Origin: Streptomyces sp. CG1
GTDB taxonomy: Bacteria > Actinomycetota > Actinomycetes > Streptomycetales > Streptomycetaceae
Length of the DNA: 64,000 nt
Assembly (NCBI RefSeq): GCF_041080625.1
Contig: NZ_CP163518.1
Span: 4,464,001-4,528,000 of the forward strand
Direction of reading: 5' to 3'
Shown here: positions 1 through 64,000 of the stretch, piece by piece
Numbering within the stretch: the stretch's first letter is position 1
Layout: each line of letters starts with the position of its first letter
Translations under genes and position numbers: made by a program
Notes under the pieces: generated by a model
What the model was told of the DNA's origin: nothing
The model's database searches: none
Seen by the model: only the letters and a program-made list of their open reading frames with translations

Positions 1-3000
1 CTGACGTACTGGGGCAGCTCCGACACGCAGGTCTGCGGATGGGACCCGGACGAGCACATCCTGGCGGTGGCCTCGCACAACCAGCCCTTCTCCTACTTCA
101 CCTGGGCCTACAAGGTCCCCACCGACGGCGACCCGGGCGGCCGGCTGCCCTGGGGCCCGGTCGCCGACATCCAGGTCGCCGACGTCGCCGGCGAGCACAA
201 GACCCTCCTGCTCACCGGCACCCCGCCGCACGAACCGGCCTCCTGGAAGCGGTACCGCGGCGGCGCCATGGGCCGGCTCTGGCTGCACGGCAGGCAACTC
301 GTGCCCGACATCGGCGGCCATCTGGCCTGCCCCATGTTCGTCGCCGGCCGGATCGCCTTCCTCTCCGACCACGAGGGCGTCGGCAACCTCTACTCCTGCG
401 CCCACGACGGCACCGACCTGCGTCGGCACACCGACCACGATGCCTTCTACGCCCGGCACGCCTCCAGCGACGGCACCCGGGTGGTCTACCAGTGCGCCGG
501 CGACCTGTGGCTGGTCGACGACTTCGCTCCGGACGCCGTACCACGCAAGCTCGACGTCCGCCTCGGCGGACCGGCCACCGGGCGCCGCCCGTACCAGGTG
601 CCGGCCGCGCAGAACGTCGACGGCATCTCCGTGGACGAGACCGGCCGGGCCAGCGCCGTCGTCGTACGCGGCAGCCTGTACTGGCTCACCCACCGCGAGG
701 GCCCCGCCCGTACGATCTCCGACACGCCCGGCGTGCGGGTACGGCTGCCGGAGATGCTGGGGACGACCGGTCAGGTGGCCTATGTGACGGACGCCGAGGG
801 CGAGGACGCCGTCGAGATCGCCCAGCTGCCCCGCGCGACCGGCGACCGCGCGCCCCGCCGGCTCGCCTCCGGCGAACTGGGCCGCGTCCTGGAACTGGCC
901 TCCGACCCGGAGGGCGAACGGCTGGCGGTGGCCTCGCACGACGGGCGGTTGCTGCTGATCGATGTGTCGGAGGCGGAGGGCGGGGAGGTCCAGGGGAGCG
1001 ACGCCGAAGCCGCCGCGAGCGGCGCCGGCGAGGTCGCCGGAGCGGCGGCAGATGCGGCAGGTACGGCAGGTACGGGCGAAGAGGGCACGAGAGCTGCGGC
1101 AGGAACCGACGAACAGAACACCGGAGCTGAGCCAGGAACCAACGAACAGAACACCGAACCTGAGCCCGGAACCGACAAACAGAACAGCGGACCTGGACCT
1201 GCGGAAGCCGCCGGAGGCCGTGTCACCGAGCTGATCCGCTCCGTCAACGGCCCCGTCCGCGACCTCTCCTTCTCCCCCGACGGGGCGTGGCTCACCTGGT
1301 CCCACCCGGGCATCGGCCGTTCCCTGCGCCAGATCAAGCTGGCCCGGATCAAGGACCGCCTCATAGTGGACGTGACCAACGGCCGCTTCGAGGACGAGAA
1401 CCCGGTCTTCACCCGCGACGGCCGCTACCTCGCCTTCCTCTCCTGGCGCGGCTTCGACCCGGTGTACGACGTCCACACCGGCGACCTGTCCTTCCCGCTC
1501 GGCTGCCGCCCGTACCTCGTCCCGCTGAACTCGGTGACCCCCTCCCCCTTCGCCCTGAACCCCGAGGGCCGCCCGGCGGCCGGCGGGCTCGACCCGGTCG
1601 AGGACGAGGAGACGGGCGAGGCCGGCACGGTGACGGTGGAGGTGGAGGGCCTGGCGAACCGGGTCACGCCGTTCCCGGTGATCGCCTCGAAGTACTCCGC
1701 GCTGTGCCCGGTCGCGGGCGGCGGACTGGTCTGGCTGCGCTGGCCGATCTCCGGCGCGCTCGGCGAGACCTTCGTCAACCCGGCCGACATCAGCGGTCGC
1801 CCCACGCTGGAGTACTTCAACATCACCAAGGCGAAGAAGGCCGAACTGGTCGACCACATGGACTGGTTCGCGATCAGCGGCGACGGCACCCGGCTGGTCG
1901 TCGTCGACGAGGGCGATCTGCGCGCGGTGCCCTCCACGGAGTCCGGTGACGCGGACACGACCGTCTGGATCGACCTGCGCCGCATCCTGCACGAGGTCGA
2001 CCCGCCCGCCGAGTGGCGCCAGGCCTTCGACGAGGCGGGGCGGATCATCCGCGGCTACTTCTGGGACCCGGGCATGTGCAGCATCGACTGGGACGCGGTG
2101 CTCGCCCAGTACCGCCCGCTCGTCGAACGGGTCGCCTCCCCCGACGATTTCGCGGATCTGCTGCGGGAGGTCCTCGGCGAACTGGGCACCTCGCACGCCT
2201 ACGTCACCGCCGCCCGCCGCAACGAGGGCCCGCCCCACTACCAGCGCTGGCAGGGCCTGCTCGGTGCCAACCTCGTCCGCCGCGACGGCCACTGGCTGGT
2301 CAAGCGCATCCTGCCCGGTGACTCCTCCGACTCCAAGGCCCGCTCACCGCTGGCCGGCACGGGCATCCGCGAAGGCGCCGTCCTGACCCACGTCGACGGC
2401 CGCCCGGTCGATCCGGTGACCGGGCCGTTCCCGCTCCTCGCCGGCTCCGGGGGTACGACCGTGGAGCTGACGTTCAACCCGGCAGGACTCTCGACGGAAG
2501 GCGAGTCGGGCCCGGCCCGCCGGGTCGCCGTCGTCCCGCTCGTCGACGAACGGCCGCTGCGCTACCAGGACTGGGTCGCCAAACGCCGTGAGGTCGTACG
2601 GGAGTTGAGCGGCGGCAAGTGCGGCTATCTGCACATCCCCGACATGGGCGGCTCGGGTTGGGCCCAGTTCAACCGCGACCTGCGGATGGAGGTGTCCCGG
2701 CCCGCCCTGATCGTGGACGTGCGCGGCAACGCGGGCGGGCACATCAGCGAACTCGTCATCGAGAAGCTGACCCGGACGATCCTGGGCTGGGACCTGACGA
2801 GGGACGCGCAACCGGTGTCGTACACCTCGAACGCCCCCCGGGGCCCGATCGTCGCCCTCGCCGACGAGGCGACTTCCTCGGACGGCGACATGATCACCGC
2901 CGCGTTCAAGCTGCTGAAACTCGGGCCGGTGGTCGGCCAGCGCACCTGGGGCGGTGTGGTCGGCATGACCGGCCGCCACCGGCTGGGCGACGGCACGGTG

Positions 3001-3258
3001 ATCACGGTGCCGATGAACGCGGCCTGGTTCGACGCCTACGGCTGGTCCGTGGAGAACCACGGCGTCACCCCCGACCTGGAGATCATGCGCACCCCCCTGG
3101 ACTGGGCGGAGGGCCGGCACGCCCAGATGGACGACGCGATCCAACTGGCCCTGGACCTCCTCGAATCCAACCCCGCCGCAATCCCCCCCGACTACAGCGA
3201 CGCCCCCAACCGCTCCCGCCCGAAGCTTCCGCCCCGGGCGAAGCGGAGGGAGAAGTAG
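1..3258 (+). CDS. Tricorn protease homolog (S41 family), 5' end outside window
   Basis: Cytosolic peptidase of the tricorn type, which degrades oligopeptides downstream of the proteasome. The frame is open from base 1, so the true start lies upstream. The N-terminal part is beta-propeller-like, a PDZ-like segment follows (about codons 755-830), and the C-terminus is an S41 catalytic domain. The Ser-His pair in LGTSHAYV (His at codon 732) and the nucleophile in TSSDGD (Ser at codon 960, Asp 961) match the tricorn catalytic residues. A low-complexity insert with three copies of an 11-residue unit (1102-1200) interrupts the propeller region and is probably a surface loop. The repeat-filled region after the stop shows no clear terminator for this gene. 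The family call is secure; the substrate is inferred from the family. Confidence 0.92.
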   Translation: MTYWGSSDTQVCGWDPDEHILAVASHNQPFSYFTWAYKVPTDGDPGGRLPWGPVADIQVADVAGEHKTLLLTGTPPHEPASWKRYRGGAMGRLWLHGRQLVPDIGGHLACPMFVAGRIAFLSDHEGVGNLYSCAHDGTDLRRHTDHDAFYARHASSDGTRVVYQCAGDLWLVDDFAPDAVPRKLDVRLGGPATGRRPYQVPAAQNVDGISVDETGRASAVVVRGSLYWLTHREGPARTISDTPGVRVRLPEMLGTTGQVAYVTDAEGEDAVEIAQLPRATGDRAPRRLASGELGRVLELASDPEGERLAVASHDGRLLLIDVSEAEGGEVQGSDAEAAASGAGEVAGAAADAAGTAGTGEEGTRAAAGTDEQNTGAEPGTNEQNTEPEPGTDKQNSGPGPAEAAGGRVTELIRSVNGPVRDLSFSPDGAWLTWSHPGIGRSLRQIKLARIKDRLIVDVTNGRFEDENPVFTRDGRYLAFLSWRGFDPVYDVHTGDLSFPLGCRPYLVPLNSVTPSPFALNPEGRPAAGGLDPVEDEETGEAGTVTVEVEGLANRVTPFPVIASKYSALCPVAGGGLVWLRWPISGALGETFVNPADISGRPTLEYFNITKAKKAELVDHMDWFAISGDGTRLVVVDEGDLRAVPSTESGDADTTVWIDLRRILHEVDPPAEWRQAFDEAGRIIRGYFWDPGMCSIDWDAVLAQYRPLVERVASPDDFADLLREVLGELGTSHAYVTAARRNEGPPHYQRWQGLLGANLVRRDGHWLVKRILPGDSSDSKARSPLAGTGIREGAVLTHVDGRPVDPVTGPFPLLAGSGGTTVELTFNPAGLSTEGESGPARRVAVVPLVDERPLRYQDWVAKRREVVRELSGGKCGYLHIPDMGGSGWAQFNRDLRMEVSRPALIVDVRGNAGGHISELVIEKLTRTILGWDLTRDAQPVSYTSNAPRGPIVALADEATSSDGDMITAAFKLLKLGPVVGQRTWGGVVGMTGRHRLGDGTVITVPMNAAWFDAYGWSVENHGVTPDLEIMRTPLDWAEGRHAQMDDAIQLALDLLESNPAAIPPDYSDAPNRSRPKLPPRAKRREK
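1102..1200 (+). repeat. 33-bp in-frame tandem repeat (3 copies) inside tricorn gene
   Basis: Three consecutive 33-bp units start at 1102, 1135 and 1168. Each encodes an 11-residue Gly-Thr-Asp/Asn-x-Gln-Asn-Thr/Ser-type unit and differs from the others at several bases. The length keeps the reading frame. Confidence 0.9.
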
Positions 3259-3400
3259 GCGAGCGATGAGGGGTGTGGTGTGTGGCGCGGTGTGAGGGGG
3301 CCGCCGTGGATGGGTGCGGTGTGGGGCGCGGTGCGGCGGGGGCGGGCGTGAAGGGACGGGGCACGGTGCGCGGGGGGCGAGGTACGGGGCAACAAGGTTC

Positions 3401-3458
3401 GGGGGGCATGGTGTGGGGGGCATGGTGTGGGGGGCGTGGTGTGGGGGGCGTGGTGTGG
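3401..3458. repeat. 14-bp tandem repeat, four copies
   Basis: Unit GGGGGGCATGGTGT, with CAT drifting to CGT in the last two copies. The period is exactly 14 (CAT/CGT at 3407, 3421, 3435, 3449). This looks like recent slippage. Confidence 0.85.
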
Positions 3459-3583
3459 AAGTGGCTGGCGTGAAGGGGCGCGGTGCGGGAGCCCGGCGTG
3501 GAAGTGGCCAGCATGAAGAGGCGCGGTGCGGGAGCCCGGCGTGGAAGTGGCCAGCATGAAGAGGCGCGGTGCGGGAGCCCGGT
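3455..3583. repeat. 43-bp tandem repeat, three copies
   Basis: Copies start at 3455, 3498 and 3541, each opening with GTGGAAGTGGC. The second and third are identical over almost the whole unit; the first differs at about four positions. Confidence 0.88.
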
Positions 3584-3828
3584 GCGGCAGGGGCGGGCGG
3601 CAAGGTGCGCGGAGGGCAAGTGCGGGGGCAAGGTGCGGAGGCGGCTGGTGTGAAGGGGCGCGCCCCGGAGGCGCGATGTGGGGGGCACGGAGTGAGAGGC
3701 GCGTGTGAGGAGCGCGATGTAGGGACGCGGCGCGAGAAGCGCGCGTGAGAAGCGCGATCCGGGGACGCGGCGTGAGAAACGCGCGTACAGGACGCGGGGG
3801 ATCTACGCGACAAGGGCCAGGCTGTTAA

Positions 3829-3858
3829 GGGGCGCGGGGAACTGCGCGACAAGCCCCC
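3829..3858. repeat. Dispersed Streptomyces GGGGCGCGGGGAACTGCGCG motif
   Basis: This sequence, flanked by GGGG and CCCC arms, matches a motif I recall as very common between Streptomyces genes. Its function is unknown. A diverged partial copy (CTACGCGACAAGGGCC) lies just upstream at about 3803. Confidence 0.55.
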
Positions 3859-3977
3859 ACTCACCCGCACCCGACCGCACACCCCACCCCACCCCACCCC
3901 ACACTCCACCCCATCCCATCCCCACCACCCCGACCATCCCGACCATCCCGACCATCCCGAGCGAAACAAGAAACGCA

Positions 3978-4004
3978 GGGCGCCCTCCACAAAGAAGGGC
4001 GCCC
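3978..4004 (-). terminator. Hairpin terminator of the CsbD-like gene
   Basis: GGGCGCCCT pairs with AGGGCGCCC across a 9-nt loop. It lies 35 bp downstream of the minus-strand stop and is followed on that strand by a T-rich stretch (TGCGTTTCTTGTTT). Confidence 0.8.
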
Positions 4005-4039
4005 CAAACCGACCACCCGGCCAAAGCCGAGCGCAGCGG

Positions 4040-4273
4040 CTACGCGTCGTAGTCCCGGTCGAAGCGGTCCTGCATCTCCCGCTCCGTGTCCTCGATGTCG
4101 CGCATGTTCTCGTGCTTCTGACCACGCTGCGGTTGCTGGCCACGCTGCGGCTTCTGACCACGCTGCGGCTGCTGGCCACGCTGGCCGGCCCGCTCACGCC
4201 CCTCGTTGAGCTTGTCCTTGGCCTTGTTCTGCAACTCGCCGGCCCGGTCCTTGGACTGGTCCTTCATACCCAT
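4040..4273 (-). CDS. Small hydrophilic CsbD-like stress protein with QR repeats
   Basis: A 77-residue, highly charged protein. The N-terminus (KDQSKDRAGELQNKAKDKLN) resembles the CsbD/YjbJ general-stress family. The middle holds about four 6-residue GQ(Q/K)PQR units, coded by an 18-bp repeat with copies starting near 4122, 4140, 4158 and 4176. The C-terminus is acidic. The start is set by AGGAG eight bases upstream of the ATG at 4273; a second in-frame ATG lies two codons in. There is no membrane segment. A stress role is suggested only by similarity. Confidence 0.75.
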   Translation of the reverse strand: MGMKDQSKDRAGELQNKAKDKLNEGRERAGQRGQQPQRGQKPQRGQQPQRGQKHENMRDIEDTEREMQDRFDRDYDA

Positions 4274-4391
4274 GTGGGTTCACTCCTGTGGTGAGTGAGG
4301 GTGGGGGATGGCCCTTGGCGGGGCCCCTCGCTGGGACCCGTCGGCGGGGCCTCGACCAGATTCACACGGGTGACCAGGGAGCGCATGTGGA

Positions 4392-5276
4392 TCAGTTACG
4401 GTGCGTGGCCCGCGCCTCTTCGTCGGCCGCTCCCCCCGCTCCCACGAGTCCCGAGCGCATCCCCTGCAGCCGGGGCGCGAACCGCTTCATCTCGCGCTGC
4501 CCGACCGTCCCGATGATCCCCGGCAGATACCCGCGCACGCCCTGCATGCCGCGCAGCCACCACTGTCCGTACACATGCGCCGAGCGCCGCTCGATCCCGG
4601 CGACCAGCCGGTCCACCGCCGGTCCCAGCGGGTACGTCTTGTTGGACGGCCACGGCAGCCGCTGCCGCAGCTCGCGCATGACGTCGTCCTGGTCGGCGCC
4701 GCGCACCATGTCGGTGTCGGTCCAGGACAGGTAGCCCACGCCGACGCGCACCCCCTGGTAGCCGACCTCGGCGCGCAGACAGTGCGCGTACGCCTCCACG
4801 CCCGACTTGGACGCGCAGTACGCCGTCATCATCGGCGCCGGGGTGATCGCGGCGAGCGAGGCGATCTGGAGCAGATAGCCCCGGCTCTCCGTCAGCACCG
4901 GCAGGAACGCCCGCGCGGTCACCGCCGAACCGATCAGGTTCACCTCGATCACCCGCCGCCAGGCCTGCGGATCGGAGTCGACGAACGGACCGCCCGTCGC
5001 CACGCCGGCGTTGGCCACCACGATGTCGACCTTCCCGAACCGCGCCTTCACCTCCTGCGCGACCCGGCTCATCGTCTCGTGGTCCGTGACGTCGGCGTAC
5101 CAGTGGGCGCTGTCACTGTGCAGCCGCGAGGAGACCTCCTTGAGCGCCTCCTCCTCCAGCCCGACCAGCGCGACCTTCGCGCCGCGCGCGGAGAGCTTGC
5201 GCGCCAGCAGCTCACCGACACCGCGCGCCGCTCCGGTGACGACCGCGACCTGCCCTTCGAGGCTGACCCTGCTCAT
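4392..5276 (-). CDS. Short-chain dehydrogenase/reductase (SDR)
   Basis: A 294-residue classical SDR with an N-terminal Rossmann motif (TGAARGVG, residues 14-21), the NAG motif (VVANAGVA) and a catalytic Ser140-Tyr153-Lys157 set (YCASK). The C-terminal extension of about 70 residues is Arg/Gly-rich and probably peripheral. The ATG at 5276 has AAGGAGGG upstream and overlaps the hydrolase stop by 4 bp (ATGA), so it is the third gene of a coupled operon (monooxygenase, hydrolase, SDR). The operon composition suggests stepwise oxidation of a ketone or alcohol: Baeyer-Villiger oxidation to an ester, hydrolysis, then alcohol/ketone interconversion. The substrate cannot be read from sequence. Confidence 0.88.
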   Translation of the reverse strand: MSRVSLEGQVAVVTGAARGVGELLARKLSARGAKVALVGLEEEALKEVSSRLHSDSAHWYADVTDHETMSRVAQEVKARFGKVDIVVANAGVATGGPFVDSDPQAWRRVIEVNLIGSAVTARAFLPVLTESRGYLLQIASLAAITPAPMMTAYCASKSGVEAYAHCLRAEVGYQGVRVGVGYLSWTDTDMVRGADQDDVMRELRQRLPWPSNKTYPLGPAVDRLVAGIERRSAHVYGQWWLRGMQGVRGYLPGIIGTVGQREMKRFAPRLQGMRSGLVGAGGAADEEARATHRN

Positions 5277-6238
5277 GCGCCCTCCTTGTTCTGCGCCGGG
5301 GTGGCACGGTGCTCGTCCTCGAGGCCGGTCCCCGTGACGGCGACATACGTGGTGACGAGGTCCCGGATCCTGCCGGTCACCAGGTCGGGTGCCTCGATCG
5401 GGGTCATGTGTCCGACGCCGGTCAGCTCGGTGAGGCCGACACACTGCGGCAGCGCGGCGGCCAGCGCGCGGGCGTGCACGGGCGGCGTGAGCCGGTCGGA
5501 CGCGCCGTGCACGATCGCGGTGGGCGCGTCCAACTCCCGTACGCCGTGGTCGAGATCGAGCGCCTCGAGCACACCGGCCCAGGCGTGGCGCACGGCGCGC
5601 GGGCAGGCGTGCACGATCCGCGCACACGCCTCCACCATGTGCGGGGCGGAACCGGCGCCCATGGTGGCGTACTTGAGGATGCTCTTCGCGACCGGCGTGA
5701 CCGGTCCGAGCGGGGCGCGCGAACCGAGAACGCGCCCGGTGATCCAGGTGCGCACGCCCCCGGCGCGCAACGGCACCACACGCGCCTCCGCAACCAGCCG
5801 CGAGCTGCCGGTGCTGCACAGCAGGACAGCGGCGGCATGTTCACGGAAGCGGGGGCGGGTGGCCGCGGCCATGACCGTCATACCGCCCATGGAGTGGCCG
5901 ACGACCAGCGCCTGCTCTCCGCGCGCGAGCGTCTGCGCGAGCACCGCTTCCAGGTCGTCCGCCAGCGTGCGGGTGGTGCACTCGGGGCTCACTGGACTGC
6001 GCCCGTGCCCCCTCTGGTCGTACGCGATCACACGGTGATCTTTGGCCAGGTCCTGTATCTGCGCGGCCCAGAAGGCGGTCGAGCAGGTCCAGCCGTGGGA
6101 GAGGACGACGGGGGGCGCGTTCTCGGGCCCGTGCACCTCGACGTGCAGCCGCGCGCCGTCGGCGGAGACGACGGTGAGTTCGCGGGCGGGGGTGGGCGGG
6201 GCGTACGGTCCGGAGGCCACGGAGGCGAGACGGCTCAT
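5273..6238 (-). CDS. Alpha/beta hydrolase
   Basis: A 321-residue serine hydrolase with an HGW oxyanion segment, the nucleophile elbow GHSMGG (Ser116), a late acid in GASDRLTPP and the catalytic His in GVGHMTP. The start at 6238 overlaps the monooxygenase stop and its own stop overlaps the SDR start, both as ATGA, so translation of all three genes is coupled. Next to a Baeyer-Villiger-type monooxygenase the likely job is hydrolysis of the ester or lactone product; this is inferred from context. Confidence 0.88.
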   Translation of the reverse strand: MSRLASVASGPYAPPTPARELTVVSADGARLHVEVHGPENAPPVVLSHGWTCSTAFWAAQIQDLAKDHRVIAYDQRGHGRSPVSPECTTRTLADDLEAVLAQTLARGEQALVVGHSMGGMTVMAAATRPRFREHAAAVLLCSTGSSRLVAEARVVPLRAGGVRTWITGRVLGSRAPLGPVTPVAKSILKYATMGAGSAPHMVEACARIVHACPRAVRHAWAGVLEALDLDHGVRELDAPTAIVHGASDRLTPPVHARALAAALPQCVGLTELTGVGHMTPIEAPDLVTGRIRDLVTTYVAVTGTGLEDEHRATPAQNKEGA

Positions 6239-7890
6239 GCGGCGCCCTCGCCCTGCTGGGTGCCGGCGACGTGCGCGGGTGCGGACTTTCCGGTGGCGCG
6301 CGCGGGGCGCTTGGTTGTGCGCGCCGGCTCGCCCGCCTTCTTCACACCGCGGCCGGCGCCGTCCACGCCGCCCGCCGCGTCCTTCTCGCCGGGTTTGCGG
6401 ATGACCGCGTACTCCCCCAGGTCCACCCGTCGGGTCGCGCGCCGGAACTCGGACGTCGTGCCGGGCCAGATGGTGGTGTTGCGGCCGCTCGCGTCCAGGT
6501 ACCAGCTGGTGCAGCCGCCGGTGTTCCACACGGTGCGCTTCATCCGCTCCTGGACCGCGCGATTCCAGCCCTCGACGGCCGCGGGCCGGGCATCGAGGGC
6601 CGTACGGCCTCCCCCGGTGCCTTGAGGGCCTGGGGGGACCCCCAGGACGTCCAGTTGCCGCAGATAGTCGGCCATGTAGTTCAGCTGGGACTCGATCATG
6701 AGGATCATGGAGGAGTTCCCGAGGCCGGTGTTGGGCCCGATGATGGTCATCCAGTTCGGGAACCCGGCGGCCGCGGCGCCGCGCAGCGCCTGCATGCCGT
6801 TCTTCCAGGACTCGGCGAGGGTGATGCCCTCCGCCCCGATCACCCGCTCGGCGATCGGCATGTCCGTGACGTGGAAGCCCGTACCGAAGATGATCGCGTC
6901 GACCTCGGCCTCGGTGCCGTCGGCCGCGACGACGGTCGAGCCGCGGATCTCGCTGAGCCCGCTGGCGACGACGTCCACATTCGGCCGGGCCAGCGCCGGG
7001 TAGTACTCGCTGGACAGCAGGATCCGCTTGCAGCCGATGCGGTAGTCGGGGGTGAGCTTGGCGCGCAGGGCCGGGTCCTTGATGGCGCGGGCCATGTTGC
7101 GCTTGGCGAGCTGCTCGACGAGTCCGAGTTCGTCGGGGTGCTTGGTGAACGCCTGCACCTGCAGCTCCCGCATGCCCCACAGCAGGCCGCGCCTCAGCTG
7201 GGTGGTGAAGGGCAGCGACCGGTGCAGCCAGCGCTCGGCTCCGCTGATGGCGCGGTCGACGCGGGGCATCACCCACGGCGGGGTGCGCTGGAAGAGGGTG
7301 AGCCGGCCGACCTCGCGCTGGATCGCGGGCACGATCTGGATGGCGGACGCGCCGGTGCCGACCATGGCGACGCGCTTGCCGCGCAGGTCGTAGTCGTGGT
7401 CCCAGCGGGCGGAGTGGAACACCCTGCCCGGGAAGGACTCCAGGCCCGGTATCTCGGGGATCTTCGGGTCGGACAGCGGCCCGGTCGCGGAGACGACCAC
7501 GTCGGCGGAGAGCGACCCGCGCGTGGTCTCGATGTTCCACCGCAGGTTCTCCGCGTCCCAGGTCATCAGCTTGACCTCGGAGTCGAAGCGGATGTGCCGA
7601 CGCAGTCCGAAGAGGTCGGTGACGTGCTCCAGGTAGGCGCGGATGTGCCGCTGCCCGGAGAAGGTGCGCGGCCAGTCGGGGTTGGGCGCGAAGGAGAAGG
7701 AGTAAAGGTGGGAGGGCACATCACAGGCGCACCCGGGGTAGCTGTTGTCCCGCCAGGTGCCGCCGACGCTGTCCGCGCGCTCCAGGACGACGAAGTCGGT
7801 GATCCCTTCGCGGCGCAGCCGCACCGCGGCCCCCAGCCCGCCGAACCCGGACCCGATCACCGCCACCCGTACGTGCTCGTGCTGGGCCAT
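6235..7890 (-). CDS. Flavin-containing Baeyer-Villiger-type monooxygenase
   Basis: A 551-residue FAD/NADPH monooxygenase. The FAD motif GSGFGGLG is at residues 13-20, the Baeyer-Villiger fingerprint FPGRVFHSARWD at 153-164, and the NADPH motif MVGTGASA follows. The ATG at 7890 has GGAGG upstream; an upstream in-frame ATG lies too close to the palindromes to be preferred. Residues about 415-428 (VLGVPPGPQGTGGG) are encoded by a palindromic element also found inside mog (18311-18352), so this loop looks like an in-frame repeat insertion. First gene of the operon, divergent from the MerR gene. Confidence 0.9.
   Translation of the reverse strand: MAQHEHVRVAVIGSGFGGLGAAVRLRREGITDFVVLERADSVGGTWRDNSYPGCACDVPSHLYSFSFAPNPDWPRTFSGQRHIRAYLEHVTDLFGLRRHIRFDSEVKLMTWDAENLRWNIETTRGSLSADVVVSATGPLSDPKIPEIPGLESFPGRVFHSARWDHDYDLRGKRVAMVGTGASAIQIVPAIQREVGRLTLFQRTPPWVMPRVDRAISGAERWLHRSLPFTTQLRRGLLWGMRELQVQAFTKHPDELGLVEQLAKRNMARAIKDPALRAKLTPDYRIGCKRILLSSEYYPALARPNVDVVASGLSEIRGSTVVAADGTEAEVDAIIFGTGFHVTDMPIAERVIGAEGITLAESWKNGMQALRGAAAAGFPNWMTIIGPNTGLGNSSMILMIESQLNYMADYLRQLDVLGVPPGPQGTGGGRTALDARPAAVEGWNRAVQERMKRTVWNTGGCTSWYLDASGRNTTIWPGTTSEFRRATRRVDLGEYAVIRKPGEKDAAGGVDGAGRGVKKAGEPARTTKRPARATGKSAPAHVAGTQQGEGAA
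6608..6646. repeat. Palindromic interspersed element inside the monooxygenase gene
   Basis: An imperfect palindrome beginning CCTCCCCCGGTGCC and ending GGGGGGACCCCCAGG. It matches the reverse complement of 18311-18352 closely and encodes a Gly/Pro-rich insert. Confidence 0.7.
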
Positions 7891-7921
7891 CCCGAAGCCT
7901 CCACGCATCACCTTGGACTCT

Positions 7922-7937
7922 GCCAGTGAACACTGGC
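7922..7937. promoter_or_regulatory. Perfect palindrome GCCAGTG-AA-CACTGGC, probable operator
   Basis: A 16-bp perfect inverted repeat 31 bp upstream of the monooxygenase start and 84 bp upstream of the MerR start. It is a good candidate for the operator of the divergent promoters. Confidence 0.65.
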
Positions 7938-7959
7938 GCAATGGGACTGTAGAGCAGCT

Positions 7960-7977
7960 CCCTACCGAGCGGTAGGG
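7960..7977. promoter_or_regulatory. Perfect palindrome CCCTACCG-AG-CGGTAGGG, probable operator
   Basis: An 18-bp perfect inverted repeat 44 bp upstream of the MerR start. The core CTACCGAGCGGTAG resembles operators bound by TetR-like proteins, so it may not belong to the adjacent MerR protein. Confidence 0.65.
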
Positions 7978-8021
7978 GTCGGGAAGGGAAAGTTACCCGC
8001 GGTACAACATAGGCTGCGAGC

Positions 8022-8768
8022 GTGGCAGACGACGGGGCACTCAGGGCGCGTCAGGGCAACCGGCACGAGGAACGGGACGGCTCACACGGCGCACACCACG
8101 GCGCGCGGGACACCGGACCGCACGAGTACCGCATGGAGGAGCTGGCACGCCTGGCCGGCATCACCGTGCGCACACTGCGCTTCTACCGCGAGCGCAAGCT
8201 GATCCCGCCACCCCGCCGCGAGGGCCGTATCGCCTGGTACGACGACCACCACCTGGCCCGTCTGCGTACCATCGCCGCCCTCCTGGAACGCGGCCACACC
8301 CTCAACGGCATCGCCGAACTGGCCGAGGCCTTCGACCATGGCCGTGATGTCGCCGACCTCCTCGGTGTCGGCGGCCCCACCGAGGAGGAGCCGGTCCACC
8401 TCACCCCGGAGGAACTCGCGGCCCGCTTCGAGGGCGAGGTCACCCCCGAGAACCTCGCCGCCGCCATGGAACTGGGCTACCTGGGCACCGACGGCGACGA
8501 GATCGTCCACATCAGCCGCCGCCTGCTGGACGTCTCCTCCGCGCTGGTCCGCGAGGGCATCCCGCTCGGCGAGGTCCTCACGGCCGCCACCCGCGTCCGC
8601 GAACACGCCGACGCCCTGGCTGACCTCTTCTCCGACCTGATCCTGCGCCACGCCCCCGAGGAGGACCTCCACCGCCTGCGCCCCCTGGCCCGCAGCGTGG
8701 TGGAGGCGGAACTCTCCCTGGCCATGGACCGCCGCCTCCACAAGGGGACAGGCGCGAAGGGCACCTGA
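8022..8768 (+). CDS. MerR family transcriptional regulator
   Basis: A 248-residue regulator. After a disordered N-terminal tail of about 35 residues comes a MerR winged helix (YRMEELARLAGITVRTLRFY, about residues 36-55), a basic wing (RREGRIAWYDDHHLARL) and a C-terminal helical domain without an obvious metal-binding cysteine cluster, so a small organic ligand is more likely than a metal. The start is a GTG at 8022. It is divergent from the monooxygenase operon with two palindromes between, so it probably controls that operon and itself. Confidence 0.88.
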   Translation: MADDGALRARQGNRHEERDGSHGAHHGARDTGPHEYRMEELARLAGITVRTLRFYRERKLIPPPRREGRIAWYDDHHLARLRTIAALLERGHTLNGIAELAEAFDHGRDVADLLGVGGPTEEEPVHLTPEELAARFEGEVTPENLAAAMELGYLGTDGDEIVHISRRLLDVSSALVREGIPLGEVLTAATRVREHADALADLFSDLILRHAPEEDLHRLRPLARSVVEAELSLAMDRRLHKGTGAKGT

Positions 8769-8799
8769 ACGCGCCCCGGCGCATCGGACGAGGCGCTCA

Positions 8800-8844
8800 C
8801 CTGCAGGTCGTACGCCTGCAGGCGGTACGCCTACAGGTCGTAGA
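8800..8844. repeat. 15-bp tandem repeat at the 3' end of the exonuclease III gene
   Basis: Three copies of CCTGCAGGTCGTACG-like units start at 8800, 8815 and 8830. The copy at 8830 contains the last codons (Tyr-Asp-Leu) and stop of the exonuclease gene read on the minus strand; the other two are downstream duplications. Confidence 0.8.
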
Positions 8845-9634
8845 CGACCGTCACCGGCGCATGGTCTGACCAGCGCTCGGCGTGCGTGGCCGCGCGCTCG
8901 ACGAAGCCCTTGACCGCCCTGCCGGCGAGACCATGCGTGGCGACGTGGTAGTCGATGCGCCAGCCGGAGTCGTTGTCGAAGGCCCGCCCGCGGTACGACC
9001 ACCAGGTGTACGGCCCCTCGGCCTCGGGGTGCAGGGCGCGTACGACATCGACATAGCCGCCCTCCTCGGCGGCGAGCACCCGGCCGAGCCATTCCCGCTC
9101 CTCGGGCAGGAACCCGGAGTTCTTGGTGTTGCCGCGCCAGTTCTTGAGGTCGGCCTCCTGGTGGGCGATGTTCCAGTCGCCGCAGACGACCACCTCGCGA
9201 CCGTCGGCGGCGGCCCGCTCGCGCAGCGCCTTGAGGTGGGCGAGGAACTCTCCCATGAAGCGGACCTTCTCGTCCTGCCGCTCGGTACCGACCTCGCCGG
9301 AGGGCAGATACAGGGAGGCCACCGTGACGCCGGGCAGGTCGGCCTCGACATAGCGCCCGCTGCCGTCGAACTCGGCCGAGCCGAAGCCGACCCGGACGCG
9401 CTCGGGCTCGCGCCGCGTGTAGAGGGAGACGCCCGCGCGCCCCTTGGCTGCGGCCGGGGCGTGCACGACGTGCCAGCCGTCGGGCCGACGCACCTGCTCG
9501 GGCAGCTGGTGCGGTTCGGCACGCACCTCCTGCAGGCAGACGACGTCCGCGGAGGTCTGCGCGAGCCACTCCACGAAGCCCTTCTTGGCGGCCGCTCGCA
9601 GTCCGTTCACGTTCACCGAGGTCACAGTCAGCAC
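8831..9634 (-). CDS. xthA: Exodeoxyribonuclease III (class II AP endonuclease)
   Basis: A 267-residue DNA-repair nuclease that cleaves at abasic sites and degrades from 3' ends. Family signatures are in order: NVNGLRAA near the N-terminus, the metal-binding Glu in LQEVR (Glu36), GDWNIAH, NSGFLPEEREWL, the DNA-contact segment FDNDSGWRIDY and the terminal catalytic SDHAPV. Start chosen at GTG 9634 (VLTVTSVNVNG), which gives the usual family length; an upstream in-frame ATG would add an arginine-rich tail absent from the family. Confidence 0.92.
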   Translation of the reverse strand: MLTVTSVNVNGLRAAAKKGFVEWLAQTSADVVCLQEVRAEPHQLPEQVRRPDGWHVVHAPAAAKGRAGVSLYTRREPERVRVGFGSAEFDGSGRYVEADLPGVTVASLYLPSGEVGTERQDEKVRFMGEFLAHLKALRERAAADGREVVVCGDWNIAHQEADLKNWRGNTKNSGFLPEEREWLGRVLAAEEGGYVDVVRALHPEAEGPYTWWSYRGRAFDNDSGWRIDYHVATHGLAGRAVKGFVERAATHAERWSDHAPVTVVYDL

Positions 9635-9714
9635 CAGGGCACGATACCGGCACACTGGTCGAGGCCCATCCACAGCCCGACCACCATCGACCGCATAGAA
9701 GTACGGTATTCAGC

Positions 9715-10191
9715 ATGAATATACGTCGTGTTCGTTTCGATCACCCCGATGCCGTCAAGCTCAACGACGAGGTCCAGGCCGAGTACCACGTGCGCTACGG
9801 CGACGGCGGCGACGCCACGACCCTGGACGCCGCCGACTTCGACCCGCCCCGGGGCGTCTATCTGATCGCGTACGACGAGCACGGCCGCCCCGTCGCGACC
9901 GGCGGCTGGCGCAGCCAGGACCACAACGACGAGGGCAACACAGACGGCGACGCCGAACTCAAGCGCATGTACGTGATCGCGGACATGCGGGGCCGGGGGC
10001 TCGCGCGCCGGATACTCACGGCCCTGGAGGAGGACGCCCGCGCCGCCGGCCGCCTCCGCATGGTCCTGGAGACGGGCACCAAGCAGCCCGAGGCCATCGC
10101 CCTGTACTCCTCCAGCGGTTACGAACCGTGCGCCAAGTTCGGCTACTACCGCCACTACGAGGAGAGTCGCTGCTTCGCGAAGGCGCTCTGA
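9715..10191 (+). CDS. GNAT family N-acetyltransferase
   Basis: A 158-residue acetyl-CoA-dependent acyltransferase. The GNAT motif A is seen in LKRMYVIADMRGRGLARRIL, with the R-x-x-G-x-A/G acetyl-CoA loop, followed by ETGTKQPEAIALYSSSGY (motif B). No clear Shine-Dalgarno precedes the ATG at 9715. It is monocistronic and closed by a strong hairpin at 10212-10239. The acceptor substrate is unknown. Confidence 0.85.
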   Translation: MNIRRVRFDHPDAVKLNDEVQAEYHVRYGDGGDATTLDAADFDPPRGVYLIAYDEHGRPVATGGWRSQDHNDEGNTDGDAELKRMYVIADMRGRGLARRILTALEEDARAAGRLRMVLETGTKQPEAIALYSSSGYEPCAKFGYYRHYEESRCFAKAL

Positions 10192-10211
10192 GCCTGTAAC
10201 TCGGATCACAC

Positions 10212-10239
10212 CAGGCCCGCTTGAGCTCAGGCGGGCCTG
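10212..10239 (+). terminator. Terminator of the acetyltransferase gene
   Basis: CAGGCCCGC pairs with GCGGGCCTG across a 10-nt loop, 20 bp after the stop codon at 10191. Confidence 0.75.
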
Positions 10240-10268
10240 TGCGCGGGCCACGGCCGCGCACATAAACC

Positions 10269-10306
10269 ATGGAGCCCCTGTCGACTACTGCCGACAGGGG
10301 CTCCAT
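10269..10306. other. 15-bp perfect hairpin at the left edge of the island
   Basis: ATGGAGCCCCTGTCG pairs perfectly with CGACAGGGGCTCCAT across an 8-nt loop, with no T-tract on either side. It sits where base composition shifts to lower GC. It may be a second terminator or a mobile-element boundary. The remaining bases to 10610 show no further gene. Confidence 0.6.
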
Positions 10307-10610
10307 GCTGCGTGGGGTGTTCACGAGTGGGGCTGAGCAGGGCGAATGAAGCGTTTTGAAGGTCGTTTCCCGTGGGTGAGTTGATCGTTCCCCGCGGTGA
10401 CGGGCAGGTGGACGGTGCCAGCTGAGGTGCGGACAGGCGCGGCAAGGGAGGGGCTGTTCCCTACGGGTCGGGTGGGAGCCGGTAGGACGGATCGAGCGGG
10501 AGCTATTTGTGATCTTGTGACCGGCTGTCAGGTTTCTGGCTGAACAGCGTTGCCGTCGCCTCCGAGGAACGCTTTTGCGCGTGCCACCGTCCGGCTGATG
10601 AGGTGGCTGG

Positions 10611-11567
10611 GTGACCAACCACGATGAGGCGGCGGCCGTTCGACCGTTGACACTGGCTTGGGTGAGCCGGCACCTGGAGGTCGGTGAACGGATCGTCAGA
10701 ACTGAGGCGCTGCATGGCGGCATCACTGCCGAAATGCGGAGGTTGACCGTCGGCACGCGGGACGGCGGCACCCGTGACTTGGTGCTGCGGACCTTCGTGA
10801 ACGTGGAGCACGCCGAGGACTGGCTGAACAGGGAGGCCGACGCTCTGACCCTGCTGGCGGGGACCGGTGTGCCGGCTCCTGGACTGGTCGCGGTTGATCC
10901 GACCGCCGAGCAGTGCGAGTATCCGTCGCTCCTGATGACACATCTGGCGGGCCGGGCGGTGCTCAGCGATGAAGGGTTGGAGACGCGCGTGCCTCTGCTG
11001 GCCCGTCAGCTCGTGGCGATTCACGCGTTGCGGCCCGCCGAGCGGCCCCGGGCGTATGTGGCGTTGACGACCGCCGATTCCGTCGTGACTCCGAAGGGTG
11101 CCGATGCGGCGGCATGGGACGCGGCGATCGACGTGATTCGCCAACCCGCGCCGCCCTATGAAGGGCGATTCCTGCACCGGGACTTCCAGCCCGGCAACGT
11201 GCTGTTCGATGACGTGCCGTCCCCAGGGCCGGCTGGTGCCCGGATCACCGGCGTTGTCGACTGGGCACAGACCTCGTGGGGCCCGGCGGATCTCGATGTG
11301 GCGCACTGCTCGACCAATCTCGCGCTGCTGCACGGCCCGGCGTGGGGTCTGCGGTTCACTGAGGCGTATGAGGAGGCTGGCGGGGTGCTGGCCGCGGCTG
11401 CGAGCGAGCGGCTGTACTGGCAGGTGCGGGACGGGCTGGCGTTTTCAGAGGAAGTGCAGCTGGTGGCGCAGGCATGGCGGGAGGCAGGGAGGGCAGAGTT
11501 GACGAGGCGAGCCGTGGAGGAGCGGCTGGATGCCTATGTCACCGCCCTGATGGACGCGCCGGGCTGA
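10611..11567 (+). CDS. Aminoglycoside phosphotransferase (APH)-fold kinase
   Basis: A 318-residue protein with the APH/choline-kinase fold. The Brenner motif HRDFQPGNVLF supplies the catalytic Asp and VVDWAQ the metal-binding Asp. The N-terminal lobe has a nucleotide-binding pattern (HGGITAEMRRLTV). The start is a GTG at 10611. The third-position GC is lower than in neighbours such as the exonuclease gene, consistent with transfer. The substrate cannot be told: this family phosphorylates aminoglycosides, macrolides or small metabolites. It stands alone at the left of the island. Confidence 0.82.
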   Translation: MTNHDEAAAVRPLTLAWVSRHLEVGERIVRTEALHGGITAEMRRLTVGTRDGGTRDLVLRTFVNVEHAEDWLNREADALTLLAGTGVPAPGLVAVDPTAEQCEYPSLLMTHLAGRAVLSDEGLETRVPLLARQLVAIHALRPAERPRAYVALTTADSVVTPKGADAAAWDAAIDVIRQPAPPYEGRFLHRDFQPGNVLFDDVPSPGPAGARITGVVDWAQTSWGPADLDVAHCSTNLALLHGPAWGLRFTEAYEEAGGVLAAAASERLYWQVRDGLAFSEEVQLVAQAWREAGRAELTRRAVEERLDAYVTALMDAPG

Positions 11568-11836
11568 GCCAAGGCGGTCCGGGGCGCGGCTCCCCGACCT
11601 CATCGTTCACTGCTCAACCAAGCGGGGAATCGGTCAGACCCTGGGGAATTCCGGGGCATCCCCATCAACCTCTTGTTCGCCTACGGCATCAAGTGCCATG
11701 AGACGGGCGTGAGTTGTCCTTTGCGATCGCTTGCGGACAGCTCGTGCGATCTTGCGGCCGTGGCTCCTACGGTGTGCTGAGACCCTGATGGGGTTGTGGG
11801 GTCTTTCTGCGGTGTCGACGGGAGTCGGGACGGATC
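11568..11836. other. Non-coding gap with a direct repeat
   Basis: A 269-bp gap. TGCGATCGCTTGCGG near 11722 and TGCGATCTTGCGG near 11748 form an imperfect direct repeat upstream of the next gene. A short stretch around 11640-11700 could be a remnant of coding sequence, but I cannot assign it. Confidence 0.4.
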
Positions 11837-12379
11837 GTGGCGTCGTATTCGGAGCGTTTGGGCCGGGAAGAGTCGGCCGTGCGTGACCGGCTGTCCGGTC
11901 TGCACGAGGAGCTTGAGCGGATCCACAAGCAGATCGGCGAGGCCGAGGAGCGGTTGCGCCGGTTGGCCATTACGCGCGAGACCCTGGACTCCTTGCCGCC
12001 AGATGCCGACACACCAGGCGCCGCCAAGGCTCCGGAGGAGGAGCCCGTAGGTCCGTCAGCGCCTACGTCTGAAGCAGATGCTGCTTCAGCGGCCTCCGAG
12101 GCTCCGCCGGGTCCCGTGGGACCGCTCGCGTGGGGGGAGGGCCGGCGTCGGATGCTGTCGTTGCTGGCCACTGCGGGGCGTGCGATGAGGGCCAGGGAGA
12201 TCGCCACGGCGATCGGGGAGGACGTCTCAACTCCGGCGCGGGTGGAGACCACCCGCGGCCGCCTCAAGAAGCTGGCCGAAGAAGGCCACGTGATCGAGGG
12301 CCCTGTCGGCTGGTTCGCCATCGCCGCAGGCAGCACCACCGCGGACAGTGGAGAGGGGACGGCGGCCGCAGAGGGCTGA
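11837..12379 (+). CDS. Coiled-coil plus winged-helix protein of unknown function
   Basis: A 180-residue protein. Residues about 3-50 form a charged coiled coil (RLGREESAVRDRLSGLHEEL and on). A Pro/Ala/Glu linker follows, then a winged-helix-like C-terminal domain (MLSLLATAGRAMRAREIATA, then RVETTRGRLKKLAEEGHVIE). The N-terminal coil suggests dimerisation and the C-terminus DNA binding. In the linker a 9-bp hairpin (CTGAAGCAG/CTGCTTCAG, 12069-12089) is part of the coding sequence. The start is a GTG at 11837. It sits in the island upstream of the XRE/recombinase/transposase group, so a mobile-element accessory role is possible. Confidence 0.6.
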   Translation: MASYSERLGREESAVRDRLSGLHEELERIHKQIGEAEERLRRLAITRETLDSLPPDADTPGAAKAPEEEPVGPSAPTSEADAASAASEAPPGPVGPLAWGEGRRRMLSLLATAGRAMRAREIATAIGEDVSTPARVETTRGRLKKLAEEGHVIEGPVGWFAIAAGSTTADSGEGTAAAEG

Positions 12380-12427
12380 ACACAGACTCCTGCGCCGCCC
12401 TGCAAGGGTGAGTTGCAGGAGAGGGTC

Positions 12428-12464
12428 GGCACCGCCGGTGGCCTGCTAACCGATCGGCGGTGCC
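12428..12464. terminator. Bidirectional hairpin between convergent genes
   Basis: GGCACCGCCG pairs with CGGCGGTGCC across a 17-nt loop. A smaller hairpin (CCTGCAA/TTGCAGG, 12399-12419) precedes it. They lie between the coiled-coil gene and the minus-strand XRE gene. Confidence 0.55.
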
Positions 12465-12549
12465 GGCACGCGAGCTCCCATCAGGTGGCTCCCGTGCGTC
12501 CGAGCGTAATCGCGGTGTGCGTGGTTCGGCGGGTGGAGTCACGAAATCG

Positions 12550-12912
12550 TCATGCCCGATCGCTCTTCGTGCGAGTTCGGGCAGGGATTGAGGCTTCATG
12601 ACTCATCTCCCCGTCAACTACGGTCCTTTGCGGCCACAGCGGGATTGCGAGGGCAGTGCCGAGGCGGGCGACGGTGGCGACGTCCGGCCAGGACCGCCCG
12701 TTGATCAGATCGGCGATGGCCTGCCGGTTGACTCGAGCCTCTTCTGCGGCCCTGCGCAGGCTCACACCGCGCTCCGCCAGGACCTCGGCGAGGGTGCGGG
12801 CGATGTCCTGGACGGCTGCGGCGCCGGGGTCGGTGAGCTGGGCGTGGGGCCAGGTTTCCGGATCGTGGGCAAGCTCGCGCGGCGGCCTTGTGCGGTTCAT
12901 GCCTCCGACCAT
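12550..12912 (-). CDS. XRE-type helix-turn-helix protein
   Basis: A 120-residue DNA-binding protein. The HTH is in VSLRRAAEEARVNRQAIADL, followed by INGRSWPDVATVARLGTAL, typical of Cro/C1-like regulators. The start at 12912 is set by AAGGAG nine bases upstream; the in-frame ATG at 12900 has its purine run too close. It is divergent from the recombinase-like gene, with 75 bp between, so it is a likely repressor of that promoter. Confidence 0.78.
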   Translation of the reverse strand: MVGGMNRTRPPRELAHDPETWPHAQLTDPGAAAVQDIARTLAEVLAERGVSLRRAAEEARVNRQAIADLINGRSWPDVATVARLGTALAIPLWPQRTVVDGEMSHEASIPARTRTKSDRA

Positions 12913-12987
12913 GCTGATGCACTCCTTTCCGTGAAGATCGGCTTCAGCCCCTTCACTGGCTGCTTGACCAGCCGGTGGGCTTGGTCT

Positions 12988-13911
12988 GTGACCTTGAGTT
13001 CAGAGATCTCTGGCCGGATCCGCGACTACCGCCCGCGGCTACCGCACCGGCGGTGGGAACGGGTCGCCGACCAGGTGCGGGCGACGGTGGCGGCGGCCGC
13101 ACCTGGCACCTGCTATGAGGCACGGCGGCTTCTGTATGCCGTGGGGAGGCTGGCCGTGTGGGCCGACAGCGGCGGACTGCCACGCGATCCGGCAGTGTGG
13201 CTGCGGACGGAGACGATCGACGCGTTCGTGCTGTCCGGATGCCCGGGGCTGGACGGCTCGACAGTGCAGACCTGCCGGACCTGGCTGCGCCGCACCCGGG
13301 AAGCACTCGTATGGGTGGAGCGCGGCGAAGCACCGCCGGTGCGGATCGCTTCTCCACGAAAGCCACAACCTCCCTATGAGAAGGGAGAGTTGGCCAGGCT
13401 CAGGGAATGGGCTGGGCATCTGCCGGGGCGTGCCCGGATGGACGGGCTTGCGCTTATGGCACTCGGCGCCGGCTGCGGCCTCACGCCCGGTGAACTCCGT
13501 CAGGTCAGTGGTCATCACATCGACACCGCCAGCGGGGTTCCGGTGCTGGACGAAGCCCTGCTGGGCCGGCTCGTGGCCTGCAGGGCAGGCTGGAGCGTCG
13601 TACTGGCCGAGCTGGCTGAGGCCGCGGGTGCGGGCTACTTGTTCCGGCCCGGCCGGAAGGTTGCGGCGGCGAAGAACCTCGTGTCCTCCTGGCCGGCCCG
13701 TCACCGCCCGCCCGACGGGCTGCCGCGGCTGTCGGCCCGCCGTCTGCGATCGACATGGATCGTGGGCCTGCTGGCCGAAGGCATCAGCCCCGCCGTGGTC
13801 GCCGAGGCGGCTGGGATGTCCTCGCCCGCCGGGCTCGCTCCCTACCACCAGTGGGTCCCGCCGCTGGAAAGGAAGGAGGTCATCCGGCTGCTGCACGGGC
13901 ACCGTCGATGA
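12988..13911 (+). CDS. Degenerate tyrosine-recombinase-like protein coupled to the transposase
   Basis: A 307-residue protein from GTG 12988; GTG 12931 is an alternative 19 codons upstream. The C-terminal half follows the tyrosine-recombinase layout: ALGAGCGLTPGELRQVSG at the Arg-I box, RLSARRLRSTWIVGLLAEGI at the His-x-x-Arg box, and AAGMSSPAGLAPYHQWV at the final His/Tyr box. The Arg-II (LR) and final Tyr appear kept. The Arg-I residue and both His positions are changed, so independent catalysis looks doubtful. Its stop overlaps the transposase start (ATGA, 13908-13911), which makes joint translation likely. I infer a DNA-binding or targeting partner of the transposase. Confidence 0.7.
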   Translation: MTLSSEISGRIRDYRPRLPHRRWERVADQVRATVAAAAPGTCYEARRLLYAVGRLAVWADSGGLPRDPAVWLRTETIDAFVLSGCPGLDGSTVQTCRTWLRRTREALVWVERGEAPPVRIASPRKPQPPYEKGELARLREWAGHLPGRARMDGLALMALGAGCGLTPGELRQVSGHHIDTASGVPVLDEALLGRLVACRAGWSVVLAELAEAAGAGYLFRPGRKVAAAKNLVSSWPARHRPPDGLPRLSARRLRSTWIVGLLAEGISPAVVAEAAGMSSPAGLAPYHQWVPPLERKEVIRLLHGHRR

Positions 13912-15728
13912 GGGCCCGCCCGGCGGCGGACGAGACGGCCGCACGCGCCCTGCGGCCCCGCATCCGTCCCGGAAAGATCACGAAGATCGAGGACTCGAAG
14001 GTCGGCCAGCTGCTGACCCTGCTCGACCGCTCCGGCGTGCCCCAGCAACTGGAGGAACTGCTGGCTGGGCGGCCCGGACCGGCCGGGGTGCGTCCGCGCA
14101 CGGTGCTGGCCGGGCTGTTGCTGGCCGCCTACTTCACGGGCCGGGCCACCATCGCTGAAGCCTGGCGCATCCTCCATTTCCGCCTCGAACCCAACGCCCG
14201 CACCTGGCTGGGCATCCCTCAGCAACCCCCGGTGACTGCGCGGGAGTGCATCGCGGCAAGCCGCCGCCTCTACCGGGGCTTCGACCGCATCACCACCGTC
14301 CTCGACCCCGCCCGCTGCAACCGCCGCTCGCGCCTGCCCCAAGAGATCGCTGACGCCTACGCAGACGCCTGGAACGTCCCCTCTGGCCAACAGGCCGCCG
14401 AGCGGCTCCAACTGCTGGCCAACCAACTGGTCCTCGCCCCGGTCCGGCTCGCGAAAGAGCACGGACACCTGCGCGGCTGGCGCGGGGACGTGGGCGTGGA
14501 CGCCACCTCCATCCCCGTTCTGGCCCACCCCGCCAGCGACCGCACCCCGACCGCATCGGTGGAGATCACCGCAGGCTGGCACTACAGCGGCGGCTGCGGG
14601 GAGGGCACCTTCGGCTACAGCGCCAGCTTCGTGGTCGCCGCCCACCGCCGCCGCCCCGGCGAGAGCGCAGGCAAGCCGACCGCCTACCCACAGATGTGCG
14701 TCGGCCTGGTCCTGGACACCCCCACCGTCCGCACCGGCCGCAACGCCGTCATCGCCCTGCAAGAGCTGGCCGACCTCGGCCTGCCCACAGGCACCTGCGC
14801 CGCCGACCGCGCCTACACCGGGTGCTCCCCAGAGAACTTCCAGATCCCCGTACGCCGCCTCGGCTACAGACTGGCCCTGGACTACAAGGCCAAGGACCGA
14901 GGCCAACAGGGCAGCTGGAAAGGCGCCCTGCTCGTCGACGGCTCCCTCGCCTGCCCCCACATGCCCACCCCGCTCGTCCACGCCACCGACGGCCTGGACG
15001 ACAAAGCCGTCCGCGAAATCCGGGACAACCAGCAGCTCACCGAGCACATCGCGGCCCGCGAGCCGCACTTCCTCAAGACCAAGCAAGGGCCTGATGCCCG
15101 AGGCGCCGTCCGCCTCCAGTGCCCTGCCGCCGGACCATCGCCGTCGGTGAACTGCGCGCGCCGTGACCGTCTCCGTCCCCGCACGCCCCGTGCCCCGGGC
15201 CCACCGTCCGCGGTGGTCGACTTCAGCGACCGCCGCCAACGCGCCGCGCACCCCGCCGCCCGGCCCACCGTCCAGCTCCCGCAGGACGAATGGCTCAACC
15301 CGCCGGCGGCGGACGAACTCCCCCTGGTCTGCAGCAAGTCCGACATCACCGTCCCCGCCGACGCCGCAGGCCACCTGAAGACCGCCAAGTTCCGGCAGGA
15401 CAGCCACTACCTGTCCGCCGACTGGATCGCCACCTACAAGCCCATCCGATCCCACAACGAGGGCATCCACGGCCGCCTCAAGAGCGGCGAGATCGACATC
15501 GGCAACCCCAAACACCGCCCAGCCCCCGGCCAGGTCGCCCAGACCCTCCTCGTCGCCATCCTCGTCACCGCAGGCAACCTCGACATCCTCGAAACCTGGC
15601 TCTACCAGCGCACCGGCACCCACCTCACCGATACCGGTCTCGACCACACAGATCTCCAGGCGCCAACACCGCCAGAGACGAACCCGCCCACGCAGACCGG
15701 ACGGCCACCACCCATCACCAACCACTGA
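13908..15728 (+). CDS. DDE-type transposase, actinobacterial family
   Basis: A 606-residue transposase. The likely acidic triad is Asp198 (GVDATSIP), Asp300 (CAADRAYTG) and Glu518 (SHNEGIHGRLK). Between the second and third acids is a Cys-containing insert (RLQCPAAG, VNC, VCSKSDITVP) of zinc-ribbon appearance that I recall from a common actinobacterial transposase family. The ATG at 13908 overlaps the recombinase-like stop. The reading frame is intact. A 17-bp perfect hairpin follows 20 bp after the stop. I would place it near IS1182-like elements, without certainty. Confidence 0.85.
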   Translation: MRARPAADETAARALRPRIRPGKITKIEDSKVGQLLTLLDRSGVPQQLEELLAGRPGPAGVRPRTVLAGLLLAAYFTGRATIAEAWRILHFRLEPNARTWLGIPQQPPVTARECIAASRRLYRGFDRITTVLDPARCNRRSRLPQEIADAYADAWNVPSGQQAAERLQLLANQLVLAPVRLAKEHGHLRGWRGDVGVDATSIPVLAHPASDRTPTASVEITAGWHYSGGCGEGTFGYSASFVVAAHRRRPGESAGKPTAYPQMCVGLVLDTPTVRTGRNAVIALQELADLGLPTGTCAADRAYTGCSPENFQIPVRRLGYRLALDYKAKDRGQQGSWKGALLVDGSLACPHMPTPLVHATDGLDDKAVREIRDNQQLTEHIAAREPHFLKTKQGPDARGAVRLQCPAAGPSPSVNCARRDRLRPRTPRAPGPPSAVVDFSDRRQRAAHPAARPTVQLPQDEWLNPPAADELPLVCSKSDITVPADAAGHLKTAKFRQDSHYLSADWIATYKPIRSHNEGIHGRLKSGEIDIGNPKHRPAPGQVAQTLLVAILVTAGNLDILETWLYQRTGTHLTDTGLDHTDLQAPTPPETNPPTQTGRPPPITNH

Positions 15729-15747
15729 GCGGGCAGAACAGCACACG

Positions 15748-15785
15748 ATCACGGCCAGCCCCGGCAACCCGGGGCTGGCCGTGAT
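15748..15785 (+). terminator. 17-bp perfect hairpin after the transposase
   Basis: ATCACGGCCAGCCCCGG pairs with its exact complement across a 4-nt loop (CAAC). No T-tract follows. It probably ends transposase transcription, and could also block read-in from outside. Confidence 0.7.
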
Positions 15786-15879
15786 GCGCGTAACAAGCAA
15801 AGAAGGAGCAGCGGCTCGGCCGAACTCCACGACCGCCGCCATCCACCACCCCGAACAGCCTCGAACAGACCCCGGAAAC

Positions 15880-15922
15880 GACGAAGATCCCGCACGATCA
15901 TCATGATCGTCGGGATCTCGTC
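15880..15922. repeat. Long imperfect inverted repeat beside tRNA-Ala
   Basis: GACGA-GATCCCG-ACGATCA arms (with single-base bulges) flank a 3-nt centre (TCA). It lies 35 bp from the tRNA 3' end. Candidates are the tRNA terminator or the right end of the mobile unit. Confidence 0.6.
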
Positions 15923-15957
15923 AACCATCCTTGAGCGAACTCAAGAACGGCCGTGCG

Positions 15958-16031
15958 TGGACCTGAGGGGATTTGAACCCCTGGCCCCCTCGATGCGAAC
16001 GAGGTGCGCTACCGGACTGCGCCACAGGCCC
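15958..16031 (-). tRNA. tRNA-Ala (anticodon CGC)
   Basis: A 74-nt cloverleaf: acceptor GGGCCTG/CAGGTCC plus discriminator A, anticodon stem CCTCG/CGAGG around loop TTCGCAT (anticodon CGC), and T arm CAGGGGTTCAAATCCCCTC. The CCA tail is not encoded. Its 3' end faces the island at 10.3-15.9 kb, the usual orientation for integration next to a tRNA. Confidence 0.95.
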
Positions 16032-16157
16032 TTGCAACGAGTGAAACTTTAGCATCCCGATCGGGGTGCTTGGAAATCCGCTCCCTCACTGGTCACGGCG
16101 GGGGTTTCCGCAAAGGCGCGCACGGCCCGGAGCGCGCCGAGGAGGGTGGGAGCGGGG

Positions 16158-17387
16158 TCACTCGTTGGCAGCGCGCGGGCGGTCGCCGTCCTCGTACTGA
16201 TCGAAGAGGGGCGTGCGTCCACGCTCGCGCGCCCGGCGCGCAGAGGCCGCACGGCGCGCGTCACTGCGGCCGTCCGCCGGGTTGCCCCCGGACGAGGACG
16301 CCTGCTCGCCCGCGGCACCCTCCGGCGCCTGGCTCGCCCCGCGCTCCGGCGCGACCGAGCTGGAACGCGCCGAACTCCATGTGTCGGGCGCCCCCAGATC
16401 CACATCGGACGTGGCACGCGGCGCGACCGGCGCGGTCACGTACGTCGGCAGTGGCACCGGCACCGGGTCCCAGCTGTCCCCGCCGGGCCGCCGCTGCCGC
16501 TCGCGCTGCTGGTCGACCCACTCGGCGTGATCCGTCTGCTCGACCAGTGCACGCCGGTCCGCCGCGAGCGCGGCGAGCCCGGTGTCCGTCCCGGTCCCCG
16601 GGGCGTCCTCCGGTTCGTCCGCGCCGCGACTCGGGTCGAGGGAGGCGCGCCGACGCGGCTGGCGGTCCCGCTCCCGCAGCCGCTGGGCTGCGACCTCGGC
16701 GCGCCGGCGGTCCATCTGGTAGGCGAAGCGACGGCGCTCCTGGGAGCGCAGGTACGCGATGTACCCGCTGAGGAGCACGGCCGGTACGGCGGGCACCCAC
16801 AGGAAGGCGAGCCCGCCGACGGCGGCGGCGACGGCGCCCAGCGTGAAGACGAAGAAGAGCATCACGGTGGTGCGCCTACGGCGCGCAAGGACCTTCGAGC
16901 GCCGGGCACGCGCTGCGGCCGCCTGCGCCGAGGGAGAACGCCGCGCGGACGGCACCCGCTTCGGCACGGGCTCGGAGCCCGATGCGAGTGCCGAGCCGGA
17001 TACGGGCATCGAGCCGGCCGCGGGCTTGGGCACCGGCGCGGCGGCCTGTTCGCGTGCCGGTTCCGCCCTCGCGGGCGCCCCCGGCTCGGCGTCGGTGTGC
17101 ACCTGACGTCGGGTCGGAGGCATGGCAAACGCCCGGACGTCCACCGAATCGGTGACGGCGTCCGGGTCGCCGGCGTCCGGCTCCCCCTCCTGGGTGGAGC
17201 GCGCCCGCAGGTCCTTGGCGTACCGGCGCTCCATTCCCGCCTTTCCGGACAGCAGCCGGATGGCGGTGCTGAAGCGTTCCGTCGGACGGGCCTCGTTCAG
17301 CTCGTCCTGCCTACGGAGCCACATCGGCACCAAGTAGGCGGCCCAGGCCCCGACAATGACTGCGTAGATGAGGCCGCTGCTGCTCAC
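16158..17387 (-). CDS. sepX: SepX/GlpR-type divisome membrane protein
   Basis: A 409-residue membrane protein. An N-terminal membrane segment (GLIYAVIVGAWAAYLVPMWL) is followed by a conserved basic segment, a long Pro/Ala/Ser-rich disordered linker, a hydrophobic hairpin with two membrane spans (about residues 172-212, starting VMLFFVFTLGAVAAA), and a disordered charged C-terminus ending in an Arg-rich region. This layout and the location next to rimJ-like and moeA genes match SepX of Streptomyces, the homolog of corynebacterial GlpR, which binds a MoeA-like gephyrin (Glp) and the FtsZ machinery. Expected role: septum assembly and stability. Confidence 0.82.
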   Translation of the reverse strand: MSSSGLIYAVIVGAWAAYLVPMWLRRQDELNEARPTERFSTAIRLLSGKAGMERRYAKDLRARSTQEGEPDAGDPDAVTDSVDVRAFAMPPTRRQVHTDAEPGAPARAEPAREQAAAPVPKPAAGSMPVSGSALASGSEPVPKRVPSARRSPSAQAAAARARRSKVLARRRRTTVMLFFVFTLGAVAAAVGGLAFLWVPAVPAVLLSGYIAYLRSQERRRFAYQMDRRRAEVAAQRLRERDRQPRRRASLDPSRGADEPEDAPGTGTDTGLAALAADRRALVEQTDHAEWVDQQRERQRRPGGDSWDPVPVPLPTYVTAPVAPRATSDVDLGAPDTWSSARSSSVAPERGASQAPEGAAGEQASSSGGNPADGRSDARRAASARRARERGRTPLFDQYEDGDRPRAANE

Positions 17388-17597
17388 GTCTCACACCGTA
17401 GAGGGGTTTGCGCGGGGCCATCCGCCAATTGGGCCGGTGTGTCGCACGATCTGGCTGATATTTCCAGCATTTTTTGCGATCGATGCGATCAACGGGCTGC
17501 CACGGCCGCGAATTCAGCGCCCCGGGATGGTCGACACCCGATCAATTTCGAACATGTATTCAATTTCCGAGGGCTGGGCGGGATTCCCCGGCGTGTT

Positions 17598-18278
17598 CTA
17601 CGGATTGCGCGCCGGGCCGGGTGCGCCCGGCGCCCCCGAAGCACCGCTCGCGCCCTCTCCGTCGCCCGTGCGCCCGGTGCGCCGCTCTCTCTGGGAGCGT
17701 GCCCGCTTCCACCGCGCCAGCAACCCGTCGGGCACCTCTTCCGCGGTGAGCGCGAACACCAGGTGGTCGCGCCAGGCCCCGTCGATGTGGAGATAACGGG
17801 GCCGGAGCCCCTCCTCGCGAAATCCGAGTTTCTCCACGACCCGGCGGCTGGGCCGGTTCTCGGGACGAATGCAGACCTCGATGCGGTGCAGTCCGACGGT
17901 GTGGAAACAGTGGTCCACCACGAGCGCGACAGCCGTCGGCATCACCCCGCGCCCGGCCACCCCCTCGTCCACCCAGTAACCGATGTGCCCCGAGCACATC
18001 GATCCCCAGGTGATCCCCGCGACCGTCAACTGCCCGACGAGCCGCCCCTGGTATTCGATGACGAACGGCAGCATCCGGCCCGCGCCGGCCTCGGAACGCA
18101 GGTGCCGGACCATCTGGCGGTAGGTCGGCCGGTGCGCGATCGGCCCGCTCGGCGTGGGCGGCGGGATGGTCGCCTCCCAGGGGCGCAGCCAGTCCCGGTT
18201 GCGCCGGTTCACCTCGCGCCAGGCCCGCTGGTCGCGCAGCCTTATCGGCCGGAGGACGACATCGCCGTCCGCCAGCAC
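17598..18278 (-). CDS. RimJ/RimL-like N-acetyltransferase
   Basis: A 226-residue GNAT enzyme of the ribosomal-protein N-terminal acetyltransferase type. Family features are LRPIRLRDQRAWREVNRRNR at the start, GYWVDEGVAGRGVMPTAVAL (acetyl-CoA binding) and the IEVCIRPENRPSRRVVEKLG segment. The C-terminus is a low-complexity Gly/Ala/Ser/Pro tail. The start is a GTG at 18278, 20 bp after the mog stop, so it is probably cotranscribed with the molybdopterin genes. The same gene order (galU, moeA, rimJ, sepX homolog) is known from mycobacteria. Confidence 0.85.
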   Translation of the reverse strand: MLADGDVVLRPIRLRDQRAWREVNRRNRDWLRPWEATIPPPTPSGPIAHRPTYRQMVRHLRSEAGAGRMLPFVIEYQGRLVGQLTVAGITWGSMCSGHIGYWVDEGVAGRGVMPTAVALVVDHCFHTVGLHRIEVCIRPENRPSRRVVEKLGFREEGLRPRYLHIDGAWRDHLVFALTAEEVPDGLLARWKRARSQRERRTGRTGDGEGASGASGAPGAPGPARNP

Positions 18279-18298
18279 GACGGGCCAGGATGGGCTGT

Positions 18299-18829
18299 TC
18301 AGCTCACACCCCCTGGGGGTACCTCCCAGGCCTTTGGGGCACTGGGGGAGGGTCTGGGGTGGTCGCCGCCGCGGATCTGGTCGACGGCGTGGATCAGCAG
18401 GGGCTCCAGCACGGCGAGGCCGTCCTTCACCCCGCCCGTGGAGCCCGGCAGATTGACGATCAGGGTCCGCCCGGCCACCCCGGCCAGGCCTCGCGAGAGC
18501 GCCGCCGTCGGGACCTTCTCCCGCCCGAACGCCCGGATGGCCTCCGCGATGCCCGGCACCTCGCGGTCGATCACCGCGCGGGTCGCCTCGGGTGTGCGGT
18601 CGGTGGGCGAGATCCCGGTGCCGCCGGTGGTGACAATGGCGTCGTACCCGGCGTCGACTCCCGCGCGCAGGGCCGCCTCCACGGGGTCTCCGTCCGGGAC
18701 GACCTGGGGGCCGTCGACGTCGAACCCGAAGCCCTTCAGGCCGTCGGCGATCAAGGGGCCGCCCTTGTCCTCGTAGACTCCTGCGGCAGCCCTGTTGGAG
18801 GCGGTGACCACCAGAGCACGGTAGGTCAT
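18299..18829 (-). CDS. mog: Molybdopterin adenylyltransferase (Mog/MoaB family)
   Basis: A 176-residue protein that binds molybdopterin. The MPT-binding motif [17 protein letters not shown] and the later [12 protein letters not shown] are present. The start ATG (18829) overlaps the moaC stop (ATGA). The last 15 or so residues (from PRPSPSAPK to PPGGVS) are encoded by the palindromic element at 18311-18352, so the native C-terminus was probably replaced or extended by this repeat. Confidence 0.88.
18311..18352. repeat. Palindromic interspersed element at the 3' end of mog
   Basis: An imperfect palindrome beginning CCCTGGGGGTACCTCCCAGG and ending CACTGGGGGAGGG. A second copy lies inside the monooxygenase gene (6608-6646) in the opposite orientation relative to the coding strand. 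It has the form of repeats I recall as scattered through Streptomyces genomes. Confidence 0.72.
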
Positions 18830-19305
18830 GCCCGGCTCCAGTCGCCTGACTTGCCGCCCGTCTTCTCCTCCACCCGCACGTCCGTGATGACCGCTCCCTT
18901 GTCGACCGCCTTGACCATGTCGATCACGGTGAGCGCGGCGACCGTCACGGCGGTGAGGGCCTCCATCTCGACGCCCGTACGATCCGTCGTCTTCACGGTG
19001 GCCTGGATCTCCACGGCGTCGTCCGCGACCGACAGATCCAGTTTCACACCGGACACCGACAACGGGTGGCACAGCGGGATCAGGTCCGGGGTGCGCTTGG
19101 CGCCCATGATGCCGGCGATGCGCGCGGTGGCGAGGGCGTCCCCCTTGGGCACTCCCTCACCGCGCAGCAGCTCGACCACGCGGGGGGAGACGAGGACGCG
19201 CCCACTGGCACGGGCGGTGCGCGCGGTCACGTCCTTCTCGGATACGTCGACCATGCGGGCCGCGCCCGCTTCGTCGATGTGTGTCAGTCCGTCCTGCGTA
19301 CTCAT
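18826..19305 (-). CDS. moaC: Cyclic pyranopterin monophosphate synthase
   Basis: A 159-residue enzyme of molybdenum cofactor synthesis, acting after MoaA. Signatures LCHPLSVSG and [16 protein letters not shown] are present and the length fits the family. The start at ATG 19305 ([11 protein letters not shown]) has GGAG 11 bases upstream; the upstream extension has a poor profile. Its stop overlaps mog. A gap of 137 bp separates it from moeA. Confidence 0.93.
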
Positions 19306-19442
19306 GCTGTGTGCCGCTCCCGGTCCGGGCCCGTCACAGTGCGGTGCACGAGCCTGTTGTGCGCGACACGGTACCGCCATGTCCGCGCAGGCACCGGCTC
19401 AGGACCCCCGTGGGGCCTGAGGCGCGCGCACGCACGCGTGCC

Positions 19443-20765
19443 TCAGCCGAGCAGCACGACCTCCACCTCTGCGCCGGGCTCGACGGACTCCACGTCCTCG
19501 GGGACGACGATCAGCGCGTCGGCGTGCGCCAGAGCCGCGATCAGATGCGAGCCGGAACCACCGACGGGGGCCACCTCGCCAGCGCCGTACGCACCGCGCA
19601 GGAACTGCCGGCGCCCCTTGGGCGAGCGCAGCGCCTTGTCCGCCTTCAGGGTGGCCCGGGCCCGGGGCCGGTTCACGTCCGTGAGGCCCATCAGGGCGCG
19701 GATGGCGGGACGGACGAACAGCTCGAAGGAGACGTACGACGACACCGGGTTGCCCGGCAGGGCCAGCAGCGGTGTGTGGTCGGGGCCGACGGAGCCGTAG
19801 CCCTGCGGCTTTCCTGGCTGCATGGCGAGCTTGCGGAACTCCACGCCGCTTCCCGCCTCGTCCTCGTCGCCGACGTGCGACAGCGCCTCCTTGACGACGT
19901 CGTACGCCCCGACGCTCACCCCGCCCGTGGTCACCAGCAGGTCGGCACGGACGAGCTGGTCCTCGATGGTGGCGCGGAGGGTCTCGGCGTCGTCGGCGAC
20001 GGCGCCCACCCGGTAGGCGATCGCACCGGCGTCCCGCGCGGCGGCGGTGAGGGAGAAGCTGTTGGAGTCATAGATCTGGCCGTGGGCCAGTTCCTCGCCG
20101 GGCTGGACGAGTTCGCTGCCCGTGGACAGGACGACCACGCGCGGGCGCGGGCGTACGCGTACCGTGCCGCGGCCGATCGCGGCCAGCAGCGCGATCTGCG
20201 GCGGGCCGAGGATGGTCCCGGCCTCCAGCGCGCGGTCGCCGGCCTTCACGTCGCTGCCCTTGGCGCGCACGTGCGCGCGTGCCTCGGCGGGGCGGTGCAC
20301 ACGCACCTGCCCCTCGGCGCCCTCGGGGGCCAGGCTGCGGGCCCGCATGCCGCTCACGGGACCCTCGCCGAGCCCGCCGTCGGTCCACTCGACGGGGACC
20401 ACGGCCTCGGCGCCGGGCGGCAGCGGAGCGCCGGTCATGATGCGGGCGGCCTGGCCGGGGCCGACCCGGACCGGGTCGGCCGCGCCCGCCGCGACGTCGC
20501 CCACGACCTCCAGGACGGCCGGGAACTCCTCGCTGGCGCCCGCGATGTCCGCGACCCGCACCGCGTACCCGTCCATGGAGCTGTTGTCGAAGGGCGGCAG
20601 GGACACCGGCACCGTGACGTCGTCGACCAGGACGCAGCCTTGGGCGTCGAGCAGCTGCAGTTCGATGGGTTCGAGGGGGCGGACGGTCTCGAGGATGTCC
20701 TCCAGGTGCTCGTCCACCGACCACAGGTGGTCCGGGCCGGCGGGGCGGGTCGCGGCGGTGCTCAA
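19443..20765 (-). CDS. moeA: MoeA family molybdotransferase / gephyrin-like protein (Glp)
   Basis: A 440-residue MoeA-type protein that inserts molybdate into adenylylated molybdopterin. Features are the N-terminal PPFDNSSMDGYAVR motif, the GAPLPPGAEAVVPVE segment, the TTGGVSVGAYD MPT-binding loop, LPGNPVSS and the C-terminal domain IV. The start is TTG at 20763-20765, overlapping the galU stop (TTGA), so translation is coupled to galU. With sepX three genes away, this copy may act as the divisome partner Glp instead of, or as well as, in cofactor synthesis; sequence alone cannot separate these. Confidence 0.9.
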   Translation of the reverse strand: MSTAATRPAGPDHLWSVDEHLEDILETVRPLEPIELQLLDAQGCVLVDDVTVPVSLPPFDNSSMDGYAVRVADIAGASEEFPAVLEVVGDVAAGAADPVRVGPGQAARIMTGAPLPPGAEAVVPVEWTDGGLGEGPVSGMRARSLAPEGAEGQVRVHRPAEARAHVRAKGSDVKAGDRALEAGTILGPPQIALLAAIGRGTVRVRPRPRVVVLSTGSELVQPGEELAHGQIYDSNSFSLTAAARDAGAIAYRVGAVADDAETLRATIEDQLVRADLLVTTGGVSVGAYDVVKEALSHVGDEDEAGSGVEFRKLAMQPGKPQGYGSVGPDHTPLLALPGNPVSSYVSFELFVRPAIRALMGLTDVNRPRARATLKADKALRSPKGRRQFLRGAYGAGEVAPVGGSGSHLIAALAHADALIVVPEDVESVEPGAEVEVVLLG

Positions 20766-21673
20766 GATTGCTGCATCTCCTCGGCTACGTAACTGCGAAG
20801 CCAGGTCCGGAAGTCCGGGCCCAGGTCTTCACGTTCGCACGCGAGTCTGACAATGGCACGCAGATAGTCGCCACGGTCGCCGGTGTCATAGCGGCGGCCC
20901 TTGAAGACGACGCCGTGCACCGGTCCGCCGACCTTCTCGTCCGTGGCGAGCTGCTGGAGAGCGTCGGTGAGCTGGATCTCGCCGCCGCGGCCCGGCTCGG
21001 TCTTGCGCAGTATGTCGAAGATGTGCGGGTCCAGGACGTAGCGGCCGATGATCGCGTAGTTCGACGGGGCGTCCACCGGATCCGGCTTCTCGACCATCCC
21101 GGTCACCTTGACGACGTCGCCGTAGGCGGTCATCTCCACGGCCGCGCAGCCGTAGAGGTGGATCTGCTCGGGCGCGACCTCCATGAGGGCGATCACGCTG
21201 CCGCCGTGCTGCTCCTGCACCTCGATCATGCGCTGGAGGAGCGGGTCGCGCGGGTCGATCAGGTCGTCGCCCAGGAGCACCGCGAAGGGCTCGCGGCCGA
21301 CGTGCGGGGCGGCGCACAGCACGGCGTGTCCGAGACCCCTGGGGTCGCCCTGGCGCACGTAGTGCATGGTCGCCAGGTCGCTTGACTCCCGCACCTTCGC
21401 CAGCCGCTCGGCGTCGCGCTTCTTCTCGAGCGCCGATTCCAACTCGTAGTTGCGGTCGAAGTGGTCCTCGAGCGGACGCTTGTTGCGCCCGGTGACCATG
21501 AGGACGTCGTCGAGCCCCGCCGACACGGCCTCCTCGACCACATACTGGATCGCGGGCTTGTCGACGACCGGCAGCATCTCCTTGGGAGTGGCCTTGGTGG
21601 CCGGCAGGAACCGAGTGCCGAGGCCTGCCGCGGGAATGACAGCCTTGCTGATCCTGGGGTGCGACTGAGTCAT
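20762..21673 (-). CDS. galU: UTP-glucose-1-phosphate uridylyltransferase
   Basis: A 303-residue nucleotidyltransferase making UDP-glucose for cell-envelope and storage glycans. Motifs: the nucleotide-binding IPAAGLGTRFLPATKATPKE, KPAIQYVVEEA, LLGDDLI, VEKP and the late TGDRGDY. Start taken at ATG 21673 (MTQSHPR); ATG 21685 (MVASMTQ) is an alternative. First gene of the galU-moeA-moaC-mog-rimJ group and divergent from 5-FCL. Confidence 0.93.
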   Translation of the reverse strand: MTQSHPRISKAVIPAAGLGTRFLPATKATPKEMLPVVDKPAIQYVVEEAVSAGLDDVLMVTGRNKRPLEDHFDRNYELESALEKKRDAERLAKVRESSDLATMHYVRQGDPRGLGHAVLCAAPHVGREPFAVLLGDDLIDPRDPLLQRMIEVQEQHGGSVIALMEVAPEQIHLYGCAAVEMTAYGDVVKVTGMVEKPDPVDAPSNYAIIGRYVLDPHIFDILRKTEPGRGGEIQLTDALQQLATDEKVGGPVHGVVFKGRRYDTGDRGDYLRAIVRLACEREDLGPDFRTWLRSYVAEEMQQS

Positions 21674-21774
21674 GCTCGCCACCATATCCGGTGCCTTTGT
21701 AGGGAAACTGTGGCTCCGGTTGATTGGCCCTTTATGACTGCATTGAACAATCAAGAAGGACGCGAGAACGACCC

Positions 21775-22395
21775 GTGGAACACAACGGACGCACGAGCGA
21801 GCCTGACAAGCGCATGTTGCGGCGGGAGTTCCTCTCGGTGAGGAACAGGTTGACGCAGGATGACGTCGACGCGAAAGGGCGCGCACTGGCGGAGCGCGCG
21901 CTGGAGCTGCCCGAGCTGGCGCATGCGCGCACGGTGGCGGCCTACGTCTCCGTGGGGAGCGAGCCCGGCACCCCGGCGCTGCTGGACGCGCTGCGCGCGC
22001 GGGGCGTGCAAGTCCTGCTCCCCGCGCTCCTGCCGGACAACGACCTGGACTGGGGCGAATACGCCGGTCCTGGCTCCCTCGCGCGGGTCCAACACGGCGG
22101 GAAAATGGCGCTTTTCGAGCCTTCCGGCACGCGTCTCGGCCCGGACGCCGTGACGGCCGCGGACGTCGTCCTGCTGCCCGGGCTCGCGGTCGACGCGCGC
22201 GGGATGCGGCTGGGGCGCGGCGGAGGGTCGTACGACCGTGTACTGGCCCGTCTGGATCGCGCCGGCGCACGCCCCCGGCTCGTGGTGCTGCTGTACGACA
22301 CGGAGGTCGTCGCGCACGTCCCGGCCGAGGCGCACGACAAACCAGTGCACGCGGTGGTGACGCCCTCCGGCACGCGCCGCTTCCCGAGGCCCTGA
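21775..22395 (+). CDS. 5-formyltetrahydrofolate cyclo-ligase
   Basis: A 206-residue ATP-dependent enzyme converting 5-formyl-THF to 5,10-methenyl-THF. The N-terminal basic motif (KRMLRREFLSVRNRL) and the diagnostic MRLGRGGGSYDR near the C-terminus are clear, with LLPGLAVD before it. Start taken at GTG 21775; the extension to the TTG at 21724 is unconvincing. Divergent from galU, as in many actinobacteria. Confidence 0.9.
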   Translation: MEHNGRTSEPDKRMLRREFLSVRNRLTQDDVDAKGRALAERALELPELAHARTVAAYVSVGSEPGTPALLDALRARGVQVLLPALLPDNDLDWGEYAGPGSLARVQHGGKMALFEPSGTRLGPDAVTAADVVLLPGLAVDARGMRLGRGGGSYDRVLARLDRAGARPRLVVLLYDTEVVAHVPAEAHDKPVHAVVTPSGTRRFPRP

Positions 22396-22473
22396 CCGAG
22401 CGCCCCCACGCCCCGCCGCGCCGGCCGGCAGCACAGCGCGCTTCGATCGATACAGCACTGCCCCCTACGACGA

Positions 22474-22507
22474 AACGGCCCTCCACGCGTGCGCGTGGAG
22501 GGCCGTT
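22474..22507. terminator. Bidirectional 15-bp hairpin terminator
   Basis: AACGGCCCTCCACGC pairs perfectly with GCGTGGAGGGCCGTT across GTGC. It lies between the convergent 5-FCL and penicillin-acylase-like genes, 24 bp beyond the latter's stop. Confidence 0.85.
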
Positions 22508-22530
22508 CTCCGTGCTGTGCCGTCAGTGGC

Positions 22531-25347
22531 TCACGGTTTGAGGACGAGTGTGTCGCTCGTGCTCTGGTCGACCGCCTTGTCCGAGAACGACCAGGGCAGC
22601 AGCTCGCCCTTGGCCCACAGGCTCGTCTGGTCCGTGTAGTGCGCGCTGAAGGCGTGCCCGGAGGCGCCGGTCAGGTTGATCCACTTGGACTTGTCGAGAT
22701 CGGCGAGGTTGACGACCATCCGCATGGACGGCACCCAGACGACGCCGTAGCCGCCGGCGGCGTTCCAGCCGGTCGCGTTCACCGTGGCCTCGCCGCCGCT
22801 GAGCCTCCAGGGACCGCGGTTGAGGATGTACTGCAGGACCTGGGGGCCGTCGGTGCCGAGTGTCTGGTTCTTCAGGAACAGCCGGTGCAGCCGGCCCCAG
22901 CTCCAGGTGTCGATGTCCTTGCCGAGCTTGGCGGTCAGCTCCCAGCGGGCGTCGATCATGGCGCGGGCGAGGAGCTGGTCCATGTCGTTCGCCGCGGGAC
23001 GAGTGCCCGACTTCGGCGTCTTCCACCAGTCGCTGTCCGGCTTGTCCATCAGGGTGCGCACGACCTCGAACCAGCGGTCCCCGCCGTCCGGCTGCGCCTG
23101 GTCGGTGTCGCGCTCGCCGCACTCGCGCACCTTGGTGTTGTCGTCGACCGGGCCGGTGGTGTCGATCTTGGGGACAGACAGGCACTGTCCGTTGACGCGC
23201 AGCTCCTTGGGGAGCTTGTTGCCGAAGGCGAGCTTGAGGATGTTGCGCCAGACGGCGTTGAAGTAGGCGGCCGCCGCGGAGTCGGCCTCCTGGGTGTAGT
23301 CCCAGCCCTCGAGCAGCTTCTGCGCCTCGCGCACGTTCTTGTCGTCGAGGTTGATCTTCAGCAGCTTGGGCACCAGGAGCTTGGCGATCTCGCTGCTGTT
23401 GTCCAGCTGCATCTGCCGCATGTCGTCGGTGGAGATCTTGCCGCCGTCCTTGATCTTGGACTCGATCAGGTCGGTGATGCGCTGGCTGCGGGTGCCGTAG
23501 CCCCAGTCCGTGGTGAGCGTGTACGGGTACTTGTCCTTGTCGACCACGGCCTGGTTGGCGGTGACGATGTAGCCGCGCTCGGGATCGAACTCGTACGGCA
23601 GCTCGTTCTGCTTGATGAAGCCCGTCCAGCGGTACTTCGAGTCCCAGCCGGGCGCGGGGATGGAGCCGTCGTCGACGGAGGAGCGGGTGGGGATCTTGCC
23701 GGGCAGCGTGTAGCCGATGTGGCCGGCGGTGTCGGCGTAGACCAGGTTCTGCGAGGGCACGTCGAAGAGGGCGGCCGCCTGGCGGAACTCGCTCCAGTCG
23801 GCCGCCCTGTCGATGGCGAAGACGGCGTCCAAAGCGGTGCCCGGGTCGAGCGCGGTCCACCTCAGGGCGAGGCCGTAGCCGTCGCCGCGGTCGGGGGCGG
23901 CGGTGTTGACCGTGGCCCGCTTGCCGACCTGGACGAGTTCGTCGTCACGGTCGGACAGCAGCGGCATGCCGTCCTGGGTCTGGCGCACGACGATCGTCTT
24001 GGGCGCGCCGCCGGCGACCTTGATGGTCTCCTCGCGGGTCTTGAACGGCCGGACCTTGCCGTCGTACAGGTAGCCGTTCGCGCTCACCTTCTCCAGGTAG
24101 AGGTCAGTGACGTCGACCCCGGAGTTGGTCATGCCCCAGGCGATGTCGGCGTTGTGACCGATGACCACACCGGGCATGCCGGCAAAGGTGTAGCCGGTCA
24201 CGTCGTACTGGCATGTGCTGGAGACGCTGCGGCAGTGCAGGCCCATCTGGTACCAGACGGACGGGAGCGACGCCGACAGGTGCGGGTCGTTGGCGAGCAG
24301 CGGCTTCTTGGTGATGGTGTACTTCCCGGACACCACCCAGGAGTTGGAGCCGATGCCCTGGCCGTTCACGCCGACGGCGGTCGGGACGTTGTCCAGGACG
24401 TTGTAGAGGCCCGCCAGCTGGCTTGTGAGCGCCGATCCGGTCTTGGACGAGGCGGCGGAGCCGGTCGCGCCCTTCGTGCCCCCAGAGGCGCTTGTGGCGC
24501 CGCCGGTCGTACCGGTCGCGCCCGTCGTGCCGGTGCCCCGAGAGGTGCCCGTGCCGCCGCTCTGCTGGAAGGACTTGGTCAGCTGCTTGTACTGGCCTTC
24601 CTGGACGATCGGCTTGTTGCGGCTGTACGGGTATTCCGGGTACAGGTCCTGGATCTGCTGCGGGCCGAGCCGGCTGGTCATCAGCGCTCGGTCGATCTCG
24701 TCCTTCATGTTGCCGCGCAGGTCCCAGGCCATCGCCTTCAGCCAGGAGACGGAGTCGACCGGGGTCCACTTCTCCGGCTTGTAGTCGTTGGTGAAGCCCA
24801 GGGCGGCGTACTCGAGGGAGATGCCCTTGCCGTCCTTGCCCTGAAGGTAGGCGTTGACTCCCTTGGCGTACGCCTGGAGGTACTTCTTCGTGGCTGCCGA
24901 CAGCTTGGTGGCGTACTCCTGCTCGGCGATCCGGTCCCAGCCGAGGGTGCGCAAGAACTCGTCGTTCTTGACCTGGCCCTTGCCGAACATCTCCGACAGG
25001 CGGCCGGACGTCATGTGCCGGCGCACGTCCATCTCGTAGAACCGGTCCTGCGCCTGCACATAGCCCTGCGCCATGAACAGGTCCTCGTCGGAGGACGCGT
25101 AGATCTGCGGGATGCCGTTGCCGTCCCGCTTGACGTCGACCGGCCCCGACAGGCCGTCGAGCGTGATCGAGCCCTTGGTCTGCGGGAAGGAGGCGCGGAC
25201 GGTGCTGATCGACCAGTACGCGCCGTAGGCGATGCCTCCGATGATGGCCAGTACCAGCACCAGCACGACCAATCGGGCTTTGCGCCCCTTCTTCCTGCCG
25301 GACTTGGCGGGCTTGTCACCCGTTGTGGCGGTGGTGTTGGGGGGCAT
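22531..25347 (-). CDS. Penicillin acylase family (Ntn-hydrolase) membrane-anchored protein
   Basis: A 938-residue acylase-type precursor. After a Lys/Arg-rich start there is one membrane segment (RLVVLVLVLAIIGGIAYGAY, about residues 26-45), then the alpha chain, a Gly/Thr/Ser spacer of about 40 residues (GTGTSRGTGTTGATG and on) and the beta chain. The predicted autocatalytic nucleophile is Ser334 in GSNSW, matching SerB1 of penicillin G acylase. NTPHL-like LANDPHLS and the IGHNADIAWGMTNSG oxyanion segment follow. The family hydrolyses amide bonds of beta-lactams or acyl-homoserine lactones. The substrate here is unknown, and orientation outside the membrane is inferred. Confidence 0.9.
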   Translation of the reverse strand: MPPNTTATTGDKPAKSGRKKGRKARLVVLVLVLAIIGGIAYGAYWSISTVRASFPQTKGSITLDGLSGPVDVKRDGNGIPQIYASSDEDLFMAQGYVQAQDRFYEMDVRRHMTSGRLSEMFGKGQVKNDEFLRTLGWDRIAEQEYATKLSAATKKYLQAYAKGVNAYLQGKDGKGISLEYAALGFTNDYKPEKWTPVDSVSWLKAMAWDLRGNMKDEIDRALMTSRLGPQQIQDLYPEYPYSRNKPIVQEGQYKQLTKSFQQSGGTGTSRGTGTTGATGTTGGATSASGGTKGATGSAASSKTGSALTSQLAGLYNVLDNVPTAVGVNGQGIGSNSWVVSGKYTITKKPLLANDPHLSASLPSVWYQMGLHCRSVSSTCQYDVTGYTFAGMPGVVIGHNADIAWGMTNSGVDVTDLYLEKVSANGYLYDGKVRPFKTREETIKVAGGAPKTIVVRQTQDGMPLLSDRDDELVQVGKRATVNTAAPDRGDGYGLALRWTALDPGTALDAVFAIDRAADWSEFRQAAALFDVPSQNLVYADTAGHIGYTLPGKIPTRSSVDDGSIPAPGWDSKYRWTGFIKQNELPYEFDPERGYIVTANQAVVDKDKYPYTLTTDWGYGTRSQRITDLIESKIKDGGKISTDDMRQMQLDNSSEIAKLLVPKLLKINLDDKNVREAQKLLEGWDYTQEADSAAAAYFNAVWRNILKLAFGNKLPKELRVNGQCLSVPKIDTTGPVDDNTKVRECGERDTDQAQPDGGDRWFEVVRTLMDKPDSDWWKTPKSGTRPAANDMDQLLARAMIDARWELTAKLGKDIDTWSWGRLHRLFLKNQTLGTDGPQVLQYILNRGPWRLSGGEATVNATGWNAAGGYGVVWVPSMRMVVNLADLDKSKWINLTGASGHAFSAHYTDQTSLWAKGELLPWSFSDKAVDQSTSDTLVLKP

Positions 25348-25615
25348 CGCTGTCCTTGCTGTCCTAACGCGAGCGGCAGGTCGGGCTGTGACTTTGAATG
25401 AGCGCTGGAGCAACCATAGGCGCAGGGCCCTGTGCCGCTTGACGCGGAGTGGGGAACCAGCGCGTACGAGCGTTCGATCTTGCCTCCATGAGCGTCAAGA
25501 AAGCGTCAAGACTTAGGTAAGGTAACGAAGTACTTGGGTGCGGTGCGCCGCAGCCTCGGGTCTTGTGTACGTGAGCTCGCGCGCCCGGCGCGCGAGCCAA
25601 GGAAGGGAACCGCCG
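25348..25615. other. Divergent intergenic region, acylase / antiporter
   Basis: A 268-bp gap with promoters for both genes expected. I see no clear palindrome. The plus end carries AAGGAAGGG, the ribosome binding site that decides the CTG start of the antiporter. Confidence 0.5.
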
Positions 25616-27121
25616 CTGACTGTTCACCATCTCAACCAGCTCTTGCTCGTCTGCTCCGTGGTCCTGCTCGTCGCCGTCGCGGCCGTACGGATCTCCTCCC
25701 GCAGCGGGCTCCCCAGCCTGCTCGTCTACCTGGCGATCGGCGTCCTGATGGGCCAGGACGGCCTCGGCGAGATCCATTTCAACAGCGCCGCGGCGACCCA
25801 GGTCATGGGGTACGCGGCCCTGGTCGTGATCCTCGCCGAGGGCGGTCTCGGCACGAAGTGGAAGGAGATCAAGCCGGTCCTGTCGTCCGCCTCGGTCCTG
25901 GCGACCCTCGGCGTCGCCGTCAGCGTGGGTGTCACCGCGGCCGGCGCGCACTACCTGGTCGGGCTGGAGTGGCGGCAGGCGCTCATCATCGGCGCGGTGG
26001 TGTCGTCGACGGACGCGGCGGCGGTCTTCTCGGTGCTGCGCAAAGTTCCGCTCCCCGCGCGCGTGACGGGCACGCTGGAGGCGGAGTCCGGATTCAACGA
26101 CGCCCCGGTGGTCATCCTGGTCGTCGCCTTCTCCACGGCCGGCCCGGTCGAGCACTGGTACGTCCTGCTGGGCGAGATAGCCCTGGAGCTGGCCATCGGC
26201 GCGGCCATAGGTCTCGCGGTGGGCTGGTTCGGCTCCTGGGGGCTCAAGCACGTGGCCCTGCCCGCCTCCGGCCTCTACCCGATCGCGGTCATGGCGATCG
26301 CCGTGACCGCGTACGCCGCCGGCGCTCTGGCGCACGGCAGCGGCTTCCTGGCCGTCTACCTGGCCTCGATGATGCTCGGCAACGCCAAGCTCCCGCACTG
26401 GCCCGCCACGCGCGGCTTCGCCGAGGGACTCGGCTGGATCGCCCAGATCGGCATGTTCGTCCTGCTCGGCCTGCTGGTCACCCCGCACGAGCTGGGCGAC
26501 GACGTCTGGCCCGCTCTCGTCATCGGGCTGATCCTGACCATGGTGGCCCGGCCGCTGAGCGTGGTGCTCAGCCTGGCGCCGTTCCGCGTGCCGTGGCAGG
26601 AGCAGACGCTGATGTCCTGGGCCGGACTGCGCGGCGCCGTGCCCATCATCCTGGCCACCATCCCGATGGTGAACGGCGTCGCCGACAGCCGTCGTATCTT
26701 CAACATCGTCTTCGTCCTGGTCGTGGTCTACACCCTGGTCCAGGGGCCGACCCTGCCCTGGCTGGCGCGCATGCTGCGCCTGGGCGAGGAGGGCGAGGCC
26801 TCCGACCTCGGCATCGAGTCGGCGCCTCTGGAGCGGCTGCGCGGGCACCTGCTGTCCATCTCGATCCCCGAGGGCTCCCGGATGCACGGCGTGGAGGTCA
26901 GCGAGCTGCGCCTGCCGCCCGGCGCCGCCGTCACCCTCATCGTCCGCGAAGAAAAATCGTTTGTTCCGCTGCCTACGACCGTGCTGCGCCAAGACGACGA
27001 ACTGCTCGTCGTCGCCACCGACCCGGTGCGCGACGCGGCGGAGCGACGCCTTCGCGCGGTCGCCCACGGCGGCAAGCTGGCAGGCTGGCTGGGGGCGAAC
27101 GGGGCGGGCCGTTCGCGTTAG
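25616..27121 (+). CDS. Cation/proton antiporter with RCK_C domain (NhaP2-like)
   Basis: A 501-residue CPA-type antiporter with about 12-13 membrane segments (first LLLVCSVVLLVAVAAVRI). Family motifs include SSTDAAAVFSVLR (substrate-binding Asp), EAESGFNDAPVVILV and the AGLRGAVPIILA loop. After the last span, residues about 415-490 form an RCK C-terminal (TrkA_C-like) regulatory domain. The start is decided by AAGGAAGGG about 7 bases before CTG 25616 (MTVHHLNQLLL); upstream in-frame GTG codons would give an Arg-rich tail before the first span. Expected role: K+ or Na+ efflux and pH homeostasis. Confidence 0.87.
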   Translation: MTVHHLNQLLLVCSVVLLVAVAAVRISSRSGLPSLLVYLAIGVLMGQDGLGEIHFNSAAATQVMGYAALVVILAEGGLGTKWKEIKPVLSSASVLATLGVAVSVGVTAAGAHYLVGLEWRQALIIGAVVSSTDAAAVFSVLRKVPLPARVTGTLEAESGFNDAPVVILVVAFSTAGPVEHWYVLLGEIALELAIGAAIGLAVGWFGSWGLKHVALPASGLYPIAVMAIAVTAYAAGALAHGSGFLAVYLASMMLGNAKLPHWPATRGFAEGLGWIAQIGMFVLLGLLVTPHELGDDVWPALVIGLILTMVARPLSVVLSLAPFRVPWQEQTLMSWAGLRGAVPIILATIPMVNGVADSRRIFNIVFVLVVVYTLVQGPTLPWLARMLRLGEEGEASDLGIESAPLERLRGHLLSISIPEGSRMHGVEVSELRLPPGAAVTLIVREEKSFVPLPTTVLRQDDELLVVATDPVRDAAERRLRAVAHGGKLAGWLGANGAGRSR

Positions 27122-27421
27122 GGGCTCTTCTCCCAGGGTTTCATATCCTGATGCCAGGGTTCACATCCCGTGAATTCCCAGGTGCCCACGCCCATGGTGC
27201 TCGTTTTCACAGCCGAGGAAGGCAGCGCTCCCTGTACCATGAAGGCGCACCCTGATCGAACCAACTCTGCCTGACGCAGAGCTGGCGCGACCGTATGGCG
27301 GCCGCATCGCCCCCACCCCGCAGTGGGCGCCGGCATCTACCGCAGTCCGCGCAAGAGGACAGCTCTCGGCGCCTTGGCCCATTCCAGGCCCGCGCTACCA
27401 GGCGGCAGAAAGGCACGGGCC

Positions 27422-28720
27422 GTGGTATCCACGGTCACCACCACCGAGCCGGAGAAGACCTCCCCGGCCTCGTCCCGCCCAGGATACGGACAGCTGCTGC
27501 GCACCCGCGGCGCCTGGACCTTCCTGCTCCCCGGCTTCGCGGCGCGCCAGCCGTTCGCGATGCTCACCCTCTCCATCGTGCTGCTGGTCCAGCACACCAC
27601 CGGGTCATACGGCACCGCGGGCGCCACCGCGGCCGTCACGGGTGTCTCCATGGCGCTGTTCGCGCCGTACAGCGGCCGCCTCGCCGATCGCTACGGCCAG
27701 CGCGCCGTGCTGATGCCCGGTGTTCTGGTGCACACGGCCTCGGGCCTGTCGCTGACGGCGCTCGCACTGGCACACGCGCCCCTGTGGGCACTGTTCCTGG
27801 CGGCCGTCCCTACCGGCGCTTCGGTGCCGCAGGTCGGCCCCATGGTGCGTGCCCGCTGGGGCGTGAAGCTGCAGGGCTCACCCCTGATGACCACCGCGGC
27901 GGCTTTCGAGTCGGTCACCGACGAGCTGACCTTCGTCTTCGGCCCGCTGCTGGCGACCGCGCTGTGCACCACCGTGACGCCGGCGGCAGGCCTGGTCACG
28001 GAGGGCGCGCTGACCCTCGTCGGCGGTCTGCTGTTCGCCGCGCAGAAGGGCACGCAACCGCCGGTGACCGGTGAAAGCGGGCACGCGCGCGTGCAGCACG
28101 CCTCCGCGCTGCGCGTGCCGGGCGTGCGCGTACTGGTCGTGACCTTCCTCGGTATCGGCACCGTATTCGGCGGCATGCAGGTGTCGCTGGCGGCGTTCAC
28201 GGAGTCGATCGGCGAACCCGGCCTGAACGGCGTCCTGTACGGCGTCTTCGCCGCCGGAAACATGCTGTCCGGCATCGTTTGCGGCGCGATCGCCTGGAAG
28301 ACCGCTCCCCAGCGTCGCCTGGTCGTCGGCTACACGGCGCTCGCGATCATCGCGTCCGCCCTGTGGACGGCGCACTCGGTGCTGCTGCTCGCCGGGCTCG
28401 GCCTGCTGGTCGGTATGTGCATCGCGCCGGCACTGATCACCGGCTACACGCTGGTCGAAGGCCTGGTCCCGGCCGGTGCCCGCACGGAGGCCTTTACCTG
28501 GCTGACCGGCGCGGTCGCACTCGGGCAGGCGGCCGCCGTCACAGTCGCCGGACAGCTGGAGGACCGGCTGTGGGACGGCGCGGGATTCCTGGTGCCGATG
28601 GCCGGCACAGTGCTCGCGCTGGCGACCCTGCTGACGCAGCGGTCGAGGCTGGTGCCGCGGCAGCAGAACCGTACCGTCGCACGTGGCGTCGGTCACCGCG
28701 TGCCGGTGACGGTGGACTGA
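27422..28720 (+). CDS. MFS transporter
   Basis: A 432-residue 12-span permease. The MFS loop motif appears as GRLADRYGQRAVLM between spans 2 and 3. GTG 27422 (MVSTVTTTEPEK) has AAAGG at a suitable distance; upstream codons in frame look non-coding. The 300 bp before it contain no gene except a possible 11-codon leader (27239-27274). The substrate is unknown; the overall form resembles putative sugar or drug exporters. Confidence 0.85.
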   Translation: MVSTVTTTEPEKTSPASSRPGYGQLLRTRGAWTFLLPGFAARQPFAMLTLSIVLLVQHTTGSYGTAGATAAVTGVSMALFAPYSGRLADRYGQRAVLMPGVLVHTASGLSLTALALAHAPLWALFLAAVPTGASVPQVGPMVRARWGVKLQGSPLMTTAAAFESVTDELTFVFGPLLATALCTTVTPAAGLVTEGALTLVGGLLFAAQKGTQPPVTGESGHARVQHASALRVPGVRVLVVTFLGIGTVFGGMQVSLAAFTESIGEPGLNGVLYGVFAAGNMLSGIVCGAIAWKTAPQRRLVVGYTALAIIASALWTAHSVLLLAGLGLLVGMCIAPALITGYTLVEGLVPAGARTEAFTWLTGAVALGQAAAVTVAGQLEDRLWDGAGFLVPMAGTVLALATLLTQRSRLVPRQQNRTVARGVGHRVPVTVD

Positions 28721-28726
28721 TCCCCG

Positions 28727-28752
28727 GGAATGCGTCACTATGGACCGTCGTT
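28727..28752 (+). promoter_or_regulatory. SigR-type promoter of ruc (GGAAT-N18-GTT)
   Basis: GGAAT at 28727-28731, an 18-base spacer and GTT at 28750-28752 match the SigR (thiol-stress sigma) consensus exactly. The start codon is 36 bp downstream of the -10 element. Confidence 0.8.
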
Positions 28753-28777
28753 AGCACTCATTAAGTGAGAGTGCCAG
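28751..28777 (+). promoter_or_regulatory. CIRCE-like operator (HrcA site)
   Basis: TTAGCACTC-N9-GAGTGCCAG against the CIRCE consensus TTAGCACTC-N9-GAGTGCTAA: the left arm is perfect and the right arm has two mismatches that coincide with the ribosome binding site. It overlaps the -10 element and expected start point of the SigR promoter. Confidence 0.78.
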
Positions 28778-28787
28778 GAGGAAGACA

Positions 28788-29078
28788 GTGCCGACCTACC
28801 AGTACCAGTGCACCGAGTGCGGCGAGGGCCTCGAGGCGGTGCAGAAGTTCACCGATGACGCCCTGACCGAGTGCCCCAGCTGCGGTGGCCGCCTCAAGAA
28901 GGTGTTCTCCGCGGTCGGTATCGTCTTCAAGGGCTCCGGCTTCTACCGCAACGACTCCCGTGGCTCCACGTCGAGCAGCAGCCCGGCGTCGAAGTCGTCG
29001 ACCACGTCGTCGGCCGGCTCCTCCTCTTCCGACTCGAAGCCGTCCTCGTCGAGCTCCGCCAGCAGCTCCGCGGCCTGA
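28788..29078 (+). CDS. ruc: FmdB-family zinc-ribbon protein, homolog of redox chaperone Ruc
   Basis: A 96-residue protein. The N-terminal zinc ribbon has two Cys pairs (CTEC and CPSC) in YQYQCTECGEGLEAVQKF. The C-terminal 40 residues are a disordered Ser-rich tail. The GTG start at 28788 has AGGAGG upstream. Size, zinc ribbon plus disordered tail, linkage with 5-FCL, galU, moeA, rimJ and mscL, and the CIRCE operator all match mycobacterial Rv0991c (Ruc), a chaperone activated when its zinc cysteines are oxidised. The SigR-type promoter adds thiol-stress control. Confidence 0.82.
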   Translation: MPTYQYQCTECGEGLEAVQKFTDDALTECPSCGGRLKKVFSAVGIVFKGSGFYRNDSRGSTSSSSPASKSSTTSSAGSSSSDSKPSSSSSASSSAA

Positions 29079-29091
29079 CAACTCTTCCCCG

Positions 29092-29119
29092 GACCCTGCC
29101 GTCGTACGACGGCAGGGTC
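29092..29119 (+). terminator. 28-bp perfect palindrome terminator of ruc
   Basis: GACCCTGCCGTCG and its exact complement around a TA centre, 14 bp after the ruc stop codon. Confidence 0.85.
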
Positions 29120-29177
29120 TTCGGCGTTCAACGGCACCGGCTCCCCCTCCGTTTTGCCGCCCGCTAGTGTGCTGGTC

Positions 29178-30011
29178 ATGGCGAACGCAGAAATCGGCGT
29201 AATCGGCGGTTCAGGCTTCTACTCGTTCCTCGACGACGTGGCCGAGGTCCAGGTGGACACCCCGTACGGGCCGCCCAGCGACTCCCTCTTCTTCGGCGAG
29301 ATCGCCGGCCGGAGGGTCGCCTTCCTGCCCCGACACGGCCGCGGCCACCACCTGCCGCCGCATCGCATCAACTACCGCGCCAACCTGTGGGCGCTCCGCT
29401 CCGTCGGTGTACGGCAGGTTCTCGGCCCCTGTGCGGTGGGCGGACTGCGGGCCGAGTACGGCCCCGGCACCCTGCTGGTGCCGGACCAGTTCGCGGACCG
29501 TACGAAGTCCCGGGCGCAGACGTACTTCGACGGGTTGCCGCGTCCCGACGGCACCGTGCCGAACGTCGTGCACGTGTCCATGGCCGACCCGTACTGCCCT
29601 ACCGGGCGGACGGTCGCTCTGAAGGCCGCCCGGGGGCGGGACTGGGAACCGGTGGACGGCGGCACGCTGGTCGTGGTCGAGGGGCCGCGCTTCTCGACGC
29701 GCGCGGAATCGTTGTGGCACCAGGCGCAGGGCTGGTCGGTCGTGGGCATGACCGGTCACCCCGAAGCGGCGCTCGCCCGGGAACTGGAGCTGTGCTACAC
29801 GTCGCTGACCCTGGTCACCGACCTGGACGCCGGCGCCGAGACCGGCGAGGGCGTCTCGCACGAAGAGGTGCTGCAGGTCTTCGCGGCGAACGTGGACCGG
29901 CTGCGCGGCGTGCTGTTCGACGCGGTGGCGGCACTGCCGGAGACCGGGGCGCGGAACTGTCTGTGCGTGAACGCACTCGGCGGGATGGATCCGGGCTTCG
30001 AGCTGCCGTAA
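29178..30011 (+). CDS. S-methyl-5'-thioadenosine phosphorylase / purine nucleoside phosphorylase
   Basis: A 277-residue MTAP/PNP-family enzyme that cleaves methylthioadenosine (or a related nucleoside) with phosphate. Motifs: IGVIGGSGFY at the N-terminus, PRHGRGHHLPPHRINYRANLWAL (phosphate and base contacts) and VVEGPRFSTRAES. The ATG at 29178 gives the usual N-terminus; no strong Shine-Dalgarno is seen, and TAGTGT lies just upstream, so a short or absent leader is possible. Confidence 0.88.
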   Translation: MANAEIGVIGGSGFYSFLDDVAEVQVDTPYGPPSDSLFFGEIAGRRVAFLPRHGRGHHLPPHRINYRANLWALRSVGVRQVLGPCAVGGLRAEYGPGTLLVPDQFADRTKSRAQTYFDGLPRPDGTVPNVVHVSMADPYCPTGRTVALKAARGRDWEPVDGGTLVVVEGPRFSTRAESLWHQAQGWSVVGMTGHPEAALARELELCYTSLTLVTDLDAGAETGEGVSHEEVLQVFAANVDRLRGVLFDAVAALPETGARNCLCVNALGGMDPGFELP

Positions 30012-30257
30012 CGCACGCGTGAGAAGTTCCCGCGGTGCTGTGCACAAACTCCGCGTGGTCAGGCACCGCGTTGTCAGGCACCCTGTGGACAAACAGCGGA
30101 CGAGGCAGACGAGTCGGTGGACAACCACGCGGAATTCCCCGTTCGGGTGGGCGAGTTGTCCACATCCCGCCCGTGAGCCACCGGCCCCGGCGGGATTCGG
30201 CGCGAGGCCTCATCGTGGCATCGCAAGCCGAATTCCTCGTCGCAGGCGGTGATTCCC
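30012..30257. other. Intergenic region, candidate promoter only
   Basis: A 246-bp gap. It holds a duplicated GTCAGGCACCG-like stretch near 30060-30080 and GGAAT-N19-GTT at 30131-30157, a weak SigR-like match with spacing one base longer than consensus. Confidence 0.35.
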
Positions 30258-30926
30258 ATGCCTCGGTCCTCGTCATCCTCGAATCCGTCCCCGACTTCGC
30301 CCTGGCTCTCTTCTCCCTTTCCTTCTTCTCCGCTTCCCCCTTCGCCGCGCTCTCGCCCCTCTCCCTCTCCCACCAGCTCTCCCTCCCCCCTTCCCCTCCG
30401 GCTCCCGCGCCCGCTGGGCACGGACGCCCCCGCGACCTGTGAGGTTCCGCAGTTCCCTCCGGTGCGCGTACGCGGCGGGCGTTACCAGCTGCAGCGGCTC
30501 GTACGGCACCGCAGGCGGGCCATCGCGGCCGGCCTCGCGGTGACCGCGGCGGCACTCGTCGCCGCGGGGCCGCGCGCCGCGCCCGAACCGCACCGCGCGG
30601 AACAGGCCCGTGGTCACCCGGTCACAGAGCCCGTACGCCGGCACGCGGCCGTGGAGACGGTGACGGCGCCGGTGCGGATCGCCGATGCGGCCACGGTCCG
30701 GCTCCTACGCCCCGGCGACCGCGTCGACGTGATCGCCGCCGAGGACCCCTCGGCCGGGGGCGTCGCGCGGGTGCTCGCGCGCGGTGTACGGGTGACCAAG
30801 GTGCCCGAGCCCGTGGAGGGCGGAACCGAGAGCGGGGCGCTGGTCGTGCTGTCGGTGCCGCGCGCCACGGCGGCTCGGCTCGTCGGCGCGAGCGCCACGG
30901 CACGCCTGGCGGTGACGCTGTGCTGA
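30258..30926 (+). CDS. CpaB/RcpC-like SAF-domain protein, membrane anchored
   Basis: A 222-residue protein. The N-terminal 50 or so residues are Ser/Pro-rich and coded by a pyrimidine-rich tract. An Arg-rich segment and one membrane span (AIAAGLAVTAAALVAAG) follow, then a SAF-like domain (TVRLLRPGDRVDVIAAED, VARGVRVTKVP, VVLSVPRATAARLVGAS) as in Flp-pilus assembly protein CpaB/RcpC. Start taken at ATG 30258; a GTG three codons upstream is possible. No other pilus gene is nearby, so an envelope or periplasmic role is only inferred. mscL follows at 139 bp. Confidence 0.68.
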   Translation: MPRSSSSSNPSPTSPWLSSPFPSSPLPPSPRSRPSPSPTSSPSPLPLRLPRPLGTDAPATCEVPQFPPVRVRGGRYQLQRLVRHRRRAIAAGLAVTAAALVAAGPRAAPEPHRAEQARGHPVTEPVRRHAAVETVTAPVRIADAATVRLLRPGDRVDVIAAEDPSAGGVARVLARGVRVTKVPEPVEGGTESGALVVLSVPRATAARLVGASATARLAVTLC

Positions 30927-31064
30927 ACCGACTCGGACACTTTCTCGGCGACTTGCTGTCAAGTCGCCGGATCGAGCGACCACACTGGACACAATGGCGC
31001 CACCGTGCCGTAGGTTGCGGAGCGTTTCGTTCCACAACCTGTGCATGCGAGGAGAGTCCCCTAG

Positions 31065-31523
31065 GTGAGCGCGAAGCAGGAATCGAGCGTCTGGCAGGGC
31101 TTCAAGGCCTTCCTGATGCGCGGCAACGTCGTCGATCTGGCAGTCGCGGTGGTCATCGGAGCCGCGTTCACGAACATCGTGAACTCGGTGGTGAAGGGGA
31201 TCATCAACCCGCTGGTCGGCGCGATCGGCACACAGAACCTGGACAACTACAGCACGTGTCTCAGCCCCTCGTGCAAGGGGACGCACGGCATCCAGCTGAT
31301 GTGGGGCTCCGTCCTCGGCGCCACCCTGACCTTCGTGATCACGGCCACGGTGGTGTACTTCCTGATGGTGCTGCCGATGTCCAGGTACCTGGCGCGGCAG
31401 GAGACCCGCAAGAAGGAGCGCCTGGGCACACAGGAGGTCATCGAGGTGACCGAGCTGGAGGTACTCAAGGAGATCCGCGACGCCTTGGTCGCGCAGCGCG
31501 GTTCTGGGCACGACGAGCGCTAG
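31065..31523 (+). CDS. mscL: Large-conductance mechanosensitive channel
   Basis: A 152-residue channel that releases solutes under hypo-osmotic shock. The N-terminal helix and first span (FKAFLMRGNVVDLAVAVVIG), the gate-region AAFTNIVNSVVKGIINPL, a periplasmic loop with two cysteines (CLSPSCKG) and the second span (LTFVITATVVYFLMVLPM) are all seen. The GTG at 31065 has GGAG upstream. The C-terminal cytoplasmic helix is charged. Confidence 0.95.
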   Translation: MSAKQESSVWQGFKAFLMRGNVVDLAVAVVIGAAFTNIVNSVVKGIINPLVGAIGTQNLDNYSTCLSPSCKGTHGIQLMWGSVLGATLTFVITATVVYFLMVLPMSRYLARQETRKKERLGTQEVIEVTELEVLKEIRDALVAQRGSGHDER

Positions 31524-31542
31524 CCGCGCTCCTGCACACGGC

Positions 31543-31719
31543 TCAGAGGTGGTGGGGCGGCTTCTCGTCGAGGAAGCGCTTCAGGTCGGCGGCGCTGTCG
31601 CCGTCCGTGCGCTCGCCCCAGCCGCGATCGGTGTCGTCCGAGGACTGCTGGTCCAGCGGGTCGTCGAAGACCAGCGCGGGCTTCGGATCGCTGGGCTCGG
31701 ATTCGGGGGCGGTGCTCAT
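31543..31719 (-). CDS. Small acidic conserved protein, 58 residues
   Basis: A short intact frame reading MSTAPESEPSDPKPALVFDD and ending FLDEKPPHHL. It has strong Streptomyces codon bias and is convergent with mscL, 20 bp from its stop. Rich in Asp/Glu/Pro, with no membrane segment or cysteine. I recognise it only as a conserved-looking hypothetical of the kind often placed after mscL; function unknown. Confidence 0.7.
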   Translation of the reverse strand: MSTAPESEPSDPKPALVFDDPLDQQSSDDTDRGWGERTDGDSAADLKRFLDEKPPHHL

Positions 31720-32073
31720 GCCCCAAGGGTACGGCCCTGGCCCGAGCGTCCGGGCGGAGCGGTCGCCGGAGGCGGAGTGCTCGTCCCCGGCGGAGTGCTC
31801 GACCCGGGCGCAGGCCGACCGTCCGCCCGAGCTGTCCGGAAATATCGGCGAGGATGCCGGCTCACACCGCGTGAAGGCCGTGGACGGTGAAGACGTTCCG
31901 GGCCGGGGCGGCCTGGTCGGCCGTGGGGCTCGGAGCGTCGGCGAGGGGGAACGGCATGCCGAAGGCCCCGGGCGCGAAGGGGCTGCCAGGCGCGGCGGCC
32001 GTCGTCCACGGCGAGGTCGGCGTCGTCGCGCATCTGACCTGGGGATACGTTCGGGACTTTAGACTCCCGCCAT
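31720..32073. other. Intergenic stretch with no convincing gene
   Basis: About 350 bp upstream of ltrA. Frames on both strands are open but Pro/Arg-rich and lack bias. A GGCGGAGTGCTCG direct repeat (about 31772-31800) is present. Nothing else is seen before the operator at 32074. Confidence 0.5.
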
Positions 32074-32091
32074 TTGTGAATCCGTTCACAA
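32074..32091 (+). promoter_or_regulatory. CRP-like palindrome upstream of ltrA
   Basis: TTGTGAA-TCCG-TTCACAA, a perfect 18-bp palindrome containing TGTGA-N6-TCACA, the CRP half-site arrangement. It ends 34 bp before the ltrA start. Confidence 0.6.
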
Positions 32092-32125
32092 GATTTTGGG
32101 GCGGTTTTCTGCTGTCCTGGGAGGC

Positions 32126-33364
32126 ATGACGTCGAGTTCGGCTCCGGCGCCCGCCTCGCCGGGCGCACCACAGTCCTCCGGACCGCTGCGGCGGCTCACC
32201 GCGCGCGGGCGCGACGAGGCGCACCGGGTCTCCTCGCCGCTAGAGCTCTTCTTCGACCTGTGCTTCGTCGTGGCGATCGCTCAGGCGGGTGGGCAACTGG
32301 TGCACGCCGTCGCCGAGGGGCATGCGGGCAACGGCATCCTCAACTACGCCATGCAGTTCTTCGCCATCTGGTGGGCCTGGATGAACTTCACCTGGTTCGC
32401 CTCGGCGTACGACAACGACGACGCGCTCTACCGGGTCGTCACCCTGGTGCAGATCGCCGGCGTCCTGGTGCTGGCCGCCGGAATCTCCCAGGCCTTTCAG
32501 CGTCACGACTACTTGGTGGTCTGGCTCGGCTACCTGATCATGCGGCTGGCGATGGCCGCGCAGTGGCTGAGAGCCGCGAGATCGGCCGAGGGTGCCGAGA
32601 GAACCATGGCGTTGCGGTACGCGTGCGGTGTGCTGCTGTGCCTGGTCGGCTGGCTCGGACTGGTGGTGTTGCCCGGGCCCGCGCGGCCCTGGGTGTTCCT
32701 CGTGATGGCGCTCGTGGAAATGTGCGTGCCGCTGTTCGCCGAGAAGAGCCACGAGACCGCCTGGCACCCCCACCACATCGCCGAACGGTACGGCCTGTTC
32801 ACCATCATCGTGCTCGGCGAGACGATCTCCGCGGCGACCGTGGCCGTGAAGTCGGCCGTGGACGAACACGACGCGCTGGGCCAGCTGCTCCCGATCGCGG
32901 CGGGCGGGCTCCTGATCGTCTTCTCCGCATGGTGGATCTACTTCGTTGTGCCCATCCACGGCCATCTGCGCTCCAACGGGCAGGCGTTCCTGTGGGGCTA
33001 CGGGCACTACCTGATCTTCGCCTCCGCCGCGGCGATCGGCGCCGGCCTGGAAGTGGCGGTGGAACACGCGGTCGGCAAGACCCATATCTCCACGCTGTCC
33101 GCGTCTGCGGCCGTGACGCTGCCCACGGCGCTGTATCTGCTGACCGTCTGGGCGCTCCACTCAAGGCACTTCAAGGTCGGCATCGCCCAGCAGCTGGTGC
33201 TGCCGGTCACGGCGCTGCTGGTGATCTGCTGCACCTTCCTGGGCGACCGGGCAGTGCTCGCGGCGGGGCTCGTGTCCGCGGCCGCGGTCGCGACCGGAGT
33301 GACACTGACGGCGCGTATGACCGGCCGGGAGCGCGCGGCGAGCGCCACCGTGTCGGCCGACTGA
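32126..33364 (+). CDS. Low temperature requirement protein A (LtrA family)
   Basis: A 412-residue membrane protein with about ten hydrophobic spans. Family features are SSPLELFFDLCFVVAIAQ at the start, FAIWWAWMNFTWFASAYDND and HIAERYGLFTIIVLGETI. The ATG at 32126 directly follows GGGAGG. LtrA proteins are known from a Listeria cold-sensitivity phenotype; their biochemical role is unclear. Confidence 0.9.
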   Translation: MTSSSAPAPASPGAPQSSGPLRRLTARGRDEAHRVSSPLELFFDLCFVVAIAQAGGQLVHAVAEGHAGNGILNYAMQFFAIWWAWMNFTWFASAYDNDDALYRVVTLVQIAGVLVLAAGISQAFQRHDYLVVWLGYLIMRLAMAAQWLRAARSAEGAERTMALRYACGVLLCLVGWLGLVVLPGPARPWVFLVMALVEMCVPLFAEKSHETAWHPHHIAERYGLFTIIVLGETISAATVAVKSAVDEHDALGQLLPIAAGGLLIVFSAWWIYFVVPIHGHLRSNGQAFLWGYGHYLIFASAAAIGAGLEVAVEHAVGKTHISTLSASAAVTLPTALYLLTVWALHSRHFKVGIAQQLVLPVTALLVICCTFLGDRAVLAAGLVSAAAVATGVTLTARMTGRERAASATVSAD

Positions 33365-33401
33365 GTCCTCTGCGGCGCCTGAACGGGCGAGACTGGCGTC
33401 C

Positions 33402-34427
33402 ATGACAGTTGACGCAATCACGGACGTCGCCGGAGTACGGGTGGGGCACGCCACCCGCAGCGGGGACGGCTGGCTCACCGGCACCACGGTCGTCCTGGCT
33501 CCGGACGGCGGCGCGGTCGTCGCTGTGGACGTGCGCGGCGGCGGCCCCGGCACCAAGGAGACCGACGCGCTCGACCCACGCAACGTCGTGAACCGGGTCG
33601 AAGCGGTGGTGCTGACCGGCGGCAGCGCGTACGGGCTGGACGCGGCGTCCGGTGTGATGGCCTGGCTCGAGGAGCAGCGGCGCGGAGTGCGGGTGGGGGC
33701 GGACCCGGCGCACGTCGTGCCGGTCGTGCCCGCCGCGTGTGTTTTCGATCTGGGGCGCGGCGGAGACTTCCGCGCGCGACCGGACGCGAGCACGGGACGC
33801 GCGGCGGTGGAGGCCGCAGCGGAGACCACGCCGGGGGCGCGGGTGCCGGAGGGGGGCGTCGGGGCCGGCACGGGCGCCGTGGCGGGACGGATCAAGGGTG
33901 GGGTGGGCACCGCGAGCACGGTGCTCGACTCGGGGATCACCGTGGCCGCGCTGGCGGTCGTGAACGCCGCGGGGTCGGTGATCGAGCCCGAGTCGGGGGC
34001 GCTGTACGGGGAGTTGTGTCACGGGCGGGTGGAGTATCCCGAACAGCGCGTGCACGAGGCCGCGCGCCGGCGCCTCGACGAAGCCGCCGCCAGGAATGCG
34101 CCACCCCCGCTCAACACGACGCTGGCGGTGGTGGCGACCGACGCGAACCTCTCCAAGGCGCAGGCGCAGAAGCTGGCGGGCACGGCGCACGACGGGATCG
34201 CGCGCGCCATTCGGCCGGTGCACCTCTTGCACGACGGTGACACGGTGTTCGCGCTGGCGACCGGCGCACGCTCGCTCGACGAACACCCGTTGGAACTCAA
34301 CGGGATCCTCGCCGCCGGCGCGGATGTCGTGACGCACGCGATCGTGCGGGGGGTGCGGGCCGCCGAGTCGGTGGACGGGCCGGGCGGGACGTGGCCGTCG
34401 TACAGGGAGCTGTACGGGGCGCGGTAG
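33402..34427 (+). CDS. P1 family peptidase (DmpA/BapA-like, self-cleaving aminopeptidase)
   Basis: A 341-residue Ntn-like peptidase. N-terminal ITDVAGVRVGHAT and VVLTGGSAYGLDAASGVMAWLEE are typical. The predicted autocleavage site lies before Thr239 in PPLNTTLAVVATDA, where the family uses Ser or Thr as nucleophile. GVGAGTGAVAG is the glycine-rich oxyanion region. It probably acts on small N-terminal D- or beta-amino acid peptides. Starts 37 bp after ltrA, so the two may be cotranscribed. Confidence 0.9.
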   Translation: MTVDAITDVAGVRVGHATRSGDGWLTGTTVVLAPDGGAVVAVDVRGGGPGTKETDALDPRNVVNRVEAVVLTGGSAYGLDAASGVMAWLEEQRRGVRVGADPAHVVPVVPAACVFDLGRGGDFRARPDASTGRAAVEAAAETTPGARVPEGGVGAGTGAVAGRIKGGVGTASTVLDSGITVAALAVVNAAGSVIEPESGALYGELCHGRVEYPEQRVHEAARRRLDEAAARNAPPPLNTTLAVVATDANLSKAQAQKLAGTAHDGIARAIRPVHLLHDGDTVFALATGARSLDEHPLELNGILAAGADVVTHAIVRGVRAAESVDGPGGTWPSYRELYGAR

Positions 34428-34600
34428 GGGTGGTGAGGGCGCAGGGCCGCGCCCCCACCCGTGCCCGCGTCGCCCGCGAGCCGGCCAACGGTCGGCGTGG
34501 CGGGCCGCATCGGGGCCGACGGCGGTGCGGCTGAGAGTCGGGACGGGACTCCCCCGCAGGGCTCGAATTGTCGCGGTTCTGTCACGTGATGGCGTTCACG

Positions 34601-34628
34601 GGAGCAGGAAGGAACCTTCCCGGGCTCC
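34601..34628 (+). other. Hairpin in the leader of the L,D-transpeptidase gene
   Basis: GGAGC-A-GGAAGG and CCTTCC-C-GGGCTCC pair around AA, 62 bp before the GTG start. It could be the end of an upstream transcript or an mRNA leader structure. Confidence 0.5.
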
Positions 34629-34690
34629 AGTGCCCTCTTTCTCCACGCACTGGAACGGATCACGCACATCACATGAAAATGGAGCAGCCC

Positions 34691-35908
34691 GTGGCAACGC
34701 CGGACATTACAGCGCGGCGCACACTGGGGGCCTGTGCCGCCCTGATGGTCGGCGCCCTCACCCTGACCGCTTGTGGTGGCAGCGCCAATGCGACCAGCGA
34801 CGGCAAGGGCGGCAAGGACTCCCCCAAGACGTCGACGGCGAACATCGTGATCTCGGCCAAGGACGGTTCGACCGACGCGTCCATCAATGCGACCGGCGTG
34901 CAGGTCAGCGGCGGCAAGCTCACCGACGTGAAGATGACTGTGGCGGGGACGGGGCAGTCCGTGGCCGGGGCGATATCAGCGGACGGCAGCAACTGGAAGC
35001 CGAAGGAGCAGCTGGAGCGCGGGACGAAGTACGAGATCGGCGCGACCGCGAAGGACGCGGACGGGCGTACGGCGGCGGCCAACTCCATCTTCACCACCGT
35101 CACGTCGGCGAACAGCTTCATCGGTACCTACACGCCGGACAACGGCGCCACGGTCGGGGTGGGCATGCCGGTGTCGTTCACGTTCGACAAGTCGATCACC
35201 GACAAGAAGGCCGTGCAGTCACACATCACGGTCAACTCCAGCGGGGGTCAGCAGGTGGTCGGGCACTGGTTCGGGGACCGGCGGCTCGACTTCCGGCCGC
35301 AGGAATACTGGAAGGCCGGTTCCAAGGTCACGATGAAGATCGACCTTGACGGGGTCGAGGGCGCGAAGGGCGTCTACGGGGTGCAGAAGAAGACCGTCTC
35401 CTTCGCCATCGGGCGGTCGCAGGTCTCCACGGTCGACGCCAACACGCAGACGATGACGGTGGTACGGGACGGCAAGACCGTCAAGTCGGTGCCGATCTCC
35501 GCAGGCAGCGCGCAGCACACCACGTACAACGGGCAGATGGTGATCGCCGAGAAGTTCGTACAGACCCGCATGAACGGCTCGACGGTCGGCTTCGGCGGCG
35601 AGTACGACATCCCGGACGTGCCGCACGCAATGCGGCTGACGTCGTCGGGGACGTTCATCCACGGCAACTACTGGTACAGCAAGGGCGATCCGCCCTTCGG
35701 CCGGCAGGGCACGAGCCACGGCTGCATCGGCCTCGCGGACGTGCAGGGGGCGCAGGGGGCGACCTCGGCCAAGTGGTTCTTCGACAACACGCTCGTCGGG
35801 GACGTCGTGATCGTGAAGAACTCCCCCGATACGACGGTCGCCCCGGACAACGGGCTCAACGGCTGGAACATGTCGTGGAGCGCCTGGACCGCCGGAAGCG
35901 CCGTCTGA
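34691..35908 (+). CDS. L,D-transpeptidase lipoprotein (Ig-like plus YkuD domain)
   Basis: A 405-residue secreted lipoprotein forming 3-3 peptidoglycan cross-links. The signal peptide has the lipobox LTAC (Cys28). Two Ig-like domains follow (about residues 45-240), then a YkuD catalytic domain with FIHGNYW and the catalytic Cys345 in TSHGCIGL. The start is decided by GGAG six bases before GTG 34691 (VATPDITARR); ATG codons at 34673 and 34679 lie within or before this site. A terminator follows at 35944. Confidence 0.92.
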   Translation: MATPDITARRTLGACAALMVGALTLTACGGSANATSDGKGGKDSPKTSTANIVISAKDGSTDASINATGVQVSGGKLTDVKMTVAGTGQSVAGAISADGSNWKPKEQLERGTKYEIGATAKDADGRTAAANSIFTTVTSANSFIGTYTPDNGATVGVGMPVSFTFDKSITDKKAVQSHITVNSSGGQQVVGHWFGDRRLDFRPQEYWKAGSKVTMKIDLDGVEGAKGVYGVQKKTVSFAIGRSQVSTVDANTQTMTVVRDGKTVKSVPISAGSAQHTTYNGQMVIAEKFVQTRMNGSTVGFGGEYDIPDVPHAMRLTSSGTFIHGNYWYSKGDPPFGRQGTSHGCIGLADVQGAQGATSAKWFFDNTLVGDVVIVKNSPDTTVAPDNGLNGWNMSWSAWTAGSAV

Positions 35909-35943
35909 ACGGGACCTTTTACGGCAGCTTTTGACGTCACGTG

Positions 35944-35972
35944 GGGCCGCGCTGGAACTTTTCGCGCGGCCC
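35944..35972 (+). terminator. Terminator of the L,D-transpeptidase gene
   Basis: GGGCCGCGC pairs with GCGCGGCCC across an 11-nt loop; a short T-run (GTTTTTCC) follows at 35978. Confidence 0.8.
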
Positions 35973-36077
35973 GCGCGTTTTTCCGGCATACGTTTTCTCG
36001 GTTCACGGACATGATGCCCCACCGAGGGGCTACGGTATGCACCCACAAGGTGACATGCAGCAACGCCGGGAGATGCC

Positions 36078-36824
36078 TTGAGCGTTCCGTACGAGACGGC
36101 AGCGTACGAACCAGCCGAGTCGCCCGAGTCTCCGGAGGAGCATCTCGCGCGGCTCCTCGGTCGCGCCCTGAACTCCTTCGAGCTGCCCGACGAAGTGATA
36201 CGGCAGCTCGACTGCGCACTGGCGCACGACAGTTCGCTGTACTCGGCGTACCACAGCGCGGGACGGCACCGGGAGACGTACCGGCACACCTGGCTGCTCG
36301 CCGACGGCAGTGCGGTCACGCTGTGGGAGCTCGTGCACAACCCGACACCGGGCGCCACCCCGGAGCACGAGGTGTACGTCGACGAGGAAGAGCTGCAGAC
36401 GGCCACAGCGCGGCTCGGGCTGCCGCCGGACACGCCGGAGTTCGAGTTGCCCGCGCTGATGCGGCTGTGGGCGATCCCGGAGCCCCGGCACGTGTTCGCC
36501 GACGACGATTCGGCGGACCATGCGCGCCGGCTCCTGCGCCGTGCGGAGAATCCGGACCGGCCCGACGCGGAGACGGCGGCGCTGCTGGCGACCGCGACCG
36601 CGCACGGGATCACGCAGGCGTTCGGACGCCCGGGACGCGCCGGGCGTGCGGGCCTGAGCTACGTGCTGTACGAGCACGCGTTCCTGCTGCCGGACGACCG
36701 TGAGGTCTCCCTGTGGGAGGTCGAGCACACAGCGACGCCCGACGGGCGGCACATGTGCGAGGTGTACATGTCAGAGGACGCGGCCCGGGACGCCATGGAG
36801 AGGCGCGCGGCGCGGCAGGGATAG
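36078..36824 (+). CDS. DUF6227-like conserved Streptomyces protein
   Basis: A 248-residue soluble protein, acidic at the N-terminus. Two similar halves are visible: residues about 40-100 (SSLYSAYHSAGRHRETYRHT, then VTLWELVHNP) and about 195-240 (SYVLYEHAFLLPDDREVSLW, then EVEHTATPDG), suggesting an internal duplication. The start is TTG at 36078 with GGGAG five bases upstream. Function unknown; it is found as a lineage-specific protein in streptomycetes. Confidence 0.7.
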   Translation: MSVPYETAAYEPAESPESPEEHLARLLGRALNSFELPDEVIRQLDCALAHDSSLYSAYHSAGRHRETYRHTWLLADGSAVTLWELVHNPTPGATPEHEVYVDEEELQTATARLGLPPDTPEFELPALMRLWAIPEPRHVFADDDSADHARRLLRRAENPDRPDAETAALLATATAHGITQAFGRPGRAGRAGLSYVLYEHAFLLPDDREVSLWEVEHTATPDGRHMCEVYMSEDAARDAMERRAARQG

Positions 36825-36885
36825 CGCGCGCAGCGGCGTGCGCCAGGCGCGAAGGGCACTTCGGGGGTTCGGGGGCTTTTCGCCG

Positions 36886-37137
36886 TCAGCCGTTGGCGAG
36901 TTGCCGTACCAGGCCCGCGAAGGCGTCCTGCTCGGCGGGGGTCAGCTCGACGGACTCCAGAGCGGGGCCCGTCCGCCTCTGGCTCGGCAGGGCCGGGAGC
37001 GCGGTGGGGGTGCACCGCGTGGGGGTCTGGAAGCCCGTGCGGCGCAGCAGACGCATCAGGACGACGGTCCAGGCGACGGCGGCCACGGCGAGGACGACCA
37101 CGCCGATCAGCTGGAGAGTCGGGGCGTGCTCAGGCAT
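36886..37137 (-). CDS. Small single-span membrane protein
   Basis: An 83-residue protein: short N-terminus, one membrane span (LIGVVVLAVAAVAWTVVLM), an RLLRRTG stop-transfer and a cytoplasmic tail ending in LTPAEQDAFAGLVRQLANG, probably a helix. The start ATG 37137 has GGGA upstream. Not recognised further. It lies downstream of the fru operon terminator. Confidence 0.65.
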   Translation of the reverse strand: MPEHAPTLQLIGVVVLAVAAVAWTVVLMRLLRRTGFQTPTRCTPTALPALPSQRRTGPALESVELTPAEQDAFAGLVRQLANG

Positions 37138-37153
37138 GCGTCCCAGTAGACAC

Positions 37154-37183
37154 CACGGTCCGGGACTTTGATCCCGGACCGTG
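37154..37183 (-). terminator. Terminator of the fru operon
   Basis: CACGGTCCGGGA pairs with TCCCGGACCGTG across CTTTGA, 73 bp beyond the fruA stop on the minus strand. Confidence 0.75.
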
Positions 37184-37255
37184 ACGTATCTCGCAGGTGC
37201 CGTGAACAACTCACAGCGAACTAAAGGGACAAGGTGCGGCGGGGCGGTGCGCCGG

Positions 37256-39523
37256 TCAGGCTGCCACCGGCTGCTTGGTCTCCTTCATCGAGGTGGCCGC
37301 GTTCGTGGCGGGGTCGGTGACCGGGCCCTCCGGGGTCTCCTTGCGCATGCCCTTGAGGAGGACGACCAGGGCCGTGGTGGCGCAGACGCCGGCTGCGATG
37401 GCGACGAGGTACAGCAGCGGGTTGCCGATCAGCGGGACGACGAAGATGCCGCCGTGCGGGGCGCGCAGGGTGGCGCCGAAGGCCATCGAAAGGGCACCGG
37501 TGAGTGCGCCGCCCACCATGGCGGACGGGATGACCCGCAGCGGGTCCGCCGCAGCGAACGGGATCGCACCCTCGGAGATGAAGGAGGCGCCGAGGACCCA
37601 GGCGGCCTTGCCGTTCTCGCGCTCGGTCTGCGTGAACAGCTTGCCCCGTACGGTGGTGGCCAGGGCCATCGCCAGCGGCGGGACCATGCCGGCCGCCATC
37701 ACCGCGGCCATGATCTTCATCGCGGAGTCGCTCGGGTTCGATACGGCGATGCCGGCGGTGGCGAAGGTGTAGGCGACCTTGTTGACCGGGCCGCCCAGGT
37801 CGAAGCACATCATCAGGCCGAGCAGGGCGCCGAGCAGGATCGCGTTGGTGCCGGTGAGGCCGTTCAGCCAGTCGGTGAGGCCCTTCTGGGCAGTGGCGAT
37901 GGGCTTGCCGATGACGACGAACATCAGGAAGCCGACGATCGCCGAGGAGATCAGCGGGATCACCACCACCGGCATGATGCCCCTCAGGGCCGCCGGGATG
38001 TTGATCTTCTGGATGGCCATCACCACACCGCCGGCGATCAGGCCGGCCACCAGGCCGCCGAGGAAGCCCGCGTTGATGGTCAGTGCGATTGCGCCGCCCA
38101 CGAAGCCGGGGACCAGACCGGGGCGGTCGGCCATGCCGTAGGCGATGTAGCCGGCCAGGACCGGGACCAGGAAGCCGAAGGCCACGGCACCGATCTGGAA
38201 CAGCAGGGCACCCCAGCTGTCGGCCTGGGTCCACACGAAGTGGTCCATCACCGACGGCGCCTTGTTGATCTTGTAACCGCCGATCGTGAAGCCCAGAGCG
38301 ATGAGGAGGCCGCCCGCGGCGACGAACGGAACCATGTAGCTCACGCCGCTCATCAGCCACTTGCGGAGCTTGGTGCCGTATCCCTCGGTGGAGTCGCCCG
38401 CACGCTCGACCGGCGTGCTGCCCGACGCGGGCGCCGGGGCGCTCGTCTCGCCGCGCGCCGCCTTCTCGCGGACCTCCGTGATGAGTTCGGCGGGCCGGTT
38501 GATGCCGGCCTTCACTCCGACGTCGATGATGGGCTTGCCGGCGAAGCGGTCCTTGTCACGTACGGGGACGTCGTGCGCGAAGATCACGCCGTCCGCCGCC
38601 GCGACCACCGCCGGATCCAGCCGGGTGAAGCCGGCCGAGCCCTGCGTCTCGACGACGAGTTCGACGCCCGCCTCACGGCCCGCGTTCTCCAGGGACTCGG
38701 CCGCCATGTAGGTGTGCGCGATGCCGGTCGGGCAGGAGGTGACAGCGACGATACGGAAGGGGCGCTCGCCGGAGTCCGAGGCGGAGCCGGCGCCGGCCGG
38801 GGTTGCCTGCGCCGGGGCGGATGCGCTCGGCGCCTGCGCCGTGGTGACCGCTGCGGCGCCGGCGGAGGCCGCCACCGGCGCCGCAGCGGTGTCTTGGGGG
38901 GCGCACGCCTCGCTCGCCGCGCCTGCGGCGCTCGCAGCGCCCACGGCTCCCTGAGCAGCGCTCGCCGCAGCGTTCGCGCCCGTCCCCGAGTCCGCGCTCC
39001 CGGCGGTCGTCGAGCCGCTCGTGCCCGCGATCACGGCCGGGCCCTCCCCCGCGGCCGACGGCGCCTGTGGCGCGCTCGGGGGCTCGTCCCCGCGGATCAG
39101 CACCGCCGCCGTGTCCGCGTCGGTCGCCGCGCGCAGGGCCGAGGTGAACTCGGCGTTCATCAGCTGGCGGGCCAGTGAGGAGAGGATCGTGAGGTGGGCG
39201 TCGTCGGCGCCGGCCGGGGCCGCGATCAGGAAGATCAGGTCGGCCGGGCCGTCCGGGGCGCCGAAGTCGATGCCTGCGGCGCTGCGGCCGAAGGCGAGGG
39301 TCGGCTCGGTGACGTGGGCGCTGCGGCAGTGCGGGATGCCGATGCCGCCGTCGAGGCCGGTCGGCATCTGGGCCTCGCGGGCGGCCACGTCGGCGAGGAA
39401 GCCCTCCAGGTCGGTCACCCGGCCCTGGGCCACCATGCGTTCGGCGAGGGCGCGTGCCGCCGCTTCCTTGGTATCGGCGGACAGGTCGAGGTCGACCAGG
39501 TCCGCGGTGATCATGTCGCTCAT
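37256..39523 (-). CDS. fruA: PTS fructose transporter, fused IIABC
   Basis: A 755-residue permease that imports fructose and phosphorylates it to fructose 1-phosphate. The IIA domain is first, with phospho-His65 in GIPHCRSAH. An Ala/Ser/Gly/Thr-rich linker of about 90 residues follows, then IIB with phospho-Cys264 in AVTSCPTGIAHT, then the IIC membrane domain from about residue 390 (SGVSYMVPFVAAGGLLIALG). The ATG at 39523 has AGGAG upstream. Last gene of fruR-fruK-fruA, with a 160-bp gap after fruK. Confidence 0.95.
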   Translation of the reverse strand: MSDMITADLVDLDLSADTKEAAARALAERMVAQGRVTDLEGFLADVAAREAQMPTGLDGGIGIPHCRSAHVTEPTLAFGRSAAGIDFGAPDGPADLIFLIAAPAGADDAHLTILSSLARQLMNAEFTSALRAATDADTAAVLIRGDEPPSAPQAPSAAGEGPAVIAGTSGSTTAGSADSGTGANAAASAAQGAVGAASAAGAASEACAPQDTAAAPVAASAGAAAVTTAQAPSASAPAQATPAGAGSASDSGERPFRIVAVTSCPTGIAHTYMAAESLENAGREAGVELVVETQGSAGFTRLDPAVVAAADGVIFAHDVPVRDKDRFAGKPIIDVGVKAGINRPAELITEVREKAARGETSAPAPASGSTPVERAGDSTEGYGTKLRKWLMSGVSYMVPFVAAGGLLIALGFTIGGYKINKAPSVMDHFVWTQADSWGALLFQIGAVAFGFLVPVLAGYIAYGMADRPGLVPGFVGGAIALTINAGFLGGLVAGLIAGGVVMAIQKINIPAALRGIMPVVVIPLISSAIVGFLMFVVIGKPIATAQKGLTDWLNGLTGTNAILLGALLGLMMCFDLGGPVNKVAYTFATAGIAVSNPSDSAMKIMAAVMAAGMVPPLAMALATTVRGKLFTQTERENGKAAWVLGASFISEGAIPFAAADPLRVIPSAMVGGALTGALSMAFGATLRAPHGGIFVVPLIGNPLLYLVAIAAGVCATTALVVLLKGMRKETPEGPVTDPATNAATSMKETKQPVAA

Positions 39524-39683
39524 CGCGGGCTCCTATGCACGCGTATCGCCCGGGGAGAGGGGTGGGCGGAGATGGGGACGGGGGTGCTGTGGGGGGAAGC
39601 GGTGGGGATGGCGGCCGTGGTGAGTGACGGGGAGTCTCGCCATGGCCGGGTCGGGGTGGGCGTACGGCGGCGGGTCAGGGGGG

Positions 39684-40631
39684 TCATGACACGGGCTCCG
39701 TCAGTTCGCGGTCGAGCGGGATCTCGGCCGTGACGGTCACCGCCGCCGGGTCCAGGTCGGTGGGGGTCGGCATGACGCTGCCGGGGAGCTGGACGGCGGC
39801 GGCGCCGTGGGCGACTGCGGAGGCGAGGGCCTCGGAGCCGGTGCCGCCGGCGATCAGGAAGCCGGCGAGGGAGGAGTCGCCGGCGCCGACGTTGCTGCGG
39901 ACCGTGTCCACGTGGGCGGTGGCGAACCAGGCGCCCGCCTCCTCCACGAGGAGTTGTCCGTCGGCGCCAAGGCTCGCGAGCACGGCGCGTGCGCCCATGC
40001 CGCGCAGCTCCTCGGCCGCCTTCAGCGCGTCGCCCACGGTCGCCAGAGGGCGCCCGACGGCTTCCGCGAGCTCCTCGGCGTTGGGTTTCACCACGTCCGG
40101 CCGCGCGCGCAGCGCCTCCAGCAGCGCACGCCCCGAGGTGTCCAGCGCGATGCGCGCGCCTCCAGCGTGCGCCTCCGTGACGACATCGGCGTACCACGAG
40201 GGCGCGAGGCCCCGGGGCAGGCTCCCGCAGCACGCGATCCAGTCGGCATCGCGGGAGTACTCGCGGACGGTGACCAGGAGCAGGGCCTGCTCGGCCGCGG
40301 AGAGCTCCGGACCCGGCGCGTTGATCTTGGTGAGCACCCCGTCGGACTCGGCGAGCGCGATGTTGGAGCGGGTGGCTCCGCCGATCGGGACCGGCGCGAC
40401 CTCGATGCCCTGCGCGTCTAGCAGATCGGCGATGAGCGCCCCCGGCGCACCACCCAGGGGCAGGACGGCGACCGTGCGCCGCCCGGCGGCCGCGACGGCG
40501 CGCGAGACGTTCACGCCCTTGCCGCCGGGGTCCATGCGCTCGGTGTCGGCACGGATGACCTCGCCGCGCTTCAGGGCCTGGATCTCGTAGGTGCGGTCGA
40601 GGGAGGGGTTGGGGGTGACGGTGAGGATCAT
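39684..40631 (-). CDS. fruK: 1-phosphofructokinase
   Basis: A 315-residue PfkB-family kinase converting fructose 1-phosphate to fructose 1,6-bisphosphate. Signatures are PNPSLDRTYEI, the GGKGVNVSRA substrate motif and the catalytic SNVGAGDSSLAGF (Asp252). The start ATG overlaps the fruR stop by 4 bp (ATGA). The 160 bp between fruK and fruA hold no gene. Confidence 0.95.
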   Translation of the reverse strand: MILTVTPNPSLDRTYEIQALKRGEVIRADTERMDPGGKGVNVSRAVAAAGRRTVAVLPLGGAPGALIADLLDAQGIEVAPVPIGGATRSNIALAESDGVLTKINAPGPELSAAEQALLLVTVREYSRDADWIACCGSLPRGLAPSWYADVVTEAHAGGARIALDTSGRALLEALRARPDVVKPNAEELAEAVGRPLATVGDALKAAEELRGMGARAVLASLGADGQLLVEEAGAWFATAHVDTVRSNVGAGDSSLAGFLIAGGTGSEALASAVAHGAAAVQLPGSVMPTPTDLDPAAVTVTAEIPLDRELTEPVS

Positions 40632-41389
40632 GCGCGCACTACTTCCGTGCCGCCGCGCTCGATGGCGGCGGCGTCTTCGGGGCTCAGCCCGCTGTCGGTG
40701 ATCAGCAGGTCCACGTCGCTCAGGCCACCGAAGCGGGCGAAGTGCTCCTGCCCGTGCTTGGAGGAGTCGGCCAGCAGCACCACGCGGCGGGCGGCCGCGA
40801 CCGCGGCCCGCTTGACCGCGGCCTCGGCGAGGTCCGGGGTGGTCAGACCGTGCTCGGCGGAGAAGCCGTTCGCCGCCACGAACAGCACATCGGCGCGGAT
40901 CTCTCCGTACGCGCGGAGCGCCCAGGCGTCCACGGCCGCGCGCGTGCGGTGGCGTACGCGCCCCCCGACCAGGTGGAGCTGGATGCCGGGGTGGTCGGCG
41001 AGCCGGGCGGCAATGGGGAGGCTGTGCGTGACGACGGTCAGGGAAGCTTCCAGCGGGATCGCGGCGGCGACCCGGGCGACCGTCGTACCGGCGTCGAGGA
41101 TCATCGTGCCCTCGGTCGGCAGTTCGGCGAGGGCGGCCTTGGCGATGCGGTCCTTCTCGTCGGCGGCTGTGGACTCGCGCTCGGTGAGGTCCGGTTCGAA
41201 GTCGAGGCGGCCGACCGGGATGGCACCGCCGTGCACCCGGCGGACGAGACCGGCGCGGTCGAGGGCCTTCAGATCGCGGCGGATCGTTTCCGCGGTGACC
41301 TGGAACTCCTCGGCGAGCGACAGCACGTCCACCCGGCCGCCGTCACGGGCGAGCCGGAGGATCTCCTGCTGCCGTTCCGGTGCGTACAT
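40628..41389 (-). CDS. fruR: DeoR-family repressor of the fru operon
   Basis: A 253-residue regulator. The N-terminal DeoR winged helix reads MYAPERQQEILRLARDGGRV, then LAEEFQVTAETIRRDLKALD. The C-terminal sugar-phosphate sensor contains MILDAGTTV and DLLITDSGLS. The ATG at 41389 has GGAGG eight bases upstream; longer versions lack such a site. First gene of the operon, so autoregulation is likely, with fructose 1-phosphate the expected inducer. No perfect operator palindrome was found in the 200 bp upstream. Confidence 0.92.
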   Translation of the reverse strand: MYAPERQQEILRLARDGGRVDVLSLAEEFQVTAETIRRDLKALDRAGLVRRVHGGAIPVGRLDFEPDLTERESTAADEKDRIAKAALAELPTEGTMILDAGTTVARVAAAIPLEASLTVVTHSLPIAARLADHPGIQLHLVGGRVRHRTRAAVDAWALRAYGEIRADVLFVAANGFSAEHGLTTPDLAEAAVKRAAVAAARRVVLLADSSKHGQEHFARFGGLSDVDLLITDSGLSPEDAAAIERGGTEVVRA

Positions 41390-41597
41390 GTCGTTGGCCT
41401 CCGCCTCGATGTCCGTGCGTGGTGTCCGCACCTGGCGTCCGTTCACTTCCGAGTGATGCCCGAACGTGTGGTTTCACTGGGAGGCTACGCCCGGATTTCT
41501 GGAAAGTAAACAGGTTCGGATTCCAATCGGACATGAACGGACTTCCGGTCCCGTGCGGTGCGGTGCGGTCCTGCGGCAGTTCCTCACGGACAGCATG

Positions 41598-41628
41598 AGG
41601 GCCCGGCACCTGATCGGTGCCGGGCCCT
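41598..41628 (-). terminator. Terminator of the MFS exporter gene
   Basis: AGGGCCCGGCACC pairs perfectly with GGTGCCGGGCCCT across TGATC, 28 bp beyond the exporter's stop on the minus strand. Confidence 0.82.
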
Positions 41629-41656
41629 AGCCGTGCCTGGTCATCGCCGTGCCTGG

Positions 41657-43282
41657 TCAGGGCACCAGTTCGGGTTCCCTCTGCAGCGCCGGCGACTCGT
41701 CCTCCGCCGCCCCCTCCACATGCTGCGCGGGCCGCTTCGGCAAGGCGGACATCAGCAGGAAGATCGCACCCATGATCCCGGCGACCCACCACAGCGCGTG
41801 CTGGAAAGCCTGCACGAAGGCCGGGCCGACCTGCGCCGGGGACAGCCGGTCGCCGATCTCGCCGAAGAACACCACCGAGACGAGGCCCAGGCCGAGCGCG
41901 TTGCCCATCTGCTGCACCGTGTTGATCAGCCCGGACGCGGAACCGGCGTGCTCGCGCGGCACCTCCGAGAGCACCGCGTCGGTCAGCGGGGCGACGATCA
42001 GCCCCATGCCGACGCCCATCACGACCAGCGGCAGGGCCATCTGCCAGGAAGCGATGGCGAGGCCGTACCGGTGCGCCTCCCACAGATAGAGCAGCACGCC
42101 CGCGCCCATCACCAGCGCGCCTGCCTGGAGCACCTTCCGCCCGAACTTCGGGACCAGCTTCTGCACCGACATCCCGGCCGCCGTCGACACCGCGAGGGAG
42201 AACGGTACGCCGGTGAGCCCGGCCCGCAGCGGGCTCCAGCCCAGGCCGATCTGCATGTACAGCGTCCAGACCAGGAAGAAGATGCCGAGCGCGACGCCGA
42301 AGACGGTCTGCACGGCGATGCCCGCGGCGAAGCTCTTCACCCGGAAGAGGGACAGCTCGATGAGCGGGGAACCGCCGCTGGCCGCCTTCCGTTTTTCGTA
42401 CGACACCAGCGCCACGAAGACGACGAGCGCACCGGCCATGCAGCCGTACCCCCACAGCGGCCAGCCCAGCTCGCGGCCCCGTGTGAGCGGGTACAGCAGC
42501 ATCAGCAGGCCGAGCGAGACCAGGGCGACACCGACGAGGTCCAGCTTCAGCGCCTTGGGGGCCTTCGATTCCGTGATGAAGCGGCGGCCCAGGATCCAGG
42601 CCAGGACACCCACAGGGAGGTTGATGAGGAAGATGGGCCGCCATTCGAGCCCGAACAGGTTCCACTCCGTCAGCAGCGCCCCCAGCAGAGGGCCGGAGAC
42701 CGCACCCAGACCGACGACCGCGCCGAACATGCCGAACACCTTGCCGCGTTCGTGCGCCGGGAAGGTGGCATGCACGATCGACAGCACCTGCGGCACCATC
42801 ATCGCCGCCATACCGCCCTGCAGGAGACGGGAGGCGACCAGCATCTCCGGGTTCGCGGCGAAGCCGCACAGGGCGGAAGCAAGGGTGAAGCCGCCGATAC
42901 CGATGAGGAACAGCCGTTTGCGGCCGTGGATGTCGCCGAGACGGCCACCGGTGATCAGACCGGCGGCGAAGGCCAGGGCGTAGCCGGCGGTTATCCACTG
43001 GATCTGGCTGACCGAGGCGTCTGCGCTTCGCTGGATGGACGGGATGGCGATGTTGACGATCGTCACGTCGACCAGGTCCATGAAGGCTGCGGCCATGACG
43101 ATCGCCAGCGCCAGCCAGCGGGCTCGGTCGGGTGACGCTTCGGGAAGTGCCGCGGGGGTTCCTGAGTCGTCCCGGCCGCCGGTCGTCTGTTCCTTGTCGC
43201 GCCCCGCGGCGGAGCCGCTGATGGACACCGTTCCGCGCCCCTTGAGGGTGTTGTCGTCGTGGTTGTCGTCGTGCGAAGTCAT
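41657..43282 (-). CDS. MFS drug exporter, DHA2 (14-span) type
   Basis: A 541-residue permease. After a hydrophilic, Asp/His/Ser-rich N-terminus of about 50 residues come 14 predicted spans. DHA2 motifs are MDLVDVTIVNIAIPSI in span 1 and GGRLGDIHGRKRLFLIG in loop 2-3. The start ATG 43282 lies 21 bp from a shared operator, and the gene is divergent from a WYL-domain regulator, which probably controls it. Likely an antibiotic or toxic-compound exporter. Confidence 0.9.
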   Translation of the reverse strand: MTSHDDNHDDNTLKGRGTVSISGSAAGRDKEQTTGGRDDSGTPAALPEASPDRARWLALAIVMAAAFMDLVDVTIVNIAIPSIQRSADASVSQIQWITAGYALAFAAGLITGGRLGDIHGRKRLFLIGIGGFTLASALCGFAANPEMLVASRLLQGGMAAMMVPQVLSIVHATFPAHERGKVFGMFGAVVGLGAVSGPLLGALLTEWNLFGLEWRPIFLINLPVGVLAWILGRRFITESKAPKALKLDLVGVALVSLGLLMLLYPLTRGRELGWPLWGYGCMAGALVVFVALVSYEKRKAASGGSPLIELSLFRVKSFAAGIAVQTVFGVALGIFFLVWTLYMQIGLGWSPLRAGLTGVPFSLAVSTAAGMSVQKLVPKFGRKVLQAGALVMGAGVLLYLWEAHRYGLAIASWQMALPLVVMGVGMGLIVAPLTDAVLSEVPREHAGSASGLINTVQQMGNALGLGLVSVVFFGEIGDRLSPAQVGPAFVQAFQHALWWVAGIMGAIFLLMSALPKRPAQHVEGAAEDESPALQREPELVP

Positions 43283-43303
43283 GACATGAAGGTAGGGCCG
43301 CAT

Positions 43304-43322
43304 TAGGTCAGATTGTGTCCTA
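43304..43322. promoter_or_regulatory. Shared operator between exporter and WYL regulator
   Basis: TAGGTCA-GATTG-TGTCCTA, an inverted repeat with one mismatch in seven, centred between the two divergent start codons (about 22 bp from each). Confidence 0.68.
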
Positions 43323-43344
43323 GTCGTGCGGCATGCTCGTAGGT

Positions 43345-44307
43345 ATGACTACCGACACACCCGCCCGGGTGTTGCAGCTGCTCTCGCTCCTCCAGACGCC
43401 TCGTGAGTGGCCCGGTGGGGAGCTGGCCGAGCGGCTCGGGGTGTCGCGTCGTACCGTGCGGCGGGACATCGACCGGCTGCGGGAGCTGGGCTATCCGGTG
43501 CAGGCCACGAAGGGGGCGGACGGCGGGTACCGGCTGGTCGCGGGCAAGGCGATGCCGCCGCTGGTGCTGGACGACGAGGAGGCGGTGGCGATCGCGGTGG
43601 GCCTGCGGGCCGGTGCCGGGCATGCGGTGGAGGGCGTGGACGAGGCGTCGGTACGGGCCCTGGCCAAGCTGGAGCAGGTGCTGCCGGCCCGGCTGCGCCA
43701 CCGGGTGTCCACACTGCAGGCGGCGACCACCTCGCTGACCAGCGGGGACGGACCGAGCATCGCGCCGGAGACACTGACCGTGATGGCCTCGACGGTGGCG
43801 GGTCACGAGCGGCTGCGGTTCGCCTACCGCGACAAGGACGACAGCGAGTCGCGGCGGCTGACCGAACCGTATCGGCTGGTGTCGACCGGGCGACGTTGGT
43901 ATCTCGTCGCCTACGACGTCGACCGCGCCGACTGGCGCACCTTCCGGGTGGACCGGGTGAGCGAGCCGTTCGCGACCGGAGTCCGGTTCGCACCACGGGA
44001 GTTGCCGACCGGGAGCGCTGCCGAGTACCTACGGCGGTCCATCCACCGGCGGCAGGAGACGTACGAGTTCGCGGTGCGGTTCGCCGCGCCGGCGGCGCAG
44101 GTCTCCACACGGGTGCCGGCCTGGCTCGGGGCGCCGGAGGACGACGGCGAGGGCGGTTGTGTCCTACGAGGCACCTCCGGCGAACCCGTGGGGTGGCTGG
44201 CGATGCGGTTGGCGATGGCGGGGTGCGAGTTCGCGGTGCGGGAACCGGGTGAACTGGTGGAATGCGTGCGGGAGTTGGGGGGACGGCTGAGTCGGGCGGG
44301 TCGTTGA
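43345..44307 (+). CDS. YafY-type regulator (HTH_11 plus WYL domain)
   Basis: A 320-residue regulator. The N-terminal winged helix (LAERLGVSRRTVRRDIDRLR) is followed by the WYL region (LRFAYRDKDD, then RRWYLVAYDVDRADWRTFRVDRV) and a C-terminal WCX-like domain. WYL domains bind nucleic acids or small ligands. The start ATG 43345 sits next to the shared operator, so it probably controls both itself and the exporter. Confidence 0.9.
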   Translation: MTTDTPARVLQLLSLLQTPREWPGGELAERLGVSRRTVRRDIDRLRELGYPVQATKGADGGYRLVAGKAMPPLVLDDEEAVAIAVGLRAGAGHAVEGVDEASVRALAKLEQVLPARLRHRVSTLQAATTSLTSGDGPSIAPETLTVMASTVAGHERLRFAYRDKDDSESRRLTEPYRLVSTGRRWYLVAYDVDRADWRTFRVDRVSEPFATGVRFAPRELPTGSAAEYLRRSIHRRQETYEFAVRFAAPAAQVSTRVPAWLGAPEDDGEGGCVLRGTSGEPVGWLAMRLAMAGCEFAVREPGELVECVRELGGRLSRAGR

Positions 44308-44490
44308 ACCGGGTGGGTGTGAGCCGGTGGGAAGGTGAGTGAAGCGGGTCGTTGAGCCGTGCGGGGGCGGGGGTCGGGCGGGGGTGTGAGCCGGGCAAGG
44401 GCGCGAGGCAGGCAAGGGTTGAGGCAGGCGGGGCGGCCGATCTCGGGACCCCGGTGGTGACGGCCGGGTGAGGTCTCCGGCAGGGGCGGC

Positions 44491-45339
44491 CTAGGTGTCG
44501 CCCTGGGTTTGCCCGCCCCATCCGAAGCCGCGCAAGGACCCGAGGTTGTGCAGCGCCAGGGCTGCGGGACCCCCGGGGCCGGTGGGCGGGGAGGCGGTGG
44601 CGGCCCAGGACTCCACGGCCACGCGGACGGCGGCGCCGGCGACGGCCGCGGCGAAACGGAGGTCCGGGGTGACCGGCGCGGGGGGTATGGAGGGGGTGGG
44701 GCGCGCGGCAACGCTGTCGTTCGTTTCGCGTCCTTCGCGGCCTCCATGAGCTTCATGGCCTTCATGAGCCTCGCGGCCCTCGGACCCTTCGCGGTCTTCA
44801 GCTGCCTCGGCTCCAGCAGCTCCGCTCACGCCGACTTCGCAACTCTTGAGACCAGTTGACCGGGACGCCAGGATCTCGGCCAGGGTCTGGTCCGACTCCT
44901 GGCACGCTTCGGCCCAGACCTTGCGCAGGGCGGGGCTGGCGCCGGCCAGGCGGATCAGGGTGCGGACCCATTCCCAGGACGCCGCCGAGACACCGAGACC
45001 GGGGGTGAGGGTGTGGCGCACGGCGTGTTCCAGGGCCTCCGGGACGGTGAGGTGGGCCGGGGCCGCTCGGACCGCTTCCGCCCAGCGCTGGGCGCCCGCC
45101 GCATAGAGAGGGGCGACCGCTTCCTCCTTGGTGGCGAAGTAGCGGTAGAACGTGCGCGGTGCGATGCCCGCGGCCTGGGCGATGTCCTCGGCACGGGTGG
45201 CCCGCAGCCCCTGGCGGACGAACAGGGCAGCCGCCGCGCGGGCGATCTCCGTCCGGGTCTCGGCCTTCCGGCGCTCGGTCAGCGAGACCGGCGCGGAAGC
45301 GGAAAACTGCTGGTGGGCGGGGCTGGGGGTGGTGCTCAC
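44491..45339 (-). CDS. TetR family regulator with repetitive insert
   Basis: A 282-residue TetR protein. The HTH (TRAEDIAQAAGIAPRTFYRY) follows a disordered N-terminus. The ligand domain is interrupted at about residues 170-205 by a Glu/Gly/His/Arg-rich repetitive insert (EGREAHEGHEAHGGREGRE), unusual for the family and coded by a degenerate short repeat near 44700-44800. Start taken at GTG 45339. Divergent from the MerR gene, with 160 bp between. The target is unknown. Confidence 0.85.
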   Translation of the reverse strand: MSTTPSPAHQQFSASAPVSLTERRKAETRTEIARAAAALFVRQGLRATRAEDIAQAAGIAPRTFYRYFATKEEAVAPLYAAGAQRWAEAVRAAPAHLTVPEALEHAVRHTLTPGLGVSAASWEWVRTLIRLAGASPALRKVWAEACQESDQTLAEILASRSTGLKSCEVGVSGAAGAEAAEDREGSEGREAHEGHEAHGGREGRETNDSVAARPTPSIPPAPVTPDLRFAAAVAGAAVRVAVESWAATASPPTGPGGPAALALHNLGSLRGFGWGGQTQGDT

Positions 45340-45499
45340 TCCGGCAGGCTATGCCCATGTGGCAGAATCTGCCATCCGGCGGTCCACCCCGGGGTTCAGG
45401 TACGGGGTGGGCCGCCATTCCAAGTTCCAGGTTCCTGCAGCGCCCCATCACCCGTGCGGACTTGAGTCTCCTCCAAGGGGAGACCGGAAGGTGGGGCTC

Positions 45500-46606
45500 A
45501 TGCATGGCGGCATCTCGTATTCGATCGGTGAGCTGGCTCGGTGTACCAGGCTGTCGGTCAAGACGATTCGTTTCTATTCGGATCAGGGCCTGGTGGCGCC
45601 CGTGAGCCGTACCGCGGCCGGATACCGCCGTTACGGCCCCGACGCCGTCGCCCGGCTTGCGCTCGTGCGGACGCTGCGCGAGCTCGGGCTCGGCCTGGAG
45701 GTGATCCGGCGGATCGTGGACCGGCCGTTCGACCTCGGCCGGGTCGCGGCCGAGCAGGCCGCCGCGCTGGACGTGCAGATCAGTGTGCTGCGCCTGCGCC
45801 GGGCGGTGTTGTCCGCCGTGGCCGCCCGGCGTGAGCCGAGCCTCGAGGAGATGGAACTCATGAACCGGTTGGCGACCCTGTCCGAGGCGGAACGGCACCG
45901 TCTGATCGACGGTTTCCTCGACTCCGTCTTCACCGCGCCCACCGCACCCGACTCACCGGAGGCCGCCGCGTCCGGCTCATCGGAGGCCGACGTCACCGAC
46001 TCGCCGGAGGCCAACTTCACCGACCCGCCGGAGGTCTACGTGACCGACCCGCCGGAGGCATACGTGCCCCACCCCTCCGAGGCCGCCCTTCGGCGTTCCC
46101 TCACGCCCGAACTGCCCGACAACCCGACCGAGGAGCAGATGGCGGCCTGGGTGGAGCTGGCCGAGTTGTCGCTCGACGACGGGTTCCGGGCCACCGTACG
46201 ACGCCTGGTCCAGGACCATGCCAGGCACCGGCCCGGGCACGAGGGCGGGGACAAGAGCGGGGCCGGCAGGCCGCCCGGTCCGAACCTCGTCGCCGTCACC
46301 CGGGAAGTCGTCGGCACTGCCCTGGCCTCCGGCACCAGGCCCGAGGCGCCGGAGGCGGATCCGGTCGTCGCGGACCTGATCACCCGGTGCGCCCTCGTCT
46401 CCGGGCACCCCGGCCATGCCTCGAGCCAAGCTTCGCCGCACGAGTCGCACGAGTGGCTGCTCCGGCGTCTGGAGACCGCCCGCGATCCCCGCTGGGACAC
46501 CTATCTCCGTCTGCTGGCCCTCGTCAACTGCTGGCCGGCCCCGGATCCGGTGACCCCGGTGATCGACTGGGCGGCCACGGCGCTGCGCGCACGGGCGGCT
46601 GCCTGA
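45500..46606 (+). CDS. MerR family regulator with tandem-repeat linker
   Basis: A 368-residue regulator. The N-terminal MerR winged helix reads YSIGELARCTRLSVKTIRFY, then DQGLVAPVSRTAAGYRRYGP. The effector part is split by about five 8-residue units of the type TDPPEAYV (residues 150-200), coded by a 24-bp repeat. The C-terminal 170 residues are helical and not recognised. ATG 45500 has a GGTGGGG ribosome site; a GTG three codons upstream is possible. Confidence 0.85.
   Translation: MHGGISYSIGELARCTRLSVKTIRFYSDQGLVAPVSRTAAGYRRYGPDAVARLALVRTLRELGLGLEVIRRIVDRPFDLGRVAAEQAAALDVQISVLRLRRAVLSAVAARREPSLEEMELMNRLATLSEAERHRLIDGFLDSVFTAPTAPDSPEAAASGSSEADVTDSPEANFTDPPEVYVTDPPEAYVPHPSEAALRRSLTPELPDNPTEEQMAAWVELAELSLDDGFRATVRRLVQDHARHRPGHEGGDKSGAGRPPGPNLVAVTREVVGTALASGTRPEAPEADPVVADLITRCALVSGHPGHASSQASPHESHEWLLRRLETARDPRWDTYLRLLALVNCWPAPDPVTPVIDWAATALRARAAA
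45950..46093 (+). repeat. 24-bp in-frame tandem repeat in the MerR gene
   Basis: Units start at 45950, 45974, 45998, 46022, 46046 and 46070, with core GACCCGCCGGAGG. The middle ones are most alike; the outer ones have drifted. Confidence 0.85.
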
Positions 46607-47192
46607 CGCGAAAGGGCGGCCGGGAACAGACCCCAACAGTCAAGCAGCTCCGAGCAGTTGGCCAGTTACCCAACCCTTTGACGGACCTGTCCACACCCTG
46701 CGGACGCAGACATAAATGAAGCCGGGCTTCGGCACCCGGGGGGACAGGTGCCGAAGCCCGACTTGGGAAGGTCCCGGCGCCGGGGGGGGGATTGCGTCGG
46801 GACGTGGCTGGGGGAAGGATCGTGCAGGGTGAGCGCGTGGGGTCGGCCGGTCTGTTCGGTGCGGTGCGATGAGGTGCGGTGGGGGGAGTGCGGTTCCCTG
46901 GGCCTGGCTGCTGCTGGACCCGGAGAGGTTGTTCCCGCGGGTCCGGGACTTGAAGCGATGGGACCACGCCATGTTTGCGCCGTCTTTCGCCACCGGCGTG
47001 CGCGTCCCAAGCACCGTACGCCGACTGGCGCCACCCGTCCCCGGGCACGCACCCCCGCACCGCACGCCCACCGGCGCCACAGCCGACCGGGCACGGCACA
47101 CCGGAGGACCGGCGAACCCGAGGCACGACCACACGCTGCCGGACGCCGCCAGACGCCGCGCCTCCGGCGCCTCACCCCGCACAGCCGTGTCG
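46607..47192. other. Intergenic region with no convincing gene
   Basis: About 585 bp between the MerR gene and the 3' end of hrdD. It contains the MerR terminator (46723-46760) and then C-rich sequence at 47000-47190 without coding bias in any frame. Confidence 0.6.
46723..46760 (+). terminator. Terminator of the MerR gene
   Basis: CGGGCTTCGGCACC pairs perfectly with GGTGCCGAAGCCCG across a 10-nt G-rich loop; the stem extends with AAG/CTT after one mismatch. Confidence 0.8.
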
Positions 47193-48191
<999 letters not shown>

Positions 48192-48297
48192 GCGTGCTCC
48201 CTTGCGATGGTGGGCTGGCGGGTGGTCCTGACGAACGCTCGGCACCGGGGGGAGTGACTCTGGGACTCTCTCCGAGCGCCCTGCATCCGTGGGAAAC

Positions 48298-48323
48298 AAC
48301 GACTGGAATCCGGACAGAATTCC
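48298..48323 (-). promoter_or_regulatory. SigR-type promoter of hrdD (GGAAT-N18-GTT)
   Basis: On the minus strand GGAAT (48323-48319), an 18-base spacer and GTT (48300-48298) match the SigR consensus exactly. SigR control of hrdD is known in S. coelicolor. Confidence 0.85.
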
Positions 48324-48382
48324 CAACCCGCCCCCCAATTTTTCTGATCATGCAGTACCCTGTCGCCACCTGGGGAGGCGGG

Positions 48383-48931
48383 ATGCCGACACAACGCACA
48401 GAGGTGCAGGTCAGGGCGGGTGTCGAGGGGGATCTCGATTCCCTCACGGCGATCTACAACCACTATGTACGCGAGACGGCCATCACATTCGATACCGCGA
48501 TCTTCACTCCCGAAGAGCGCCGTCCTTGGCTGCTCTCCCACCCGGAAGACGGCCCGCACCGGCTGATGGTTGCCACGGATGCGGAATCACAGCGAATCCT
48601 GGGGTACGCCACATCCAGTCCTTACCGACCGAAGCCCGCGTACGTGACATCCGTGGAGGTTTCGGTGTACGTCGCGCCGGACCCCGCACCGGACTCCTCC
48701 GGAGGAGGCACCCTCACCCGGCGCGGCATCGGCACGCTGCTCTACGACGCCCTCTTCAAGGCGCTGGCCGACGAGGACGTGCACCGCGCCTACGCCGGGA
48801 TCGCCCAGCCCAACGAGGCCTCCCAGCGGCTGCACGCCCGCTTCGGCTTCCGTTACGTCGGCACCTACCGCGAGGTCGGCCGCAAGTTCGGCCGCTACTG
48901 GGACGTGGCCTGGTACGAGAAAGAGCTGTAG
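48383..48931 (+). CDS. Phosphinothricin-acetyltransferase-like GNAT enzyme
   Basis: A 182-residue acetyltransferase. It reads VRAGVEGDLDSLTAIYNHYV, typical of the PAT/Bar group, then ITFDTAIFTPEERRPWL, the acetyl-CoA region TRRGIGTLLYDALFKAL and the closing FGFRYVGTYREVGRKFGRYW. ATG 48383 directly follows GGGGAGG. It may detoxify phosphinothricin or a similar amino acid. Divergent from hrdD. Confidence 0.9.
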   Translation: MPTQRTEVQVRAGVEGDLDSLTAIYNHYVRETAITFDTAIFTPEERRPWLLSHPEDGPHRLMVATDAESQRILGYATSSPYRPKPAYVTSVEVSVYVAPDPAPDSSGGGTLTRRGIGTLLYDALFKALADEDVHRAYAGIAQPNEASQRLHARFGFRYVGTYREVGRKFGRYWDVAWYEKEL

Positions 48932-49006
48932 CCCCACCGAAGGAATGAGCTTCAGCCCCCACCGAAGGACGGTAACCCCGCCCAAGGACCGTGACCCCGC
49001 CGCGGC

Positions 49007-49810
49007 TCAGCCGAACTGCACCGACCGCTTCGCCATCCCCATCCAGAACCCGTCGATCACCGACTTCTGCGCGTCCAGCTCGCCACCCGCCTCGGCCGCG
49101 CCCATGGTGACGAAGAGCGGGGCGAAGTGTTCGGTGCGCGGGTGGGCGTAGCGGCCGGCCGGGGCCTTGTGCAGGAAGTCCAGCAGGGCGTCCCAGTCGC
49201 GGGCCTCCAGGGCCCGCCGGCCCCAGTCGTCGAACTCGGCGGACCAGCTGGGCACACCGCTGCCCGCGTACCGCAGGGCGGCCAGATTGTGGGTGAAGAA
49301 GCCGGAGCCGACGATCAGCACGCCCTCGTCCCGCAGCGGGGCGAGCTTGCGGCCGATGTCCATCAGGCGGACCGGGTCGAGGGTGGGCAGGGAGATCTGG
49401 AGCACTGGTATGTCGGCGCCGGGGTACATCTCGACGAGCGGGACGTAGGCGCCGTGGTCGAGGCCGCGGTCCGGGATGTCCTGGACGGGGATGCCGGGGG
49501 CGCGCAGCAGCTTGCGCACGGATGCGGCCAGCTCGGGGGCGCCGGGGGCGGTGTACCGGACCTGGTAGTAGTGCTCGGGGAAGCCCCAGAAGTCGTAGAC
49601 GAGCGGGATGGTGTCCACCGCGCCCAGGGCGAGCGGGGCCTCCTCCCAGTGGGCCGAGACCATGAGGATCGCCTTGGGGCGGGGCAGGCCGGCGGACCAG
49701 TCGGCGAGCTGGCCGGGCCAGACGGGGTCGTCGGCGAGGGGAGGCGCGCCGTGGCTGAGGTAGAGGGCGGGCACGCGCTCCCGGGTGGCGGCGGAGGTGG
49801 CGGCGGACAT
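49007..49810 (-). CDS. DODA-type extradiol aromatic ring-opening dioxygenase family protein
   Basis: A 267-residue LigB/YgiD-like protein. Metal-ligand histidines are expected in YLSHGAPPL, ILMVSAHWEE and DHGAYVPL, with EHFAPLFVTMGAA at the C-terminus. The family includes DOPA dioxygenases and a group of uncharacterised enzymes. Divergent from the MarR gene, with a short palindrome between, so it is a likely regulatory target. Confidence 0.9.
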   Translation of the reverse strand: MSAATSAATRERVPALYLSHGAPPLADDPVWPGQLADWSAGLPRPKAILMVSAHWEEAPLALGAVDTIPLVYDFWGFPEHYYQVRYTAPGAPELAASVRKLLRAPGIPVQDIPDRGLDHGAYVPLVEMYPGADIPVLQISLPTLDPVRLMDIGRKLAPLRDEGVLIVGSGFFTHNLAALRYAGSGVPSWSAEFDDWGRRALEARDWDALLDFLHKAPAGRYAHPRTEHFAPLFVTMGAAEAGGELDAQKSVIDGFWMGMAKRSVQFG

Positions 49811-49873
49811 GACTACGGCTCCCGATCATCCGAATGCTTTAACTCTCAAGTTCTACGCCAAACCGTACGCCCG

Positions 49874-49885
49874 ACTTGTTCAAGT
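49874..49885. promoter_or_regulatory. Palindrome ACTTG-TT-CAAGT, probable MarR operator
   Basis: A perfect 12-bp inverted repeat 31 bp upstream of the MarR start. A second TCAAGTT lies near 49845, so two binding sites are possible in the divergent region. Confidence 0.6.
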
Positions 49886-49915
49886 TTCAAGGAGCTGACT
49901 CGTACAGTGGGACAC

Positions 49916-50425
49916 ATGAACACGGCATCCGACTCCGCCGCGCAGCCCCGCTGGCTCACCGACGAGGAACAGCGCGTCTGGCGCGCCTATCTGCACGCCA
50001 CCACCCTGCTGGAGGACCACCTCGACCGGCAGTTGCAGCGCGACGCGGGCATGCCGCACATCTACTACGGCCTGCTCGTCGGCCTCGCCGAGGCCCCGCG
50101 CCGCCGGCTGCGGATGACCGAGCTGGCGATGCAAGCGAAGATCACCCGGTCCCGGCTCTCGCATGCGATCGCGCGGCTGGAGAAGAACGGCTGGGTGCGC
50201 CGCGAGGACTGTCCCTCCGACAAGCGCGGCCAGTTCGCGGTGCTCACGGACGAGGGTGTCGAGGTGCTGAAGCGCACCGCGCCGGGCCATGTGGACGCCG
50301 TACGGCAGGCGATGTTCGACCGGCTCACCCCTCAGCAGCAGAAGGCCCTCGGCGAGATCATGGAGATCGTCGCCGAGGGCCTCCAGCCCAACGAAGCGGG
50401 TGCGGACCTGCCCTGGCTCCGCTAA
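49916..50425 (+). CDS. MarR family regulator
   Basis: A 169-residue regulator. The winged helix reads RLRMTELAMQAKITRSRLSH, then AIARLEKNGWVRREDCPSDKRGQ. The ATG at 49916 has GTGGGA upstream. A Cys in the wing (EDCPSD) could be redox sensitive, but this is speculation. It likely represses the divergent dioxygenase gene. Confidence 0.9.
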   Translation: MNTASDSAAQPRWLTDEEQRVWRAYLHATTLLEDHLDRQLQRDAGMPHIYYGLLVGLAEAPRRRLRMTELAMQAKITRSRLSHAIARLEKNGWVRREDCPSDKRGQFAVLTDEGVEVLKRTAPGHVDAVRQAMFDRLTPQQQKALGEIMEIVAEGLQPNEAGADLPWLR

Positions 50426-50447
50426 GCGGTCACCCGAGAGGTCGCCG

Positions 50448-51986
50448 TCAGTGGGCCACCACCGGCACCGGCACCTCGTCCTCGGCGCCCTCGCCGCGGA
50501 TCACCTCGGTGCCGCCCGGGCGGCCGGCGTTGACGAAGGTGAAGGCGATCAGGGCAGCGAGCCCGAGGATGCCGACGGCGAACCAGATCGCGGTGCTGTA
50601 GCCGTGCACCATGGCCTGGAGACCGACCAGTTGCTGCTGCGGCTTGGTGGCCGCACCGGCGATGTGGTCCTTGAAGTACGACGTCTTCGCGGACGCGGCG
50701 ATGGTGTTCAGCAGGGCGGTGCCGATCGCGCCGCCCACCTGCTGCGAGGTGTTGACCATCGCGGAGGCGACGCCGGCGTCCCGGGGCTCGACGCCCGTGG
50801 TGGCCAGGGACATCGCCGGCATGAACGCCGTACCCATGCCGAGGCCGAGCAGCAGCATCGCGGGCAGCAGGAGCATGCCGTACGAGGAGTCGATCTTCAG
50901 CTGGGTCAGCAGCAGCATGCCGACACCGGCGACCAGGAAGCCGGGGCCCATCAGCAGCCGGGGCGCGATCCGGGTCATCAGGCGGGTGCCGATCTGGGTG
51001 GAGCCCGTGATCATTCCGGCGATCATCGGCAGGAACGCGAAGCCCGTCTTGACCGGCGAGTAGCCCTTCACGACCTGCAGGTAGTAGGTCAGGAAGAGGA
51101 ACAGGCCGAACATGCCGATGATGGCGAGGCCGAGGGAGAGGTAGATACCGCCGCGGTTGCGGTTGCTGACCACGCGCAGCGGCAGCAGCGGGGCCTTGAC
51201 CCGGGACTCGACGACCACGAAGGCGAGCAGCAGCACCGCGGACGCGACGAACATCGAGACGGTCACGGTGTCACCCCAGCCGTCGGACTCGGCACGGGTG
51301 AAGCCGTAGACGAGGGCGACCAGGCCGAGGGTGGACAGGATCACACCGGGGATGTCGAGCGGGGAGCGGTTGCGGCCGCCCTCGGGCTCACGGATGACGA
51401 AGTAGGCGCCGGCCGCGGCGACGACGGCGAACGGGACGTTCACGAAGAAGGTCCAGCGCCAGTTCAGGTACTCGGTCAGGAAGCCGCCGAGGATCAGGCC
51501 GACGGCACCGCCACCGCCGGCGATGGCGCCGTAGATGCCGAACGCCTTGGCGCGCTCCTTGGCGTCGGTGAACATCACCGCGAGCAGGGAGAGCGCAGCC
51601 GGGGCGAGCAGGGCGCCGAAGACGCCCTGGAGGGCGCGGGCGCCGAACATCATCGGGCCGGTGGTGGCGGCGCCGCCGAGCGCGGAGGCGAGGGCGAAGC
51701 CGGCCAGGCCGGTGACGAAGGCGCGCTTACGGCCCCACTTGTCGGCGATACGGCCGCCGAACAGCAGCAGGCCACCGAAGGCGAGGGCGTAGGCGGTGAC
51801 GACCCACTGCCGGTTGCCGTCGGATATGCCGAGGTCGGTCTGGGCAGAGGGCAGGGCGATGTTCACGATGGTGGCGTCGAGGACGACCATCAGCTGGGCG
51901 AGCGCGATGAAGACGAGCGCCTTCCAGCGGTTGGCGTCGCCGGCCGGTGCGGCGGCGCCGGGAGCCTTGAGGGCTGTTTCGGACAT
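50448..51986 (-). CDS. MFS drug exporter, DHA2 (14-span) type
   Basis: A 512-residue permease with 14 predicted spans. The span-1 motif is LMVVLDATIVNIALPSAQ and the loop 2-3 motif GGRIADKWGRKRAFVTG. ATG 51986 (MSETALKA) is preferred; a GTG four codons upstream is possible. It follows the TetR gene by 143 bp in the same direction, so regulator and exporter may be cotranscribed. Confidence 0.9.
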   Translation of the reverse strand: MSETALKAPGAAAPAGDANRWKALVFIALAQLMVVLDATIVNIALPSAQTDLGISDGNRQWVVTAYALAFGGLLLFGGRIADKWGRKRAFVTGLAGFALASALGGAATTGPMMFGARALQGVFGALLAPAALSLLAVMFTDAKERAKAFGIYGAIAGGGGAVGLILGGFLTEYLNWRWTFFVNVPFAVVAAAGAYFVIREPEGGRNRSPLDIPGVILSTLGLVALVYGFTRAESDGWGDTVTVSMFVASAVLLLAFVVVESRVKAPLLPLRVVSNRNRGGIYLSLGLAIIGMFGLFLFLTYYLQVVKGYSPVKTGFAFLPMIAGMITGSTQIGTRLMTRIAPRLLMGPGFLVAGVGMLLLTQLKIDSSYGMLLLPAMLLLGLGMGTAFMPAMSLATTGVEPRDAGVASAMVNTSQQVGGAIGTALLNTIAASAKTSYFKDHIAGAATKPQQQLVGLQAMVHGYSTAIWFAVGILGLAALIAFTFVNAGRPGGTEVIRGEGAEDEVPVPVVAH

Positions 51987-52129
51987 GGGGATACCCACTT
52001 CGGGACTTCGTGACGGAAAACGTGCCGGAAAGATCGAGAAAGACAGTGGACGCGGCTCGTCGACGGTGACGGCCGGGGGTCGGCGGTCGGGCGTTGTGGT
52101 GGACTGGGGTGCGGGGCCGAACTAATCGG

Positions 52130-52777
52130 TCAGGACGCGCGCAGCTCCTTGATCGTCACGGCCTCGCCCGGCAGGGCGGAGCGGGCGGGTGCCCGCAGCC
52201 CGTCGAGCAGCAACTGCAGATGACGGTGGACGAAACGGTCGCCGCGCAGACAGTCCGTGCCGACCGGGGGCCGGCTCAGCTGGGCCACGACGATCATCAG
52301 GTCGCCGACGCCGACGTCCGGCCGGAGCTGTCCGGCCGCCCTGGCCCGGCCCATGACCTCCTCGATGAGCCGCTCGACGCGCTCGCGGGAGGCCTCCAGG
52401 TCGGGGTGGTTCTGGTCGAAGGTGCTGGAGATCATCGGGCACAGCGCGCTGATCCGCTCGTCGGCGGAGGCGTGCACGAACCGCTCCAGTGCGGCGAAGG
52501 CGTCCCCGGTCTCGGCGAGGGCCAGCTCGGCCGCCTCGGCCGTACGGTCCATGACGGAGCAGACGACCTCGCGGACGAGGGCGTCGCGGTCGGGGAAGTT
52601 GCGGTACACCGTGGCGTTGCCGACGCCGGCCCGGCGGGCGATCTCGTCGAGCGGCACGTCCGGGCCGTGCTCGACGAACATCTCCCGGGCGGCGGTGACG
52701 ATCCGCTCCCGGTTGCGCACGGCGTCGGCACGGGGCCGGGTCACCTTGCGCGGTGCGGGGGTGGTCGCGGTCGGCAC
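52130..52777 (-). CDS. TetR family regulator of the MFS exporter
   Basis: A 215-residue TetR protein. The HTH is VPLDEIARRAGVGNATVYRN, FPDRDALV follows, and the ligand domain is of the SbtR-like type (ERFVHASADERISALCPMIS). GTG 52777 is set by GAGGAG six bases upstream; longer frames upstream cover the promoter palindrome. Probably binds the 52821-52853 palindrome and controls itself and the exporter. Confidence 0.9.
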   Translation of the reverse strand: MPTATTPAPRKVTRPRADAVRNRERIVTAAREMFVEHGPDVPLDEIARRAGVGNATVYRNFPDRDALVREVVCSVMDRTAEAAELALAETGDAFAALERFVHASADERISALCPMISSTFDQNHPDLEASRERVERLIEEVMGRARAAGQLRPDVGVGDLMIVVAQLSRPPVGTDCLRGDRFVHRHLQLLLDGLRAPARSALPGEAVTIKELRAS

Positions 52778-52820
52778 GGCGGACTCCTCGGAAGTGATGA
52801 GGGCGATCCGGGGAGGGTGT

Positions 52821-52853
52821 CCCCGTTTCGCTCGGACACAGGTCCAAACGGGG
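52821..52853. promoter_or_regulatory. Inverted repeat upstream of the TetR gene
   Basis: CCCCGTTT and AAACGGGG arms, with an inner GGAC/GTCC pair, 44 bp upstream of the TetR start. It may be an operator. As RNA it could also form a hairpin ending antisense read-in. Confidence 0.55.
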
Positions 52854-53056
52854 AGAGGCTCCCCGGTTATTTCCCGCCCGCGAAAAGAATCCATGTGACC
52901 TGAGACACACACATCTCTCGTCGGGATTCACCCTCCTGCGGGCCGCCTTTCCCACGGTCGGTCTCCCCCAGCGCGCGGCCCACACCCCTCCGACACAGGG
53001 TGATCGCATGGGTGCAGCCGGAGAACGGCGGCTGCCGTGGAGCGAGAGGTCCATGC

Positions 53057-54379
53057 ATGCAGCCGCAGCCGCCGCGCCCGATACCCCTCTCCATATCCGA
53101 CGGGCGCACGTCCGGCGGACGCCGGCACATACGCGTGCGCCGGGTGGCCGCTCTCGCCGTGGTGACCGCGCTGACCCTCGCGGTCAGCACCTCGGCCGGG
53201 ACCGGACATCTGTCGGCGCCCACCACCGCCGGGCCCGTCGGCCTGGCCCGCTCCTCCGCCCTCGCGCCCTGCACCGTCCACGCCGGTCTGGACGTGCAGA
53301 TGACCGAGGGCCTGCCCACCCCGCACGGCTACGCCCGCTCCACGGGCACGCTGCACGCGCTGACCTTGATGGTCGACTTCTCCGACGCGCCCGGCGAGGG
53401 CAGCGCGGCGGACCGCTTCCACGAGTTCTTCCCGCAGACCGAGCAGTGGTTCCGCACCGCGTCGTACGGCCGCCTGCGCTACCAGGCGGAAACGCCGATC
53501 AGCGGCTGGCTGCGGATGCCGAAACCCTTCAAGGCGTACGGCATCGAGCGCGGCGCTCCCTTCGATCCCGGCTACCGGCAGCTGGTGAAGGACATGGTGG
53601 CCGCAGCCGGCCCGAGAGTGGACTTCCGCTCGTACGACATCCTGAACGTCCTGGTCACTCCGAACGCCGGCCCCTCGGCGCTGGACACCGTCCTGTCCGT
53701 GACCTTCGCCGGCAACGGCGACGCCCCGGTCGCCGACGGGGTCCCCGTCGCCAACGCGTCGTTCATCTACTCCCGGCAGGACGACGGCTCCGGCTCCTAC
53801 ACCCGTACCGGCTTCCGGGTGCTGCCGCACGAGAACAGCCACACCTTCGGGCTGCCCGACCTGTACACACAGGAGGGCGGGGGCGCGGTCGGGCACTGGG
53901 ACATCATGAGCGAGGACTGGGGGGCCGACAACGATCTGCTCGGCTGGCACAAGTGGAAGCTGGGCTGGCTGGACGGCTCCCAGGTGACCTGCGCGGCGAC
54001 CCGGGGCAGCACCGAGTACCTGCTGACGCCGCTGTACAAGCCGGGCGGCGGGAAGCTGGTCCTCGTACCCGTCAGCGCGCAGAGCTCCTACGCGCTGGAG
54101 GTACGCGCACAGGGCGGCAACGACGAGGCGGTGTGCCGGCCGGGCGTGCTGATCTACAAGGTGGACGGCACGATCGAAACCGGCCACGGTCCGGTCACGG
54201 TCTACGACAGCCACCGCAACAGCGGCGGCTGCACCCGCATCCCCAACGTCCAGGCCGAACTCTCCGACGCCACCTTCACCTCCGGCGAGACCTTCAAGGA
54301 CCCGAGCCACGGCATCACCGTGGAGGTGCTGGACACGGATGCGGACGGGAACTACCGGGTGCGGGTGACTCGGGGGTAG
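53057..54379 (+). CDS. Secreted M6 family metalloprotease
   Basis: A 440-residue extracellular zinc protease. The N-terminus has a long basic signal peptide (RVRRVAALAVVTALTLAVST). The catalytic motif is HENSHTFGLPDLY (His258, Glu259, His262), followed by the Met-turn region WDIMSEDWG. The C-terminal part is beta-rich. ATG 53057 has GAGAGG upstream. The M6 family includes immune inhibitor A; here it is probably a nutrient-scavenging or developmental protease. Confidence 0.88.
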   Translation: MQPQPPRPIPLSISDGRTSGGRRHIRVRRVAALAVVTALTLAVSTSAGTGHLSAPTTAGPVGLARSSALAPCTVHAGLDVQMTEGLPTPHGYARSTGTLHALTLMVDFSDAPGEGSAADRFHEFFPQTEQWFRTASYGRLRYQAETPISGWLRMPKPFKAYGIERGAPFDPGYRQLVKDMVAAAGPRVDFRSYDILNVLVTPNAGPSALDTVLSVTFAGNGDAPVADGVPVANASFIYSRQDDGSGSYTRTGFRVLPHENSHTFGLPDLYTQEGGGAVGHWDIMSEDWGADNDLLGWHKWKLGWLDGSQVTCAATRGSTEYLLTPLYKPGGGKLVLVPVSAQSSYALEVRAQGGNDEAVCRPGVLIYKVDGTIETGHGPVTVYDSHRNSGGCTRIPNVQAELSDATFTSGETFKDPSHGITVEVLDTDADGNYRVRVTRG

Positions 54380-55052
54380 GCGGGAGGCAGCCTCCACCAG
54401 CAGTCCGTGAAAGGACGCGCAGCAGCGACGTCGGCCGCGCCGCCGGGACCCGGCTCCGGCGCCGGCACCGGCCCGTTCGGCTGCGTGGCCCCGCCCGCCG
54501 GCCCGGTCGCCCGCAGGGCAGTGCCGCGGCGTAAGTCCGTTCCGGGCAAGGCGGGTTCAGGGCTTCACTTCAGCATCGCCTGGACCGATTCGCGCACCTG
54601 GCGGCGGAGCCGGACATGGGCGGCGCCGGTGTCGTCGCGCGGGTGCCATGCCCTCCGCTGCCGGGAAGCCGGACGACAAGGTGGCCGTCGCGGCGGGCGG
54701 TGCGGGACGGATCTGATGTGGGCGAGGCCGCGCATCCGCAAGCTGCCCGGCCCCGGAGCGGTGTCCGACCGGCTGGACGCCGCCCTCGCACGCTGTGGCC
54801 GGTACGTCTCACCGTCGGCCTTTCCGGATCTCGCGGCCGACCGGGGCTACCGCATTCCGGATCACCGGCTGGCGGTCCGGGGAACGTGGTGCGGCGACGG
54901 TGCATCGGTCGCGCGGATGTCCCGCCCGGACGCGCCGGCCCTCTGTGGTCTGGGAAGCCGCGCTCCAGCCGCCGCTGATCTCTGCCACGGACAACGCGAC
55001 GGCGCGGTCTTCGGATGTCCCCTCCATACCGACGGTGCTGGCCGAGGCGCGC
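54380..55052. other. Region of decayed or non-coding sequence
   Basis: About 670 bp after the protease. Frames on both strands are open only because of high GC. None has a start with a ribosome site and a consistent protein pattern. It may contain the lost N-terminal half of the StrR/ParB-like regulator that follows. Confidence 0.5.
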
Positions 55053-55583
55053 ATGGACACGGAACTGCCCGAGGAGTTCTGGTGCCTGACCCGCTGCCGG
55101 CAGCTGGACGAGGGGCTGCGGCAGGCCGACGTACTGGTGTGTCACCCCGGCAGCCGCATCATTGCCGAGTTCCGCGGAATCACCCTGCGCCAGGCAGCCC
55201 ACGGATCCGGCCGACAAGGGCAGCCGCCTTCCGCGCGGGCGGACCGGCTGGACGCATGGCAGGATCAACCGGCTTCATCCGGCGCGTGCGTCCGGGTCGG
55301 CAGGGACGGCCGGACCCGGCCCCTGAACACCGCCGACGGTCGCCTCAGCGCCGCGGCGGAGACCACCGCCGACCCTCGTGCCCCGTTGCGGGAAATCGCC
55401 GCGAAGGCAGGTGTGTCCGTGGGCACCGTCCGTGACGTGCGCAAGCGGATGCAGAGCGGGGAGGTCCTGGTTCCCGACCGTCAGCGGACAGGAACGACGC
55501 GCCATACGAAGACGGCCGCCCTGCCGTCGGGAGCGCCGCCGGGCAGTGCACCCGATGGGGTGAGCACCGGGGCGTTCGGCTGA
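55053..55583 (+). pseudogene. Remnant of a StrR/ParB-like pathway regulator
   Basis: Codons near 55290-55470 read VRVGRDGRTRPLNTADGRLS, then LREIAAKAGVSVGTVRDVRK, the C-terminal HTH of the ParB-type pathway regulators (StrR, NovG group) that switch on antibiotic clusters. Upstream, HPGSRIIAEFRGITLRQ may be the weakened middle helix-turn-helix. The N-terminal ParB-like domain is not found in any frame. The remnant of about 176 residues from ATG 55053 is therefore most likely a decayed gene. It could instead be a short expressed derivative. Confidence 0.45.
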
Positions 55584-55669
55584 GCATGAGTTCAGGCATC
55601 ACGGCTCTCCCGCTCAGTCTCCAGGAACGGTTTACCGTAGGCGTGCCCGTATGCCGTACCGGAGAGCCG

Positions 55670-57277
55670 ATGCCCGCGAAGACCGCACTGGATGCCGATG
55701 CCCGTGGTGAAGCGGGGGAAACGGTCGGGCCGTTGGTGCGCGGGGTCGGTGTGCTGCGGCGGCTGACCGAGGCGGGCGGCACGCTGAGCCCGAGCGCGCT
55801 GGAGCGGGCCACCGGGCTCGCCCGGTCCACGGTCGACCGGATCACCGCGACCCTGGCCCGCATGGGCTCCGTCCGTCTCGACGGCCGGGACGTCGTCCTC
55901 ACCGCCGGTGTGATGGAACTGGGCAACGCCTATCTGGCCGCCCTGCGGCTGCCCGCGCTGCTCGGCGCCCGCGCCGACGCCCTCGCCGACGAGCTGGACG
56001 AGTCGGTGTCGCTCGCGGTCGCCGACCTCGACGGGATCCGGTTCATCCACCAGGCCACCCGCCGCCGCGCGATGTCGGTGAGTTTCCGGATCGGCGACCT
56101 GCTGCCGGCCGAACGCACGGCGCCGGGGCCGCTGTTCGCGACCGAGTGGGCCGAGGGCGACTGGGCGCGCTGGCGGGCCCGCCGGGCGGCGGATCCGGCG
56201 GACGCGGACTTCCCCGCCGTACCGCCCCGGCAGACGCCCGGCGACGACTCCGCCTTCGCGCGGCGGGTGGAGCGGGCGCGCCGGAACGGCTGGGCGGCGG
56301 ACGACCAGCTGATCGAACCGGGTCTGGTCGCCGTGTCCGTACCGGTACGGGAGCCGGGCACCGGCCGCCCGGCCTGCGTGGCGAGCGTGGTCAGCCATAC
56401 CAGCCGGCACTCCGCCGCCGGCCTGCGCACCAGCCTGCTGCCGCGCCTGCGTACGGCGGTGGCGGCGATGGAGGCCGAGCTGCGTACGGCGCCGCCTCCG
56501 GAGCCGGGGCCGCCGCCCGCGGGCCTGGCGACCTGGACGGCGGCCTCCAAGCACGAACTGGGCCGGGAGTTCGTGGAGTCGCTGGCCCGTGGCCTGACCG
56601 TGCTGACCGCCTTCGGGGCGGGCCGTCCGGCGCTGACGCTGACGGATGCGGCGCGGGCGACCGGCCTCAGCCGGGCCACCGCCCGGCGCGCCCTGCTCAC
56701 CCATGAGTACCTGGGCCTGGTGACCGCGCACGCCGACCGCACCTTCACGCTCACCCCGCGCGTGCTGGACCTCGGCTTCCCGCCGCTGTCCCGCACCACG
56801 CTCGCCCGGCTCGCCGAGCCCAGGCTGCGGGCTCTCGCGGACCGGGTGCACGAGCCGGCGGCGCTCGCGGTGCTGACGGGGGACGGTACCGAGATCCAGT
56901 ACACGGCCGGGGCGGGCACGAGCCGGGTGCTGACGGTGGACGTCACCGTGGGCGCGCGCCTGCCCGCCGCCGCGACCTCGCTCGGCCGGGTACTCCTCGC
57001 GGACGCCGGCCCGCCGTCCCCGGAGTCGGCCGAGGTACGCGCCCGGGGCTACGCCCTGGTCGACGAGGAGCTGGAGTCGGGACTGCGGTCGATCGCGGTA
57101 CCGGTGCGCGACCGGACGGGCCGCACGGTGGCCGCGCTGAACCTGGCGACCCACCCGGCCCGCCGCACCCTTGCGGACTGCGTCCACACCCTGCTGCCCG
57201 AACTCCGCGCCGCCGCGGACGAGATCCAGCGGGACCTGCACACGGCGTCGCGGTTCACCCGGGTGGCGCTGCGGTGA
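55670..57277 (+). CDS. Tandem double-IclR transcriptional regulator
   Basis: A 535-residue protein with two complete IclR modules. Module 1 has HTH LSPSALERATGLARSTVDRI and an effector domain up to about residue 280. Module 2 starts near residue 315 (FVESLARGLTVLTAFGAGRP) with HTH LTDAARATGLSRATARRALL and a second effector domain ending in SGLRSIAVPVRDRTGRTVAA. Usual IclR proteins are about 260 residues. ATG 55670 has GGAG upstream. Module 2 resembles the PcaR/PcaU type that controls aromatic catabolism. Confidence 0.85.
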   Translation: MPAKTALDADARGEAGETVGPLVRGVGVLRRLTEAGGTLSPSALERATGLARSTVDRITATLARMGSVRLDGRDVVLTAGVMELGNAYLAALRLPALLGARADALADELDESVSLAVADLDGIRFIHQATRRRAMSVSFRIGDLLPAERTAPGPLFATEWAEGDWARWRARRAADPADADFPAVPPRQTPGDDSAFARRVERARRNGWAADDQLIEPGLVAVSVPVREPGTGRPACVASVVSHTSRHSAAGLRTSLLPRLRTAVAAMEAELRTAPPPEPGPPPAGLATWTAASKHELGREFVESLARGLTVLTAFGAGRPALTLTDAARATGLSRATARRALLTHEYLGLVTAHADRTFTLTPRVLDLGFPPLSRTTLARLAEPRLRALADRVHEPAALAVLTGDGTEIQYTAGAGTSRVLTVDVTVGARLPAAATSLGRVLLADAGPPSPESAEVRARGYALVDEELESGLRSIAVPVRDRTGRTVAALNLATHPARRTLADCVHTLLPELRAAADEIQRDLHTASRFTRVALR

Positions 57278-57304
57278 GCGACTCGGGCACATAGGCGTGG
57301 ACGT

Positions 57305-57346
57305 TCATCCCTGGATGCTCATCCCTGGATGTTCATCCCTGGATGT
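57305..57346. repeat. Three tandem CATCC-CT-GGATG palindromes
   Basis: A 14-bp unit repeated three times; each contains the 12-bp palindrome CATCCCTGGATG (57306-57317, 57320-57331, 57334-57345). It lies between the convergent double-IclR and DUF2000 genes. Confidence 0.8.
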
Positions 57347-57361
57347 TCATGGCTCCCGCGG

Positions 57362-57823
57362 CTACTTCCACAGGGAGAACTTCTTGGTGAGCGGATCGAG
57401 TTCGTCGCGCCGGCCGAACGCGGCCACGGCGTAGTACTCCAGCTCCGCCTCGGGCAGGGCGGCGACCCGCTCCAGCTGTTCGGCGTAGGTGTCCCCGGTC
57501 ATCGCCGAGACGAAGTCGTTGACCAGCAGCCCGGCGGCGCTCGCCTCGGCGCGGAACCGGCGCAGTCCGGCCGCGCGGCCCTCCAGGACGACCAGGGAGA
57601 GGCCGGAGATCGGGGCGTGTGTGCCGCCGTCGGCGTCCAGGAAGTTCAGGAAGGACATCTTGGCGGCCAGTTCGGGGTGCTCGGCCGCGGCCTTGGCGGC
57701 CAGCCCCAGAGCGGTGTGCGTGGCGGCGTTGATCGCCACTCCGGCGGGCAGCTTCGCCTTGAGGACCACGGCGAACTTCCAGTCCGAGGCGACGTCGGAC
57801 GGCTCGGTGATCAGGTGGGACAC
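57362..57823 (-). CDS. DUF2000 family protein
   Basis: A 153-residue soluble protein. It reads KFAVVLKAKLPAGVAINAAT, then HTALGLAAKAAAEHPELAAK, and ends in the family's FVSAMTGDTYAEQLE segment. The family resembles peptidyl-tRNA hydrolase-like folds of unknown activity. GTG 57823 is set by AAGGAG five bases upstream. Convergent with the double-IclR gene. Confidence 0.8.
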   Translation of the reverse strand: MSHLITEPSDVASDWKFAVVLKAKLPAGVAINAATHTALGLAAKAAAEHPELAAKMSFLNFLDADGGTHAPISGLSLVVLEGRAAGLRRFRAEASAAGLLVNDFVSAMTGDTYAEQLERVAALPEAELEYYAVAAFGRRDELDPLTKKFSLWK

Positions 57824-57961
57824 CCGGGCTCCTTGAAACAGTTCGACATTGACAGTTAGACATTGACGGCCGGGTCAAATTATTGGTTACGACCTGGAGC
57901 ACGTCGTCCGGTTCGAGGCCCAACTCGGTTCTGCGGTCCAGCTGTTCCTGACCTGGGCTCC

Positions 57962-58630
57962 TCAGAGGCTGCGGGCGGTGATGTCGCCGCAGGCGGTGGT
58001 CGCATGGATGTTCAGACCGGGGGTGCCGTCGGCGTTCTTGAGCGCGTTGCGGATACGGCCGGACGAGGTGCCGGCGTCCAGGGAGGCGGAGACTCCGGCG
58101 GCGGCGCCGACCGACACGTCGCCGGCCTGGGTCCGCAGCGTGACCGTGCCGCGCACGGCCTCGGCGATGTGGATGTCCCCCTTCTGGGTGCTGATCTCCG
58201 CGGGGCCGCCGAGGCGGCCGACCGAGACGTCACCGGCCTGGAGGGTGAGCCGGGCACCTTCGGTCTCGTCGAGCTCGACCGAGCCCTGCGCGCCCTCGAA
58301 GGTGACGTCGCCCAGCCGTCCGACGCCCCGGAACTCGGCGCCGGCCGCCTTCGCCTCGACGCGGGAACCGGCGGGCAGCTGAACCGTCACCTCGATGAAT
58401 CCGGAGTGGCCGAGGAGCCGGCTCTTCGCCGCCGGGGCCTCGACCCGCAGGACACCGTCGCCGTATACGACCTCGATCTGCTCCGCCGCCTTCACGTCGC
58501 GGCCCTTCGAAGCGTCCGCGGGCAGGACCTCGACCGTGGTGCCACCCCGGTCGGCGGCGATCAACTGGACACGCCCCGCGGGGATGTCGAGGACGGCGGC
58601 GATCGGGGTGGGGGTGTCGAACTTCTGCAT
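57962..58630 (-). CDS. DUF4097 family beta-strand repeat protein
   Basis: A 222-residue protein built of short beta-strand repeats (GDVTFEGAQGSVELDETEGA, GDVSVGRLGGPAEISTQKGD, GDVSVGAAAG), predicted to form a beta-helix-like fold. No signal peptide or membrane span is seen, so it is probably cytosolic. ATG 58630 has GGAG upstream. Divergent from the HTH/MarR gene across a region dense in GTTGC boxes, so the two are likely co-regulated. Confidence 0.85.
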   Translation of the reverse strand: MQKFDTPTPIAAVLDIPAGRVQLIAADRGGTTVEVLPADASKGRDVKAAEQIEVVYGDGVLRVEAPAAKSRLLGHSGFIEVTVQLPAGSRVEAKAAGAEFRGVGRLGDVTFEGAQGSVELDETEGARLTLQAGDVSVGRLGGPAEISTQKGDIHIAEAVRGTVTLRTQAGDVSVGAAAGVSASLDAGTSSGRIRNALKNADGTPGLNIHATTACGDITARSL

Positions 58631-58674
58631 CGTGCGCTCCTTCGATCCGTTGTTTCTGATGACAGAAACGCTAC

Positions 58675-58798
58675 GTTGCGTTCATAGATTAGGCAACAGA
58701 GTCGTTGCGGATAATCGCTATCAGCACAGCTCATAGGCGAGAAATCGTTGCAACGATATTGAATCTAATGCAACACTCCCCATCTCGCTCGTTGCATT
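58675..58798. promoter_or_regulatory. Cluster of GTTGC/GCAAC boxes in a divergent promoter region
   Basis: Seven GTTGC or GCAAC pentamers at 58675, 58693, 58704, 58747, 58750, 58770 and 58791. Two of them form the 14-bp perfect palindrome ATCGTTGCAACGAT (58744-58757). AATGCAAC (58767) and GTTGCATT (58791) form a larger inverted pair. Likely several operator copies for the adjacent regulator. Confidence 0.7.
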
Positions 58799-58810
58799 GG
58801 ATGGGGAGTG
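58774..58810. promoter_or_regulatory. Inverted repeat CACTCCCCATC / GATGGGGAGTG
   Basis: Eleven-base perfect arms separated by 15 bases that carry a GTTGCATT box. The right arm contains the GGGGAG that could serve as ribosome site for ATG 58817, so the structure could also mask translation. Confidence 0.6.
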
Positions 58811-58852
58811 AACGCTATGTTGGAGGCATCACGGACCACGAAGGAGACCGCG

Positions 58853-59623
58853 ATGCCGGGAGGCAGGCTCACTCAGCAGGAACGTCAGCAGATCGCGCTG
58901 GGGATGGCCGACGGGCTCGCCTACGCGGAGATCGCCAGACGTCTCGACCGCCCCACCTCGACCATCACGCGTGAGGTGATGCGCAACGGCGGCCCCACCG
59001 CCTACCGCGCCGACCTGGCCCACCGCGCCACCGAACGCCGCGCCCACCGCCGCAGGCAGACCGCGCCCCGAGGGCCCCAGGCACCCGAGCAGGCCGATGG
59101 GCGGGACGCCCAGGCCGTGCGCGAGTACGAGGAGGCGTTCACCACCCTCCTCATGCAGCAGGGCCTGCCCAAGATGATGTCCCGGGTGCTGACCTGCCTC
59201 TACACCACCGACGCGGGCAGCCTCACCGCGTCCGAACTCGTCCAGCGCCTCCAGGTCAGCCCGGCGTCCGTCTCCAAAGCGGTCACGTTCCTCGCGGGCC
59301 AGGGCCTCATCCGCCGGGAACGCGACGAACGCCGCCGCGAGCGCTACGTCGTCGACACCGACGTCTTCTACCAGGGAATGATGGCCGCTGCCCGGTCCAA
59401 CGCCCAGCTCGCCGAGACCGCACGGCAGGGCGTCGGCCTCCTCGGCCCCGACACCCCGGCCGCCACCCGCCTCGAGAACATCGCCCGCTTCGTCGACTTC
59501 GTCGCCGAGAGCATCGCCCGCGCCGCGGAACAGGCCCGCGACATCCTCTACACGAAGCCCGAACACACGAAACCCGAAACGACCTCGGACGGCACAGCCA
59601 CGCCAAGTCCGGGTCGCGGATAG
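58853..59623 (+). CDS. Composite regulator: IS30-type HTH fused to MarR-like domain
   Basis: A 256-residue protein. Residues 1-45 (GRLTQQERQQIALGMADGLA, then YAEIARRLDRPTSTITREV) match the HTH_38 found in IS30-family transposases. A basic linker leads to a MarR/GbsR-type winged helix (LTASELVQRLQVSPASVSKA, then GLIRRERDERRRERYVVDTD) and a helical C-terminus. ATG 58853 has AAGGAG six bases upstream; ATG 58817 is an alternative. It carries two DNA-binding domains, which fits the two classes of inverted repeats upstream. Confidence 0.82.
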   Translation: MPGGRLTQQERQQIALGMADGLAYAEIARRLDRPTSTITREVMRNGGPTAYRADLAHRATERRAHRRRQTAPRGPQAPEQADGRDAQAVREYEEAFTTLLMQQGLPKMMSRVLTCLYTTDAGSLTASELVQRLQVSPASVSKAVTFLAGQGLIRRERDERRRERYVVDTDVFYQGMMAAARSNAQLAETARQGVGLLGPDTPAATRLENIARFVDFVAESIARAAEQARDILYTKPEHTKPETTSDGTATPSPGRG

Positions 59624-59646
59624 GGCGCGGATAGATCGCGAATAGG

Positions 59647-59678
59647 GCGCTGAGGCCATCGTTCCCCGGCCTCAGCGC
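59647..59678. terminator. Bidirectional terminator
   Basis: GCGCTGAGGCC pairs perfectly with GGCCTCAGCGC across a 10-nt loop. It lies between the convergent regulator and crotonase genes. Confidence 0.78.
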
Positions 59679-59753
59679 AGGTCACACTCCGGAAGATCGA
59701 CCGACGCCCGGTCCACTCGGAAACGGCTGCCAGAGCCCGACGCCGTCGACTGA

Positions 59754-60560
59754 TCAGCGTCCTTGGTAGTCCGTCGCGTGTTCCGGACCGTCCGTCAGGA
59801 ACGCGGTGACGGCTCGGCGGTGGTCGCTGGTGTCGGCCACCGCCGCGGCGAGGGCGGGCAGGGTGGCGTCGGCTGCGGGGACGCCGCCGTCCAGACAGCG
59901 GCGGACGACCTCCTTGGTGGCCCGGTGCGCCCGGGTGGGCCCGGTGGCGAGACGCACCGCGTAGGCGTGCGCGTCGGTATCGAACGACTCCGGCGGGAAG
60001 AGGGCGTTGATCACGCCCCAGTCGGCCAGCACGGACCCTCGGTACAGGTCGCCGGTCATGACGAGTTCGCGGGCCCGGGCCGGTCCGGCGCGCTCGGCGA
60101 GCCGCTGGGTGCCGCCCATCGCCGGGGTGAACGCGATCTTCCGCTCGACCAGACCGAACCGGGCCTGCGGGGTGGCGACCACGAGGTCGCAGGCCAGGGC
60201 CAGTTCGAAGGCGGCGGTGAGGGTCAGCGAGTGCGCGGCGAACACGGTGGGGCAGGGCAGCGCCTCCAGCGCCCGGGTGATGCCCAGCTGGGTCCGCCAG
60301 AAGGATTCGGCGTCCTTCGGGTCGAGCTCGGCGAAGACGCGCACGTCGACACCGGCGCTGACGACGCGGCCCGCCGCCCGCACCAGCAGGGCCCGCGGCG
60401 GGTGTGCGGTCAGCCAGGCCACCGCATCCGCCCACGCGGCCCACATCGCCTCGTCGAAGAGGTTCATCGGCGGGTTGTGCAGAGTGAGTACGGCGAGCGG
60501 GCCGTCGAATGTCAGCCGCAGGACCGCGCTCTCGCCCGTGAGGGACGAGGGGAGCGTCAT
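59754..60560 (-). CDS. Enoyl-CoA hydratase/isomerase (crotonase) family protein
   Basis: A 268-residue crotonase-fold enzyme. The oxyanion-hole segments are VVSAGVDVRVF and HSLTLTAAFELALACDL; the second departs from the usual glycine-rich form. The Glu in FGLVERKIAFTPAMGG fits a catalytic position. Last gene of the ACP, KS-like, KS, crotonase operon and coupled to KS by an ATGA overlap (60557-60560). Next to KS and ACP it probably sets or moves a double bond in an acyl chain. Confidence 0.85.
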   Translation of the reverse strand: MTLPSSLTGESAVLRLTFDGPLAVLTLHNPPMNLFDEAMWAAWADAVAWLTAHPPRALLVRAAGRVVSAGVDVRVFAELDPKDAESFWRTQLGITRALEALPCPTVFAAHSLTLTAAFELALACDLVVATPQARFGLVERKIAFTPAMGGTQRLAERAGPARARELVMTGDLYRGSVLADWGVINALFPPESFDTDAHAYAVRLATGPTRAHRATKEVVRRCLDGGVPAADATLPALAAAVADTSDHRRAVTAFLTDGPEHATDYQGR

Positions 60561-61771
60561 GACACGCTCCGGAAGATGCTGATCGCGTTGTTGCCGCCGA
60601 AGCCGAAGGCGTTGTTCTGGACGTGCCGCAGGTTCGGCATGGCCAGCGGGGCGCCGGTGACCAGGTTGAGGTCCAGCTCCACATCGTCGGCGTCGACCGC
60701 GGTCGGCGGCACCAGGCGGTGGCGCAGCGCCAGGCAGGCCGCCACGGCCCCGGCCGCTCCGGCCGCTCCCATCAGATGCCCGATGGTGCTCTTGATCGCG
60801 GTGACCGCCGCCCGCGGGTACTGCTCCGCGAAGATCCCGCCCTCGATGGTGTCGTTGGCGCGGCTGCCGGTGCCGTGCGCGAAGATCACGTCGATGTCGT
60901 CGGCCTTCAGGCCGGCCTCCTCCAGCGACCTGCGGTGACAGGCGGCGACGCCTTCGCGGTCGGGTGCGGTGGGGTGGCTCGCGTCGTTGCTGACAGCGGT
61001 GGCCAGCACCTCGGCGTAGGGGGTGGCGTCCGGGCGCAGGGCGCGCTCGGTCTGCAGGACGAACATGCCTGCGCCCTCCGACGGCGTGACATAGCGCCGG
61101 CTCCTGGTGAAGGGCTTGCAGGGCGTGGAGCCGATGGCCTGCAGAGTGTTGAACCCGATGATGTTCTTCTCCGAGTAGGGGTCGCAGCCCCCGACGACCG
61201 CCGTGTCGGCGACGCCCGCACGCAGCATCTCCAGTGCGCAGGACAGCGCCACGTTCGCGGAGGCACAGGTGCTCTGCAGCAGATAGGCCGGGCCCGCGGC
61301 GCCGACGGTGCGGGCCACGCCCTGGGCGATGGAGTAGCTGGAGAAGCCGCCGGTCTCGGCGATGCCCCGGCGCCCGGCGACCACGTCCTCCAGCGCCTCG
61401 GCCTGGCCGTCGCTGCTGCCGACACAGACGACGGCGTTGCGCAGCGCCGGGTCGCCGGGGACCAGTCCGGCGTCCCGCAGCGCCTCAAGCGCAGCGAACT
61501 CCGCGAACAGGGAGGCGTCGCGCGGGCGTTCGCGGGTGACCGCGTCCACCTCGGCCAGAGCGGTCTCGCGGGCCTCCTGCGGTACCCGGCCGCCGAGGAT
61601 GCCGGGCTTCATGCCGGCGTAGAGCGGGGGCAGTTCCACGAAGCGGCTGCGGCCCGCGCATACATCGTCCCAGAAGGGTGCCGCGCCCGCGCCGGCCGGC
61701 GAGATGATGCCGAGACCGGTGATGAAGACCCTTGCCGCTCCCTGGTTCACCCTTGCTGCTCCCTGGCTCAC
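60557..61771 (-). CDS. Beta-ketoacyl synthase (KS, active-site Cys present)
   Basis: A 404-residue condensing enzyme. The catalytic Cys169 is in STCASAN, His in FAHGTGSRAND, the Lys/His pair in KSTIGHLMGAAGA, and FGFGGNNA ends the domain. GTG 61771 overlaps the upstream stop; GTG 61750 follows an AGGGAG at better spacing. The first residues (SQGAARVNQGAARVF) come from a 21-bp duplication. It is a type II KS, likely working with the Cys-lacking partner encoded before it. Confidence 0.88.
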   Translation of the reverse strand: MSQGAARVNQGAARVFITGLGIISPAGAGAAPFWDDVCAGRSRFVELPPLYAGMKPGILGGRVPQEARETALAEVDAVTRERPRDASLFAEFAALEALRDAGLVPGDPALRNAVVCVGSSDGQAEALEDVVAGRRGIAETGGFSSYSIAQGVARTVGAAGPAYLLQSTCASANVALSCALEMLRAGVADTAVVGGCDPYSEKNIIGFNTLQAIGSTPCKPFTRSRRYVTPSEGAGMFVLQTERALRPDATPYAEVLATAVSNDASHPTAPDREGVAACHRRSLEEAGLKADDIDVIFAHGTGSRANDTIEGGIFAEQYPRAAVTAIKSTIGHLMGAAGAAGAVAACLALRHRLVPPTAVDADDVELDLNLVTGAPLAMPNLRHVQNNAFGFGGNNAISIFRSVS

Positions 61772-62637
61772 TGGGACCCCCTGTCCGTGCTGTTCGCGTG
61801 TCTCCGGGTCACCGTCACCGTGGCGTGGCGGCCGTCCGGGGCATGGCATTCGAGGACGGCCCGCTCGGCGGGTTCCAGGGTGTGGACGAGGTCCAGGAAG
61901 GCGCGGGTGGCGAAGGCGCTGTTGCGCTCCGCGAAGGCGACGGGCGCCGCGTCGCCGGCGTCGGTGCTTTGAGCAACGGCTTTGCAGACGGTGCGCGTCA
62001 GGCCCGGCTGCGGGGTGCCGGCAGCGCCGAAGTCGAACTCGGCGGTGAGGTCGGTGCCGGTGCGCAGGAACGCGTGGACGACGCCGTCCCGACAGGGCAC
62101 GTCGGGCGTGTCGAGCCGGGCGTCCGCGACGGCCTCCGGCGCGTAGACGTCGCCGACGAGGAGCCGGCTGACGTCGGAGCGTCCGCGCTCCAGGGCGGAC
62201 AGCGCCTGCCACAGGGCGACGACCGGGGTGAGGACGCCCGCGTTGATCGTCATGTTGCGGCCGGTCGCGCCGATGCGCAGGTTGACGAACGCCGACGCCG
62301 AACTGGACGTGGCGTTGGGGAAGTACTGGGCGGACAGCAGCTTCCCCTTCTCCGCGGCGTGGCGCTGGAGCCGGGCCAGCGCGGCGGTGTTGCCGTACTC
62401 CGTGCCGATCACCACGGTGTCGTCGGAGCGCGTCCCGCCGTCCGCGAGCGCCTCGGAGGCGTCCTCGGCGCCGAGGACGAGATACAGGCAGGTCCGGGTG
62501 AACGCGTCGCGGAACTGGTCGCCGGCGGTGCCGATCACCTCATGCCAGTCGGGCGGCAGGCCCTCGCGGTCGTCCGTGCCATTCGTCGAGCCGGGTGCGC
62601 ACAGCGTGACCGGGCCCAGGAAGAACTCAAACAACAC
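61768..62637 (-). CDS. Ketosynthase-like protein lacking the catalytic Cys (chain-length-factor-like)
   Basis: A 289-residue protein related to the N-terminal half of ketosynthases (IGTEYGNTAALARLQ, FPNATSSSASAFVNLRIGAT, then NMTINAG where an active KS has a Cys motif). It is much shorter than a full KS and has no HGTG or GHxxGAAG box. Length and the lost Cys suggest a chain-length-factor-like partner of the next KS gene, as in type II systems making polyenes. GTG 62637 has GGAGAG upstream. Confidence 0.7.
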   Translation of the reverse strand: MLFEFFLGPVTLCAPGSTNGTDDREGLPPDWHEVIGTAGDQFRDAFTRTCLYLVLGAEDASEALADGGTRSDDTVVIGTEYGNTAALARLQRHAAEKGKLLSAQYFPNATSSSASAFVNLRIGATGRNMTINAGVLTPVVALWQALSALERGRSDVSRLLVGDVYAPEAVADARLDTPDVPCRDGVVHAFLRTGTDLTAEFDFGAAGTPQPGLTRTVCKAVAQSTDAGDAAPVAFAERNSAFATRAFLDLVHTLEPAERAVLECHAPDGRHATVTVTRRHANSTDRGSQ

Positions 62638-62682
62638 AACTCTCCATGGCGATGCTTCGAGTGGGCGGGGACGCGCGGACGG

Positions 62683-62931
62683 TCAGCCGCCGACCCGCTC
62701 GCTCACGTGCCGCTGGAGGTCCCCCACCGTGACGAGGTCGCGGGAGAATTCGTCGCCGAGTTCGATGTCCAGGACCGCCTCCACCTGGACGACGACATCG
62801 ATCAGCTTGAGGGAATCGATGTTCAGGTCGGTCTTGAGGTCCTGATCGGCCGTGATTTCGAAGGATTCCGGGAGTTCCGCGATCTGCTTCAGCACTTCGG
62901 AAATACGACCGTCGATGACGCTGTCCAACAT
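62683..62931 (-). CDS. Acyl carrier protein
   Basis: An 82-residue ACP. The phosphopantetheine site is Ser40 in TDLNIDSLKLIDVVVQ. It is acidic with the usual four-helix pattern. ATG 62931 has GGGGGAAAG upstream. First gene of the operon, 45 bp before the KS-like gene, so it probably carries the chain built by the KS pair. Confidence 0.92.
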   Translation of the reverse strand: MLDSVIDGRISEVLKQIAELPESFEITADQDLKTDLNIDSLKLIDVVVQVEAVLDIELGDEFSRDLVTVGDLQRHVSERVGG

Positions 62932-63284
62932 CTTTCCCCCATTTTTAAAGAGACGCTTGACGGTTACGGACCCTAACCAGGCGCCGAGCAGCTTGTCAAT
63001 GAACGTCGAGCGAACACTACGCCCTTCATGGCGATATAAAGCGCGGCTGGATTGCATGCGACCGACTCGGTCGGAAAGTACCCCAGGGGACGGAAATCAG
63101 CCAGACCTACCTGTCGAGGGTGATGCAGAATCTCCTGCTCATGCGCCCGTCCATGGAACTGATTTCGGCCAACCCACTCCATGGCCGGAAACTTTCGTGA
63201 CCCACGTCACGTTGCACGTGTGTGTCGCCTCGCACTAAATTCCGGTGCTTGTTCGTGACATTCGAAACGGGGGAACATTTCGCC
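62932..63284. other. Divergent promoter region, ACP / 2OG hydroxylase
   Basis: About 350 bp of lower GC than the flanks, with TGACCCACGTCACG near 63198 (TGAC/GTCA arms). No gene with good codon bias is seen. Promoters for both arms of the cluster are expected here. Confidence 0.5.
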
Positions 63285-64000
63285 ATGTCCACAAACCCTT
63301 CGGCCCTCTCACGCCAGGGCTGGGACCGCTGGAATCTCGGCGCGGAATTCGGAATCGACGATTCCGACGGCAACTACCAGTCACTCCGAGCCGCCTACGA
63401 CGATCTCCCCGAGGACCCGTACGCGGTCGGCTCGGGTCGATACCGGCGCTACGCCCGCGGCGTCTTTCTGCCGTGGTCCAAGGAATTCTTCTGGATGCCG
63501 GCCACGGAAAGCCAGGCCCGGGAGGGCATGAACGGCTATTACCAGGGTGACAACAACCCGGAATACGTAAACGTCACTCGGAATCTGCCGGCCATCAGTG
63601 AAGAGGTCTGCAACAACAAGCTCCTGCTGGACATCATCCAGTTCGACTTCTCCCAGACCCGTTGGAGCGAGGACGACGCGGTCTGGCCTCTCTACGTCGG
63701 CGTCCACCTGATCAAGCTGCACATCGAGGAGGAGGACCGGGAGGCCGTCTCCTCCCCGAACGAACTGCACCAGGACGGCGAGCCGTACGTCTTCGCCCAC
63801 CTGATCTACCGGGACAACGCCGAGGGCGGCGCCAACCTCATCGCCACTCCCGAGTACCGGGGCAAGCAGCCCGAGGACGTCCCGCCCGCGGACCGCCTCG
63901 CCGAGTTCCAGATGGAACGCTCCCTGGAGGCGTACGCCATCACCGACCACCTCGTCAGCCACTACGTCGGCCCCATCCGCAAGGGCGACGCCGACCGGCC
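63285..64000 (+). CDS. 2-oxoglutarate/Fe(II) dioxygenase, amino-acid hydroxylase type (3' end outside window)
   Basis: 238 codons are visible and the frame is still open at 64000. The iron ligands fit His162 and Asp164 in ELHQDGEPY and His226 in LVSHYVGPI. FAHLIYRDNAEGGANLI between them matches the free-amino-acid hydroxylases of the isoleucine-dioxygenase (PF10014-like) group. ATG 63285 follows a GGGGGAA run. Its place beside ACP and KS genes points to supply of a hydroxylated amino acid for a natural product. The substrate is unknown. Confidence 0.82.
   Translation, partial: MSTNPSALSRQGWDRWNLGAEFGIDDSDGNYQSLRAAYDDLPEDPYAVGSGRYRRYARGVFLPWSKEFFWMPATESQAREGMNGYYQGDNNPEYVNVTRNLPAISEEVCNNKLLLDIIQFDFSQTRWSEDDAVWPLYVGVHLIKLHIEEEDREAVSSPNELHQDGEPYVFAHLIYRDNAEGGANLIATPEYRGKQPEDVPPADRLAEFQMERSLEAYAITDHLVSHYVGPIRKGDADR

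Follow-up and report, generated by a model that had tools for sequence, protein, structure and literature searches.

Within the window analysed here, a stretch of 64,000 nt from Streptomyces sp. CG1, lies a ruc gene that is preceded by a compact control region (Table 1). An earlier note on this DNA had described the product as a Ruc-type zinc-ribbon protein, and this was borne out. Cysteines 8, 11, 29 and 32 form a CxxC-N17-CxxC pattern, giving an N-terminal zinc ribbon, the C-terminal tail is Ser-rich as read from the translation, and the protein matched both PF09723 and TIGR02605, the latter with 75.5 bits against a cut-off of 31.3. The same four positions hold the cysteines found in the mutant primers for M. 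tuberculosis Ruc in the accessible part of Becker et al. 2020 (PMC7448276), where chaperone activity on oxidation was shown for that protein. By analogy, the Streptomyces product is likely an oxidation-activated chaperone of the same kind. It was matched in 58 of 61 relatives; within the window's genus (n=37) exactly one copy was found in 35 genomes and none in G001 and G032. The neighbouring genes expected from the earlier note were present in part: a galU-type NTP transferase, MoeA, a GNAT acetyltransferase and MscL were detected, but 5-FCL was absent from the ORFs scanned. MoaC and a MoCF protein were also found near ruc in the profile scan of the window ORFs. A large penicillin-amidase-family gene (PF01804; 22531-25413, minus strand) lies between galU and ruc.

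Table 1. Predicted elements of the ruc control region and the ruc gene, in window coordinates.
Feature	Position	Strand	Remarks
Candidate -35 of housekeeping (HrdB/SigA)-type promoter, TGGACT	28713..28718	+	overlaps 3' end of upstream MFS gene
SigR -35, GGAAT	28727..28731	+	exact match; 110/113 Streptomyces loci
Candidate housekeeping-type -10, CACTAT	28736..28741	+	17 nt past TGGACT; 10 bp upstream of the CIRCE-fused register
SigR -10, GTT	28750..28752	+	113/113 Streptomyces loci; TT open CIRCE
CIRCE operator for HrcA (predicted)	28751..28777	+	arms 28751-28759 and 28769-28777, N9 spacer
Ribosome-binding site, AGGAGG	28776..28781	+	covers final two CIRCE bases
ruc, FmdB-family zinc-ribbon protein, 96 aa	28788..29078	+	GTG start; TIGR02605, PF09723

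The central claim of the earlier note was that a SigR site and a CIRCE operator overlap upstream of ruc, and all its parts held. GGAAT-N18-GTT is exact at 28727-28752 and agrees with the SigR consensus GGAAT-N18-19-GTT given in the accessible text of PMC9205884. CIRCE, a 9-9-9 inverted repeat, fits TTAGCACTC-N9-GAGTGCTAA with two mismatches, both in the right arm; the TT of GTT are its first two bases, and it ends 10 bp before the GTG start. The SigR motif by itself is weak, with two matches in the window against 0.38 expected and at least two in 3 of 100 shuffles. CIRCE was the only match in the window at up to three mismatches, and none was found in 100 shuffles. With up to three mismatches allowed, the 11.1 Mb genome contains six CIRCE-like sites, and the reversed-pattern control finds one. 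The composite GGAAT-N18-GTTAGCACTC occurred exactly once genome-wide; when up to two mismatches were allowed there were two sites, as there were with the reversed control. A chance origin of the composite was ruled out by the shuffles, the reversed controls and the conservation throughout the genus described below. Where it adjoins AGGAGG (28769-28781), CIRCE has a deviant right arm (GAGTGCCAG) that does not vary among 64 nonredundant Streptomyces sequences, and the arm and the ribosome-binding site may be co-constrained.

The earlier note had staked its claim on the paired motifs recurring upstream of orthologs. They were kept in 375 of 392 Streptomyces genomes, all with the longer exact composite that extends through N9-GAGTGC; the reversed control gave none among the matches listed. 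Conservation was then read column by column from an alignment of 113 Streptomyces loci, corresponding to 105 distinct windows and 64 nonredundant sequences at 90%. The genomes, being related, are not independent of each other, and some were counted twice, so that the 115 Streptomyces entries used below hold 104 distinct sequences. In the 64 nonredundant sequences 97-100% conservation was found for GGAAT, C-15, A-14, A-11, T-10, G-8 and the TCG before CIRCE, as well as for both arms of CIRCE and part of the loop between them, for AGGAGGA and for a few columns inside the upstream gene. Both arms and AGGAGG (columns 25-30) were invariant, and many columns between the conserved blocks drop to 45-88%. 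GGAAT was missing from L023, L028 and L098, and also from L270 and L271, two loci picked for lacking the composite.

In the genome, one hrcA gene (PF01628, 199.3 bits) and one gene for the anti-sigma factor RsrA (TIGR03988, 104.2 bits against 62.5) were above cut-off. The groE genes of the CG1 genome carry the same CIRCE operator as ruc, but at these three loci (L065-L067) there is no GGAAT within 45 bp before CIRCE, and two of the three have a doubled CIRCE where ruc has a single one. The doubled operators lie at contig positions 4864561-4864623 and 6403657-6403730, with starts 36 and 47 bp apart. A further groEL-like gene far out on the chromosome (L067) has its own CIRCE at 10439473-10439499. 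In comparison to the SigR regulon promoters in the part of PMC9205884 consulted, the ruc site has the exact consensus and spacing, and it is the sole one of the genome to be joined exactly to GTTAGCACTC.

A closely similar arrangement has been described for M. tuberculosis. In the accessible text of Becker et al. 2020 (PMC7448276), HrcA directly represses ruc (Rv0991c), SigH induces it on heat, the SigH and HrcA sites overlap, with a proposed competition, and transcription has a second start 19 nt upstream. The gene is orthologous to that of Streptomyces, where an overlap of the same kind is predicted. A SigH regulon paper, as far as its accessible part goes, gives a 40-fold SigH dependence of Rv0991c, and rv0991c-rv0990c is named as an operon of HrcA in the part seen of a further paper. 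The two sigma factors, SigR of S. coelicolor and SigH of M. tuberculosis, are homologues with 72% identity according to the portion of the source consulted. Since SigH and HrcA acting on one promoter have been published for M. tuberculosis ruc, the concept of the earlier note is not new. In the open-licence literature, judged largely from listings, we found nothing that treats SigR/HrcA control of ruc in Streptomyces, and none that joins FmdB to HrcA, or FmdB to SigR in Streptomyces. Papers on SCO3184-SCO3189, which we took to be the S. coelicolor locus numbers, were unrelated by title. The accessible part of PMC3489674 did not treat ruc. The design is largely a known one met in a new host, and what our comparison adds is a probable housekeeping-type promoter and a difference in register.

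The earlier note had seen one promoter at ruc. The SigR-type promoter overlapping CIRCE stood, but the pattern of conservation suggests that a second one, of the housekeeping type, is interleaved with it. A-14, A-11 and T-10, all three invariant, fall within a hexamer that reads CACTAT in 75 of 113 loci and otherwise CAGTAT, CACCAT, CAAGAT, CAATAT, TACCAT or TAGTAT. All 115 Streptomyces entries have [TC]A...T at this register, against 0-19 of 115 at each of the 51 others scanned; the register with 19 falls in the upstream coding region. The complete pair (TGGAC, N17/N18, [TC]A...T) was present in 112 of 115 Streptomyces entries, or 101 of 104 distinct ones, and in all 29 entries from other Streptomycetaceae. 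TGGACT-N17-CACTAT is imperfect but conserved, and comparable pairs occur in relatives; as a promoter it would be weak because the -10 starts with C and not T and the -35 is TGGACT and not TTGACA.

TGGACT shares bases with the end of the upstream ORF, which stops right there in 107 of 113 Streptomyces loci and is likewise conserved at other third codon positions (columns -58, -55). Coding constraint may add to the conservation of TGGACT. As the sole cause it was rejected, since TGGAC persists without an adjacent stop: no stop codon follows directly in 13 of the 29 other Streptomycetaceae entries, and L079 and L081 keep TGGACT although the upstream ORF does not end there. Three loci without GGAAT have T at the first position of the -10 (TAGTAT in L028, TACCAT in L098 and L271), which would fit a promoter now working without SigR; L023 and L270 have lost GGAAT and gained no T. 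The pattern is only suggestive, because L028 and L098 have a replaced upstream stretch in common and all three loci have also lost TGGACT. The shared stretch also means that the three loci represent one or two events.

To place the two -10 elements in a wider frame, 224 ruc upstream entries with CIRCE (212 distinct sequences) were compared. CIRCE is a widely shared element of ruc upstream regions and was found in 73 of 80 outside Streptomycetaceae and f6, the family of a Mycobacterium-like genus. In 61 of these 73 regions [TC]A...T ends on the first CIRCE T, while the remaining 51 registers scanned give 0-13 of 73, and such a fused -10 was found in 24 of 27 CIRCE-bearing families when one base upstream was counted too. 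TGGAC or TTGAC stands 17-18 nt before it in only 29 of 73. This fused element resembles a housekeeping-type promoter that has CIRCE placed on the -10. A fused -10 as an intrinsic part of the CIRCE consensus was rejected, as none was seen by reading the five groE CIRCE sites of the CG1 genome (L065-L067). GGAAT-N18/19-GTT occurred at still other registers in 3 of the 73 loci (L164, L201, L203).

The non-Streptomyces Streptomycetaceae (n=29; 27 entries from 16 genera, Actinacidiphila L088 and Yinghuangia L126) contain both arrangements. In five entries (L126 from Yinghuangia soli, L243, L244, L249 and L250, representing Yinghuangia, g327 and g330) the housekeeping pair is fused to CIRCE only and no SigR site is present. 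In the other 24 the -10 ends exactly 10 bp further upstream of CIRCE; 19 of these have a strict SigR site, five are without strict GGAAT-N18/19-GTT, and three of the 24 also fit the fused register. All 115 Streptomyces entries are in the shifted register, 110 of them with a SigR site and three also fitting the fused register. The surroundings of the -10 are alike in both forms, with GTGGATGCTGCACCAT fused to CIRCE in one and GGGAATGCTGCACTAT followed by nine bases and then CIRCE in the other. Our reading is that the operator was displaced by one helical turn and that the gap came to be spanned by a SigR promoter, in an order of events that we infer from comparing these sequences.

Based on this comparison of sequences, we propose with a probability of about 0.7 that the Streptomyces ruc control region integrates three inputs, HrcA, SigR and an older housekeeping-type promoter, on about 65 bp. 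With little unfolded protein, HrcA on CIRCE would shut both promoters, and unfolded protein would lift it from the operator. Thiol oxidation would free SigR from RsrA, and SigR would then transcribe from GGAAT-N18-GTT. The start point usually lies 5-9 nt past the -10. Since the SigR -10 and the expected start are inside CIRCE, full ruc output would need both SigR release and HrcA departure. TGGACT-N17-CACTAT would give a basal level gated by HrcA, with an expected start just before CIRCE, and the HrdB/SigA-type and SigR holoenzymes would exclude each other. SigR and HrcA release together would thus give strong expression just when oxidation would activate the protein. In the ancestor CIRCE would have been fused to the housekeeping -10, and in Streptomycetaceae the operator would have come to lie 10 bp away with the SigR promoter across the gap.

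The alternative that survives best, although we consider it unlikely, has only two inputs: SigR activates, HrcA represses, and TGGACT and CACTAT are merely conserved spacer or coding sequence. Such a scheme matches the motif pair and the competition proposed for M. tuberculosis in the accessible text of PMC7448276. Spacer columns are generally well conserved among close relatives, the upstream ORF terminates at TGGACTGA in most loci, and the TGGAC/-10 pair was found in none of the seven f6 entries (six distinct genomes, L062 and L225 being from the same genome). It does not account as readily for the resemblance of TGGACT/CACTAT, in sequence and spacing, to the CIRCE-fused promoter of Yinghuangia, g327 and g330 and to the fused -10 of the 61 loci in other families, nor for [TC]A...T being invariable at this register and rare at others.

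Far less probable is that GGAAT-N18-GTT is used by another ECF sigma factor or not at all, with HrcA acting on the housekeeping promoter only. Streptomyces has many ECF sigma factors, the motif is short, with 0.38 chance matches expected in the window, and it is missing in 5 of 115 Streptomyces entries, two of which had been picked for lacking it. Against this, its columns are 97-100% conserved at a fixed spacing, it is identical to the SigR consensus in the part of PMC9205884 consulted, and the M. tuberculosis orthologue is driven by SigH (accessible text of PMC7448276 and of the SigH regulon paper). That the composite is an inherited decoration, with HrcA having ceased to bind its CIRCE in Streptomyces, is very improbable, for although the right arm is imperfect and its end overlaps AGGAGG, neither arm varies among the 64 nonredundant sequences, hrcA is present, and the same imperfect arm, mirrored (CTGGCACTC), recurs at the genome's groES CIRCE (L066).

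Of 394 genomes from the class, 72 showed a loose SigR plus CIRCE pattern, with none for the reversed control among the matches listed, so the notion that SigR plus CIRCE is general at ruc in Actinomycetes was rejected. The 72 comprise 38 of 40 genomes from the window's genus, 24 of 25 from one f6 genus and ten others. In 24 of 25 genomes of this f6 genus, called Mycobacterium-like for its agreement with the pattern published for M. tuberculosis, GGAAT-N18-GTT is two bases further from CIRCE: GGAAT begins 26 nt before it and GTT stands directly before it (GTTCTAGCACTT), whereas in Streptomyces the distance is 24 nt and TT is held in common. Because of this different register, the SigR/SigH-CIRCE pairing probably arose more than once.

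When the DNA of the ten others was read, three of the matches were upstream of ruc and three upstream of hsp20. L215 (f48) and L220 (another f6 genus) have GGAAT-N18-GTT over the ruc CIRCE, and L221 (f20) has an N17 spacer there, which is not strict SigR spacing. The Hsp20 (holdase) genes L213, L214 and L216, from three other families, belong to a different gene family (PF00011) from ruc and have GGAAT followed by a GTTAGCACTC CIRCE (N18, N18 and N19) in nearly the ruc register. As these come from one genome each of 394, the Hsp20 pairing is rare or partly chance, and all six single-genome pairings at ruc and hsp20 may be due to chance. Among the remaining four, L218 lies upstream of hrcA, L219 points away from a ruc gene, and L217 and L222 have no CIRCE at up to three mismatches. 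A phylum-wide draw gave matches in 18 of 296 genomes against one genome for the reversed control; the five outside the class (L238-L242) are near groEL, hsp20, groEL, hrcA and groES, judged by eye and not by HMM.

Whether Actinomycetes use the HrcA operator of ruc as a fixed platform and swap sigma factors on it, by a 10-bp displacement in Streptomycetaceae, at another register in Mycobacterium and in a few other lineages (ruc/Hsp20), is in our judgement evenly balanced. The same evenly weighted reading holds that the ancestral housekeeping promoter stayed, and that one compact region could read the basal state, thiol oxidation and unfolded protein. If it is true, a thiol-stress sigma factor combined with HrcA would be a recurrent wiring of ATP-independent holdases. 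At the ruc region as proposed above, thiol-oxidative stress and protein unfolding would be joined at one redox-activated chaperone in a genus that is harmless and tractable. The fused form without a SigR site, the shifted form without a strict SigR site and the shifted form with one would be living intermediates, showing how a promoter may swap its sigma factor beneath a fixed repressor operator. Two hrcA genes (L218 and L241) have GGAAT upstream of their CIRCE, which hints that in some lineages hrcA itself may receive an input of the SigR/SigH type.
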